64,000 bases of DNA, taken from the NCBI RefSeq assembly GCF_032362555.1, contig NC_083520.1, positions 930,001 to 994,000 of the forward strand, in the 5' to 3' direction. This DNA comes from Amyelois transitella (taxonomy: Eukaryota; Arthropoda; Insecta; Lepidoptera; Pyralidae). Below the pieces are notes generated by a model, which had not been told where the DNA came from, ran no database searches, and saw only the letters and a list, made by a program, of their open reading frames with translations. Below, in pieces: positions 1-64,000 of this stretch. Position 1 is the first letter of the stretch. Every line of letters begins with the position of its first letter. Position numbers and translations under genes: made by a program.

Positions 1-2712
1 CGTGACCGTAGTACCACCGATAGTACTAAATTGGAAGGAGGTGGCGTGCTTATCGCGGTATTAAAAAAACATGAACCTGTTCGTAGACGATCGTGGGAGT
101 CCACAGATGAAGATTTATGGGTGTCAATTGAACTGAGGTTAGGAAACTCAGTTCGGCACTTTTGTATAAGCACTGTTTATTTACCATCTCCGGTAGTATT
201 CGATCAACTTAAACGTGTCACAGCTAATATTACTAATGTTTTACAACACAAAATACCGCAGAATTCATTGCTTCTAATGGCAGGTGATTTTAATTTTCCT
301 AAATTGACATGGAATAAGGACCCTAACACTAATTCTTTTCTCCCATTTGGAAACAATTCATCAGAGGAAGACCTATTTGTAGATACTCTCACATTCAATA
401 ATTTGCACCAGTTAAATCCAGTGACGAATATATCAAAAGACCGTTCATTAGACTTGATTTTCTCTAATGAACTGGATGTTTTTCAAGTAACTGAACACCC
501 TGTACCTTTAGTTCCAATTGATAGTCATCATCCAACTTTATGCATTAAAATGAAGTCTTCATTGCATAAACGAGTAGCCTTTAATAGAACCCCTTTTCTT
601 AATTTCTTCAAGGCTAACTATCCTAGCATCAAAGATGAATTGAATAAGATTGTCTGGTTTGAGCATTTGAAGCCCCATGATTCTGTAGATGATTTGGTTG
701 ATAAGTTTTACGAACTAATTATGCCTATAATTCACGCTCATACGCCTATTGGGACTACTAAAGATAAAAAATTTCCTTGTTGGTTTAGCAGGTCACTAAT
801 CAAAACTCTCAAAGAGAAGGCCAAATTTCACAAGAGATTCAAAAAATATGGTAATCCCAGGGATCAGTTTACGTATAAATTACTGCGTACTAGGTGTGAT
901 AAAATGATTGATGACTGTCTCACAAAGTTTAAGTCTCAAGCTAAAACGGATATTAAGAATGACCCTAAATATTTCTGGACTTATATCAAATCTTTAAGAA
1001 CTAATAGTGTTAATATACCTGACGAAATGTATTTAGAGAATCAAAAAGCTCAGGGTGGACAACAGATTAGTGATCTTTTTTCTGATTTCTTCAATTCAAA
1101 TTACATTAGAAATTCATCAACGACGTATACGGTCTCTTCTTCAAATAATGCTCATGCTTCACTTGGTGCTTGTTACGTGACTAAAGTGGAAATTCTTAGG
1201 GCCCTTGAATCCACGGACACTAAAAAGGGACCGGGTCCTGATGCTATACCACCGATGTTCTTTAAGATATGTGCGTCACAATTAGTTGAGCCGCTTTATA
1301 TAATTTTTAACAAATCACTTACAGCTGGAGTATTTCCCTTAAAGTGGAAAACTGCCCATATAACACCGGTTCATAAAAAAGGAGATCTTACTAACATAAT
1401 TAACTTCAGACCGATTTCGATTCTTTCATTTTTGGGTTTGTTATTTGAATCTTTGGTACAAAAACATCTTTATTTTCATTTTAAATCCCTATTTAATATC
1501 CATCAACACGGTTTTTTGCCTGGTCGCTCAACTGTCTCTAACCTTTTAGGGTATGTGGATGATATAACGGCAGCACTTGAGAATAATTATGAGGTCCATG
1601 CTGTATATACCGACTATTCTAGAGCATTTGATGTAGTTGATCACAACTTACTTTTACAGAAGCTTGCTCATGCCGGAATATGCGGTTCATTACTGAGGTG
1701 GTGTGAATCATATTTGAGAAATCGTTCCCAGCTTGTGGTAGTTCGTGGTTTTAAATCTCAACCTAAATCAGTCCCTTCAGGTGTACCACAGGGCTCGCAC
1801 CTTGGTCCTTTATTCTTTTTAATATTTGTTAACGATCTTTGCTCCAACATTGATACGGAACATAGAATGTTTGCTGATGATTTAAAATTGTACCGTGTAA
1901 TTAAATCGGAGGAGGACGTCACAATGTTGCAGGATGATCTAAACAAACTCAGTCAGTGGACTCTTGATAACAAAATGCTCTTGAATCCCAGCAAGTGTTA
2001 TCTTATAAAATTCACACGCAAAAGAAACTCCCCTAATACACCATATACAATCAATGGTTCTGACCTTCAGGAAGTTGAAAATATTCGAGATCTTGGGGTA
2101 ATGTTGGATCAAAAATTGGATTTTAGAGATCATATTGACTGTGTGGTTAGGAAGGCTTCCAAATTGGCTGGATTTGTAATACGACAGACTAAAGTCTTTA
2201 ACGCGCCTGAAATTCCTAAACTACTTTTCAACTGTTATGTTAGAAATATTCTTGAATATTGCAGTCCAATTTGGAATCCATCATGCGAAATACACGTCAA
2301 TAGAATTGAACGAATACAAAAACGGTTTTTATATCACCTGACCTTTTCAAAAAACCTATGTAATCAGTTACCCTCTTACCAGTTGAGACTTGAGCACTTC
2401 AAACTAATTTCACTCCAGCAGCGTCGTTTAGCCGCTGATATGTTACTCTTGCATAAAATTGTCACGGGCAAAATTGATAACTCTGATCTTCTTAATAGAC
2501 TAGCTTTTTCTATACCTAGATCTAGCAGTCGCCTACACAACCGTGTTGTCTTCCATTTGCCTCATTGTCGTACTAACTATCGCCAAAATTCATCATTAAT
2601 TCGTATGTGCACTCAATATAATAGTATTTGTCATGAGTTAGATATCTTCAATGTATCAACAAATTTTATCAAGAAAGTATTATTGTCAACACAAACCAAT
2701 GAGTCATGGTAG
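1..2712 (+). CDS. Non-LTR retrotransposon ORF2 (endonuclease + reverse transcriptase), 5' end outside window
   Basis: The frame is open from base 1 (no stop between the window edge and position 31) to a TAG at 2710-2712, so the 5' end is cut by the window. Numbering residues from position 31, the N-terminal part is an APE-type endonuclease: GGGVLIAV near the start, GDFN at residues 85-88, and the DSHHP motif at 164-168. The reverse transcriptase follows from about residue 400 (KKGPGPDAIPP). It has the motif A aspartate D528 (VYTDYSRAFD), a PSGVPQGSHLGPLFF segment, and FADD at 614-617, an accepted variant of YADD. Together these encode target-primed reverse transcription. No stop or frameshift interrupts about 900 codons, so this copy is young. 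The poly(A) tail and domain order suggest the Jockey group; the clade assignment is inference. Any ORF1 would lie left of the window. Confidence 0.93.
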   Translation, partial: RDRSTTDSTKLEGGGVLIAVLKKHEPVRRRSWESTDEDLWVSIELRLGNSVRHFCISTVYLPSPVVFDQLKRVTANITNVLQHKIPQNSLLLMAGDFNFPKLTWNKDPNTNSFLPFGNNSSEEDLFVDTLTFNNLHQLNPVTNISKDRSLDLIFSNELDVFQVTEHPVPLVPIDSHHPTLCIKMKSSLHKRVAFNRTPFLNFFKANYPSIKDELNKIVWFEHLKPHDSVDDLVDKFYELIMPIIHAHTPIGTTKDKKFPCWFSRSLIKTLKEKAKFHKRFKKYGNPRDQFTYKLLRTRCDKMIDDCLTKFKSQAKTDIKNDPKYFWTYIKSLRTNSVNIPDEMYLENQKAQGGQQISDLFSDFFNSNYIRNSSTTYTVSSSNNAHASLGACYVTKVEILRALESTDTKKGPGPDAIPPMFFKICASQLVEPLYIIFNKSLTAGVFPLKWKTAHITPVHKKGDLTNIINFRPISILSFLGLLFESLVQKHLYFHFKSLFNIHQHGFLPGRSTVSNLLGYVDDITAALENNYEVHAVYTDYSRAFDVVDHNLLLQKLAHAGICGSLLRWCESYLRNRSQLVVVRGFKSQPKSVPSGVPQGSHLGPLFFLIFVNDLCSNIDTEHRMFADDLKLYRVIKSEEDVTMLQDDLNKLSQWTLDNKMLLNPSKCYLIKFTRKRNSPNTPYTINGSDLQEVENIRDLGVMLDQKLDFRDHIDCVVRKASKLAGFVIRQTKVFNAPEIPKLLFNCYVRNILEYCSPIWNPSCEIHVNRIERIQKRFLYHLTFSKNLCNQLPSYQLRLEHFKLISLQQRRLAADMLLLHKIVTGKIDNSDLLNRLAFSIPRSSSRLHNRVVFHLPHCRTNYRQNSSLIRMCTQYNSICHELDIFNVSTNFIKKVLLSTQTNESW

Positions 2713-2916
2713 GTACTTTTATTTTTATCATAATTTTATTATTGTTTTTCTTTCAATATGAATTCATGTTTTTTTTTTTCCTTTTTAAGTACTAAGAGCT
2801 AATTAATTTTTATGTGCATGCTGTGTTCACTCTTAGAAAGTTGTACAATTTACATGTTTTCAAAATATCTATTTTACTATGTTTGTAATGATTGTAACAA
2901 CTAGTTTGTGAACCAA

Positions 2917-2966
<50 letters not shown>
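1..2966 (+). mobile_element. LINE 3' portion with 3'UTR and 48-nt poly(A) tail
   Basis: The ORF2 stop is followed by an AT-rich 3'UTR (2713-2918), an AATAAA signal at 2916-2921 and an uninterrupted run of 48 A residues (2919-2966). An uninterrupted tail of this length, with an intact ORF, points to recent insertion. The left end and hence the target-site duplication are outside the window. Confidence 0.9.
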
Positions 2967-2970
<4 letters not shown>

Positions 2971-3037
2971 AGTTGAACCACATTTTAGAACGATGATTCG
3001 AAATCCTGAATTCGAACACATTAGAACATTAATTAAC

Positions 3038-3180
3038 TAAAACTAGCGGCATTGTTTAATCTATTATTAATATTAAGACAAACAGCTGAACGTGGCTTTT
3101 CAGTTGTTTTTAAGAATGTTGGCTCTATCTACCCCGCAAGGGATATAGACGTGATTATATGTTTGGATGTATATGTATGA
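3038..3180 (+). repeat. SINE-A fragment (3' part)
   Basis: This matches the 3' half of the dispersed family called SINE-A here: CAGCTGAACGTGGC, then TTGGCTCTATCTACCCCGC, then GGGATATAGACGTGATTATATG. It is diverged and lacks the 5' half. It lies 70 bp beyond the LINE poly(A) tail. Confidence 0.8.
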
Positions 3181-3918
3181 AGAATCAAAAATACGGGCGC
3201 GATCTTACATAGTAGTGACTGTATGTAGAGATGTATTGTAGATACGTCGATAATAACATTTTACAAAGATTGTGACTTAATTTTTACGTCTTGTGAGAAG
3301 TTGGCCGGTACATATTTCACTTTTTGAAAATAATTCTTGATTAAATACATCACTTAATACACATAATATACATATATATATCACATCTAAATCGTACAAG
3401 CAGATAACTCACCAAGACGTAACGGCTTAGAAGTAACTGGAGTATCGTATGTAACGGATGATATATTTAGAATTATGATGATAACTGAGACAAATATGAC
3501 AGATATGCAGCGGAGTAATAAAGTCGCGACAGCGATGGAATTAGACTCGGGTTTCCTAGCCAAGATTTATGGTTCAACTAATTACATATTCAACGTGAAT
3601 TTTTGATTGATGCGGGAGCGAAAATAATTTAATTTGAAGACGGCGTCCATTTGATCCTCGGTGCATAATTTTGCAAATGTGATTTGAAAAAACCATTTAA
3701 TAGATTATTATGTCTCAGTTCCATAGCCGAATGATAAAAACAAAACGCTTATAGTGTTATTTTTTTAGACAAAATTTCTGGCGTACAGTCAACTGGACGT
3801 TAGTTACGCTTAACGGAACTCTATGGCGTTGTAAAGAGAAGCGAGTTCGCAGTGAATTCTGGCAACTTGAAATGTTGGTGACTGTACGTTTATAAATATT
3901 TTTTTTTAGATGCATTAC
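3181..3918. other. No gene recognised
   Basis: AT-rich unique-looking DNA. I see no long ORF, no splice-flanked coding block and no obvious repeat in this interval. Confidence 0.5.
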
Positions 3919-4076
3919 CGTGTCCTGAGATACTCTCAGCCAGTGACAAATCTAGAGCATCTACAGTTAAAGTTTCGAGGTCAGCTGGCTGGTCTGTCTG
4001 TACATCAAGAGGCGACGAAGCGTGTCGCACAGCCGTCGCCGAGAGCCCGCTGTCTGCTGGGAACGGAACGTTGAAC
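3919..4076 (-). other. Candidate internal coding exon, unknown gene
   Basis: On the minus strand a 158-nt block is open in one frame between a CAG acceptor (4079-4077) and a GTAATG donor (starting at 3918). Its base composition is markedly richer in GC than its flanks. The conceptual peptide contains FNVPFPADSGLSATAVRH and later LTVDALDLSLAESISG, which I do not recognise. It could be an isolated exon of a gene with very large introns running right to left. It could also be a chance open stretch. No neighbouring exon was found. Confidence 0.28.
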
Positions 4077-4188
4077 CTGTTTCTTTGAGCTTATATATTT
4101 AATTAATCTAGATAAAGAATTAATTTCAGCCTGGCCAATTTTGAGGTTAAAATTATTATTTTATGAAATATTTATGTCGTAAAATGTC

Positions 4189-4363
4189 ATGGATGTCGTA
4201 AAAGTATTCTTCTCTTAGGCGATGAGCTAGCAACCTGTCACTATTTCAATCTCAATTCTATCATTAAGCCAAACAGTTGAACGTGGCCTATCAGTCTTTT
4301 GAAGACTGTTGGCACTGTCTACCCCGGAAGGGATATCGATGTGATTATATGTATGTACGTATA
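4189..4363 (+). repeat. SINE-A copy, 5'-deleted
   Basis: It carries GGATGTCGTAAAAG, GGCGATGAGCTAGCAACCTG, the Gln-like CTGAACGTGGCC equivalent and the terminal GTGATTATATGTATG. A block after GTCGTAAAA is missing relative to the full copy at 24148-24418. Confidence 0.85.
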
Positions 4364-5413
4364 ATAATTATTAAATTGGTTTGTGGGCTGACATCCCATT
4401 ATCCGCAACATGCTTTTTCATATACCTTACTAAATAAATACAGAATATTTAGGAGAGATTTAAGAAAGTAGATATTTTATTTTACTGACACCATCAATAC
4501 TAGCTGTCATAAGGGATTCCTGGTCGTGACTATTGAACTAAGAAGTGAACTTTTCTCTTGATAATAATGCTGTAAGTACATATACGCCAACTCTCCGTCG
4601 AAATATGTGAGACATGTTAGGTAAACAATGTTGTCTAGACTAAGGATTTAGTGGCATCTCGTGGATACATTCTAAGAATTCTCCTTTTGTATGGCGTCAA
4701 CAAAAGGAGTGTTAGAATTCTTTAAGCAACCAGAGGTGGCGTAGGTTATCGCCGCTTGAGAAATTAATTTGCCCGCTTGTGAAATTCTTAGAATTTTATT
4801 TGGGCAATGTTATCTGTGACATTTGACATCGCCAACGGAAGAAAAAAGCGTTTGTGCTCGAAATAATCAATTACTTAATTCGCTATCGAGAACATACTTC
4901 CGGTCAACATCAATTAATATGAATAATACATTTTTTTGCCATCAGAAGATTATTTACCTAAGTAATTACATTTTTTTTTTTTATTTATATTAAATTATTA
5001 ATGGGTGTACTTATATAAAGCGTATTCAAATTTAAAAGAACAAATAACATTGATTCGTATGATGACATATTTTAATTGGTACTGAAGCTGTTTCAATCTC
5101 AAGGCAAAGTCATATTTTATTTTAGAATTCAATTCAGTAGCATATTGCTATTTGTAGTGACCTTAAAACATTTAAGCCTTTGGTGATACAAAATAAAGAG
5201 AGCCATAGAGATGAAAATAGAAAGAAAAAGGTAAATTGAAAATATAGTATTTCCTAATGAGACATTTCCATATATGTTTACAAAGATACTAAACCACCTC
5301 TTTCCCATAAAGGTAGGTGTTCCTGGATACTTCTTTCGATTCATCTCACATACGCCCCTCTTTCTTCATTCAAATGCACGTCATTTTACGTCCGTAATAT
5401 ATTAATTACTTAC
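4364..5413. other. No gene recognised; one short inverted repeat
   Basis: AT-rich. A 10-bp stem, CTCCTTTTGT and ACAAAAGGAG, sits near 4680-4710 between two GAATTCT words and may be a decayed MITE. Otherwise nothing is supportable. Confidence 0.4.
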
Positions 5414-5574
5414 TAGCGACCCGCCCCGGCTTCGCACGGGTGCAAAATTATAAATGTTTGAATCACTCTACCTGTTACAAAAAACCGCATCAAAATCCGA
5501 TGCGTAATTTTAAAGATTTAAGCATACAGACAAACAGACAAAAATAGCGACTTTGTTTTATACTATGTAGTGAT
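5414..5574 (+). repeat. Dispersed repeat family C (probable LINE 3' end)
   Basis: It begins TAGCGACCCGCCCCGGCTTC and ends GACTTTGTTTTATACTATG followed by TAGTGATG. A second, more diverged copy is at 13475-13622, which defines the family within this window. The layout resembles 3' regions of insect RTE/CR1-type LINEs; that assignment is inference. Confidence 0.7.
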
Positions 5575-5750
5575 GATTTTCAAGTGAGCTCATCATTTTA
5601 GGGTACATTTTAGGTACAAGTAACGAACTGGTGAGAGTTCAGGACCTTCCTTCAGTTCGTCACTCGTTCTTTTGAATCCAATTTGTTTTAGGTTCGGTGC
5701 ATTATTTACAGCCAAGCTCGTGGACTTAAGATTGTTATAGCACAATTTGA

Positions 5751-5974
5751 CGGCCTCTGTGGCGTAGCGGTAATACGCTTGTCTGTAACACCGGAGGTCC
5801 TGGGTTCGAATCCCGGCCAGGGCATGATGAGAAACGAACTTTCTCTGATTGTCCTAGGTCTTGGATGCGTATCTATCTAAGTATTTATTATAAAATATAG
5901 TATCGTTGAGTTAGTATCTCGTAACACAAGATTCGAACATATGTCGAGGCTAAATCAATATGTGTAATTTGTCC
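5751..5974 (+). repeat. tRNA-derived SINE (tSINE), near complete
   Basis: The head is tRNA-like. It has an A box TGGCGTAGCGG at 5760-5770 and a B box GGTTCGAATCC at 5803-5813, the internal RNA polymerase III promoter. The body follows (GATGAGAAACGAACTTTCTC, then a segment with TATTTATTATAAAATATAG) and the end is TGTGTAATTTGTCC. Related copies are at 27342-27564 (-), 50149-50335 (-) and a tail fragment at 8722-8765 (-). The anticodon loop differs between copies, so the parental tRNA is unresolved. Confidence 0.88.
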
Positions 5975-7095
5975 TGTATATATTTATTTATAGCATGACC
6001 TTACACCAGACCCTCGTCTTCTTCCGAATCCACGTTATTTTATATCAGAGACACATCTTGACCCGTGCTCCCGCTTCCACTTTTTTTCCTGCACCGTCTC
6101 GCCCCACCGTTCCGAGAACTGTCGTTGTGGAAAAAAACAACAAATAACCCAGCAGCGAACAAAGGTGTGAATATAATTAATGGTTCATCAAAGGATCCGC
6201 CTCCGTCGTCCCCATTCGGTCGTGATCTCATCACGTGGTGTTTCACCGGCAGCGTACTCGCAAATATGGGTTATGACTTCAAGTGCAAGTTGCCCCTTCT
6301 TCTACACATGCGCTTTGAAAGCGGTAGTTGTTATAATTAAAGTCATGTGACGTCAATAGGGCATACCTTGTATCCAATTTTTTTAAATAAATCTATTCTA
6401 GCGAAATTGGATTTAGAGGATTAGCCTTTGCTGATAGAATGTCGTTTTTAATATCTTCGTTGCACAGTTGCAAGAAATAGTACATAGTTATAAAAGAAAT
6501 TAATCACTTGCAATGGCGTACTTATCCCATGAAGGGATCTTCCAGTCGACCGGCAAAAAATAAAGGAACTAGATAATTAAGTAACAAAGCGGCAAGTCGC
6601 TGTGGTATTAGTAATAATATTATAAGATACTAACATAAATACAAATAAAGAACATATACCAACCCCCTAAATATATATGTATGTATAAATTTATTAATAA
6701 ATAAACATACATAGACTTAGATACTTTGCCTGATGTTCTAGGTGCTTAGATCTGGGTGCTCAAGTGGATATTTAAAAAATCATCATTTAAACTCAAACTT
6801 ATATAGGTTAGATTAAGATTGAGATTATTGGTTGAAATCTCAAAATAATCTTGGTTAAAAAATGTAACGTACCTCATGCTTACATTCTATTTTAATTTCC
6901 GTACAAACTTGCGTCATATTCTCAAGATCCGCTTTACGACATACTTCGAGAAAATAAGTGCTCACCTCTTAAAATTTCTAAGTATTCTCAATAACACGTT
7001 AACAAAGTTCACCACTGATTACAATGTGTTATAATAGTCTCACCTACAGCGAACCTTTTTATTGCAGCAACCTTTTATGAATCGGCCTGTGGTTC
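5975..7095. other. No gene recognised; GC-richer island 6000-6340
   Basis: The island has overlapping open frames on both strands (91 codons on +, 68 on -). Neither has convincing splice sites or a recognisable domain, and the minus frame contains a hydrophobic run. I treat it as non-coding, possibly regulatory. Confidence 0.35.
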
Positions 7096-7200
7096 ACAAA
7101 CTGTGTGTCATTATTTGAATCTCAGTTCCATCACTTAGTCATAAAAGCTGAATGTGGTATTTTTCTAGTTTATAGGCCCCGTAAGCGATGCTCTAACGTC
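7096..7200 (+). repeat. Diverged SINE-A fragment
   Basis: The words TCATTATTTGAATCTCAG and TTCCATCACTTAGTC, and a degraded AGCTGAATGTGG, align with the middle of SINE-A. The tail is lost. Confidence 0.6.
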
Positions 7201-7562
7201 AAATAGAACATCCAATTGATGTATCAGAAGAAGATATGGTATCATGTTATCAAAGGCTTGAGAACCACTGGTCTCTGCCATATAGTTGATGTTTACTGCG
7301 ATTTAATGTGCGATAATGTTGGGCTTGCGCACAGCAAGGGACCCTTACTAAGGGCTGCCACACACGCGGCAATTTTATATCGTTAATAACGGTTGATTGA
7401 TAATTTTACCAAGTACAAGTATTCATATCCATAATAAATATACTAAAATTGTAACTAGCCAATGTCCTGTCTTGAAAGATATTGGTTAAAAATCGATATG
7501 GGAGTGATTTATCAATTTTTGATTAAAATAAGTGAAAAATGTTTGTGAGTATGTTTGTACTC

Positions 7563-7655
7563 GTATCACTATCCCCAAGTCGCCTTTAACGACATCCGTG
7601 GGCAAGAGATGGAGTGGCCCTATTCTTTATTCTATTGGTGCCAGTAACCACTCGT
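7563..7655 (-). repeat. SINE-A 5' fragment
   Basis: On the minus strand it reads as the first third of SINE-A: ACCACTCCATCTCTTGCCC preceded by the GGCACCAATA-like start, then CGACATCC and AGGCGACTTGGGGATAG. It lacks the 3' two thirds. Confidence 0.75.
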
Positions 7656-8128
7656 CATATCTATACTAAATTCTACGAATATTAAGTTAAATTCTCCATA
7701 CAAAAATGCAGTCTGTGGCAAAAAGGTGATTTAATTTTGAATAACCCTAACAACATTCTCGTAGGTTCCACACTCTCGTCGTGTTAGCATAATGATCCGA
7801 AAAACGGGCGAATATGACCAGAAGATTAATACAAACTACCTAGCACTTGTTGCTAATTTCAAGAGATAGTCACGACATATTGACGTCATTGGATAATCTT
7901 TGTGGGAACGGAAGTGTAATAGACAAGTTTGTAAAATTATTACACGAGAGGGATTTTAATATACACTTGGCAAGGTGGTTGTTAAAGTTAAACATTGCTT
8001 ATTCTGTAATACGTACTATGATTACAGTGGTCCAGAGTATTTATAAATACTACAGGTATTTTATTTTATCTCGGACATTTTAAATCATTTTAATATATGG
8101 GTACGTTACGTGCACGTTAAAAAAAAAT

Positions 8129-8350
8129 AATAGTACCACTCCATCTCTTTCCCATGGATGTCGTAAAAGGCGACTCAGGGATACGCTTATTATATACTTG
8201 AGATTCTTCTTTTAGGCGATGGCCTATCAACCTGTCACTATTAGAATCTCAATTCCATCATTAAGCCCGACAGCTAAACGTGGCCTTTCGTTCTTTTGAG
8301 GACTGTCGGCTCTGTCTGTCCCGTGATAATGACGTGAAGTTATGTTGTGT
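8129..8350 (+). repeat. SINE-A copy, lacking the extreme 5' end
   Basis: It runs from ACCACTCCATCTCTTTCCC through GGATGTCGTAAAAGGCGACT and CAACCTGTCACTATTAGAAT to a mutated tail (TGTCCCGTGATAATGACGTG). Confidence 0.85.
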
Positions 8351-8721
8351 GTTACAGTCATAAATCATAATATACCAAGGGCCAAGTGGCGCGATCGTGC
8401 AAGTGTTTACTAAACTTGTCGCTGCAACAATTTATCGTCAGTAAAAGCTGTGTATGTAATGAACTGACCCCTAGCCTCAACACTACGTAAAGTTTGTGTT
8501 CTCGTCTCAGTCGTGCCATGTCTCACGGAATAACTACAGATATCCGAGCAATGTAGGCGTGTTTGTTAGCAGGATCGGCTTTTAGGGTTGACCCTTGTGA
8601 TTAGTCTCCAAATCGCAATTCTATGATTCACACAATAAGCCGACCACACCTGGAATGTTGTCTTCCTTGTCTTCTTCAAAAGAACAGGATAAGTTTAGAA
8701 ATTCTTAAGGTTTGTTTTTAA
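8351..8721. other. No gene recognised
   Basis: Unique-looking AT-rich sequence with no open frame or repeat that I can support. Confidence 0.5.
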
Positions 8722-8765
8722 TATACGGGACAAATTACACAGATTGAGTTAGCCTCGAAGTAACT
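8722..8765 (-). repeat. tSINE 3' tail fragment
   Basis: TATACGGGACAAATTACACA followed by GATTGAGTTAGCCTCGAAG is the reverse complement of the tSINE 3' end. It shows that the word TATACGGGAC belongs to the tSINE tail, which helps read the nested insertion at 49.7 kb. Confidence 0.7.
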
Positions 8766-8910
8766 ACTAGTAAGAACTCATTCCAAGATCCCAGAAAGTA
8801 AAGAAGTGAAGGGATTATGCTTATAATAATTAATTTGTCAGAGAATTCTATCTAAAATTATAACTTTAATAGCATTAAATAGTACTGTAAATCATATAAC
8901 TCTGTTAAGT

Positions 8911-9161
8911 AAACCTATTATAGATTATTCTCAGCCAACTCACTAGCCCACACCCATAACTCCAAAAAGCTTTCCTTGTGTGCGCTGGTCTCATGGTTGG
9001 TTGACTATATATGCAAACAATGTAGGTACTACAATTATATATTTAAAACAGATCCTTAAAAAAGTCCGCAATACCATATACCTATCTTACTTCTATAATT
9101 AATTAAACCTAATATAGATTTATTCTCAGCCAACTCGGAGGCATCACTAGCCCACACCCAT
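8911..9161. repeat. Two direct copies of a ~50-bp segment
   Basis: A segment containing ATTCTCAGCCAACTC and ACTAGCCCACACCCAT occurs at about 8911-8958 and again at about 9107-9161. The second copy has an extra GGAGGCATC in the middle. They are separated by about 150 bp of other sequence, so this is a local duplication or two copies of a short repeat. Confidence 0.7.
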
Positions 9162-10763
9162 CAGATTATGATCTTAATGTCAGCCTGCTGTCCCCAATGC
9201 TTTGAAACGCCGCACAAATCATAAAGATATAAATCACAATAATTGTAATTCGTAATCGCTTTATAAGACGACATTTTCCTTCTTGCATATCAAACCGATC
9301 TAAATTACAATTTTCTATCAAGACGAGGCTATTTATTTTAGTGATAGAAAAAACATCAATTTTGTTACAACAATTTTGTAGAAGTAAATTCAAGATTACC
9401 TAAGTAGTAGTAATACTAGTAGCAAGTGACAGAAAAATTTGGAAGAAACCAACAATTGTGCCGATTCCACGTAAAGAGTAGGAAACGTTAATGACGAAAA
9501 AGAAGATAAAATATAAAGCATTTTGATAATAAAATTCATCCTAATCCATGATTTCACGCCACAACGATTTAATAAGCTTGATATATTAAGCTCGGCAGCT
9601 GCTAACCTGAATTCAATCCTATTATCGACAGGACAATAAGCCCAGCATAACTCAGACTTGGAAACGCTTAAGTACCTATATCAATTTGCACTAGTTCCAG
9701 AGCGTTCGGCGGGTTTATCAGAAATCTCCAATTAACATAGATTTAATTACGCGATAGTGGATATGAATTGATTGGGAATGTGTCAAGGCGTTTTCCTTGG
9801 AACCGTTTTGATAAAAATCTAATTTTACTTCGTTATTATTTAGAAATCTAAAGGCTAGATGATATTGAACCAAACAACATAAAGGATGCACCACCATTAC
9901 GTTGCTTTAATTGTGAGACTGATTTGATTACTGTTGCCAGTAAAACAATCTTACTTGTGAAAACGATAAATTTTGAAAAACAATCATTGATTTTTTGACA
10001 ATAATAACTCACAGGTGAATTCACAAAATGGGGAACCAAGTCGTAGATAACATGTTATGTTTAGATTCAGTGTCAAGAGTGACATGTGAAGTGGTTATCA
10101 GAACGAGCCCACACGATAATGTAGAATTCTTATCAGTAGTGTTACCAGTGCAACGTACACTCTCTCATCATTAAAAATTTGTATTTTTTTAAATATAAAA
10201 TTGATATGATCACTTTTTTCGATAAGCATCGGCGTTCTAAAGCCAAAGATACGAAAAGTTGAAAAAGTACGAAATAGTGGTAGACAATGAAATCCTATTG
10301 AAAAATTTCAAGAGTTGAAACATCAAAGTAGAGTTTAAATTTTTGTTATAAAGGCATTAACTGAATACTTTTGGGATTTGTCATAATACGACCATTAAAA
10401 GTAAATGACACAAGACATATCCAGCAACATTCCAAAATTATTTAGACATTCGTGTAACTGGTCCCAGGCGCCATTGCACAATAAACTAATTTGTAAACTA
10501 TCCATTGCCGTGTCACATTGTCCGCAACGTGTACCAGTGTTGAGATTAGACATGACATTTGACCGTACCCCTTCTAGAGGCAGGTTAAGCAACGGACTAG
10601 ATCACGAAGTGCATGCCGCGCCGGTCTAATTAGCTACTAATAAACAAACTGATCGGATGGTTCAAATTGGGAGAGCAAAGCTTTGATAAATTGGAAATTT
10701 GCAATATTGTTTTATGAAAAGGATTACATGTTTAACGACTAAGGGAAAGGTTAATAAACTTTG
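9162..10763. other. No gene recognised; GC-richer island 10440-10640
   Basis: Short open frames exist on both strands in the island at 10395-10629, but with no domain and no splice context. The island includes CTAATTAGCTACTAATA, a cluster of homeodomain-type TAAT cores. The rest is AT-rich and featureless. Confidence 0.35.
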
Positions 10764-10955
10764 AATTCTTCTTGTAGGCGATGGGCTAGCAACTTGTCAC
10801 TTTTGAATCTAAATTCCATCATTTAGCAGTACAGCTGAGGCCATGAATGATAGAATTTAGTCTGGATCTGATTTAGTATGGAATCAGTCTTTTCAAGGCT
10901 GATGGCTCTGTCTATCCCGCAAGGGATATAACGTGATTGTAAGTATGTATGTTAA
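10764..10955 (+). repeat. SINE-A copy with internal insertion
   Basis: GGCGATGGGCTAGCAACTTG and GGCTCTGTCTATCCCGCAAG flank a middle that is longer than in other copies (10835-10880 has no counterpart). It ends GTGATTGTAAGTATGTATG. Confidence 0.85.
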
Positions 10956-11864
10956 TTATATAAAAACATCTTAAGTTTTTTCATCTTTAGTATTCTTTCA
11001 TGAATATGAAATATTACTCGCCAACAAATTCGATCAATGTGAACTTTATAGCTAGCTCATGCGAATTCCTGTGGTGTTTATTGAACTTCTAAGTTAGAGT
11101 TTGAACACGGGGCAAACCGACGTTCAATAGTCTAAGTCAACAATTTGTTATTATGTACGTGCTTGTTATCCATTGAATTCCTACATTCTATCGGTAAATT
11201 AATTAGGAGTACAAACATGATTGGATTATTAGAATTACAATTGACATTTAGGTCACACGTGTATTGATTAAAAGACGGTAACGTTAATCCAGCTATTTCA
11301 ATAAAGTATATGAAAAACAATTAACCTTTCAGTTTCAAGAAGTTTTCGAGAAACTCCTGCAGATATAGTTGTTACTATGTTTATAATTTCAGTATTCTCA
11401 GCAATAAAAGGATGCAGATGATAGATAAATCTTACCTCTACACTTAAACATTAAACACACACATTATCTAAATCATTTTTTTGTAATGCTTACAATTTTC
11501 AAGCCATTAAAATGATATTATCTAGACCGAAATCATTGTGTGACACTATACAAACCGTGTAATTAGATCATGCTACGTTCGAAGTCAATCTTAAAATTTA
11601 TCTCGTATCACAATTTACACAGGGTTTGAGTTTTGGTAGTGGAACGGTTAAAGATTTTTATTCGGAATTCAGAATTGAATCGGAATTCGAAGAGGTATAG
11701 TATAAAATCCTATCGCGGCCGAGCGGCAAATGACTCATTGCTCATTGATGTACTTACATTAGTTTCTTTGCTAACTGATGCTGTTACGGTAAAGGAAAAC
11801 ATTGTGTGGAAAGTTGCACACTCAGGCAGCTGAACGTGTAACCATGATCCCGATATGGGTAAGG
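10956..11864. other. No gene recognised
   Basis: AT-rich; scattered open frames of about 60 codons only. Nothing supportable. Confidence 0.45.
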
Positions 11865-12010
11865 TTCCCGAGTAATGGCAGCGGAGATTAGAGGGGAATC
11901 GCTTCGTGTAACAACCTGTCTTACCCATTCCGCAGAACCGTGGTTACAGGCGTACTTCGGGCTTCTCTCCAGAGAGGCGAGGACGCAACAGGGACTAACC
12001 ACCAGAATGA
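11865..12010. repeat. Dispersed repeat family E (probable LINE 3' region)
   Basis: It shares GGGGAATCGCTTCGTGTAA, CCAGAGAGGCGAGGACGCAA and GGGACTAACCACCAG with the copies at 27990-28120 and, inverted, 25052-25142 and 37355-37500. It ends in a GATGATGA run. The family is defined by these internal matches; LINE origin is inference. Confidence 0.72.
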
Positions 12011-13474
12011 TGATGACACCACAAATCCAAATTTTTCACATTGCGTAGGTACATACCTGTAACAAAGACAATATAATACAATTAGTCTTGTGTTAGCACC
12101 AACTGACTAACCTAATGGTTATTCCCTTATGGTTAATTATTGAGTACAATTGCTTCTTCAGCATCATACAAAACATCAGGCATTTAATGCTACCAGTACT
12201 ATGGCAATGACCTTCCTTATGGATGTAATAGAAAAACTTAAGGTTATACATAGTCATCAACTAGTGTTACAAGAAAGAGATGTAAGTTCTGCTTGAACGA
12301 GTTCAGCAACAAAATCAAAAAAAGATAGTAAATCAATTTTTTTTTCGAAACACTCCACAATTTTTTAGTTATATTGTATGATAGTTTTTAAAGTTCCAGT
12401 TTGTTTATTACAACACATTATTTTATTACAATCAGTTTTAAAACCACGTATAACGAAGATTAAGCTGAAGCCTTAAGCTAACAAGATCCGGTTGGCCGTA
12501 CACGAATTTATCTAAATCCGTTTAAAATCTCTCAACTATTACCAGGGCTATTACTTCAACGTGCAGTACGTGTCAACGAGGCGATCTGGCGTTCAGATTA
12601 ACTTTGTCATGTAGAGGACAAAGAAAACTAGTTCTGGAGCCGGGTGACGCACCCATACACCTCTTGTTTAAATCTTTTTACGTCCCCTTACGTCTTACGT
12701 CCCCGGAAGAGACCGTCGGGTCTCTTCTCTCTATCAAGAAAAAGACTTGAACTCCTCGTTCAACTGGATGATTTAATGATCAAAAGAGATTCTGACAGTG
12801 ACAGATTGTTTAGACCATGGCCAAATGTTAATCCTATAAGTTCACAATGGAAGTTTAAAGTGAACATATAAAAATCTTCTTCTTCATAAAAAAACACAGT
12901 TGTTAATCCTATTGATACTTTTATTGGTTAGTAGTTTAGTTTTAACACACTAACTAAAAGGTTTTCTGTAAGATTTTTATGGTAAATGTCTGTATAAATT
13001 TATTAGATTTCAGATTTATATACTTAATCTCAAATTAAAAGACATGACAGACAATAACGAAAACAAACACAGTAAGCGTTATATTAAATCCATATACAAA
13101 ACATTAAAAAACTTATCACTACTAACAAAATGTCTAATTGGTACATATTTATTTTGCATTAGACAATTACCTAAATATTTTGCAACTTAAAAAAAAAAAT
13201 TAACTCATTTCATAGCTGAGTGGGTCCGTCACCCGAACCTAGAGATCTCGGGGTAATGTAAACAAACAGACCCAGGACGGACAAACAGACGTGCTGTGTG
13301 CTGTGTCCGTACAGCTAATATTTGAACACAATTTGAAGGCACGACAATTAGACGGCTGCGACTAATGAAACCTTCAAACATGGGACGGTTTGGTTTCGAA
13401 ACACCACTTCTTTGTCATATTTCTAGTTACTGAAAATTAAAAATATGGCCGCGGATTCGAATTTATCTTGTTAC
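12011..13474. other. No gene recognised
   Basis: Mostly AT-rich. An open frame of 75 codons at 12644-12871 has no recognisable domain and no flanking splice sites I would trust. Confidence 0.4.
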
Positions 13475-13622
13475 TTGCCACCCGCCCCGGGTTGCTTTTA
13501 TAAACATATGAACCATCCTCTTGATCACTCTATCTATTTAAAAAAACTGCATCAAAACACGTTGTGTGGTTTGACACAGGAACAGACGCGAGAAACGACT
13601 TTGCTTTATACTATGTAGTGTT
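13475..13622 (+). repeat. Diverged copy of repeat family C
   Basis: It begins CACCCGCCCCGGG and ends CGACTTTGCTTTATACTATG then TAGTG, parallel to 5414-5574. Confidence 0.65.
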
Positions 13623-16444
13623 TCTCCGCATAAATATTGCTGTTGATTCCCTCATTACTTTTATGTAAAAAGTAACGTACATACAAACTGTTGCATTTAT
13701 AATATTTGTTTGATGTGTATAAAATTAAATCTAAGTAGGTAGGTAGACTTTGATAGGTAGAATCTAGGTGCCAAGAAATGTTTCAGAGAGATTTTTAATA
13801 CCTTGTATTTACTCTTCATGAACAGTATTCAAAAAAAAAAAATCGAATTGAAAACAGTAATGTAACCACGAAGTATACACGAAGTTGTATCTAGATATAT
13901 GAGTTGATACAGCCCCACACGACGAGTATTTGCTATTCTACGGCGTGCGCCGGCGCCGACGCCCCTGTTAATCCGATGTCCATCGCACAATGCCTCCGAA
14001 AACAAAAACGAAACAAGATCAAGAATATTTGTATGAAGACGATGCGAGCAGACCCTTTTGTGTATTTCTGGTCATATAATTCTGAATCGTGCACCGTTGG
14101 TACTTGTGATTTGTGAGATTATACATTTTAGTTTAGGGTTTAATAAAAATTGCAGGAATATCCTAATCTTTATTAAAATGTCTAACAACAAGTAGATCAG
14201 CGCAGAGTACTAAAGTCACTATCAAGATTCTTATCTCAGTCTTTATGTGTGCGGCAACTAAATTTTAACCAAATGTCTGAGTTGTTCAAAGATAGTATCA
14301 AAAGATTATACGGATGCAACTACAAACAGAACCTAATACAAACAATAAAACATAAACAGACGAACACAAAGGTGTTACAATTTCGGAGAACACAAAACAA
14401 TCAAAGAAATGGCTGTAAGACGAGGAACGCGACAGAAACCAGACGAAAGAAATAAATCCAAAGAAAGCAAACATAGCATTGTCGAAAAGGGTTAAGATTT
14501 TTCACGCGCGAATGTTAAAGCTACGAATGAGAAGTGTCGTTTAAATTCTCGCGTCGAAAACGAAGTGGGAAATGTTCGTGGAGAAAAACGAAATAAAAAT
14601 GTAGAGAGCAAACCCTTGTAGGAATGTCGCCGGCCGACGGAATTAAAGGGACAAGACCATATTGAGAGCTCGCTTTGGCGGCACCGCCGTGCACTATTAC
14701 CATATTACATGTGCGTTTGCCTGTGTTGACTTTGTGACCTTTGTAATAGAACAGTTTTCATGTGTTAAAAACCTATTATGTAAAGAATAAAAAGCCTATG
14801 TATAAAATGAAGTTGGACGCAAACAAATTGACGATAAATCGACAGGAGATAACGGGTGAATAAAACATGGTGTTCTCGAAGTAGCAATTATTACTTGACT
14901 AGTAAACGTTTGATTTCCATTTGGATCTTAACCAGTACGTTTGACGTAAATGGTAGACAAAGGAAACAGGGATAAATGCGACTCGACATCGATATCTATT
15001 GCAAAGCTTACACCAGAGCAACTAACAGAAATACCCGTATATACTAGACCAGCATTACAAAATGTAATCATAAAGTTAATGCTTCACCAAAGAGTGGTAA
15101 TTCGTTGGTAAAGATGAGCTCTAAATTTATTTATTTAGTCTTTATTGTAACAATTACAATTAGGGTATTAAAGTAAGTAATGTACAATGTAGAATATTGT
15201 TTTTACAAGAATGAAAATATAAGCGATGTCTGAGTGCTGATTTATCATGTTTAGTAATGACCGAAATTTGGGACAAGGGTTTATAAAGATTATGACTATG
15301 ATGTTTACATAGAATTTATCCCAAAAAATAGTCCTAAGTAAAAGCTAACTTCTCTTAATCGCTCAGCTATCAATGAACTTCAGCCTTAGACCAAAACACG
15401 CGGCACCCACTAAAGGAGATACAGTTTCATTGTTCAGCAGAAATAGCTTCGTTACAAAATCTCTTGTTGCCGTAGATAGGGCTCAGCAAACGACCGCTTT
15501 AAAGGGACTGTTCGAAAACGGAATAAGTAAACTTAGTATCCCACTATAAAATTATTCCTAGAAAGTACATGCTTCGAGCCAGCCATAACATTTGTAACGT
15601 CCAGTTCAAAGGATCTGGCTTCTCGGTTTATAAATTAACTCAATTTATACTCTCGCGGCGCATATAAAGAATGTGATGTCTAGGCGACCTTTTGGAGGAT
15701 TTATAAGATTGTTATAATCGTAGTCTGTGCTTTGATTTATCGTCTTGGTAGTGTGACGTTGCACCTCGTGTATTGGTGTATCATTTATAGCATCATAGAT
15801 TTATTGAGGTATCAATACAAAAACATAACAAAAGCCGTAATAAAAATGGTAAAGCGATGCGGGCTCTTCGAAGAATGCCTACAATATTTTACGATCAGCG
15901 TCATGATTCAAATCGGATTATTTCCGAATTTTTATTGAGAGGATTATGACTGTAGCTGGGGCTACGGGTTGGGAGATTTTTTGTACAACGATTTTCCGTC
16001 TTCACTACCTGACCAAGCTATAAATACCATAATATTGTCAAAAAATATTTTACAGCTTATCCAGAAGACTTGAATTATAAAATAAATTATTTGACTTTCA
16101 TATCATATATTAATGGAGGTATTAAAACCTTAAAACCTACAACAAACTATTTTCCAATTTTAACGAAATAAGTATTATAGGCGAGATGTCCAAAAAAACC
16201 TAACTTGAGCCGTAAATTAATACCCACACATTCGATAGTAACAAAAAGAATACACCTGATTTACAGGGAACCGTGTCGCCATCACCAATCGTTGATCTAA
16301 AAACAGTGTGAGTTCACCCGTTTGGTATAAAAATAAAAACACATTCGTTGAATTGCTAAAACACGTGAAGCTGGACCCCTGCCGATGCTGCTGTGGGGAA
16401 CTAGGGTTGGCAAAATACTGCAAAATCACCAAATGAACCTATAT
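13623..16444. other. No gene recognised; GC-richer patches
   Basis: Patches near 13915-13990 and 14540-14700 are GC-richer than their surroundings, and one contains GCGCCGGCGCCGACGCC. Open frames do not exceed 70 codons. I see no tRNA, repeat or exon I can defend. Confidence 0.4.
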
Positions 16445-16570
16445 CATCTTTTAGGCGTTGGGGTAGCAACAGCAACTTGTCACTATTTGAATCTCAATTC
16501 CATCATTGAATAGAATGTGCGCATTTCAGTTTTTTTCAAGACAGTTGGCAGTGTATGGAATGATATGAAT
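16445..16570 (+). repeat. Decayed SINE-A copy
   Basis: TAGGCGTTGGGGTAGCAAC and CACTATTTGAATCTCAATTC match the middle of SINE-A. The 3' part is recognisable only as TTTCAGTTTTTTTCAAGAC and CAGTTGGCAGTGT. Confidence 0.75.
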
Positions 16571-16908
16571 GAACCTAGTGGTATGATCATCATATGTAGA
16601 TAGTAAAATACTATATGGCGCTTTAGTAATAGTAAAATTAAGACATTTGGGTATATAAAAAAATATTTAATTCAGCATTCAGTTGCTTTAAAATTTAAAA
16701 GGTAAAGAGTTGACAACTCAAAATTTTAACATTGTAACGTATGTTATAAAAATAAGATACTACAGGTTGTATTTACAAATATTTATGTTTTTGACCACAC
16801 ATGTAAGTTAACAGCCCTAATTTTTCAGAGCCCGTTTTGCCAAGACGTATGTATACGAGATGCGTGCCGCGACAATACAATGGGACTTGGATTTACAGAA
16901 AGCGGCGC

Positions 16909-16968
16909 GCACGCATGCTCCTGCACAATTGTATATATGCACGCATGCTCCTGCACAATTGTATATAT
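16909..16968. repeat. Perfect 30-bp tandem duplication
   Basis: The 30-bp unit starting GCACGCATGCTCCTGCACAA occurs twice without a mismatch (16909-16938, 16939-16968). The short open frames across it on both strands are a by-product of the repeat. Confidence 0.95.
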
Positions 16969-18268
16969 ATTTTACCTTCTTTTTGAGAAACTCTTGTATT
17001 TTAATGTAAGCATTCACACGCACCGAAAGATAAGTTTAATTTACGACCTTTGGATATTTTTAGGGTAAAAAGTTTAAATACCTAATGATTCTAATGATAT
17101 TAAAAAGGTTTACGGATAATACGGATTTAAACTAACCATTGCATCACGTATCCAACCAATATGTCTTCAGATATTTTTATTTCTTTTCATGAAACGGAAA
17201 CAAAATCCATTCTATCATGATTCTATTGGGCTATCATTAATTCAATACATCATCTTACATTTACGCCGAGAACATTTCCCGTATATCAACTATCAAGTCT
17301 ATGCTTCTAGATTCAGTTCCCTCAGGGTCTTTTAGTTTATAACACACTTCCCTTCCCACAGCCCTTCCAGCGTTAACACAGATTACTGGTATATGTAATC
17401 TCTTCTCAATCAATCCTCCTTGGCATTACGCGCGCGACGCCGTTTTTATCGTGCGAAAAACAATCGCTGTCCCGTTTTACGTCATAATAAAAAGCGAAAT
17501 AGCGATAATTTTTGGCGCGTGCCTTGCTATGGAAGGAGTAAATAAGACAATTTGAAAACGACTTGAAATTTAATCGAACTAAGCAGAAGACACTTTCCGG
17601 AAACGTCAGGTTATTTAGATAAATTACCAGCAGGACACGCTGTGTAGATGCGTTTCCCTCTGCGATTATATATCGAATCGATTATATATATACATACTAC
17701 TTAATGGTGGGCGCTTATTTTTAAGGTACCCAAATCTTTGCCTATACGACCTCTGGATGATATCTGGATGATTATATATTCAAGGAGCAAAAACATTGCA
17801 TCATCTACAGAATAAACAGATGAACTATTCAGTCAATCCATCACTATTCCACCACCACCCATGGGTCCATAAAGCTTCGCTTATCCTCGCCGAATCATGT
17901 CGGTGTGCGCTGCTGTCGCGTATACTTTCTCTAACAGCGCACCCTTTCTTGACTCCCTACAAAATCTCTTGTCCCTTTATTGTCTCTTTAGTTTCCAGTC
18001 AATTGATGTCTTTCAATTGTAATCTATAATCTCGGTGTCCAGTAACATTATCCCGGACAGCCCGCATCTGCATGATGGAGTTTAACAGGAAGATCGCCGG
18101 ATATGGTTACATTGGGGTGGCTGATTCAGCGGACGGCACCAATTGACCGCCAATTGGTAAACTGTTTGAAGATACAATGATTGCGGTGAAGACAAAGATT
18201 TGTGTGCATCAGTAGCCTTCGGGATTTGACTAGGACAATAATCTGATATACAGACTCCGAGGACATGG
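16969..18268. other. No gene recognised
   Basis: AT-rich with a GC-richer patch at 17410-17520 containing GCGCGCGACGCCG. A 77-codon open frame at 17796-18029 has no domain I recognise. Confidence 0.4.
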
Positions 18269-18465
18269 TCAATACATACATACACAAATGATGCTTCTTT
18301 TTTCCGAAGGGATAAGCAGAGACTTCATCTTTCCACTTGCCACGATCCCTGCACACTTCTTTCGCTTCATTCACATTCATAACTCTCTTCATGCAAGCTC
18401 GTCGGTTTCGAGTACTCTTGACCTGAACTTTAGCTAGAACGTCTCCGATTTGATCAAGGTACATG
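18269..18465 (-). mobile_element. LINE-B 3' fragment (C-terminal coding end plus tail)
   Basis: On the minus strand this encodes YLDQIGDVLAKVQVKSTRNR and then VMNVNEAKEVCRDRGKWKDE. This basic, Cys-containing C-terminus is typical of a family of lepidopteran non-LTR retrotransposon polyproteins. A short 3' tail ending in CATACATAC follows. Homology starts abruptly at 18465, so the copy is 5'-truncated. Other tails of this family are at 27232-27291, 45898-45950, 50524-50627 and, partially, 24030-24095. Confidence 0.72.
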
Positions 18466-19951
18466 TTCAATCTTTTTTGAAAACAAAGTTCCCGTAAGGA
18501 GGACACAAGATGGCACAACAGATAAAAACTCCACGAGGCATATGAATGTATACATCCATTGAATCACAATTTTCGGTTCAAAACACAAAGGAACTATCCT
18601 TTAGCGAAAACAGCAATTTTTATGGGAAAATATTGTTACAAATTCCCCATAATAATACCTAACAACAGCCTCTGATTGCCGATCGTGATTTACTCTGGAA
18701 CAATCGTCAAAAAAATAAATAATTGGCAGCAGGAGTTGCGTCCGACAACTGCGTATAATTTTCGACACTTCGACAAACGAGATTCGGCATCATTAGTTGC
18801 ATTTCTCCGCATTCACCGCTCAAACCACTAATTGCATACTTAACTCTGAAATAGTGTTCACATTGTGAACTGGTTTTGGTAAAATTGCACGCATTTTGTA
18901 AAATTTTGGCCAATGATACCGTTTTAAAAATACTTGCTGCCTTGTTGATGATATCACCAGTGCATTGCTGATCTGTTGTCATGTGAGCCAAGCTTTTGCC
19001 TTCATGTTCAAAACTTCTACTTTTTAAATACATTATGCCTATGATTTGCCGTTAAAGCAAATCAGAATCTTCTAGAACAGTAGAACTAGGTCAATAAGAC
19101 AAAAAGATAAAAGCACTCCCAACTGCTTAGTGTGTAGATAATTATTGACACGTGTTGGTTTCAGGGCTGTTGAGCTGATCCAAAAACTACAATCAAGGAA
19201 ATTTCCATCAAAAACATCCAATCAATATTGTCATCATATCACATATTATAATTAGCACAAAGCCCATGAGACATTGACCACATCCTGTTCTCAAAAGAAA
19301 AAAAAATAAAACAAATATATCGATAGTTTTTATCAACATTGACGAGTTGCGAAATCTTGTCAACGTACATGAAACTAATTATCCGAGATGACTGCCACGG
19401 GTATCGGATGAACACCGCGAATCATACGCCATGCGTGGCTCGCTCAACAACCGCACTGCGAGTGACAGATCTAATCGATAACCATTCATATCGATTACCG
19501 GCATAAAAGAAATTGAGCATTCGTCATGTTATGAGAAATAGATCTTGTGATGTTGTGATATGTAATTCCATGCTTTTTTTTAACGAACTTTCCACCACTT
19601 ATTTTTAATTCAATGGCATATCTTAAGATGAAGCGAAGGTATTAAATTACTAAGATGACTAAAATGATGAAAGAACGTTCCGAAAAAAATATAAAGTAGC
19701 CAGTTGATGATAAAAATCAGTTTAACGTATATAATTTTGATAAGTAATAAAGATGTCTCATCGTGGTCGAAATGAGAGGCAGATGTGTGCTATCATAATT
19801 CACCTCAAGCTCAATTAGGGGGCTGAGATAAAGATGAAAGCTCTGCAGACCAACTTTACACCGCTGCCACTGAGCTTATAAAGGCGATTAAAATTATTTA
19901 AACAGTGTAACACCAGTATGATGTCCCAAAAAAAAACTTACATATGTAGGT
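18466..19951. other. No gene recognised
   Basis: A 108-codon open frame on the minus strand (18707-19033) has no recognisable domain and sits in sequence of mixed composition. A GC-richer patch at 19381-19510 is a possible conserved non-coding element. Neither can be confirmed by eye. Confidence 0.35.
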
Positions 19952-20130
19952 ACATGCATAAAATAACTTCAATATCCCTTGCAGGGGAAGACAGAGCCAA
20001 CAGTCTTGAAAACACTGAAAGAATTGAGATTCAAATATCGACGGGGGTTGCTAGCCCATCGCCCAAAAAAAAAACCCAAGTTAATGAGCCTATCCCTTAG
20101 TCGCCTTTTACGACATCCACAGGAAAGCTA
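19952..20130 (-). repeat. SINE-A copy, internally deleted
   Basis: It contains the reverse complements of the tail (ATATCCCTTGCAGGGGAAGA), the body (GTTGCTAGCCCATCGCCC) and the 5' part (TTAGTCGCCTTTTACGACAT). The AGCTGAACGTGG block is missing. Confidence 0.87.
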
Positions 20131-20268
20131 TCAGTTGACTTTTCCCTAATTTGGGTTAAAGACCTCTAAAACGTGCATATTAAACACGGAAATCTCCAAA
20201 ATCAGACACATAGCACGACAAAGATAAGGCTAGATTGCCGGAAACAGTCAAGAGTGCACAAACAGTTA

Positions 20269-20302
20269 CACACGACACGACACGACACGACACGACACGA
20301 CA
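20269..20302. repeat. (ACACG)n microsatellite
   Basis: About six perfect tandem copies of a CGACA pentamer. It has no spacer structure, so it is not CRISPR-like. Confidence 0.95.
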
Positions 20303-20807
20303 TGTAAACCACCACCTTTGTATCCGGTCAAACGGGTTCACATCTCGCTGGTGTCAATCTCAAATCGTACAGATCGAGATATTGAATTACAGTATTCGAT
20401 ACGTCGTCCTGTCGATGTATCGATTATTAACATAGATCTTGTTTCGAATGAGTCATTTCATTGGGCTATAATAGTGTGGAGCGACATCCTGCTGTCTATA
20501 CATCTCATCTTTAAGTAGATTTAAATTGTACAAAATTAAATTAAATAAATAACTTTTCTTTTAAGCCTTTATATCAGTATTTGTATAAATAAGAATAAGT
20601 GAAATGCTTTCAGAATCATAAAAGTATTGGTCTTAATTAAAAAGGACAACAGTGAATATTCAAATTAAACAGTAATTGTACAGTGTATGCAATTAACCAA
20701 AATATATGCAAATTCTTATGATGTTGACCTTATTATGATAACGAATGAGAAACGTAAAAAAATCAATGTTTTACAAATAAAATAGCTGTTTAATCACATC
20801 TGTAACC
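20303..20807. other. No gene recognised
   Basis: AT-rich unique-looking sequence; no feature supported. Confidence 0.5.
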
Positions 20808-21092
20808 TAACTGAAATTTACATACATACATATGGTCACGTCTATATCCCTTGCGGGGTAGACAGAGCCAACAGTCTTGAAAAGGTTGAATGGCCACGTT
20901 CAGCTATTTAGCTTAATGATAAAATTAAGATTCAAAAAGTGACAGGTTGCTAACTCATCACCTAAAAAAAGAATCCAAAGTTTGTAAGCCTATCCCTTAG
21001 TCTCCTTTTACGACATCCATGGGAAAGAGATGAAGTGGTCTTATTCTTTTTTGTATTGGTGCCGGGAACCACACGGCACTAACTGAAATTTA
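20808..21092 (-). mobile_element. Full-length SINE-A with perfect 13-bp target-site duplication
   Basis: The element (20821-21079, 259 bp) is flanked by TAACTGAAATTTA at 20808-20820 and again at 21080-21092. Read on the minus strand it starts GTGCCGTGTGGTTCCCGGCA, whose GTGCCG and CGGCAC ends can pair. It ends with the GGGATATAGACGTGACCATA tail and TATG repeats. A perfect 13-bp duplication and a simple-repeat 3' end indicate insertion by target-primed reverse transcription, i.e. a SINE-like retroposon. I see no clear tRNA, 5S or 7SL head. Confidence 0.92.
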
Positions 21093-24029
21093 AAATACTA
21101 AATTTAATAACACAGTAGCCATTGATATAATTGGTTAGTTATTTAAAGATTTCCATCTTTAGACACGGCAAACAATAAGAAAATTATTATGTCCGATGAA
21201 GATATAAAAATACTGACAACACGATCAAAATAAACATCAACAAGGCCTTTGTCTGCAGTTTGATTACAAATCATTTCATATCAATGAATCGCATTCATCT
21301 ATCACGAATTAAACAATGTTTTGTGTTATTTCACATTTGAATTCTTCATCAGAGATGATTGTGCGTCGACTTATAATCTGGCTGACAATCAGAAAGTAAT
21401 GAACTTAAATATTACATATATTATCTTTTTTATTATTTTTCTTTGGGACCATTGGATCAAAATCGACCCAGACGAACGCCACAAAAGTGATGGAAGGATA
21501 ACTAACATTCCTTTTGATATTGTTGGCGGAAATCATACGGAACCTTTACTGCACACAGTGGTTTAAGTTCAAGGCCTACATCAAATAGTTGATACACGAA
21601 GGCTAAGAAGAAGAACGAACCTCAAGACTAGCTCACCCCGTGTAAACTATAATGTAACCAAGCCGTGGTGGACACTCGATACAGCAAGCGACGCGATTTA
21701 GCCGCGATCCGACACGGCCACTCGCAAAGCTGTGCCAATTGTGATAATTTATGCAATTTATTCGCCATTAGCAAACTGGGCTCGGTCGGTGCACTCCCAA
21801 ATACCGAGTTGCCGCTCACGTATTGCAATACGGGGATCGTGATCGTAAATTATGTTTACAGTGGGAATTTTGATGTATATGACACGAATGAAGTAGAAAT
21901 GTTAGAGAGGTAGACACAATATTTTTTTTTAAATAAGGATGAGCATTTGAATTGTGTCCAAACTAACTGAATGAACAAATCACTTTTTTTGTTAGTTATC
22001 AGGAATTTGAAAAACAATTTAGTAATAAGCTCAAATTTTAACAATAGAATACACCAATGCATTAGATTAATGCCACATCTAGCAGAAATAAACCAGAGAA
22101 CGCAGATTAAGCTAATAATTATTTCATATGACTTATAATAATTACTTTGCTCAACATTGCTACAGTACAGATCAAAGAAGAATGCGCCCTCAATAGATCC
22201 AACATGACAGCTTCCGCAAATTCGAGCGTCATATCTAGCAATCTAAGTCAAATAGCTGTAGACGACATACGAAGACAGTACATTAATAAATCAGCAGCTG
22301 CTAAATCAAACTAGGTCAAATGTATTCCGCCTTGTCTTGGGGAATTAGAATTCACCAGCAAAAAAACTATATAGGCTTGACCATTTGGAGAACTATGGAT
22401 TTGAGAATATCATCTTCTGGCTAGGTATTTAAAGTGTAATTTTTATAATGACCAATACATCTAGATGCTTTCGGATGCGAAAAGAATAAAAGGATATAAA
22501 AGCGTGAATTAACAAATACCAAAATGTTCAAGGTTACAAGCACAAATCTGACCGCAAATTTTTTACAGATCTCCCCAAAGTACATACATTTAGCATCCAA
22601 AAGAACCCTTTCTTTATGTAAAAGCCTTGAAATATCACACACTGCAATTTCAAAAGCAAATTCTGCATCAGCAAGTTACGTGACAAGTGTGAGCTGTGCC
22701 CGGCCATAATTTCGAACAATGCCCCCGATACTGGACACAACAATTCATCACACCACTCCTCGACTTCAGACATTTGTCTACTGTGCTGATTGCAATCTCG
22801 ACTCGGATAGGGTTGTCTAGTGATTACAGATAAAACTGAATTGTCTCGTAATTATTAACAAGCTAACAATATAGTTACGTATATGGTCAATACCAACAAC
22901 TTATATTGATATAGGTCAAGTATACTTCTTTTGTTTCATCTACATTTGTCAATCCTATAATGCAAAATCATCAACGTTACGTTTATATTGTTATTTTTTA
23001 TCGGGACCAGAGTAAATTATTACATTCCAAAATCCGTTCACGTAAATTTCTTGTTAAAATTACCACTGATAATATTAATTTTATCGGTACCACCATCAAT
23101 GTCCAAGGTATAATCATTAGTTCCGTGTATGGTCAATGTCTTGCAGATAGCATTACCGGATTTAATAGTGCAAAATTATCCTTACCGACCATAAAACTAC
23201 ATTCGGTTTTTTTTGGATTAACTTACATTACACTTTTTTTTTTGAAGTCCCTGTCGAAACCATTTACGAAAGAATTATTGAAATGAAGAAACATTCTGCA
23301 CTCTAGCAGAATTTTTGAACAGACACGCGCATTTTTGCGCTCTAGCTACATTCCCCTTTTATTTCTCGAAATAAGGTAGACAAACCATAAGTTAAAAAGA
23401 ATTGAACAAATAGTACAATTAGATTGAAGATTAGAATCCCTTTTCCGAGACTTATTTCCCAACACCTGGCATGCGTTCACACAAATAGCTTCCATCATTT
23501 AGATAGCAATGCAAGTTTTCCATTACATCACATTTGTTAATGCACTCGCTATCGGACCCTCATTGGCAGATTAAAATGGAATCATTTTCCAGTGGGACGA
23601 TCTTATTATTTTAATTCACCATGATATTGAGATTTAAATTTTATCTACGTAATTCTCACATACATTTAAACTTTTTGATAACTGTTATGTATACATCATC
23701 TTTCGTCATGAAATTTGTTACTGAAAAGATTTGCCAAATCGATTATATCATTTCGATCAATAAAGCGTTAATACGAGACACCAACATTATTCAAACCAAC
23801 ATTCACATGAATTAATACTAGGATATCAGCAGCCTTGAGTTAGATTGCAGCCACCTCTGCATTGCAAGCCTGGCCGTTCCTCCCTTCAGTCACAACAAGG
23901 TAACAAATTCCTCAGCGGATCGCCGCCTACGCGTCGTTTCCAGTCCTAGTATAACACAGACGTCTATCTTAAGTAGAGAACAAGGGTTCGACAAAATCTT
24001 CTCTTTAAAACATAAATAAAATAACGCCT
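21093..24029. other. No gene recognised; candidate conserved island 21653-21850
   Basis: The island is GC-richer than its flanks and includes AATTTATGCAATTTATTC and CGTATTGCAATACGGGG (C/EBP-like TTATGCAAT and ATTGCAAT words). Open frames at 22534-22773 (-) and 22960-23286 (+, 108 codons) have no recognisable domain. No repeat from the named families was seen. Confidence 0.35.
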
Positions 24030-24095
24030 GTTTAGCGGAGGATTATGCAGAGACTGTCTCCTTTCCCTTACCGCGATCCATGCATATTTTTTCGG
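24030..24095 (-). repeat. LINE-B fragment
   Basis: AGAGACTGTCTCCTTTCCC followed by GCGATCCATGCATA parallels AGAGACTACCTCTTTCCAC and ATGATCTCTGCATA in the copies near 27.3 and 50.6 kb. It is short and diverged. Confidence 0.55.
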
Positions 24096-24135
24096 CTGAT
24101 AAAAAACAGACATATTTCTATTGAAATTTTACAGA

Positions 24136-24393
24136 TATGTAATTTTAGTGCCGTGTGGTTCCCGGCACTATTACAAAAAAGAATAGGACCACTCCATCTC
24201 TTTCCCATGGATGTCGTAAAAGGCGACTAAGGGATAGGCTTATAAACTTAGGATTCCTCTTTTAGGCGATGGGCTAGCAACCTGTCACTATTTGAATCTC
24301 GGTTCTATCATTAAGCCAAATAGCTGAACGTGGCCATTCAGTCTTTTCAAGACTGTTGGCTCTGTCTACCCCGCAAGGGATATAGACGTGATC

Positions 24394-24425
<32 letters not shown>

Positions 24426-24430
24426 TTTTA
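24136..24430 (+). mobile_element. Full-length SINE-A with 12-bp target-site duplication
   Basis: This is the best reference copy (24148-24418, 271 bp). It begins GTGCCGTGTGGTTCCCGGCA and ends in about eight TATG units. TATGTAATTTTA flanks it at 24136-24147 and 24419-24430; its first four bases are ambiguous with the tail. The body holds GGATGTCGTAAAAGGCGACT, GGCGATGGGCTAGCAACCTG and GGCTCTGTCTACCCCGCAAG in that order. Confidence 0.93.
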
Positions 24431-25051
24431 TGTTAAAGATTGGAAGTTGGTTAACAACTACGAATTTATTTCAAAAGTAATAATATAGAAAAGAAAATTA
24501 AATCGAAGAAAATCGTACGACCATATACGTATGTTACTTGGCTGAATCCTGCTTGCCCGGTGTTAACGCAACTTTAGAAATTGACAAATGGATAACTATT
24601 GATTAAAAATCTATTCAAAAACGTTAAAGAGTCTCTACATTACTAATATCTCTTTCAAGTCACAGTCGACATGAGCACGATACGTTATCTATTAACTATC
24701 TACGTCTGTGTCCCGTATCCAATCACTAATCGCCGCGGCATTGGCTGCCCGCGAACCAAATTACCTCAATTTTGTCCTCGAGAGCTATTTGCAAATCTGC
24801 GACAGCTTTATCGCTTTATACACAGACATAATTGTCAAGAAAACGATTGAATGCGATACTTATTGAAAGGTAAATTGAGGGAATGTTGTTTGGTTGTAAC
24901 TTATCTACATTCAAACCGCTTCTAATGAATAAAACGACAATTGTATTGCATTGATGATTACAATTACCGTCATTAGGTCTCGGGGCGTTCGTCCCGGTTA
25001 GATCCTCACCTCTTCGGATCGGACTATGCATTGACCATGATCTGAATTGGG
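24431..25051. other. No gene recognised; GC-richer patch 24690-24820
   Basis: The patch (CACTAATCGCCGCGGCATTG and neighbours) resembles a conserved non-coding island in composition only. No ORF or repeat is supported. Confidence 0.35.
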
Positions 25052-25142
25052 TGAGTCAGGTTTTTTACACGAAGCAACTCCCGTCCGACCTCCGCAACTT
25101 AGCAGGGAAACATTAACACATCCAGTTGCCTGAATGTGCAGA
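25052..25142. repeat. Repeat family E fragment (inverted relative to 11865)
   Basis: GTGAGTCAGGTTTTTTACAC, GAAGCAACTCCCGTCCGACC and CAGTTGCCTGAATGTGCAG are the reverse complement of the family E core. Confidence 0.75.
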
Positions 25143-26107
25143 TTTGCTCACGTTTTTTTCCCTCACCGTAAAAGCAATAAGTATGCTGCACTGCACGCGT
25201 ATGTTAGCGGTCACCGAGACACTACGTACATATCGATTGTAAATGTTGTCGGCGCGTCCCGATTTCTGTACCTACTTCAATTAGTTGTTAATTGTCCATT
25301 ACTTTTAAGGAGTTTTTACGGATGAATCATATTTAGTTTCAATTGGTTACCGTAACCAATTTCTAGCAGTACACATTGTTGTTCAATTTAATTATTGATA
25401 ATATTTGATAATGAAATCCACCTGAACTTTAGCAGTTTCGCGATATGTACTTATACAAAATTGAACTGCTTACCTGTAACAAAAACAAAATATGATTAAA
25501 ATAAAACTTATCTAATTGTTACTCTATATCTAATAGTGTAAAACGCATTGAAACATGAATAATCCACATGTGTTCGCAGAATTGGGTGCCAACAATCAAA
25601 TCAACAAGACGTATAAGTTTACAACGCGTCCTGATTTCGACTAATTACTCGGCCCATTGTTAATTGTCTGTACGCGCGAGATTAATCAGCGTTGTGGTAA
25701 CAATTCATTGGCCACTCTTAATGTGAGTACCCTTGTTTACAAAACGTTCATAAAATAAATTTTAATAATATTGTTGACTATATTTTTTGCCACAAGCGCC
25801 CAAAACATATGTATATATGTATACCATCCCTGAAAATAAATGCTATATATTTTTTATCAGTTTATTTAAATTTACGTAACGTTACGGGAGCATCTTTTAA
25901 GGAAAATCTTTAATCAAATCAATAACTTTACTAATCAGGTTCTATCACATAAAAATCGTAATATATCATTACGACAATGTTAATGATGCTATTAAAACAA
26001 ATTGATATAATACCGGCAGTGCTGTCACTATATCATTAATTTTAATACGTAAAAATAATAATAAAAAATAAAAATTATCTTTCTAAAATTGAAATTGATA
26101 TAATCTA
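25143..26107. other. No gene recognised; GC-richer patch 25590-25735
   Basis: AT-rich apart from the patch, which contains CATTGTTAATTGTCTGTACG and GAGATTAATCAGCGTTGTGG. Possible regulatory DNA, on composition alone. Confidence 0.35.
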
Positions 26108-26383
26108 TCTACACTAATATTATAAAGATGAAGAGTTTGTTTGTTTGTTTGAACGTGCTAATCTCTGGAACTACTGGTCCGAATTGAAAATTCTTTTTGC
26201 GTCGAATAGACCATTTATCAAGGAAGGCGGCTATATAACATCACGCTGCAACTATAAGGAGCATAGAAATAATGGAAAATGTGAAAAAAAAAACCGGAAA
26301 AATGGAAATATTATTCTTCCTTGAGGGCTTCAATGACGCTCATAATAACTATTTCACGCGGACGAAGTCGCGGGCACAGCTAG
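26108..26383 (+). mobile_element. Non-autonomous Helitron-like element, complete
   Basis: It starts TCTACACTAATATTATAAAG and ends GGGCACAGCTAG. The 5' TC and 3' CTAG ends lie between an A (26107) and a T (26384), the Helitron insertion signature. A short stem, GCGGAC and GTCGCG around GAA, lies about ten bases before CTAG, where Helitrons carry their 3' hairpin. It has no ORF and would depend on a RepHel source elsewhere. A truncated minus-strand relative is in F8A intron 5 (56478-56665). Confidence 0.85.
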
Positions 26384-26601
26384 TTATCTATATGGGCATT
26401 AGTTGCTGAGCAAAACTTAAACGAGTATAAAGTTTAAATTAGGAAATGATTTGTACAAACTGTCAGGTACTTATGATAATAATTACAAGAACTAGGATTT
26501 AAGCAAGCCGCGTTTCTATTTCAAACACCATCTTTATACGAGTAATCGTGCAATCACATGTATATTTATTTTACGATATGGTTAAAATCATCAATAAATA
26601 A

Positions 26602-26669
26602 ACTTGGATTCTTCTTTGGGCTAGCAACTTGTGACTATTTAAATCATAATGATAAAGACGTGATTATAC
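26602..26669 (+). repeat. SINE-A remnant with large internal deletion
   Basis: ACTTGGATTCTTCTTTGGGC and TAGCAACTTGTGACTATTT are followed directly by GACGTGATTATA. About 100 bp of body is missing. Confidence 0.75.
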
Positions 26670-26885
26670 TAGCTGACCCAGCAAACGTTGTTTTGCCATA
26701 TAATTTTTAAGTAATAGTTAGTAATAAAAAAGGGTGGACAACCCTTATCACTAAGGGGTATGAAAGAAGATGTTGACCGATTCTCAGACCTACACAATAT
26801 GCTCGCAAAATTTCATCGAGAATCGGTCAAACCGTTTTGGCGGAGGACGGGAACTAACATTGTAACACGAGAATTTTATATATAT
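26670..26885 (+). repeat. Dispersed repeat family G (probable LINE 3' region)
   Basis: It contains AGCTGACCCAGCAAACGTTG, then GGTGGACAACCCTTATCACT, GAATCGGTCAAACCGTTTTG and a terminal CACGAGAATTTTATATATATG. I recognise this layout from widely dispersed insect LINE-related repeats. There is a single copy in this window, so the call rests on recognition. Confidence 0.6.
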
Positions 26886-27023
26886 GTATGTCACGATCGT
26901 CATTCTTTATTTCTTTCTTTTACTTTATTATACTTTTATTTTAATTTTTTACTTTACCGATAGTCCCGTAATATAGATCGTCGTCCCGTAATAAGAAGCC
27001 GTAATATAGATAAATAATATAAC

Positions 27024-27089
27024 TATGTGTCTCTTGGAACCATGACATTGACCGGATTCTGCCAATGTCATGGTTTGAAGAGACACATA
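27024..27089. ncRNA. Candidate pre-miRNA-like hairpin
   Basis: Two 27-nt arms (27024-27050, 27063-27089) are complementary except for one 2-nt internal mismatch, around a 12-nt loop. The arms include TATGTGTCTCTT and AACCATGACATTG with their complements. Length, loop and a single small internal loop suit a Drosha substrate. A palindromic MITE remnant is an equally good explanation. No expression evidence is available. Confidence 0.3.
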
Positions 27090-27231
27090 TGTAATTATAA
27101 AAACATCCGATTGTCTTTTTACCAACCACGATACTGGCAAGACCATCTGTGTTGCCCTTAGCTGAGTGCACGGCGCCAGAGTACCGAAGTTCTCCGGTTT
27201 GTTTGTCTGGACCGAGAGGGCCGCCGACCTT

Positions 27232-27291
27232 ACATACATACATACATACATAAAATCACGCCTCTTTCCCGGAGGGGTAGGCAGAGACTTA
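27232..27291 (-). repeat. LINE-B 3' tail
   Basis: ACATACATACATACATACAT then AAATCACGCCTCTTTCCCGG and AGGGGTAGGCAGAGAC. This is the shared LINE-B terminal sequence with its CATA simple repeat. Confidence 0.8.
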
Positions 27292-27341
27292 TCTGTTTAC
27301 AATCGCGGAATACTAATGTCTGTCATCAAATATTTTTTTTT

Positions 27342-27564
27342 GACAAATTACACTGATTGAGTAAGCCTCGAAGTAAGTTCGCGACTTGTGTTACGAGATG
27401 CTAACTCAACGATACTATATTTTATAATAAATACTTATATAGATGAACATCCAAGACCCAGGCCAATCAGAAAGAGTTCTTTTCTCATCATGCCCTGGCC
27501 GGGATTCGAACCCGGGACCTCCGGTGTCGCAGACAAGCGTACTGCCGCTGCGCCACAAAGGCCG
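27342..27564 (-). repeat. tRNA-derived SINE (tSINE), full length
   Basis: On the minus strand it has a well preserved tRNA-like head. The B-box GGTTCGAATCC lies in CCCGGGTTCGAATCCCGGCC, and the A-box region reads TGGCGCAGCGGCAGTACGC. The body is colinear with 5751-5974 and the end is CAGTGTAATTTGTC. It is better preserved than the 5.7-kb copy. Confidence 0.9.
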
Positions 27565-27647
27565 TCGAATTCGTCGAAGAAATTGTATGTTGTATGCACT
27601 TTAATATACAATTAGCGCGATTTTTCACTTACTATAGGTAATATTAT

Positions 27648-27795
27648 AAACTTGGGATTATTCTTGTAGGCGATGGGCTAGCAAACTGTCACTATTTGAA
27701 TCTCAATTCCATCATAAAGCCATACAGCTGAACGTCTTTTCAACACTGTTGGCTCTGTCTACCCCACAAGGGATAAAGACGTGATTATATGTATA
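27648..27795 (+). repeat. SINE-A copy, 3' half
   Basis: GGCGATGGGCTAGCAAACTG, TTTGAATCTCAATTCCATCA and GGCTCTGTCTACCCCACAAG are followed by GACGTGATTATATGTAT. There is a small deletion after GCTGAACG. Confidence 0.88.
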
Positions 27796-27861
27796 AAGTA
27801 CGCTCACCGCTTCGTTTCCGTGAAAGTAAGTTGAAATTCTTTTCCTCGGGAATTTTGGGAA

Positions 27862-27927
27862 ATCCATTCTAAGTGTACACTTAGAATGGATGGAATATGT
27901 GGTCTAGTGGTACCACTAGACCACATA
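27862..27927. repeat. Two adjacent perfect palindromes (30 bp and 32 bp)
   Basis: 27862-27891 (centre AAGTGTACACTT) and 27896-27927 (centre TAGTGGTACCACTA) are each exactly self-complementary without a loop, four bases apart. They lie just upstream of a family E copy. Confidence 0.95.
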
Positions 27928-27989
27928 AGAATATTACATGCCTCTGGACTCAGCGGTTTGAGCTTTGTATTGTATGTGAGATAGGTTAG

Positions 27990-28120
27990 TTTCCCCTGCA
28001 AAGGTTAGATGGGAGTCGCTTCGTGTAAAATCCTAACTCGCCCAATACAGGATGGTCAAATGGTGCAAACCGGTCTCCTGTCCAGAGAGGTAAGAATGTA
28101 ATTGGGACTAACGCCAGGAG
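27990..28120. repeat. Repeat family E copy
   Basis: TTTCCCCTGCAAAGGTTAG, GGAGTCGCTTCGTGTAAAA, CCAATACAGGATGGTC and TCTCCTGTCCAGAGAGGTAA define the longest clean stretch of the family here. Confidence 0.78.
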
Positions 28121-31100
28121 GAAGGAGATGTTTGTTAGAATTCAGAATATCTATAATAAAAGCTACTTGCGCTTGCGCTGTTCATTCACTACTACGAAGA
28201 AACTTATAGCAAGTTTTTATTTCACAGATTCTTAATTGCAAAAAAACCAAGTAAACCCTATGAAGTCTTCTGAAGGAACATAATAATTAATCTTCTTTCC
28301 GGCTCATAAATTTCGCGTACGCATCCGGTGTTCGATGATACCGTTGACCACGACCAAACAGACAGAGATATTTATAATTAAGCGGATACATGGCCGTCAA
28401 TATGCCAGAGTTATTACTTAGAAACATATAAAATTAATTTTAATTGAGATTAGATGTTGATTAATATATAATTTATTACTGTGTAGTTAATTTGAGAAGC
28501 TGAAAGTTGTTGAAGATGATCAAGAGAACCGGTATAGTTTGATTGATTCAAAGTTATAATCCTTTTCCACTTCGTCTGCCATAGAACTAATAAAAACTGA
28601 ACCTCAACAACTAATAAAAAATGCTTCTTTAGAGTGGTAGGGAGCAAATTTTGCATATCAGTTTTTAAATTCTACCAAGACAAATTTACATTTGTAAAAC
28701 CAACGTTCCAATCGGAGCAATAGCTTTGCGTGATGCGATTACAAACCAACAAACACACAGAAATTCTAAACATCATATTTTTTCTCCTTTTGGTCATATA
28801 TGTATATAGAATCCCATGTCGAATTTGTAACAAAATAAAGTACTTACAATCATTAATAATTTTAAAGCAGCTATTTTAATTAGACGTTCAATATCCTGGT
28901 CCTAGACTTATCTCAACTGCTGTGCAAATAAACTAGTTCATCCAATTCTTATAATAGTTAATTATCAATTACCTACAGGATATAAGCGTTATCTCATTAA
29001 CTGGCTACACCTATATCTCTAACGACTTTATTCCTGTAAGTTGGTTTCACGGTTGTGTTTCGACGTGGGGAAAGCGTCGCGTGCGCCGCTCACATCCGTC
29101 ATAATCTGGAGATAAATATGGTAGCAGTAGTTACATGGTGCTCGCTCGTAGAACAGGAACACGCTGTACTGTTGTGTAAGGATATTGCTGTTTTTCTCAG
29201 CAAAGGCTGTATCTTAGAAGCATTTGATGTACGTAATTAAATTTGTATTTGATCTGTCATAACCAAAATCCCATTAAAGAAACGTTTAATACAGGATATA
29301 GATAAATAAGATAAATAGAAATAGATGAATAAAAGTGCCGTATGGTTCAAACACTGTCTTGATGTAAACCCATCAAGTAATTTTAATGTATTTATTTAGA
29401 AACTTGTGACAACTTGTGATTGCGATGAACCGCACGTAAGAGCTCTTCATTGTGCATTCATCATAATGATTAATATTGAATCTGCAAACGGCGACCGTTT
29501 ATTTGCCTTTAAACTAAACACGCCACACGCAGGCCTAGCGGTAGTGGCTAATGATAATGAACTTACGCGAATACGTGCCCGACTGGAATTTTTATTTGAA
29601 CCTACATATCTGGAAGGGGCCATATGTTCATAAATTAGTTGAGCAGCATCAAGAGTTGCTTACAACAACCAAGTACCAGTATGAGACTCTAGTGCCATCA
29701 TCATCAGTAAACATATATAAATTTCTTCTTAAATTTGTCTGTAAGACTTTTTACGTCAATCGCTTCTTTTTGTCAGCCGCTTTTTTTCATAACATTGGAG
29801 AATGCCACGGATGATCTTTTTTTAAATACTGATTTTCTTTTTGTTTTTTTGGGAAAATAAAGTTTATCAACCTAACTATGATCTTATGATAACAGTCTCG
29901 GTGCACCGCTGTCGCTGCTGCATTTGGTCTAGTATCTGCCTCTTTAATTCGCCCTAGGTCTCTCTCAGGCGCCACGGCGACGCGCACTAGACATATCATT
30001 GGATAATTCATAAGGGCACGGGTTTCCATCGCGAGTCAACTTCAACAGGCTTCCTGGTTACCTTATACGCCTTTATTGCCCACCTAAAATGGCAACTTAA
30101 TAAAGCCCAATAGATAAACTCGACCGCCTTTGTGCTGCGCTAACAATGCATTTAGTATTTTACGGATTGCGTCAACGACGCTGTTCAACATGGCCGTAAC
30201 GAACGAATTTACTTTAACGTCAAGCCATAACCGGTGTCCGAGTGAAGCGAGGGCAACTTTATGTTCACGAAGGGCGAGCAACAAAGATCATAGTGACGTC
30301 GCTCGATATCGGCAAGTCTTTCGATAGTGCAGCCAGATGTATTTTGCACAGTCTGTCATTAAAATTTAAATAGAAACAAGTTGATGATATAAAACAAAAT
30401 ACATATCTCACGGTGGAAGTACGAAAATACTCGTAAATACAAAAATAAGAGACCACATAAGAGGTTGATTTTGTATGTCAAAATTGTCTTTAGATTGTAG
30501 AGTAATAGCAAATTACGGAGGCTATAAACAACGTGCTGTGCCAGCCCATATAAAAGCGTGATAGAAAAGAAAATTAATTAATTTCATAAATCACACATCG
30601 ATCAGCTGTTTCACATTAACAAAACTACGTATTACACTTTTAATAAGCACAAGCAGCAAGAGTCGCGAAGTTGAAAATCCATTTAATGGGCGCTGTAATG
30701 GAATAAAAACTGAGGTCGTCAGGGTCTGGAGGACTGCTGGCGCCGGCGCTGATCGTTTTGTTCGACGGCGGGCCAGTGATGGTGAATTATCATATTTCAC
30801 TGTAACACTCGCGCTTGACGTTTATGGGATGAGAACGGCGCAGACCTGATGAGGTTTAAAAATTGGAAACTGTCCAGTCCATAAACATTTCCCATTTAAC
30901 TTGAATGCATTTTTGAATTGTACTTGTCAATGGCCAGTAAGAATTTTAAAGTAAAACTTTAGTGCAATATTTCGTTATTACTTTTTTAATTACACAGTCT
31001 TCATTATTATGATTTCTGCTTGGACCGGTGATGTCAAATTTTTTTATTATCCAGGTATAGGTATATAGGTATGTAGCAGACGTAGCCGACAAAATAGGAA

Positions 31101-31164
31101 AGGAAAAAAATGAAGAATAATCTCAATCGAATAAATAAATAAGCTCTCACGAACGAGAAAATGC
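28121..31164. other. No gene recognised; GC-richer islands 29880-30050, 30120-30320, 30700-30790
   Basis: Several 60-80-codon open frames occur in the islands on both strands, none with a domain I recognise or splice sites I trust. The islands are the most plausible non-repeat functional DNA in this interval, possibly enhancers. Confidence 0.35.
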
Positions 31165-31608
31165 GTGATTCTTCAAACTCATGCCTCGACTTGGAGGCGG
31201 CGGCGTACTGAACAGAAAAAACCTCGCTTACCTAATAAGGACCTAGTACGTGCTCGGACACTACCGTTTGCGATTATCTCACGGCCTACAGAACGGGGTC
31301 ATGTGGGAACGAAATTGTTGCTTCTACACTTAATGATCACATTAAAAATAAATATATCCAAGTTGCAGTCACGGAATCCTGAGTCGTGGCCGATGCGAGT
31401 GATAAGACCCTTGAATCACCTTTTGAATGGAACCCGCGGGCTTCAAGTAGACAATTCTCATGATCGGAACCAGTTCTGTCTACTTAATAAAGGGAATGTT
31501 AAGTCGCTTAAGAGTAATTACTCGTTGCTGATAAATTACTGCGCGAGTAAGGAGTTTAAGGACAGTAATTTGCGCATACTGACGGACAATTCCAAATATG
31601 GCATTTAA
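31165..31608 (+). CDS. Unrecognised 147-codon open frame, doubtful gene
   Basis: This is an uninterrupted frame from a non-ATG initiator codon (ATT) to a TAA. It is rich in basic residues (WRRRRTEQKKPR near the start) with no membrane segment, signal peptide or motif I know. It has no splice context, and the surrounding DNA is AT-rich with the frame itself GC-richer. Chance openness or an old retroelement remnant is more likely than a functional protein. Confidence 0.12.
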   Translation: MILQTHASTWRRRRTEQKKPRLPNKDLVRARTLPFAIISRPTERGHVGTKLLLLHLMITLKINISKLQSRNPESWPMRVIRPLNHLLNGTRGLQVDNSHDRNQFCLLNKGNVKSLKSNYSLLINYCASKEFKDSNLRILTDNSKYGI

Positions 31609-34039
31609 TTAACGTAGATTGCACGGTACTTTTTGAAATAGGTGGGATATTCCAGATACGTATTTATTCTTCAGTAATTTTGCCCTCAGCACTAATTATA
31701 ATTTTTTTACATCAATCAAGATTAAGGTTAATCTCAACAAACGATATTAATACCGCCACTGTAAATAAGTAGCTTTCTTTAGAAATAAAGTAGAAATTGA
31801 CACTGAATTCTAAAAACTATATCCTCTAAAAGGGTCTATTGGTTGAAATAACAAAACACAGGTATGAGTAATATGTTCCACTTTGTGCCATACGTGGAAA
31901 ACCCTTGAATGAAAATAATAAATACTAGAAACCTTACGTGGCAGCGACTGACGCAAAATACCCGCGAACAAGAAATCGAATACCTTAGACGTGATGTACA
32001 AGAAAAACAAAGCACGTAGCAGATAAACATTTGTCTACTCATTACTGACTAACGTTAGCTTCTTGTGGGACTGCAAACATAGGTAATTGGCAGGAAATGG
32101 AAAAAGAAACAGTTGGAGTTATTAGCGATTTTGTTGATCAGGTTGATAAACATGGATAATTAGTTGAACTTGAAAGTAAGGAAATATATTAAAACACAGC
32201 TAAAACAGTTAGATTCAAAAAGTGATCATTCGAAACAATAAGCGTTACTTAATAAGTAAACGAATGTACTTATCAGATTAGGATGAGAAGTGGATGAGGG
32301 CCGGGATACAGTGTCTTAGGAATCTTATTCAGAGCCATAAACGAAAACGGAACCGGTTGAGTATTATCGATGGCGAGCCGCGATAGGGGGCGAGGCGCCT
32401 GCCTGCCGACCACCGCCGGCTGAATAATTGGGCACCGCAGGACTTCACACCATATACAACCATCGGACGCAACACCAAATTTTTAATACGCACTCTCGTA
32501 AAACCAGTAAAGTTAGACAAAAATAAACGAGCACGGTATGAGGCGAAGGAGTTTTTACGCTTTTCGTTCAACTGGGTTTAATCATGATCATGTCACATTG
32601 CAGTCAAATGAACAACTGGATGAAAGGTTAGTATGCAAATATCAAAAAAAAAACAAAGACAGCAAATACATTGTTTAAATTTTATTTCAATAAAAACTGT
32701 AATTAGCTTAATTAATAAGCTGAATGCTGGAATGGATATGAAAGATCCAAGAGTGTTTATTGCAAGTCATAGCCATAACGCGCTTTTGTCCAAAATACAC
32801 GCTGGCATGAAACAAAACGGAACGGGAACGGTCCAGCCTAGTGTAAAGAGTCCTTAAGATACCTTTTTATCGATAAATATACGCACTTGACATTCAAAAT
32901 GGAGAATTTGAATCGACGTTATTAATGGGCCCGGAATGGAATTTGAGGACGCTGGAGTAATCGAAATGTTTTCATTGGCTTTGAGAGTTCAAGCAATGAT
33001 TCGTAATGAGCTAAATATGGGTCATTTTATAGCATTTTTATGATATCCTATAAAAAGAAAAATTAATTCGATATTTTTTATGAATAGTCAACTAGATAGT
33101 AATAAGCAGGATGATTTACGAGATTATGTTTATAATAACACGTCATATTTGATATATATTACACGTAAGAGCACAAAGAATAATAAAAGCTTTTCATTCC
33201 AATCTAATTTGAACAGGTACAAGTGGCCTTGAACAAATAATGTTACTTTCCAAACACCTGCAGCGACATAATTTAATGATATATCAGATACACCAACTGC
33301 TCTAGAAGACAAAAGTTATATGCGTTATCATAATAGTACTCATTATGAGTTCATTGACCCACCGAGACGTCGCGGAATCTAGCGACGCGTGTATTTTGGT
33401 CCAGACGGATGCATAGGCTTCCTCGGCAGTAAATCCACAAATATATAAATAACGTCGTTTTCGTACCAGCAGCGCAAACTGCGGACTTTTACGACGGGAC
33501 GATAAGACACCCCTTTTACGATTACACCCATTCAACAAATACCATCAACCAGCCGTATATGATCCCTTTGATATTCCTATTTTCTATTATTAGAAGGCCT
33601 ATACATATTGGTCAGTAATCTAGATGCATTCTAGAGAAATTGCTTACAATGTATACGATTCGCATTTAATATCTACTGGGAATTGTATAAAACGGGAGTT
33701 AAAACTAATATTGACGTTGAAATATCTAAGTCATATTTTATGAAGGGTATAAACTTTCCGAGAATGCAAGTTATAGAAAGGAAATAAGATATTCGAGATG
33801 TATAACATACCCAATAAATTGTGATATACATATTCAAATTAGCTTTAAAATTGACATACATAAAAAGTATTCCATATTTGAAATTGGACTATCGCACAAA
33901 TACAAAAATGTTAGTAAGTTATAGCAATCTAAGCGTTAGCCGAAATAAGTCTTGAGAGACCGTCTCCGATAAATCAGTTACTATAATGACACTGTTACTT
34001 TAATGAGAAAAATAAGCATGAAGGTAGCAATAAATTCAA
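31609..34039. other. No gene recognised; GC-richer patch 32370-32440
   Basis: The patch contains CGAGGCGCCTGCCTGCCGAC. Another open, mixed-composition stretch is at 33302-33538 (-, 78 codons) without a recognisable domain. No members of the repeat families seen elsewhere. Confidence 0.35.
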
Positions 34040-34270
34040 TAACCTCGCAAATGAATTATCGATAACGATCGAGAAAAGTTTGATTATCGATTTTTAACGA
34101 CTTAATAAAAAGGTGCGAGGCGTCGCGTGGGAGTCGCCCGTCTTAGGTCCGTCGTCGCCTGGCTAATTAAAAGGATTTTGTTAGTTGTCAAATTGAGATA
34201 AGAAAACCTTTTGATGTGCCGCGGTCGCCCTTTAATGCTCGGAATAAAAATTTAAGGATTACTCGTTTCA
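34040..34270. promoter_or_regulatory. Candidate regulatory island with DRE site
   Basis: The exact DREF-type octamer TATCGATA is at 34057-34064. A second ATTATCGAT lies 25 bp further, followed by a GC-rich block (GTGCGAGGCGTCGCGTGGGA region) and GGCTAATTAAAAGG. The clustering is visible; that it functions as an enhancer or promoter is inference. Confidence 0.3.
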
Positions 34271-35109
34271 TCAATTTGGGTAATTGAATGGAAAATATTG
34301 AAATGTATCAAACAAAACAAGGACATTACGCACATCTTTTATTTTTTTCGTCGTTTCTCCACTCTCGGGTTTACATACATACATAAAATAAAAGTAGTCT
34401 CGGGTTTGCTGGAAGAAATTTCTTTAGAAAAAACAAACCTATGTACCATTGTTTTTTGTGTTTATAATTTATACATGTTTTCTGTGTAAATTGGCACAAT
34501 AAATGGTCCACATTTTTGTGTCCTGAAATCACCTAATGGCAAATCAAAATCAACCAGATTAAAATCTGGTGCTGTATCATTACTTTCATACACATACATT
34601 TTAGATTTGAAGGATATCACCAGATCGTCACTGGAACACACAGTAAAACTTCACTTTGCCAATTCCGTAGTTGGATGCAGCAATGTTTTGTTGTTCGGAT
34701 TTATTTTGTTTGGACAAACAAATATTAAAGAATACAAACAGTATGCAGTTTATAAGATAAATTAGTTGCTAGTTATGTAATTGTCACCTATTGCTCAGAC
34801 ATTATAAGTCAATGTTTGATTAGAACCAGCATACATTTCAATTGTTCCTCGTCTTGCCTAATAGTGCAATATGTGCATTCTGACATTGCAAGGAGATCTA
34901 GCAAATTGTTAGCTCATCAATTTGTAGCCTAGCTTGATACATTATCTAGAACGTGGAGCAATCGACCACCCGGCCACGAGTGTTACAAGTTGCTTTACAA
35001 TCGCCATAAATCATTGATGTAATGAATATATTCCTATTAATGTTTGAAATAATGAAGTCAAATCCAAATAATTTTTCCTTGCACTCCAAAGTACGACACC
35101 GTATCCTTA
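34271..35109. other. No gene recognised
   Basis: AT-rich flank left of the mariner element; no supportable ORF. Confidence 0.5.
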
Positions 35110-36438
35110 TACATTCAGTCAGAAAAGTATCGGGAATGGATTATTTATTTATGGTTCCAAATTCAAATTTTTGTTTTTTTTTGTTGTTGTTAGATTGGCA
35201 CAACTGTTTTCCATTTTGGCGCGGAGTTTGAGTTGCATCTGTTGTTTACATTAAATACAGTGCTATTTTTAGTTATATCATATCTAGTGTGTATTGCTAA
35301 TTTCATAATGGATAAAAACATCGAACAAAGAGTTTGTCTTAAATTTTGCATTGCCAATGGAATATCGTGTTCGGAGTCACTGAAAATGTTACAGAAGGCT
35401 TATGGTGAATCGACTTTATCAAAAACTCGTGCTTATGAGTGGTACAAAGCGTTCAAAAGCGGTCGAGATGTGATGGAAGATTTGCCTCGCTCTGGTAGGC
35501 CATCAACGTCTGCAACTGAAGTTAACATCGCAAAAGTGAAGGAAATAGTGACTGAAAATCCTCATTCAACTTTGAGAGAGATAGCCACCGAACTTTCTGT
35601 ATCTCACGAGTCGATCCGTACCATTTTAACTAATAATAATTTGGGTATGAAACATGTTGCCGCTCGGCTAGTCCCAAAAGACCTGAATTTTTTTCAAAAA
35701 CTCAATCGCATGAGAGTCGCTGAGGACATGCTAGAACGAGTCAATGCCGACCCAACATTCATGAAACGCATTGTTACTGGTGACGAGACGTGGGTTTACG
35801 AGTTTGACTTGCAAACTAGTCAACAAGCTTCGGAGTGGCGCCTTCCAACTGAACCGAAACCGAAAAAACCACGCCAAAGTCGTTCAAAAGTCAAAGTCAT
35901 GTTGACTGTTTTCTTTGACTATCGCGGTGTTGTGCACTCGGAATTCTTGCCGGAAGGTCAAACGGTAAATAAGGAATATTATTTGAGTGTTATGCGGCGT
36001 TTAAGAGAGCAAATCCGACGAAAAAGGCCAGATTTGTGGAAAGAAAATTCTTGGATTTTGCACCATGATAATGCACCTTCGCACAAGGCCATCATTGTGA
36101 ACGAATTTTTAACCAAACACTTAACAAATACCATCGAGCAACCACCATATTCACCAGATATGGCTCCAGCCGACTTTTTTCTTTTTCCTAAACTCAAATT
36201 ACCACTTCGTGGCACCCGTTTTCAATCGGTAGAAGACATAAAAGAGAATTCGCGGCGAGAACTGACCTCAATTCCGGAAACAGCGTTTAAAAAATGTTTT
36301 GATGATTGGATTATTCGTTGGCGTAAGTGTATCGTTTCTAAAGGAGCATATTTTGAAGGTGATAAAATAAATTTGGATGAATAACAAACAGTTTGTGTAT
36401 TATTGATCTTTTCCCGCTACTTTCTTGACAGAGTAGTA
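35110..36438 (+). mobile_element. mariner-family DNA transposon, apparently complete
   Basis: A 1325-bp element (35112-36436) is bounded by TA dinucleotides at 35110-35111 and 36437-36438, the mariner target duplication. The inverted ends of about 30 bp share GTCA, AAAGTA and CGGGAA (left CAGTCAGAAAAGTATCGGG, right as reverse complement CTGTCAAGAAAGTAGCGGGA). Several mismatches are concentrated in the left outer end. It carries one uninterrupted transposase frame. Length and organisation are typical of full-length mariners. Confidence 0.92.
35308..36384 (+). CDS. mariner transposase (DD34D), intact 358-aa frame
   Basis: I chose the ATG at 35308 (MDKNIEQRVCLKFC) because it matches the usual mariner N-terminus. 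The in-frame ATG at 35233 would add 25 hydrophobic residues unlike the family. The N-terminal half has helix-turn-helix segments (TLREIATELSVSHESIRTIL). The catalytic core shows TGDETWVYEFD (first Asp), HHDNAPSH (second Asp) and SPDMAPADFF (third Asp), with 34 residues between the second and third, the DD34D signature. The usual WVPHEL linker motif is replaced by RLVPKDL. No stop or frameshift is present, so the protein could be active. The imperfect left terminal repeat argues that this copy may no longer be mobilised efficiently. Confidence 0.95.
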   Translation: MDKNIEQRVCLKFCIANGISCSESLKMLQKAYGESTLSKTRAYEWYKAFKSGRDVMEDLPRSGRPSTSATEVNIAKVKEIVTENPHSTLREIATELSVSHESIRTILTNNNLGMKHVAARLVPKDLNFFQKLNRMRVAEDMLERVNADPTFMKRIVTGDETWVYEFDLQTSQQASEWRLPTEPKPKKPRQSRSKVKVMLTVFFDYRGVVHSEFLPEGQTVNKEYYLSVMRRLREQIRRKRPDLWKENSWILHHDNAPSHKAIIVNEFLTKHLTNTIEQPPYSPDMAPADFFLFPKLKLPLRGTRFQSVEDIKENSRRELTSIPETAFKKCFDDWIIRWRKCIVSKGAYFEGDKINLDE

Positions 36439-37140
36439 TATGCAATTTCTATTATTCATATTGCCTTTTCTTTGTACTAACTCGTCTTTTTCATTACACG
36501 CCACTTGATGATATATTGCGTTAATAAATAAATCTAATGCTCTTTCAACTTCACTGAGAGATTTTTTCGTATGACAATGGAGGTCTAACGAAAGGATTAG
36601 GTCCGGTGCTGGATTTTGTTAATGAGACCCCTTTGTAGACGCCTCCGCGGCTCGACTCGACGGAAATCATTTATTTAACCGTAACGAATGAACATTTCCA
36701 TTTTTTTCTAATTTGTGATGTGCTACAGGTTTGTTTTTAAGTCATCGGGTCGCCTACGCTGAGCTTTCGATTAAACTGGCCAACCGTGCAATTCGGGTCG
36801 AGCGACTTATAGTGAAGAGTCTAGATTACTAGTTTTATCATGGTTCAGTGACTCATCGTATATTGCTTCCTGTCATCTATGTAAATCTTGTTAATTAATG
36901 GTGAGAATCATTAGATTAAATCAAAAAAATATACCAATATTATAAATTACTTGTAATCAATACACGCAAAACGACAATCAATATTGATGAAAATTATACA
37001 GAATACACCATGAGCTATTTTATTATGGAGTTTCTAAAATTGATAACCATGTCCAGGGCACAAGTCAAATTACTAAATTTATAGTGGTATTATTGGATAA
37101 AATCTGGAGAAGATTTGTACAATACATATATAATTAGAGT
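36439..37140. other. No gene recognised
   Basis: AT-rich with a GC-richer patch near 36630-36800. Nothing supportable. Confidence 0.45.
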
Positions 37141-37270
37141 AAACGAATGGTGCGGCGCCAGCTGTCAATCATCCCGAGTGAAGTATATCATTTCTGGACG
37201 CCTTAATAAAACATCTGCAACTACTGAGAATACATTAAATTCTAAGTCGGGAGCTGCTATCACAGCGATA
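37141..37270. promoter_or_regulatory. Candidate enhancer island with PBX-MEIS (Exd-Hth) composite site
   Basis: The reverse complement of 37162-37171 is TGATTGACAG, an exact match to the composite site bound by PBX/Extradenticle with MEIS/Homothorax. It lies in a GC-richer stretch (GGTGCGGCGCCAGCTGTCAA) within AT-rich DNA and overlaps an E-box, CAGCTG. The site is seen; its function is inference. Confidence 0.3.
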
Positions 37271-37354
37271 CTGTCACTGATGCTCACTTGAATATATAAT
37301 ATCTAACACTTTCAAATAATATTTGAATGAAAAGATTAGTTTAGTCAGGTTTTA

Positions 37355-37500
37355 ATTCGAAGCAACTCCCATCTGATCTTCGCAACATTTACAGGTAAAC
37401 CTAACCCGTATTGGAGCGATCAAGGTAATCGTGAGGAAACCTGCACATTCACGCAACTGGATGTGTGCCTGAATGTGCAGGTTTCCTCATGGTGTTAGGT
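37355..37500. repeat. Repeat family E copy containing a 20-bp perfect inverted repeat
   Basis: AGTCAGGTTTTAATTCGAAG and GCAACTCCCATCTGATCTTC mark family E. Arms 37432-37451 and 37470-37489 (TGAGGAAACCTGCACATTCA and its complement) are perfectly paired around 18 nt. In the other copies only one arm is present, so the second arm is an inverted duplication specific to this copy. Confidence 0.85.
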
Positions 37501-39490
37501 AAATTTAAAAATTAAAAAGATGCCTTTCTTAGCTCGCATGTACGTAGAATCATAATCTATTCAACAGAAAATAAAATTCCAATAGGATAACATCCACAAA
37601 GTTTGTTCCTCGTACAACCACAATCGATAGCAATCAAAGTGACAAAAGGCGGAGTGCGGCTGAGAGACATCCATCAATAAACCAACGTACAAAATGATTT
37701 TAGACCCGCCACGAGAAATATCTCGCGTCGTAAAAGGAGATGAGTATTATTTACGAGTAGAACCGAGCATAGCATCCCACATAACCTTTTGAAGAGAGGC
37801 TTAACGAAGTGAGCCCCGTCAATCAAACGCAGCCCGTATCATACGGACAATAGCCATACGATGTCTGTATAAATAACCAAAAGAAATAAAATCATGTCAA
37901 AACCGATCATCTTAAACTATATTAAATTTATGTTCTCGAATCAAAATGATGGGGTTAAGACCCCCGAGATGCCAATGTATGATTACTGATATACTTCTGT
38001 AATGCTTGGTATACAAAAATATTAAGAAAATTTTTAAAATTTTTTCATAGTACTGACGGACGGAATTAGGCTCACACAAACACAAATATTAAAAATATAT
38101 GAATTTATAAGAAATTTTAGTGGGCAGCTAATCTGAATTAAATGTGTGAGATCATAATAATACCTTGGCCAAAGAACAGTTCTATGTTAATGAAGACAAT
38201 CTGCAAATATTAGTATGCAAATTGGACATTAACAATCCACCTGCGTAACGTTTTCCAGTTGTAAATAGAAAAAGCATGCCGCGTCGCCATCGATGGAAAT
38301 CGATAGTCGCGTCCAGACAATATCGAAGTGATTAACATTTTAATTGATGTTAATAGATTGGAAAGCACAAAGAATAGACGAATTTTCATAAGCAATGATT
38401 ATAAAGTTATCTATTGGACATAAGCCTTCAGTTGATATATGAAAAACGCTCTAGGCCACACCATCATTCGTGACTAAGATAATTGTTACAATTTAAGTTT
38501 CATAACTACCAGTGATATTAACAACAAATTACAAATCGATATTCCGACACCCATACCGCGAATCCGCTTATACCGATTAACAAGATTATAATAACGAACA
38601 ACAAGCAGTGGCATTTCCGTGAGCAATAAATAAAACAGACCCAAGCGCCCCTCTTTAATTAAAATTTTGAGATTTCGCATAATGAACGGGCTGGAGCAAA
38701 AACATCAAAACTTTGTAACGGATAGACGTATAAAAAAGGTATTTAACTTTGATATAGCCGCTGCACGGACATTAGCGCGAATCGTTTACGAGCCGAATGA
38801 TATTTATAGACAAGATACAGAGATATAAAAACTGATCTCAACAGGAATAGCTTATATAGGAACATTTTGTATCCGACTGCTACTGCTTACCCTTGGATAG
38901 AAATTTTCGAATGAACGGTTGTTATTGCTCAAATAAAAGATATAAATGATGAGACCACATCTATAAACTTTATTACTGGCGGTATCATACGAGTACATGT
39001 ACCATAATAATTCTGCTTACCATCTAGAACTACCCAGAAATGTCTAAGTAATTATGTAGACATCCTTTCGGCCTTATTCTTTAGCGTACTAACATCAAAC
39101 GATTCAAATCTCGGTCACAGTACTAACGACTTTGGCATTATTATTAATAGACACTTTCTGTCGCTTTTGTAGATACTAGAATTCTGCAGAAATTTTCAAA
39201 GAAGCCCAATATCGTCTTGATTAATGTCTATTATAAAATTAATACAAAATAGAATAAAGAAAGAAGAATTGATCATAAAAGGTATTTTAGAATTGTACGA
39301 CTCAAAGGAGTTGCTGTATTTTACAAACCCAAGCCGACAAAATATATTTGAACATTAAGTTAGGTCATTACGCGGAGAGAAGTTTTCAAGCAATTTTAAT
39401 TAACTGTAATCTGTTAACGACACAAATCCGAGTTTCTCAATTAAAAGGCCCATCGAGGGATACTGTGATATTAATCAAGTACCGATTAAG
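37501..39490. other. No gene recognised
   Basis: AT-rich unique-looking DNA with a few short GC-richer patches (37650-37860). No open frame above about 65 codons. Confidence 0.45.
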
Positions 39491-39546
39491 ATTTTCTTAA
39501 ACAGGTTAATAACAGTGAAAACTGTTATTAACCTGTTTAAGAAAAT
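39491..39546. repeat. Perfect 26-bp inverted repeat with a GAAA loop
   Basis: Arms 39491-39516 and 39521-39546 are exactly complementary, separated only by GAAA. As RNA it would form a 26-bp hairpin closed by a GNRA-type tetraloop. It may be a fold-back duplication. Confidence 0.95.
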
Positions 39547-39639
39547 TGCTTCATACTAAATACGTCTATGGCTAAATTAGTATTAGTATTATATTAATAG
39601 CGACTAAATGTAATAATTTATTTTTACTTGCGTCTTGTA

Positions 39640-39715
39640 TAATAAGCTGAACGTGGCCTTTCAGTCTTATCAAGACTGTTGGCTCGGTCTACCTCGCAAG
39701 GGTTATAGATTTATA
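39640..39715 (+). repeat. SINE-A 3' fragment
   Basis: AAGCTGAACGTGGCCTTTCA, CAAGACTGTTGGCTCGGTCT and ACCTCGCAAGGGTTATAGA. It is followed by a short palindromic AT run instead of TATG repeats. Confidence 0.85.
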
Positions 39716-42700
39716 TATATATAAATCCATGTGAGACATAACTTGTTTCAATATAAGACGAAAAGTGAAGCAGACAGCAGCAAAGTGTGATTTTATAAAA
39801 CAACATTGATCATATCATATCACTCATAAAGTCAATTTAAAGCTTCAACATCAAAGAAGATTATTTTCACGTCTGTGCAAGAATAATAATTAGTGTAAAC
39901 ATATAAGTGTATTTTTTTATAATGAAACTGACGTTTGGTATAATAAGGATGACGTTTAACAAATATGTTATTATCCCTGAACCCAACACTAACGACAACT
40001 GCAATTAGGACCAACCATTCAGAGAGCATCGATTTATTTATCTCTAAAAACGCATTTATTTATTTGATGTATATTTGTGTAAAAACACGCGTCCAACTGG
40101 CGTATAGAAGCGAATATGATTTATAGATTAACAAACATAATAAAACACATAAAAAAATAAATTTAAACCTTAAAGTGTTGGGTTAAGGGATAATACAAAT
40201 TTAGATAGTGTGGATTCGGTTGTCGGCGCAGGCGCCATGGGGCCGATCTGTTTGGGATTTTTAATGCGAGGTCGAGTCTGAATACTGACTCGGGCAGGTT
40301 TATGATACAAAAGGCAGTCGCTACGATATTCTTTACATTTAAACGACGTATTAAATTAAGAGTGGAAGCCAACGATGGAATCGAATAGGTTTTTATTATT
40401 TTTCGTAATGTTAATGCTAATTTGTTTGTAAATACTTTATTTTACATAACAAATTTACAGATGTACTTACTTAGTATGACAAAAACAAAGAGCTAGTTTT
40501 GAATAATATTAATTTTACAGAAAAAAATCGAAAAATTGATTTCAATAAAAGTATATTATGGTAGTACACAATCACATAATAGAACAATATATTTGATTCC
40601 AAATCAATTTGCCAAATTGTTGAATTTTTGTGCATTTTGAAACCTTTATGAAGTAATTTTTTTTTACGTCTGTGTCACCACAAATATTCTGTCTAATATA
40701 TGTATATTTGTCTTATCACAATCCTGCGAGAATGAGTTTAAAAATGAAGCAAACATTTGTATATTCTTCAGTTCATTTTACAAATCTCTGTCGCCTATAT
40801 CCGTTTTGTGTATACCAACCCTTTTATAATAATATGGTAAGATCGGCGCCGGCGCAGGCTCCACCGCGTGCCGGTAGCAATTAGAGTTTAGCCCTTAAAA
40901 GCCGCTATTATCTTTTTTATAAACCGATGCTCACTTCAACTGATACCGATCGGACGTGAGATGTCGGAAATTCGTATTTAATGGATGAGAGAGTGGATAA
41001 GACAGATCAATGCTTTATTAATAAATCTGCGTCTGTTTAGTTTACTCACCCTTCCTGTTCCAATGACATTTTCCACGCTTAACAAATCCAGGATCGATTA
41101 CTAAAATTATCAATTAAAATTATTATTAATATAATTAAGACCAAGACAACCGTAATTATTAAAAAAAATACGTGGTACTCTACATAGTTCTCTTTATTTA
41201 TTTATAGAATTCACTTTACCGTCGTCGTTTGCAAGAATATACATGATGATTTGGAAGAAGTAATGAAAGATAATAACAACAATTATCCTTGGAACAAGTG
41301 GATGCGCAAGTAAAAACCCTTATTTCAATCAAATCCCACATAATACTCATAAATCAACAAAAACCGAGACAAACGAGGCAATCCATCTCATCAAGGTTTC
41401 CGACATCACGGCCGCCTGGACCTAATTATCCCACTGGAAATCCAAAAGCAAAAAGCTGACGTCTCCCAAAATTTAATCACGAACGTACATAATCGATTGT
41501 CACCAGTGGGTACATCTAACCGACACCGAAAATTAAACGACACGTTTCCACGAACTAAAACTCGAGCTATAAATCGGCTGTACAAAAAAAACATGCCCAA
41601 AAAGAGTTAAGCGTTTGGGAGATCGTCGAATACAGATTACTGGGCGCAGGTGTTAAATAAAAATAATAAAATTGGAGCCGAGTCGGGCGGTGTAAAAAGA
41701 GAAGTGGACCGGCCGCGCGGCGCCGAATGCCCTGTAGTACGCTGCGTTTCAACAAAAAAAGAGGCAAGTGCGAGCTTCGCGCATCCGAAGTAAAGATCTT
41801 TGCGTGTTAAGAAAATGTAAAACGTATGTTCTGTAGCCGTGGTTAGATCAGCTTGGTAAGATTAACCACAAATATTACTGAACTTGCAACCAAGGCAAAA
41901 ATTGCTCTTTTAATACCTTCAGTTCAGTGTAAAACAAAATCTTATAAATATTGCCAAAAAGTATATTGGACGTCGTTATCCTAAAACTCTTTAAGAAAGA
42001 AAAAGTACGACTTTTAAATGGAGGTTCCCATGTAAGCAGCAATCGTGGGTTCTTTGATTGAAACGCAGATCTCTTAAATGTGTACCCTGTGTACCTCACC
42101 ACTGGATTTACATATTGGCCATTCAAAGTCAATCCTCAGTATAGGCGGCGGCTGCTTTTAAGTTAAATCCTTATAAGTACGGTCGTATCTCCCACGTCAC
42201 ACAACACCTTAATAGGAAGATATCATCAAGATACACAATCACGTCCTACGCGAAAACGTGTTAAATAGATACCTATTAACTTAAACGAGCAGCTCAATGG
42301 AGACGATGCTACAGGTTCTAATAACATTTAGAAATTGAAAGACAGTACTCTAATCTTACACAATGCTGTAACTAACCACCCACAGACTACTCATGGACTC
42401 TATTTAAATAAGACGTTAATTAATTGATGATATACATACATCTCGTATTAAGTATTTTAGAGATAGTTTAGGAGAATACACTTTTATTATCTAAAATTTC
42501 CTATCCCATCAATATTGGATGATTAATTACTTTGCACCTGAGATTATTTGAAGAAAATATATCACGCCATGATAGTGTATTGCAAATATCTCTGTGAAAA
42601 AGTTAATTTTACACCGAAGAATTCAGGAAGAACATCAGCGATCAAGTCACATTAAGTATAATTTGTCCGTCATTTCTTCATTTCCGAGAAGTAAATTCGA

Positions 42701-45700
42701 GATAAAATAACATGGAGTAAATAAAATGGCCGGTGTTGGAAATATGACTGCAATTAGGAATTACAATCCTTACCCGCACGTACGAACAAATTGCAGACGA
42801 TGGTGGCGCCGCAGACGCCAATGAAAATGTACATACATTGATTGCAATAGATACTCAAGCCGAACCAGCAATCGACTTGATTGAAAAATAAAACAAGTTT
42901 ATAGGACGTGCACTCCATAATTGAGACAAAACGTATGCACGCAAAAGGCTACAAGAACATATTTCAATAGCTCAAGACATAAATAACACGACTAACAAGT
43001 TATATCAGGCCGGCAACCCAAAAACATTACCAATCCTCTGAGACGACGGAAAGAGGTCATTATGTGAAGCTTAACGTAGCTGGAATTCATGGAACGACCC
43101 CAAAATAAATACTAACAAAATATTCCGGCGTGAATGTTAAGCCTACATTTAATTAAACGAGGGACATATAAATAACTGGATTATCGGTGCATCTCGCATC
43201 ATATGCATCCGATCCTGAATCAAATACATAAACATCCGACTCAGAGAGACGGTCTTTAAACAAGGTGATCATTTGTATCATGAGTTGACTGTCTGAGATA
43301 TTTATCCCACGAATTTCATTACGGGATAATCGTCGCAGTATCATTACTATTCGTATGTCACATAAAATCAAGTTGTAAGATACTAAACAGTGCGTAGTAG
43401 TTAAAGATAAAACTAAATTTTCATTTGGTAACTCTTGGGTGCGATTCCCGTATTTACTCCTAGGCTAGAGTAGCAAAATGTGTGGACACTGTCAGTACTG
43501 CAGAGAATATTTTAGCCGGACCGCCTACATTACTCAAGCTACTTCAAATTCATTGATACAGAGTTGTAAACATTCGAATGAGCGTCATAAAAACAGGAAC
43601 GCTCCCAACACAATCGACTATTGCGAATTAGTAAGGAAATCCATCGGAATGTTTTAATCTAAACAGAGGCTTGTTGTTAAACAAATGCCTCATTTTAGAG
43701 GGGTAATGCCCTAGATTGTAAACTCAGTTACTTATAACAATACGTTCTTCGTATTTTCTGTTCGGGTCAATGACTCATAAACAAATGTGAGCATGAATTC
43801 ATCATGAAATATTTCAGTGTGGATTACTGTAATTTTAATAATATTATATTTCTCATCTTTAGTAACATTGAAACATACATTATTAATAAGTACTTCATGT
43901 TATTTCTGTAAATATATATCAAATATTTCATTTTTTGCTTTCACAGCATAGAGCATCGCTGACCGAATAAAAACAAGACCACAGCGTTCGTTTTAATCAG
44001 TTCACGCATCACTACTTTTTATAACTACAATTATCCCGAGCTGGTTCATATTTATCGGCAAAAGTAATCTTGTAGCAAGAGCATCATTTTCCAAGCTCTT
44101 AGTGAGTACAATGAGTTGATGGATTGAAAATCGATTTAAAAAACTAATCGGCTCATCGATATTCGAACCTTTTGACTGCATTGTGGTCTTCGTGGTTAGG
44201 ACATGAATGCCCAAGACGAATATATAATCTGTGGGAAGATATAATACGTGTCTGCTCACGGCTTTGAGATTGGATACCGTCGAAAAAAGGACACTAGGGA
44301 TGCAAGTCTAATAAGATAATTGAGTTTATTCACGGTGTTTTTAGAGTCATTGCAAATGTAGACGAAACTGCTGGATTCGGAATGCTGTGATTATTATAAA
44401 ACATGATGATTAATATAAATAAAAACCCGTAAGGTTTGTAAGAAAAATACTTCATTGCTGTTGTGAAAAAAAGACAACTGAAGCGAAGCAATGCGAAGGC
44501 TTCAAATAATCCGACCTTCCAACAAAAGCGGATCATCTCCGTAACCTGGCTCCATGAATTTACAAGTAAGTCAAATCTGAATAGATAACGCCTACAAGTG
44601 ATTTCAATGGGTGGCGTTTAAATAGTCGAATGCATGCTTAGATGTCATTGTGAAGTAACAATGCCTTACCCTGGAGCTGGTAGGCGGATGAGACCTATGG
44701 AACGTCATTGTAGTACGGCAAGGACGAAGACATTGGTCTTTTGAATATGTATGAAGACCGGAGTCAAATAACTTTCAGGAACCAAGTTAGATGAATTTGT
44801 ATGCTCTGCCTTTTTCCACTGTTGTTGTTATGTTAAATATTGAGTACTACTACAACAATAAAGTACAGAAACAATTTTCAATATGCGAGCAAATCCGAGT
44901 GGATTTATATATCTAAGTTATATGATTAAAAAATTTGATGCCAGTTTAAAACCTAAAATCAAAAAGAGGACTGGCCAAGGTATCGTAATAATAACTAAAA
45001 GGTTTTGATTTTAATCAAAAGCATATGGTTGAAGGGCAGCCGCCATTGTCACGAGGTGTCGGCCGGAGTCTCTAAAAAACGTAAAAGAAAGAAACGCGCG
45101 CGCGCCTCATAGGGCTGACCACTTAACATTTTGTAATTCGAATTGCGGCAGAAATACTTGGTGTGTGTATGTATCAGGTGAAACGAAGGATTTATGAATT
45201 GTAGTAAAAATGGTGTAGTAATAGTGAATGGTTGTCACTCTCTAAGGCGGGCAACGTAATTTTATTTTTGTTTTATTATGATTTCGTTGGATCGTTTGGA
45301 AGGGACAAAGGTTAAACGCACTACAATGGCTATATTGGCGACACTGGGTAATGAATTAAATGATTAACAAAACCACAGCCCAAAATAGGAAACGAGAACA
45401 AAGCGTGCTTCTTTATTCACAGCGGATTATTACCAAAGTGATAACTGGAAAATTAACTAAGTTTTGACTAATTTGAGGTCGCGCTCATATACAACTTTTC
45501 ATTCATCAATTGTACATAATTTATCGTAATAAGTTTATTTAATTTCTTGGAATATATATTGAGGAAAATAACCACAAATAACTGCGATTTATCAATGGGG
45601 TTATTTTTACTCTTTGACGTAATATAAAGTTAGTTGAATGGGTCCAAAACGTAGTAGAGCAACTCCATTATCACAAGGGATAAAAATATTTGACAAACAG

Positions 45701-45897
45701 TTAATTCATTTGCGGATGCTTTTAATTATATCGTTAACTCAAAAAACTCCATATTTTCGTGCTTTTTCTGAAATAGTTTTTGTTTTTTCACATCTTAAGT
45801 ATGCGTGTAACGCAGAACTGACTGTAAAAGTGGGCCGGCTTCGAACTTCATAGGACCAAATTTAAAAGGTCTTAAAAAAAGGAGATGTAGTAGACAT
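39716..45897. other. Long stretch without recognisable gene
   Basis: Over 6 kb of mostly AT-rich DNA with no member of the dispersed families. GC-richer islands occur at 40200-40300, 40845-40885 (CGGCGCCGGCGCAGGC), 41400-41770, 42720-42860 and 45030-45110. Open frames stay below 90 codons and none shows a domain. The lack of repeats compared with the flanks could mean functional constraint, for example regulatory DNA in a large intron. Confidence 0.35.
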
Positions 45898-45950
45898 AGT
45901 CTCCGCCTACCTCAATGGGAAATAGGCGCGATGATATGTATTTATGTACT
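45898..45950 (+). repeat. Decayed LINE-B tail
   Basis: GTCTCCGCCTACCTCAATGG then GAAATAGGCGCGATGATATG and TATTTATGTA, parallel to the reverse complement of the LINE-B ends at 27.2 and 50.5 kb. Confidence 0.6.
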
Positions 45951-46246
45951 ATTAAATTAAAAATTTACAAGTGGCAACCCTGATGAAATTCTCCCGGCTA
46001 TTGTTATTACAAAATGACCGATCTCAATGTCGAGAGCTTCTCGGAACCAGAGCGTCTTATATAGGAAAGCTCCGGCCACTTTATAAGGCTTATTTCTGAC
46101 ACCTCGGATGAAACATGGCGCATAACGAATGCGTATGCGCGCGGCGTTGGAACGGGCCCCACGAAATGGGATACCAAATTGGTTACGACGATTTATATCG
46201 CATATTATACCTCAAACTCACACGTATAGGCTGGTAATTGGCTGGT
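45951..46246. other. No gene recognised
   Basis: Mixed-composition unique sequence; nothing identified. Confidence 0.4.
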
Positions 46247-46295
46247 AAAAACACTAGTAATAAAAAAATTATATTCTTTTATTACTAGTGTTTTT
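46247..46295. repeat. Perfect 19-bp inverted repeat, 11-nt loop
   Basis: AAAAACACTAGTAATAAAA at 46247-46265 pairs exactly with 46277-46295. Confidence 0.93.
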
Positions 46296-46423
46296 TTTTT
46301 TGTTGACCGGACCGGATAAAAAGAATGTTCAGACAGCTACCATGAGGTTTGTTTGCTCCAGTACGAAATTCAACGAAGCATCCCTACCTGTCTGAAGGAG
46401 ATTTAATTATTTCCAATACTATA

Positions 46424-46484
46424 TAAGTCAGACTAGTTTTTAGTTACCAAGTCTTTAAGTCAGACTAGTTTTTAGTTACCAAGT
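46424..46484. repeat. 29-bp direct duplication
   Basis: The segment TAAGTCAGACTAGTTTTTAG plus TTACCAAGT occurs at 46424-46452 and 46456-46484, separated by CTT, without mismatches. Confidence 0.95.
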
Positions 46485-46790
46485 AAATCTCCATCCTACC
46501 TCCTACTAGTCAAAATTGTCCCCCTCGTCCCACCACTGGACAAATCAATAGGTCTATTGGGAAAGACGGGTAAGCTCAAGCAGAGAATCTCGATAAATGA
46601 ATTGAATTAATGAATAGGTTTATTTAAAATGAATGATTTTAACTCGCTTGTAAATTTTAGACTATCTGTTATTCTGATTATATGTTAATTACTGGTTTTT
46701 TTTTACTCTTTTACCGATTTTTTTTAAGTACATTATGTGAATATTATAATTGGAGTAACATGTAGTTAGTGTTTAAAGTTAAACACAACT

Positions 46791-47058
46791 TAAAAAACGC
46801 CATGTGGTTCCCGGCACCAATACAAAAAAGAATGGGACCACTCCATCTCTTTCCCATGGATGTCGTAAAAGGCGACTAAGGGATAGGCTTACATACTTGG
46901 GATTATTTTTTTAGGCGACGGGCTAGCAACCTGTCACTATTTGAATCTCAATTCTATCTTAAAGCCAAATAGCTGAAGGTTGCCTATCAGTCTTTACAAG
47001 ACTGTTGGCTCTGTCTACCCCGCAAGGGATATAGACGTGATTATATGTATGTAAAAAA
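46791..47058 (+). mobile_element. Full-length SINE-A
   Basis: The element at 46798-47051 starts GCCATGTGGTTCCCGGCACC and ends GTGATTATATGTATG. TAAAAAA occurs on both sides (46791-46797, 47052-47058), a possible short target duplication in A-rich DNA. The body order is identical to 24148-24418. Confidence 0.9.
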
Positions 47059-47445
47059 TTCCTAAAGATCATAGTATGTTTGCTATAATTGGTGCTACAA
47101 AAAGTATTACTTAAAATTCTACAAAATTCCACAAAACAATCAAGAATAGTAGTAAAAATTATTATAAAATATAATTACTACACACCTTTTGACTTGCTAC
47201 AGTCAAGATACTGGTGTAACCCACAAGTAATGATAGATCTAACAGATCCTTACTTTGTTTTTGTTTTGCATCAGAAATTACTTAACATACTATGATCAAT
47301 ATGAAGAGTCTGAATATTGGAATGAAATGAAGAGTTGTACAAGTAAAAATAAAACTTTGTGACTTTGTACCTACAGGTACAGCACCATCTAATCGCTAAT
47401 ATTGAAATATAAGAACATGTCAACACTGTTAAAGTTTGAGAACAT

Positions 47446-47533
47446 ACATACATATGGTCACGTCTATATCCCTTGCGGGGTAGGCAGAGCCAACAGTCTT
47501 GAAAAGTCTGAATGGCCACGTTCAGCTATTTAC
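47446..47533 (-). repeat. 5'-truncated SINE-A
   Basis: CATACATACATATGGTCACG, ATATCCCTTGCGGGGTAGGC and GAATGGCCACGTTCAGCTAT are the 3' end on the minus strand. The homology stops sharply at about 47533, as expected for incomplete reverse transcription. Confidence 0.87.
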
Positions 47534-47700
47534 CGTTTGAGAAAAACATGACAAACATGAAAAAGTATATAGCAGTAATTATAAGCCTACACGGAATAAC
47601 TTGGACATACTCGGGATTTTTTTCGTCAATTTATTATGTATTTCGATGAAACGTATGCAGTAAAAGGTGATTCTAGCAAAACACAATGTTTTGAACTTAC

Positions 47701-47820
47701 CCATTATGTGGAAAAGATGACCAAAACGGCACAAATCAGTAATTTACACAGAAAAACATCACTAAAAACACTTCACAGCAGCGGACATTTTACAATTCAA
47801 CAATGTTGCCACTAAACTAC
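47701..47820 (-). other. Candidate 5'UTR exon of an unidentified minus-strand gene
   Basis: On the minus strand a CACATAATGG/GTAAGTTC exon-intron junction (donor starting at 47700) ends a GC-moderate block upstream of the RpL34 promoter, in divergent orientation. No long open frame enters the donor. It could be a non-coding first exon of a gene running left. No downstream exon was identified, so this is weak. Confidence 0.22.
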
Positions 47821-48084
47821 TTTAAAAAAAATCTATGTTCTGGATGCATTCAGTGCTCAACATTTTGCGGTACTTTAAAATATGTAGTGAAATTCGTTAA
47901 TTAACTCGTCATATCAATTCCAGTTCTTTATGCTTAGATTATTAAAATGAAAACAAATTACCAAAATATGACAAGAGTTTATTACGACGAGGTGAAAAAA
48001 AAATAATGTAAATAAATAATTGTATTGGTTCGTGGAACAAACCCAATGATGTTAGGAGTGTTGCCATAGTTTACATCTGTTTTC

Positions 48085-48246
48085 TTTTCTTGTCAACAGC
48101 TGTCAAAAAGGTTAGGATGTGAAGGATTTTAGAAAAAATATTTAATAAATCCACAGTAATCCTTGATTTAATAAGTAAAAGTTAGTATATCTCTGCTGTT
48201 ATTCGAAGTGCTGTGTGTGTTAAATATATTTTATTTTATATTTCAG
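48085..48246 (+). promoter_or_regulatory. Probable RpL34 TOP-like start and 5'UTR intron
   Basis: A pyrimidine-rich start (TTTTCTTTTCTTG, 48081-48093) resembles the terminal oligopyrimidine tract of ribosomal protein mRNAs. A possible donor AAG/GTTAGG is at 48110/48111. An acceptor TATTTCAG ends at 48246, seven bases before the ATG. The tract and splice words are seen; the transcription start and intron are inference. Confidence 0.4.
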
Positions 48247-48253
48247 CTCTAAA

Positions 48254-49445
48254 ATGGTACAGCGGTTAACTTTCAGGCGACGTTTGTCGTACAACACCAA
48301 GTCCAATCAAAGGAGAATGTAAGTTTATACTCTTTTTAAGTCATTATTATTCCTGTTACAGTTATTGAATATATATTTTTTGCATTTAAAAATCAAGCAA
48401 TACCAAGAGTTTAAGTGTTTTTGTTACAAACATAACCTCAACCTTTTGCACCAGGCAAGTGGTACTAGGAACCTCTGTTATTTTGTAACACCTACTGTAT
48501 TGTATTTCAACCGCGAGTCGTATCGAGGAGGTTGCAACCGAGACTAAATTCAGTTTGAATCAAAGTAATTCATTTGGTGGTGTATCCACCAAGAATGGTC
48601 AATGACTTCAACAACTAGCTATTTCACCAATACTCTTGTGATCTTTGAAGAATTGTGGTATTAAAAATCTAAATTATTGCTGCTATTTATTATAAGACAT
48701 GCCTACAATTTAGTAAAGTAGTTTCAAGTTGTCAAATCGACATAATCTTAAGATACTCATGATATATCCATTGATGAACTAGCGGCATAGATGGAATATT
48801 TTGTCAAAATTATGTCAGAATTGGAAAGCCACTTGGTTAATCTGATCCTAATTAACACGCTAAAGCGCAGTTAATTCCCCAATTACCTTTTCATAATTTT
48901 ATATTCTTATTTTTTTTTCAAAGCAGGTAACCTTATAATAAGACTTATAATAAATCTAATATCATAAAAGAATCTGTCTCCTTATTATGCTATTTGCCTA
49001 TATCTCTTAACTGATTTCTTAACTTTGGTAAAAATCTGACACATCATTGAGAAATTAATAATTTGAGAAATTCCACTGCAAAATTTATCTGATCATTAAT
49101 GAATTACTGTTTTAATATATTTATTACACCATGTACATTTTAATTTACAGAGTAAGAACTCCTGGTGGACGTCTGGTCTATCAATATGTAAAGAAACCCA
49201 AGAAGATCCCTAGATGTGGTCAGTGCAAGAGCAAACTCCGTGGCATTGAGCCCGCCAGACCCGCAGAGCGCTCCCGTCTATGCTATCGCAAGAAGACAGT
49301 CAAGCGTGTATACGGTGGTGTCCTCTGCCACAAGTGTGTGAAACAACGCATTGTAAGAGCCTTCCTGATCGAGGAACAGAAGATTGTGAAGGTCCTCAAA
49401 GCACAGCAAGCCAGTTCAAGGGGTGGCAAGAAGTCCACAAAGTGA
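48254..49445 (+). CDS. RpL34: 60S ribosomal protein L34 (two coding exons)
   Basis: Exon 1 is 48254-48318 ([20 protein letters not shown]...), ending at GTAAGT. The intron is 48319-49150 (832 bp) and exon 2 is 49151-49445. The junction falls inside an Ile codon (AT/A) and the total of 360 nt gives 119 aa, close to the usual length. Family hallmarks are [17 protein letters not shown], a [11 protein letters not shown] motif and a second [19 protein letters not shown], together a four-cysteine zinc-binding layout, and a Lys-rich C-terminus. The protein is a structural component of the large ribosomal subunit. An AATAAA lies 12 nt after the stop (49457-49462). The gene is compact with intact splice sites and looks like the functional locus, not a processed copy. 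Confidence 0.97.
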
Positions 49446-49470
49446 ATGTTAGGGTTAATAAATAAGTAAA

Positions 49471-49727
49471 AACAAGTGCTGCTTTTTATTTTTTTATTAT
49501 GGCACCATGTTGAGTTGTATTATAGCCATATGCCAATTCTTGATAGGCTGTATTTATATTATTGAGGAAGAACAATAGCACAACTCAACAGATGATAGTG
49601 CTGCTCTACATATTAAATATTATTATTCATTTATTTTAGACAGGATTTTTAATACAGATAAGAAAATAAACCCTGAATGTGTCCAGGAGCGCAGCTAGTC
49701 AATGAATATATTCCTCAAAAATAAATA
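49471..49727. other. RpL34 to RIOK3 intergenic DNA, left part
   Basis: AT-rich; no feature beyond the RpL34 3' flank. Repeats fill the rest of the interval up to 52.05 kb. Confidence 0.5.
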
Positions 49728-50160
49728 TATACGGGACTAGGGTTGAAAAAAGCGGGAAATTTTCCGGTTTTTTTCAAATTCCCTCGTTTTTATAAAAGTT
49801 TTTTACGAAAGTTTCAAGAAAGATAAGAATGAAATATATCATGTTTTTTATTAATAAAACGGAAAAATATTAAAGAAATGGAAAAATACGATAGGAAAAG
49901 TATTGATTTCCTTACAATATGCATCATTGTTTTAAAAATTGGTAATTATACATAGAATATATATATAGTTTTCCAATCGTTTTTTTCTTACATTTCGAAA
50001 CAAACGACGAAAATTTCAATAAAACCGTTTTTTCCCCAATGTTTTATTCTGATATATTTCAATGTAACAAACCAATAAAACGGTAAAAAACGAAAAAACG
50101 TTTCTTTCACCGAAAAAAACAATTTGTTTCTTTCGGAATTTTCAACGCTATACGGGACTA
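49728..50160. mobile_element. 409-bp insertion of unknown class inside a tSINE tail
   Basis: TATACGGGACTA occurs at 49728-49739 and 50149-50160, flanking 409 bp that start GGGTTGAAAA and end TTTTCAACGC (9 of 10 bases inverted). The second flank runs straight into tSINE tail sequence (TTACACAGATTGAG), and the intact tail at 8722 also carries TATACGGGAC. The insertion therefore split a tSINE. The interior repeats AAAACGG and CCGTTTTTT words on both strands. A 12-bp duplication is long for a cut-and-paste element, so the class is unclear. Confidence 0.65.
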
Positions 50161-50335
50161 TTACACAGATTGAGTTAGTCTCAAAGTATATTCGATTCTT
50201 GTGTTATGAGATACTAACTACGATAACTAACGTTACTATATTTTATAATAAATATTTATTTAAATATCCAAGACCCAGGCCAATCTGAAAAAGTTATTTT
50301 CTCATCATGCCCTGGCCGGGATTCTAACCCGGGAA
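50149..50335 (-). repeat. tSINE copy, truncated in the tRNA-like head
   Basis: The body and tail match 27342-27564. The head stops shortly after the B box, whose sequence is mutated (GGTTAGAATCC). Confidence 0.83.
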
Positions 50336-50371
50336 TTTGTAGCATCCAAACGTTTGTCAGAGTTGCCGTTG

Positions 50372-50453
50372 GTTTTAGTATTTTTGAGATACTATCACCG
50401 TAGATATTAGGTATAGTTTTAGTATTTTTAAGATACTATCACCGTAGATGTTA
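50372..50453. repeat. Two-copy tandem repeat, 44-bp period
   Basis: GTTTTAGTATTTTTGAGATA then CTATCACCGTAGATATTA at 50372-50409 recurs at 50416-50453 with two substitutions. Confidence 0.9.
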
Positions 50454-50510
50454 TAGGGCAGGTTGAATTCAGACTAGTGGTTTCATGAATGAATTAGATT
50501 TGTATTGTAG

Positions 50511-50640
50511 TTTGCGCCGTTATACATACATACATAAAATCACACCTCTTTCCCGGAGGGGTAGGCAGACTACCTCTTTCCACTTGCCATGATCTCTGCA
50601 TAGGTACTTCCTTCGCTTAATCCACTTTTTGCGCCGTTAT
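50511..50640 (-). mobile_element. 5'-truncated LINE-B 3' end with 13-bp target-site duplication
   Basis: TTTGCGCCGTTAT occurs at 50511-50523 and 50628-50640, flanking about 104 bp of LINE-B tail (CATACATACATAAAATCACA, TTTCCCGGAGGGGTAGGCAG). The perfect duplication shows that this tail sequence is inserted by target-primed reverse transcription, with the same duplication length as SINE-A. Confidence 0.88.
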
Positions 50641-50832
50641 TATAGCTATATTGTTCTGAGCCTTCATCGCTAAAAAAATATCTGGATAAAATAAAAGTTA
50701 GTTTCTTTTTTACTACGCTTTTTTTCAACCAATCAGTCCGACTCATCGAAGCAAATTTTGTTGACGATTGGTTGAAATTTAGTGACACTGTGACAGTGAT
50801 ATTTTAACAGTCTTCATCATGTCAATGTCAAA

Positions 50833-51060
50833 TTGCCTGAGCTGAGTAAGGATGTTCCAAGGAAATTATATTTACAAGGCCTATATTTTGCCAACGCGTT
50901 ATGTGATTATTCTATTATTTTTAACGTTGTGGAATGTTGTGAATCAATTGCGAACGATTATGCGCTACTTTATGCTCATAAGTTTTTAATTGCTAACATA
51001 TTCTTCCAAACTGCTTTTGATATTTTACATTTAAAGCGTCTCGCCGAGTGCGTTGATTAA
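50833..51060 (+). CDS. Unrecognised 75-codon open frame, doubtful gene
   Basis: The frame starts from a non-ATG codon and reads into a Cys/Leu/Phe-rich peptide (CESIANDYALLYAHKFLIAN) ending in TAA. The codon texture looks protein-like, but I know no family. No ATG opens this frame, and there is no confirmed splice acceptor. It ends exactly where repeat family F begins, so it may be a relic of that element. Confidence 0.15.
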   Translation: MPELSKDVPRKLYLQGLYFANALCDYSIIFNVVECCESIANDYALLYAHKFLIANIFFQTAFDILHLKRLAECVD

Positions 51061-51061
51061 T

Positions 51062-51360
51062 CGCCTTCAAAAAAAGGTGGTTCTCAGTTTAACCTGTATG
51101 TATGTCCGCGATTATCTCGCGTTTCGTTGAACCGATTTTGACGCTGTTTTCAGGAAAGTATTTCATACACAAAGAAGACGATACACTAATAAATTAAACC
51201 GACTACTAAAAAGTAGTATATCATTTGGAGACGATTCTCTTTTTTTAAACCGCCTTCAAAAAAAGGTGGTTCACAGTTTGACCTGTATGCGTATGTTTGT
51301 AAATATGTTTGTCCACAATTATCTTGCGTTTCGCTGAACCAGTTTTGATGCGGTTTGAAA
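51062..51360 (+). repeat. Repeat family F, two direct copies
   Basis: CGCCTTCAAAAAAAGGTGGT starts at 51062 and again at 51251. Each is followed by CAGTTT.ACCTGTATG, a TTATCT.GCGTTTCG block and GAACC.GTTTTGA. The spacing is 189 bp. The second copy has extra GTTTGTAAATATGTTTGT. Confidence 0.85.
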
Positions 51361-51413
51361 TATTATATAGCTGTTAGTTCAATATATTCTAGTATATTAA
51401 TAAAAAATATATT

Positions 51414-52048
51414 GCATACATATAATCACGTATATATCCCTTGCAGGGTAGACAGAGCCAACCGTTTTCAAAAGCCTGAAAGGCCACGTTCAGTAGTTTG
51501 CAGCTGTTCGGCTTAATAATGGAATTGAGATTCAAATTGTGCCAGGTTGTTAACTGATCACCAGAGATCGGAATAGGTAGATTGAATTGGGGTCAATGAA
51601 CTGAAACGTATATGGCCATGCCTCCGGGATTGCGGGATTTTGTAAATTATTAAGATTATTTTTTCCGGTATTTCTACAAGTAGGATGAAGATTATATTAG
51701 TGGTAGCTGTTTTCCCCTGACTTCGTTCACGTAAATTGTAGTCCTATGTTACCCGCGGACAATGTAGTTTACTGTAAGTGTATGTTCTGAAATGGAATCC
51801 CGGAAAAGAGGCTTATCCATGTTATGCTTTCTACGGTAATTCATGATGCAAGTACATAAAATCAATCTACCTATTCCGATCTATGCTGATCACATATATA
51901 AAGAAGATTTCCAAGTTAAGCCAAGCCTATTCCTTAGTCGCCTTTTACGACACTAATAGGAACGCGAAAAAGTAATAGAAGAAAAGAATAGGACCACTAC
52001 GGTTCTATTTTTTTTTTTCCATTGGTGCCGGGCACCCACCACACTGCA
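51414..52048 (-). mobile_element. SINE-A interrupted by a MITE
   Basis: The 3' half lies at 51414-51561 (ATATCCCTTGCAGGGTAGAC, GAAAGGCCACGTTCAGTAG). The 5' half resumes at 51894-52048 (AGTCGCCTTTTACGACA, GGTGCCGGGCACCC). The colinear element is split by the hAT-like insertion. Confidence 0.9.
51554..51893. mobile_element. hAT-like MITE, 324 bp, with 8-bp target-site duplication
   Basis: The element is 51562-51885. Its terminal inverted repeats are 24 bp with one mismatch, starting CAGAGATCGGAATAGG on the left and CATAGATCGGAATAGG on the reverse complement of the right. It is flanked by CTGATCAC at 51554-51561 and 51886-51893. Ends beginning CA(G/T)AG and an 8-bp duplication are the hAT signature. 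The duplicated word matches the uninterrupted SINE-A at this point (CTCATCAC in the 20.8-kb copy), confirming the insertion site. It has no transposase frame, so it is non-autonomous. Confidence 0.93.
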
Positions 52049-52265
52049 CTAATAATATTAGTAATATTTATTCTGCTACCTAATATAACGAACACCTCTA
52101 GAGTTGAGCTGAGAGACTCGAACCCCTCGAACTCCATTTTCAACAACGTCTCGTGAGTGCGATTTACATTAAGAAATAATTTACATTTTTCGCAATAATT
52201 ATATAATTTATTTTTTTAATTGAAATTTCTGTGATATAGTTAAGTATACTCATTATTTATACAAT
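52049..52265. other. RIOK3 upstream region
   Basis: AT-rich leader DNA before the RIOK3 ATG with a GC-richer patch at 52100-52165 (CGTCTCGTGAGTGCG). I cannot place a core promoter. Confidence 0.4.
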
Positions 52266-54470
52266 ATGTCGAACCCTTGGAAGAAAGTTGCAGCGCCAGC
52301 TGATGTGCAAAACCTTTCAGAAATAATGTCAGAGCAATATGCGAAAGATCTTCAAATCAAAGAAGAAATCAAATTCGCTGAAGAAATAGGGACTGCATTC
52401 CAGTCACACGACCCCGTAAGCAGCGAATCCAGTGATATATCGCCAGAAATATTGAAACATATTGAAGATTCGAACGTAAAAGAGTTCTGCGATTCAGACG
52501 CTGTTATTGCAAAAGTGTTGCAATGTCAATTTGATAAAGAATATGATGATGAAATCAGGCGAGTGGAAAAGAAACTCAACGGAGAATCGAAAGTGTCGGT
52601 ATCTTTTGAAAACTACCGCCATGTTCCTGACCATTTAATTTACGATTCCGAACCTGAAGATGAGGATGTTGACATAGCTGCTAATAAGGACTGGGATCGG
52701 TTTGAAACTAATGAGAAAGAGTTCGCAAATTTACCTACTGTTAAGAATGGCACAATAGTGACGAAACATGATAGTGATATTAATGGCAGGAGGAATGCAT
52801 GCCGTGTTATGGCATTCCCGCCAGAAGTGTGTACAGGGGATGGTGCTGGATTCGACATGAAACTGTCCAATGCAGTGTTTAATCAATTGAAAGAGAGTAC
52901 AAGAGTCCATCAGCCTCGCAAAATCACATTGTTAGATAAGAAGGATGCAAAAGCTACAGCTGTAATGGCCGTGGACGAGGCAACAAAGCTTATACTTTAT
53001 AAGCTTGTTTACACCACCAATCTGCTTGAGGCTGTTAATGGAGTGATCTCAACAGGCAAAGAAGCTGTTGTGTTCCATGCTGATGGAAACACTTCATATC
53101 CCGACTTGGTAATACCAAAAGAGTGTGCTGCCAAGGTATTCAAGACAACTCTGTGTGAATTTAAAACGAGGGATAAGTATATAGAGGCGGACTATCGTTT
53201 CAAAGATAGATTCTCGAAGCAGAATCCGTGGAAAATTGTGCAAATGTGGGCCGAGAAGGAGAAGCACAACTTGATACGTATGCAGAAGATTGGAATGAAT
53301 TGTCCCCAAATGATTTGTTTAAAAAAGAATGTTTTGTTGATGTCTTTTATTGGGCGTGACATCACACCGGCGCCAAAACTTAAAGATGTGATTCTTGATG
53401 CGAAAAAATGGCAGAGGGTGTACATTGAGGTTATAGATGCCATGTACAAATTGTACAATGAAGGGCACCTGATTCATGCCGATTTGTCGGAGTACAACAT
53501 CTTGTGGTGGGAGAACAAGTGTTGGTTTATAGATGTGTCCCAGTCAGTACAACCTGACTATCCGAAAGGGTTGGACTTCTTGCTCAGAGATTGCCAGAAT
53601 ATTACCAATGTAAGTAAAACAACAAGTATTTTCAGTCATGGGTAACATTAGTTTCATGGCGACCATGAATGTTGCCATATATTATAATATTGTTTAGATG
53701 TTGTAGGATATTGCATAACATAAACAAATATTTTGTTTCATTTGTGAGGTGTAAACAATGACTCACTAGTGTTTCTCATTATGATGGCTAGAAAGTAGTC
53801 TTTTTATCAAGTAATTAAGTTGTTGTTTTTTATAAAGTTGAAATTTTGATTTTAGAAATTCCTTATGAAATACGTTGTTAGTTTATCTTTTGGAGTTTTT
53901 TGGGGAACAAAGTCAAATTGCCTTCTGGTTATAGTTATGCTCCCTATGTAAGTCTCTATTTAATTATTTCTAACTCAATTTTATAATTTACAGTTCTTTG
54001 AGAAGAAGGGAGTGCAAAACATGAAGTCTGTAGACAAACTATTCAAGTGGATCACTGGCTTTGATGATGTGGATGTGAATCTGTTGGATGGAGTTCACAC
54101 AATCTACAATTCCTTATCATCCCGCTTTGAGATAGCACCAGATGACAATCGCAATGTCAGCTATCCGTTTGAGTATTGCTGGCAGAAGACCAATGAGGGG
54201 AGGATGGCGGAAAGTGACAATGAAGAAGATGAATTTGATGAAATGTGGAACTTCTCAATTAAGAATAAATTTGACACTGCCGTCAACTTAGGCAATGTTG
54301 TGGAAGTAGATGGCGAGGAAGATCATAAAAATGAAAAAATGAAGACTGAGGATAAGGTTGTTAATGAAGAATGTGTGAATATTGTTGATAATAATATCAA
54401 TTTCGCCAATGAATTGGATGTTGTACCCCTCGATGAGGGTATAAATAGTAGTAAACACAAAAAGTCTTAA
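52266..54470 (+). CDS. RIOK3: RIO-type atypical protein kinase RIOK3 (two exons, 606 aa)
   Basis: Exon 1 is 52266-53609 (448 codons), the intron is 53610-53993 (GTAAGT...ACAG, phase 0), and exon 2 is 53994-54470 (158 aa). The RIO P-loop STGKEAVVF starts at S262. The ATP lysine is K290 (AAKVFK), the catalytic loop HADLSEYN has D406, and IDVSQSV carries metal-binding D423. The segments VIPKECAAKVFKTTL and ADYRFKDRFSKQNPWK, and the N-terminal MSEQYAKDLQ, fit RIOK3 rather than RIOK1 or RIOK2. RIOK3 associates with pre-40S particles in cytoplasmic 18S rRNA maturation. The protein is longer than human RIOK3 (519 aa) because of an acidic C-terminal extension after the kinase domain. An AATAAA is at 54621-54626. 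Confidence 0.95.
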
Positions 54471-54626
54471 TGGAATGCCAATTAAATATATTGTATGACA
54501 AAAAGAAAATGTTCTTGAATATAAAAAATACAGGTTATGTATTGGGACGATACAATGTATACCTATCATATTTGAAGTAGATAAAAAGAAAATACAATTG
54601 TTCTTGACTGTTTTATTGGGAATAAA

Positions 54627-54989
54627 ACTAACTAGTTTATGATAATGATACAATTTGTTCTTATTTTTATAACCATAAACAGCACATCACCCGTTTCAAA
54701 GAATCAAACCTAAGAGATCACAAGCATAGTATGTCTCGATGAGGGCTCTCCATCATAGAACTGAAGATATCAATTTCTGAGTGCCTTTTGATATGCAACG
54801 CCATTTACCAGACATATAAGCAAAAATATGGTAGAATAGGCTATTTGACAAAGTTCTAAAAACTATCTTAGGGTATTTATTTGTTTATAAGGAGCCCTAC
54901 AAAAATACTTTTCTGCCTTTATTACAGCTATTTTATTAAAAAATCGAAAAAGAAAATGAAATATTCAAATATGCCGCCAAAACGCGACT
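54627..54989. other. Intergenic; weak minus-strand coding fragment
   Basis: On the minus strand 54784-54718 reads HSEIDIFSSMMESPHRDILC and reaches TGA, after a possible AAAAG acceptor. It looks like a short terminal exon but has no confirmed partner. A similar orphan stretch, also minus, reads EEIWIVFFKENPDFYAAELR near 55280-55375 and ends at GTAAGT. They may be exons of one small gene or its relic. Confidence 0.2.
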
Positions 54990-55130
54990 TTTAGCAATAT
55001 GGCGGCCATGGCATGCAGTGACGTAAATTTCGTGTAAATATCATACAAAGCTTGTTGGTGTTTCGAAAAGTTTTGATTTTCTCTTGTTTTATTTAACTTG
55101 TGCCACGTCATATGTGTGAAAATTATTAAA
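54960..55130 (+). promoter_or_regulatory. Probable promoter with YY1-type and CRE-like sites
   Basis: CAATATGGCGGCCATGG at 54995-55011 contains the YY1/Pho-type core AATATGGCGGC, and TGACGTAA (CRE/ATF-like) follows at 55019-55026. They sit about 105-135 bp before the THAP ATG in otherwise AT-rich DNA. Confidence 0.45.
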
Positions 55131-55259
55131 ATGAGTTCCTATAAATGTTGTGCAGTGCCTCAATGCACTAATACAACAATAAAATCTCCTACGAAACTGT
55201 TTTTTTCTATGCCGATGGATTTGAATATTCACAAGAAGTGGTTTCAGATCATGATCTAA
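55131..55259 (+). CDS. THAP-type zinc-finger fragment (42 aa), truncated
   Basis: It starts MSSYKCCAVPQCTNTTIKSP and continues to LNIHKKWFQ, then TAA. CxxxxC at the N-terminus, a TKLFFSMP block and the conserved Trp in HKKWFQ match the first half of a THAP DNA-binding domain. The domain's second zinc-ligand pair (C..H) and AVPTIF-type end are missing, and no good GT donor lies before the stop. It could be a decayed gene, a domesticated-transposase relic, or a first exon whose donor I failed to find. A 13-bp perfect inverted repeat lies just downstream (55321-55333, 55349-55361). Confidence 0.55.
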   Translation: MSSYKCCAVPQCTNTTIKSPTKLFFSMPMDLNIHKKWFQIMI

Positions 55260-55979
55260 GATAAGTGGTTACCAAGATATACTTACATTGATGTTTTCAC
55301 ATTCCTCAGTTCGGCAGCATAGAAATCTGGATTTTCTTTGAAGAAGACAATCCAGATTTCTTCCTCGCGGAATTGGTTTCCATTATTAAATACCTATGTT
55401 ATCTGAGTAATCCTGAGCGATCAAACACTTATAAAATCTTAAAAAATAATAGCGAACACTAAGGAACGGTACGATCCACAGTCTGTTTATGGATAATTGA
55501 CGTCATAATAGAAATAGCCAATCACGTTCGTTTTTAGTCACGTGACAGCTGCATATAAAAACCTAATTTTCTGAGACGGATTTTGTTTAAATTATGCAAT
55601 ATTTTTATTTCGCGTTATTACAAATCGCTCCAAAAAAATAATATTAAGACTGATGACATAAAAGGAATGTATATTTTTAATACAGTCAAATAGCTTATTG
55701 AAAATCTTTTTTACTGAAGCCAGTTAAAAACTACCAAGATATTTTTGCTTCACTTTAAAAATCTGGTGTGAAAATGCATAATCTCTGAAAAAGCCTTTGC
55801 TTTCTTTTACCTTTTACATGTATATTTGTCTACGGTATTTGTGAATTTCTCTTTTCAAAGTTTGGCAGACTCAAAGATCACATTTTGTTGGCTACCTGAT
55901 TACCTAAAGTAGAATGCCTAGTATAAAAGTTCCTTAGACCGTAAAAAAGAAGACTGGTTTTTATTGACTGCATCTTTGG
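55260..55979. other. Intergenic between THAP fragment and F8A
   Basis: AT-rich. It holds the 13-bp inverted repeat at 55321-55361. A TTTATT at 55960-55965 would serve as an AATAAA polyadenylation signal on the minus strand for F8A, about 290 bp after its stop. Confidence 0.4.
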
Positions 55980-56242
55980 TCAGTGGTCACAATTCGTAGG
56001 TTGCTATAACTCTTTGAGCTAACTCTTATCCACGCACTGAAAATCAAGGAGATCAACTAGCGACAAGAGGTGGCTTTAACCGCGATGACCAGCGATGAGT
56101 GGACTCTGCTGCTCACTGACTGTAGTTACAGCCAGAGGTCACAGTTTACTGGTCACACAACTTTTAAGTTAACCAAAAATGAGAGGTCTCTGCTTCTCAC
56201 TGTCTGAAAGTACAGCCGGAGGTCACAGTTCACTAGTCACAA
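55980..56242 (-). repeat. Degenerate tandem copies of F8A exon 6 sequence
   Basis: On the minus strand, 56242-56178 and 56158-56095 each repeat part of exon 6. GTGACCTCCGGCTGTA (or TCTGGCTGTAA) corresponds to CTGACCTCCGTCTGAAGC in the exon, followed by CAGTGAGAAGCAGAGACCTC parallel to CTGTAACAAGCAGAGATCTC. A weaker third match lies near 55985-56040. The copies are frameshifted and lie 3' of the stop, so they are presumably untranslated. Confidence 0.75.
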
Positions 56243-56251
56243 CTCTTCAAG

Positions 56252-58827
56252 TTAACTCCTAATGAGACTGTCAACGAGGTCGGCCTGCTGCCTGCTCAGC
56301 GCCGGCTTGGTGTCTACCGCAGCTGTCACCAGTGATGAGAGATCTCTGCTTGTTACAGACAGCGTCACGGACTGCAGCTTCAGACGGAGGTCAGGGTTCA
56401 CTGGGAACACTGAAAGTAAGGACTATATAAATTACAAGGAAGACAGCACCAGTAGTCTATAGAAGACTCAAATGCTATGCCGATTTTTTTACATTTTCCA
56501 TTATTTCTTGGCTCCTTATAGTTGCAGCGTGATGTTATATAGCCTAAAACCTTCCTCGATAAATGGGCTATTCAACACAAAAAAAAATTCAATTCGAACG
56601 AAGTAGTTCCTGAGATTAGCGCGTTCAAACAAACAAACTTTTCAGCTTTATAATATTAGTATAGATTGTACTAAATAACTTACTATCAGTCTCGCAGTCA
56701 TTCATAATGGCGGTAAACAGCTGTTTCAACGATTCTGGTTTACTCTCCTCAGGTGGTTCCACAAGAAGCGTAAGAAGAACACGGCTTATTTGTACCCTGA
56801 AATTACGATAAGAGAAATATTTTTTACTTCTTTGTTTTCACAAAGTTTTTTCTAGCAAATTTATGCAATGAATATCGTAGGATGTGAATCAAAGTTGATG
56901 GAGTGAAAAACACTAATGCATCAATGTCAGGCAGACAACCAGAAATTGAGTTTTTGCAAATGTTCTCAAATCAAAATAAATTATACATTCTATTCTCATC
57001 ATTCAGTGAAAACTTTGCCATATATTATACTTTTTTGAACTTTGTTTTCACTGTCTTATTTTAATATTGAGTTTGAAAATCAAACAGCTCAAAATACAGT
57101 ATGGTAGCAACAAATAAGGCTACTTCTAAGGCAAACCTGTGCCTGCAGGTAACAACTTATATGAATAAGGTTCCCCTGTAAAGATTGCAGAGATCAGATT
57201 GGAGTACAAACTTGAGTAACTAATCCTGAATCATGATTCTGGATTAGTAAGTCAAGTTTGTACTGGGTCTGGGGTGCACCTCCGACTCCTCTAACATGGA
57301 CTAACATACTTACATACTAATAATCATGTCTATATCCCTTGCAGGGTTTTGCAGGACCAACAGTCTTGAAAAGACTGAAAGGTCACATAGCTTTTTGGCT
57401 TTATAATAGAATTGAGATTCAAATAGTGACAGGTTGCTAGCCCATCGCCAAAAAGAAGAATCCCAAGTTTATAAGACTACCCATTACTGTAACTAACACT
57501 AAGATAAAAAAGTATACTATTACTTACTCAGCTAATACATCTTCAGGAATACTTGTGAAAGAATCAACAAGAGAATTAGCAGTATCCAAGGCTTCCTCAA
57601 ATTTATCTAAAAAAGAATATATCACTGTTATAAACAACATTTTGAAAGTGCTAGGGACTGACTGAGTTAATGGTCCTATTTTATACATACAAACACATAG
57701 TCATGGCTAAATCCCTTGAGGGGTAGACAGCCAACAGTCTTAAAAAGACTAAAAAGCCACATTGAGCTCTATGGCTTATTTTAATCTGTTTATTATTTAA
57801 GACAGTGACTTGTTGCTTAACTCTTACAAAGCTATCAAAATTATATACTGTCAGAGGAGTTTAATTTAATTACGTTAATTTTATAATTTAATTACATGAT
57901 ATGGATCATGACAACCGAAATATTTTCTTACATATAACATAAACTGTAAATAAATAGGCTGCACATTTAGTAGCCATAAAAATTATAGGTTCTCACTAAT
58001 GTTTTATCATTGAGTGGTCCTACTAGCAAGGAATCACTCAAAATTAACACTTACCACATTCAATCAATAAATTCACTAAGTTCTTCATATGCACAATTTT
58101 CATGGTCTTCTCGTCAATATCCTCCAAGGCTTGCTGATAATATGCCACAGCTTCACACTTGTGGTTGAGGGCTACGAGATGGTCGGCTATTTCCATCAAT
58201 ATTGAGGTTCTTAGAAGGGACTTCTCAGGGTACTTTGTTAGTGCTTGCAAATAACATCCTATGGCCGCCTGGAAAAATTTAATTATTTCATTGCTCATTT
58301 ATTTTATTTCCTCATAATCTGTCCTTTTGAGGTAGACAGAGCTTATGGACAAAAGTCATGACACTTCAACTCAGCATTCACTTACTAACAAGTGTGAACA
58401 AATAAAAAAATTTCTGTATTAACACTCACTTCCAAATTCTCCCTATCAGGGCTCGAGAATTTAAGTGAAAGCAGCTTCTTCTCAGCCTTCATGAACTGCC
58501 TTGCCGCTGTTATATAGTACTCCGCCTCCCCAAAAGCGTTTCCAGCTGTGGCCTCACATTTCGCAGCCCCGATATACGCGTGCCCTGCGAATATTGGTTG
58601 CTCACTATGTTCACACTGTATAGCCAATGCGATAAACTCATTTGTGGCCTCCGAAATGTTAGGCTTCCTCATAAAACGCCTGTAAACATATTGATAAGTT
58701 ATTAACACAATGTGAAGAAGATTTAATGATTGTTTAAGGGGATAATCGATCGTGATACGCACTTTTTTAGCTTCGTATTGATGTTCATGTATTGCTCATC
58801 GAAACTTGCAAAAAGGTCCGTAGCCAT
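56252..58827 (-). CDS. F8A: Huntingtin-associated 40-kDa protein HAP40 / F8A (six exons, 292 aa)
   Basis: Exons in transcript order: 58827-58763, 58679-58430, 58268-58055, 57606-57528, 56796-56684, 56409-56252. Every junction is GT-AG, the phases agree, and the 879-nt sum ends at TAA (56252-56254). The N-terminal NTKLKKRFMRKPNISEATNE parallels NKLKKRFLRKPNVAEA of vertebrate F8A. TPR-like helices follow (AGHAYIGAAKCEATAGNAFG; EAVAYYQQALEDI), then ISRVLLTLLVEPPEES and the terminal LRLKLQSVTLSV. HAP40 forms a stable complex with huntingtin and links it to Rab5 endosomes. The human protein is 371 aa; this one is shorter. Introns 3, 4 and 5 hold SINE-A, family E and Helitron pieces. Confidence 0.93.
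56478..56665 (-). mobile_element. Truncated Helitron-like element in F8A intron 5
   Basis: Read on the minus strand it starts TCTATACTAATATTATAAAG after an A, and shares CATCACGCTGCAACTATAAG and AATAATGGAAAATGT with the complete copy at 26108. The 3' end with CTAG is missing. Its 5' end lies only 17 bp past the intron's donor site. Confidence 0.8.
57150..57300. repeat. Family E copy carrying a 62-bp near-perfect palindrome (F8A intron 4)
   Basis: GGTTCCCCTGTAAAGATTGC starts a family E copy. From 57203 to 57264 the sequence is self-complementary about GAATCATGATTC. The outer arms AGTACAAACTTGA and TCAAGTTTGTACT match fully and there are four short mismatched positions inside. Confidence 0.88.
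57310..57482 (-). repeat. SINE-A, 5'-truncated (F8A intron 4)
   Basis: ATATCCCTTGCAGGGTTTTG, CAACAGTCTTGAAAAGACTG and GTTGCTAGCCCATCGCC on the plus strand are the reverse complement of the family. Confidence 0.87.
57683..57828 (-). repeat. Diverged SINE-A (F8A intron 3)
   Basis: AAATCCCTTGAGGGGTAGAC, CCAACAGTCTTAAAAAGACT and GACTTGTTGCTTAACTC align with SINE-A but with many changes, so it is older than its neighbour in intron 4. Confidence 0.8.
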
Positions 58828-59213
58828 TGTGAGGTACAGTAGTAAGGAACAAGAAAAAACAAATGCTATTATATAGGTGGATGGAACACAGCTGTGAAAC
58901 AATAAATTATATAGGTAAGTATTATATTATTTAAATCAATATAAACTTTAAAAAAGACCACAACGAGTAAGATTTATTTTTTTATTTGAAATAGAATTGC
59001 CAACCTCAAAAGCTAGAAGTCCAAAAATCAGAAGAAAGTCACCAGTACAACTGTCGTCTTTATATTCATCGTTCAATAATCATCAAATGAAAATAATTTA
59101 ATTGATCTGCCGGGGTTTTATATTTAGGTGTATTTGTAGGTTTATCTTTTAATTTTCCATAATTACCTAGTTTGATTTAGATTTATTTCAGTTTTAAGAT
59201 AAAAATATTTATT
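58828..59213. other. F8A/USO1 divergent intergenic region outside the repeat array
   Basis: About 390 bp of AT-rich DNA between the F8A start codon and the first base of the USO1 duplication unit. No TATA or other element can be placed with confidence. Confidence 0.5.
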
Positions 59214-59690
59214 ATTCTAACGCTAACAACATTTTGTTTTTTATAAGTACGATAATGCGGTATAATATAAAAGTGTTATACTAAGAAATTTTCCTATCAT
59301 ATAAACTTAAAATCTGATCTGATTGAATCAAAAATTCAATATGGCGTATTAAACTAATATAAAAAATATTAATATGTCTAGTTGGTACTTTGGTATATCT
59401 ATATATCGGAAATTAGAACTCATTCAGTAGTAGATAAGACAATTGAATTAATTAGTTAATTCCTCGTTTTGGGGCTAAAACACTTTGCTGGAAACATTGA
59501 ACCGCGCACTGACAGTTAGATAGTGTCACAGTTCACAACTAACACTGACTTTTATGAAAATCTTCCGAACTTCGGGGAGCAAAATATTTTTACAAAACGT
59601 CAATGTCACACAAAATCATTGCTATTTGCTGTCCTGTCACTCTTAGCTGTCAGTCTAATGTCAAGTGAAGTGTCAAATATAATAATGCTT

Positions 59691-59702
59691 TGACGTGACG
59701 TG
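59691..59702 (+). promoter_or_regulatory. UPRE/CrebA-like site upstream of USO1 (repeated in each unit)
   Basis: TGACGTGACGTG lies 111 bp before the ATG. TGACGTGA fits the unfolded-protein-response element TGACGTG(G/A) and resembles sites of CrebA/CREB3-type factors, which drive secretory-pathway genes. The site recurs at 61098-61109, 62505-62516 and 63913-63924. The match is seen; the regulation is inference. Confidence 0.4.
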
Positions 59703-59812
59703 TCTTATTAGAAATTTGGAATATTTTACTGTGTGTTTCTCTATTTTACGACATGATTTCGTTATAATAATAACTGTGCTAGATATAAATAGAGTAGTGA
59801 GTGCTCTGCAAT

Positions 59813-60373
59813 ATGGATTTCCTAAAAAGCGGCCTCAAAACTGTCCTTGGGGCTCCAGAGCCCGGTCAACAACCTTCGGCAGCCGAAACGGTGACTTTTC
59901 TACGATTTTCTTCCAAAATATTAGCATTTAACCCATTAACCCACAGCCTACGATTTATGTTATAAAGCGTATTAACCCTGATAAAGATTTTGGAGCGCGA
60001 GGCCACGTATAAAAAGAATAGTAACACATAATGCCTGCCAAATTCATTGGATGTTTTCCATTTATTTTGAGCTTGAGGTTCAAGTGTTCCGCTCATTTGC
60101 AGCGTAAAATATGATGTTTTTTATGATTCCGAAGCCGGAAGAATATGTTGGTATTCTAAAAGCTTAAAAGTATTAGTACCTATTTAAAATATTTTTTTTT
60201 TCACTTTGGATGTCTGATGGTGTTTTGATGTGTACCAGGTGGAGCGCCTAGTGGATCGTGTCAACAATTCCACGTTATTAGAAGACCGTCGCGATGCCTG
60301 CCGCGCGCTCAAAGCTATGTCCAGGAAATACCGGGTGGAGGTTGGGGCACAGGGGATGGACACATTGAAACAG
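59813..60373 (+). CDS. USO1: General vesicular transport factor p115, exons 1-2, copy 1
   Basis: Exon 1 (59813-59890, 26 codons) reads MDFLKSGLKTVLGAPEPGQQ and ends at GAAACG/GTGACT. Exon 2 (60239-60373, 45 codons) starts after TGTACCAG and reads VERLVDRVNNSTLLEDRRDA, with RALKAMSRKYRVEVGAQGMD, ending CAG/GTACCC. The sequence parallels the N-terminus of p115/USO1 (STLLDDRRNA and ALKSLSKKYRLEVG in vertebrates), the start of its armadillo-like globular head. p115 is the Rab1-binding coiled-coil tether for ER-to-Golgi vesicles. Both exons are phase 0 with lengths divisible by three, so repeated exon 2 could be included in frame. The rest of the gene lies beyond the window. Confidence 0.92.
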
Positions 60374-61219
60374 GTACCCATTTACCAAATTATTATAAAA
60401 AAAATTTCTGCTACTGACTAATGATTGAAATGGATATTGTAAAGGCTTCCACTGTTTGTCTTTTGTTAAATTATTCAATAATAATATATATATATGTTCA
60501 ATAAGTGGAGTGATAAGAGAGCCCCATATACATATATCTACCTGTTATGTGATTTCTGGGATTTCCTACCCACATATCTTCTCTATCTCTGAGCCAATTT
60601 TAATTAAATGAAAATTATCAATTCTAACGCTAACAACATTTTGTTTTTTATAAGTACGATAATGCGGTATAATATAAAAGTGTTATACTAAGAAATTTTC
60701 CTATCATATAAACTTAAAATCTGATCTGATTGAATCAAAAATTCAATATGGCGTATTAAACTAATATAAAAAATATTAATATGTCTAGTTGGTACTTTGG
60801 TATATCTATATATCGGAAATTAGAACTCATTCAGTAGTAGATAAGACAATTGAATTAATTAGTTAATTCCTCGTTTTGGGGCTAAAACACTTTGCTGGAA
60901 ACATTGAACCGCGCACTGACAGTTAGATAGTGTCACAGTTCACAACTAACACTGACTTTTATGAAAATCTTCCGAACTTCGGGGAGCAAAATATTTTTAC
61001 AAAACGTCAATGTCACACAAAATCATTGCTATTTGCTGTCCTGTCACTCTTAGCTGTCAGTCTAATGTCAAGTGAAGTGTCAAATATAATAATGCTTTGA
61101 CGTGACGTGTCTTATTAGAAATTTGGAATATTTTACTGTGTGTTTCTCTATTTTACGACATGATTTCGTTATAATAATAACTGTGCTAGATATAAATAGA
61201 GTAGTGAGTGCTCTGCAAT

Positions 61220-61780
61220 ATGGATTTCCTAAAAAGCGGCCTCAAAACTGTCCTTGGGGCTCCAGAGCCCGGTCAACAACCTTCGGCAGCCGAAACGGTG
61301 ACTTTTCTACGATTTTCTTCCAAAATATTAGCATTTAACCCATTAACCCACAGCCTACGATTTATGTTATAAAGCGTATTAACCCTGATAAAGATTTTGG
61401 AGCGCGAGGCCACGTATAAAAAGAATAGTAACACATAATGCCTGCCAAATTCATTGGATGTTTTCCATTTATTTTGAGCTTGAGGTTCAAGTGTTCCGCT
61501 CATTTGCAGCGTAAAATATGATGTTTTTTATGATTCCGAAGCCGGAAGAATATGTTGGTATTCTAAAAGCTTAAAAGTATTAGTACCTATTTAAAATATT
61601 TTTTTTTTCACTTTGGATGTCTGATGGTGTTTTGATGTGTACCAGGTGGAGCGCCTAGTGGATCGTGTCAACAATTCCACGTTATTAGAAGACCGTCGCG
61701 ATGCCTGCCGCGCGCTCAAAGCTATGTCCAGGAAATACCGGGTGGAGGTTGGGGCACAGGGGATGGACACATTGAAACAG
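61220..61780 (+). CDS. USO1: p115 exons 1-2, copy 2
   Basis: Exon 1 is 61220-61297 and exon 2 is 61646-61780. I find it identical to copy 1, including splice sites and the upstream 600 bp. With no downstream exons before the next unit, it cannot by itself encode a full protein. Either it contributes an alternative first exon or repeated exon 2, or the duplication is an assembly artefact. Confidence 0.85.
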
Positions 61781-62626
61781 GTACCCATTTACCAAATTAT
61801 TATAAAAAAAATTTCTGCTACTGACTAATGATTGAAATGGATATTGTAAAGGCTTCCACTGTTTGTCTTTTGTTAAATTATTCAATAATAATATATATAT
61901 ATGTTCAATAAGTGGAGTGATAAGAGAGCCCCATATACATATATCTACCTGTTATGTGATTTCTGGGATTTCCTACCCACATATCTTCTCTATCTCTGAG
62001 CCAATTTTAATTAAATGAAAATTATCAATTCTAACGCTAACAACATTTTGTTTTTTATAAGTACGATAATGCGGTATAATATAAAAGTGTTATACTAAGA
62101 AATTTTCCTATCATATAAACTTAAAATCTGATCTGATTGAATCAAAAATTCAATATGGCGTATTAAACTAATATAAAAAATATTAATATGTCTAGTTGGT
62201 ACTTTGGTATATCTATATATCGGAAATTAGAACTCATTCAGTAGTAGATAAGACAATTGAATTAATTAGTTAATTCCTCGTTTTGGGGCTAAAACACTTT
62301 GCTGGAAACATTGAACCGCGCACTGACAGTTAGATAGTGTCACAGTTCACAACTAACACTGACTTTTATGAAAATCTTCCGAACTTCGGGGAGCAAAATA
62401 TTTTTACAAAACGTCAATGTCACACAAAATCATTGCTATTTGCTGTCCTGTCACTCTTAGCTGTCAGTCTAATGTCAAGTGAAGTGTCAAATATAATAAT
62501 GCTTTGACGTGACGTGTCTTATTAGAAATTTGGAATATTTTACTGTGTGTTTCTCTATTTTACGACATGATTTCGTTATAATAATAACTGTGCTAGATAT
62601 AAATAGAGTAGTGAGTGCTCTGCAAT

Positions 62627-63188
62627 ATGGATTTCCTAAAAAGCGGCCTCAAAACTGTCCTTGGGGCTCCAGAGCCCGGTCAACAACCTTCGGCAGCCGA
62701 AACGGTGACTTTTCTACGATTTTCTTCCAAAATATTAGCATTTAACCCATTAACCCACAGCCTACGATTTATGTTATAAAGCGTATTAACCCTGATAAAG
62801 ATTTTGGAGCGCGAGGCCACGTATAAAAAGAATAGTAACACATAATGCCTGCCAAATTCATTGGATGTTTTCCATTTATTTTGAGCTTGAGGTTCAAGTG
62901 TTCCGCTCATTTGCAGCGTAAAATATGATGTTTTTTATGATTCCGAAGCCGGAAGAATATGTTGGTATTCTAAAAGCTTAAAAGTATTAGTACCTATTTA
63001 AAATATTTTTTTTTTTCACTTTGGATGTCTGATGGTGTTTTGATGTGTACCAGGTGGAGCGCCTAGTGGATCGTGTCAACAATTCCACGTTATTAGAAGA
63101 CCGTCGCGATGCCTGCCGCGCGCTCAAAGCTATGTCCAGGAAATACCGGGTGGAGGTTGGGGCACAGGGGATGGACACATTGAAACAG
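62627..63188 (+). CDS. USO1: p115 exons 1-2, copy 3
   Basis: Exon 1 is 62627-62704 and exon 2 is 63054-63188. Coding sequence and splice sites are unchanged. Intron 1 is one base longer (one extra T in the poly-T run before the acceptor). It is the last complete unit in the window; a fourth begins at 63436 and is cut before its exon 1. Confidence 0.85.
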
Positions 63189-64000
63189 GTACCCATTTAC
63201 CAAATTATTATAAAAAAAATTTCTGCTACTGACTAATGATTGAAATGGATATTGTAAAGGCTTCCACTGTTTGTCTTTTGTTAAATTATTCAATAATAAT
63301 ATATATATATGTTCAATAAGTGGAGTGATAAGAGAGCCCCATATACATATATCTACCTGTTATGTGATTTCTGGGATTTCCTACCCACATATCTTCTCTA
63401 TCTCTGAGCCAATTTTAATTAAATGAAAATTATCAATTCTAACGCTAACAACATTTTGTTTTTTATAAGTACGATAATGCGGTATAATATAAAAGTGTTA
63501 TACTAAGAAATTTTCCTATCATATAAACTTAAAATCTGATCTGATTGAATCAAAAATTCAATATGGCGTATTAAACTAATATAAAAAATATTAATATGTC
63601 TAGTTGGTACTTTGGTATATCTATATATCGGAAATTAGAACTCATTCAGTAGTAGATAAGACAATTGAATTAATTAGTTAATTCCTCGTTTTGGGGCTAA
63701 AACACTTTGCTGGAAACATTGAACCGCGCACTGACAGTTAGATAGTGTCACAGTTCACAACTAACACTGACTTTTATGAAAATCTTCCGAACTTCGGGGA
63801 GCAAAATATTTTTACAAAACGTCAATGTCACACAAAATCATTGCTATTTGCTGTCCTGTCACTCTTAGCTGTCAGTCTAATGTCAAGTGAAGTGTCAAAT
63901 ATAATAATGCTTTGACGTGACGTGTCTTATTAGAAATTTGGAATATTTTACTGTGTGTTTCTCTATTTTACGACATGATTTCGTTATAATAATAACTGTG

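Follow-up and report, generated by a model that had tools for sequence, protein, structure and literature searches.

A six-unit tandem array at the 5′ end of the p115/USO1 gene in the Amyelois transitella assembly, probably a very recent amplification

The p115/USO1 gene of Amyelois transitella opens, in the genome assembly, with six head-to-tail copies of its own 5′ end. Judging from the sequence, we put at about two in three the probability that a 1407-bp segment holding the promoter, exon 1 and exon 2 was amplified in tandem very recently, the copy number itself being unproven. Such an array is probably near-neutral and is perhaps polymorphic in the species.

Where does the array begin and end? 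The window analysed is the whole stretch of 64,000 nucleotides at C16:930001-994000. Compared with itself, it contains direct head-to-tail repeats from position 59214 to its end, at offsets of 1407, 1408, 2814, 2815 and 4222, and the array runs past its right edge. When the adjoining 30 kb is included, six units are found at C16:989214-997658, 8.4 kb in all, three of them and part of a fourth lying inside the window. They start, in window numbering, at 59214, 60621, 62028, 63436, 64844 and 66252, and measure 1407, 1407, 1408, 1408, 1408 and 1407 bp. Unit 1 (59214..60620, forward strand like the others) comprises upstream/promoter DNA, exon 1, intron 1, exon 2 and the start of intron 2 of p115/USO1. 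Unit 2 (60621..62027) is identical to it, unit 3 (62028..63435) has one additional T at unit position 989, and unit 4 (63436..64000) is incomplete at the window end. Units 4–6 continue through C16:997658 (67658 in window numbering), whereupon single-copy intron 2 follows, exon 3 starting at C16:998097. The sole difference found among the units lies in a T tract of intron 1, 37 bp upstream of exon 2 (60192..60201 in unit 1), which reads T10, T10, T11, T11, T11 and T10 in units 1–6. There are no substitutions over 6 × 1407 = 8,442 bp. The earlier note had described at least three full units of 1407–1408 bp and a partial fourth, differing by one T; our self-comparison agrees and extends the series to six.

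The flanks of the array are single-copy, the left on the side of an F8A-like gene and the right leading to exon 3 of p115/USO1. The first unit opens with ATTCTAAC, after a left flank unlike the inter-unit junction; between units the sequence is TATCA-ATTCTAAC; and past the end of the last unit, at 67658, comes ATTGGTTG. The first inter-unit junction, at 60616..60623 (forward strand), joins TATCA to ATTCTAACG, and the single right flank reads TATCA-ATTGG, so the ATT common to both ends constitutes a 3-bp microhomology. The same exact junction is present five times and is absent from both single-copy flanks.

Is the unit found elsewhere? A search of the species' own assembly (327,366,114 bases in 33 contigs), in which the best candidates only were scored and very common words skipped, listed six matches, all consecutive on the same contig; no other match, and hence no second copy of the p115 5′ locus, was among those listed. 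We reject an origin as a satellite or transposon, since the listed matches include none elsewhere in the genome and the unit has the content of a gene. An inverted-repeat artefact of missed adapters is likewise rejected, the repeats being direct. Tandem Repeats Finder, in a run whose longest period was 500, did not report the array.

How might six such units have arisen? A tandem duplication at the 3-bp ATT microhomology would have created the junction, and unequal crossing-over or replication slippage between the identical copies could then have raised their number to six. An inner copy would have acquired one T and transmitted it, leaving three inner neighbours with T11; the order T10, T10, T11, T11, T11, T10, in which neighbours are alike, fits stepwise expansion of this kind. 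Six units that share one junction between single-copy flanks would also count in favour of a real amplification. On a star tree, the absence of substitutions over 8,442 bp limits divergence among the copies to at most about 3.6e-4 changes per site (upper 95% bound), which suggests that they are either very young or homogenised. The lepidopteran mutation rate is about 3e-9 per site and generation. At that rate, and provided that no homogenisation has occurred, the bound would place the split of the copies of the order of 1e5 generations ago or more recently.

Two of these observations also count against a real amplification. The T10/T11 difference may equally be a product of homopolymer calling noise, and perfect identity is equally expected where a loop in the assembly graph is walked too often. 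The main rival explanation is that assembly inflated the copy number: two or three real tandem copies, or a duplication confined to a single haplotype, would have formed a graph loop that was walked six times. The perfect identity of the units, with the T homopolymer as sole variation, speaks for it. On the other hand, the units are not all equal (T10/T11), and long reads, if used for this assembly, would commonly exceed the 8.4 kb of the array. Moreover, the 293,000 bp that contain the array and its surroundings are free of N, a count to which joins made without N are invisible. False exon gains are a documented class of assembly error, as Ko et al. report (PMC9516828). We consider such a miscount possible but unlikely.

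A more radical alternative is that the array is wholly false, with one unit at most on any molecule, the copies stemming from haplotype retention or a read-overlap error. This was the artefact put forward in the earlier note, which argued that perfect repeats are typical of a mis-resolved haplotype or read overlap. Retained haplotypes, however, would as a rule number two and be set apart by substitutions, rather than number six with one exact junction; a comparison confined to substitutions between copies found 0 among the six units, alongside one homopolymer length change. The new microhomology junction, moreover, occurs five times and is in neither single-copy flank. Ko et al. (PMC9516828) diagnose false duplications by a read depth at haploid level, by gaps and by discordant linked reads; the duplicates here have no gap between them, the 293,000 bp containing 0 N. 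The shared junction in six copies, the lack of N and the lack of haplotype-like substitution thus weaken the artefact explanation, which keeps its standing as a rival; in its wholly false form we regard it as improbable.

Is this stretch of the assembly prone to such repeats? In a scan of 293 kb for 40-mers shared at offsets of 30–8000, four rows were marked as tandem. Two belong to the p115 array, of which another piece did not reach the mark, and the other two are minisatellites, at C16:1052063-1052595 (period 122 bp, 100% identical) and C16:1090664-1091344 (period 127 bp, about 99% identical). A looser self-BLAST of the same 293 kb kept 97 pairs with a length of 100 bp or more and an offset below 3 kb, and most of those displayed, the array's own rows being excluded from the display, were multi-copy. 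No other near-identical kilobase-scale tandem array was found in the 293 kb examined. Since the p115 array is the sole one of its kind there, it does not reflect a general defect of the stretch.

What does each unit encode? The coding part of exon 1 (59813..59890, forward strand; 78 bp, 26 residues) ends at the donor GTGACT and recurs in the window at 61220-61297 and 62627-62704. Exon 2 (60239..60373, forward strand; 135 bp, 45 residues, phase 0 at both ends) begins with GTGGAGCGC and ends with TTGAAACAG; its further copies in the window are at 61646-61780 and 63054-63188. In all six units both are in phase 0 with GT/AG ends, and their splice context is the same, exon 1 standing before GTGACT and exon 2 between TGTGTACCAG and GTACCC. 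Exons 1 and 2 together match p115 (PDB 3gq2_A) at E 3.8e-15 and the yeast-type USO1 (6lst_A) at E 6.2e-8; alone, these 71 residues match no Pfam family up to E 1. A model of exons 1–6, built by hand from open frames and splice signals and ending at the sixth exon, aligns with positions 4 to 572 of 3gq2_A at E 7.6e-214. It also matches the Uso1_p115_head and armadillo tether-repeat domains, at E 8.2e-44 for PF04869 and E 9.9e-34 for PF18770. A protein search of the genome, which scored best candidates only (9 of them), listed 7 matches, six to exon 2 and one to exon 3; this listing fits a single p115 gene with a six-fold start. The identification as p115 and the content of the unit (promoter DNA, exon 1 and exon 2), both proposed in the earlier note, are thereby borne out, as is its reckoning that the exons are in phase 0, have lengths divisible by 3 and could be reiterated in frame.

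Its description of exon 2 as an armadillo-head segment, by contrast, is inexact. In 3gq2_A the counterpart of exon 2 is positions 23-67, the alignment of exons 1–6 having an offset of four. According to Striegl et al. (PMC2645507), HR1 of p115 comprises residues 21-54, is predicted to be unordered and has been reported as a binding site for the appendage (‘appendix’) domain of beta-COP; the armadillo head was crystallised from residue 54. If the numbering is the same, some 32 of the 45 residues encoded by exon 2 would lie in HR1, ahead of the crystallised armadillo region, and exon 2 would consist mainly of HR1 together with the start of the armadillo region, and not of a whole armadillo repeat.

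Could the array alter the protein? The last unit, nearest to exon 3, would be the likely source of the ordinary p115 mRNA. Transcripts begun in units 1–5 could skip to the last exon 2 and so also give ordinary p115; alternatively, they could join extra copies of exon 2 in frame, each adding 45 residues. Since exon 2 is in phase 0, splicing from one exon 2 to another would keep the frame, and exon 1 joined in silico to one, two or six copies of exon 2 and the first 300 bases from the start of exon 3 contains no stop. A downstream exon 1 could not sit inside a longer reading frame, because in-frame stops stand just before its ATG (the preceding codons are TAG TGA GTG CTC TGC AAT). The array may or may not alter the protein.

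Another reading is that the array is functional and under selection, several promoters raising p115 output or the reiteration of exon 2 multiplying HR1. The joined exons remain open with two copies of exon 2 and with six, and the upstream DNA and splice sites are identical in each unit. Yet correct phase and intact splice sites are no argument for selection, since any fresh copy of exons 1 and 2 would have them, and the copies are too alike for selection to be revealed. We therefore hold a selected function to be extremely improbable. Hardly more credible is a true VNTR-like repeat of promoter and HR1 exon that would yield p115 isoforms with one to six copies of HR1 from several start sites; it may derive from a small circle, excised from the 5′ end of the gene at the ATT microhomology, whose rolling-circle product re-entered by homology.

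Further duplications are found within the p115 gene. The 3′ part of exon 6 and the adjoining intron are directly duplicated over 207 bp at 94.2% identity (C16:1002451-1002657 and 1002856-1003062, by self-BLAST), with 2 matches in 293 kb. This duplication, being diverged, is older and less easily explained by assembly, and it suggests that duplications of pieces of p115 do happen here; it bears on the array only indirectly. By eye its second copy is without an acceptor and looks like a relic. In a repeat-rich duplication of 86.6% identity (C16:1000759-1001071 and 1001172-1001489), p115 exon 5 is present in truncated form (EQLLRVLLATNIGSSP) upstream of the complete exon. This duplication says less about local copying, because the copies around it belong to an interspersed repeat that is common here (135 matches in 293 kb).

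To the left of the array lie pieces of an F8A/HAP40-like gene (58044..58827, reverse strand), recognized as open reading frames, with a weak match over 70 residues to HAP40 (6ez8_B, E 0.0004) and a start codon placed by eye. This gene is a divergent neighbour, and its own 5′ side is outside the repeated unit. Farther away, a forward-strand frame at 52224-53645 has a RIO1 kinase domain (PF01163, E 2.5e-57), which we take to be probably RIOK3-like, and the next frame, at 53964-54470, matches no Pfam family. The window also contains an open frame of 396 residues for a mariner/Mos1-type transposase (35194-36384, forward; PF01359, HTH_48) and a frame resembling a non-LTR element (1-2712, forward, running off the window start), with endonuclease (PF14529) and reverse transcriptase (PF00078) matches. 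Genes for tRNA-Tyr (gta; 5753-5824, forward) and tRNA-Arg (gcg; 27491-27562, reverse) were called by ARAGORN and found as tRNA by Rfam too. Outside the window, contig C33 opens with the mitochondrial order trnM-trnI-trnQ, which is a mark of Lepidoptera; ARAGORN called trnQ, whereas trnM and trnI were assigned by eye on the strength of their anticodons.

If confirmed, the array would be a nearly just-formed, six-copy repeat of exons and promoter in a conserved trafficking gene. It would give a direct view of the origin of in-phase exon repeats, at a stage that mutation has yet to blur, and of whether extra promoters or extra copies of HR1 change p115. If not confirmed, it would be a clean case of a chromosome-scale assembly miscounting copies within a gene, one that would mislead gene annotation.

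How does the array compare with known systems? The likeness to the globular head of the vesicle tether p115/USO1 (PDB 3gq2, 2w3c) is that exons 1–6 align with 3gq2_A from 4 to 572; the difference is that here exon 2, with HR1 and the first armadillo residues, occurs six times in the genome sequence. The array resembles the false exon gains treated in PMC9516828 in that exons are repeated inside one gene of an assembly, but differs in having six copies, no gap and one exact microhomology junction. In the assembly sequence, head-to-tail copies stand at one locus (six units) and a 5′ end is repeated without its 3′ end (exons 1 and 2 in all six, exon 3 listed once), which would assign the array to an already known class, the partial-gene tandem duplication. 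In Drosophila yakuba, polymorphic tandem duplications are described, one of which captures the 5′ end of a gene (PMC5460883). Like the array, the duplications described there are young and head-to-tail and may carry a promoter and 5′ end without the 3′ end. In contrast to them, the array is known from one assembly and comprises six copies of a small unit, which sit at the p115 gene itself, so that the remainder of the gene still continues from the last copy.
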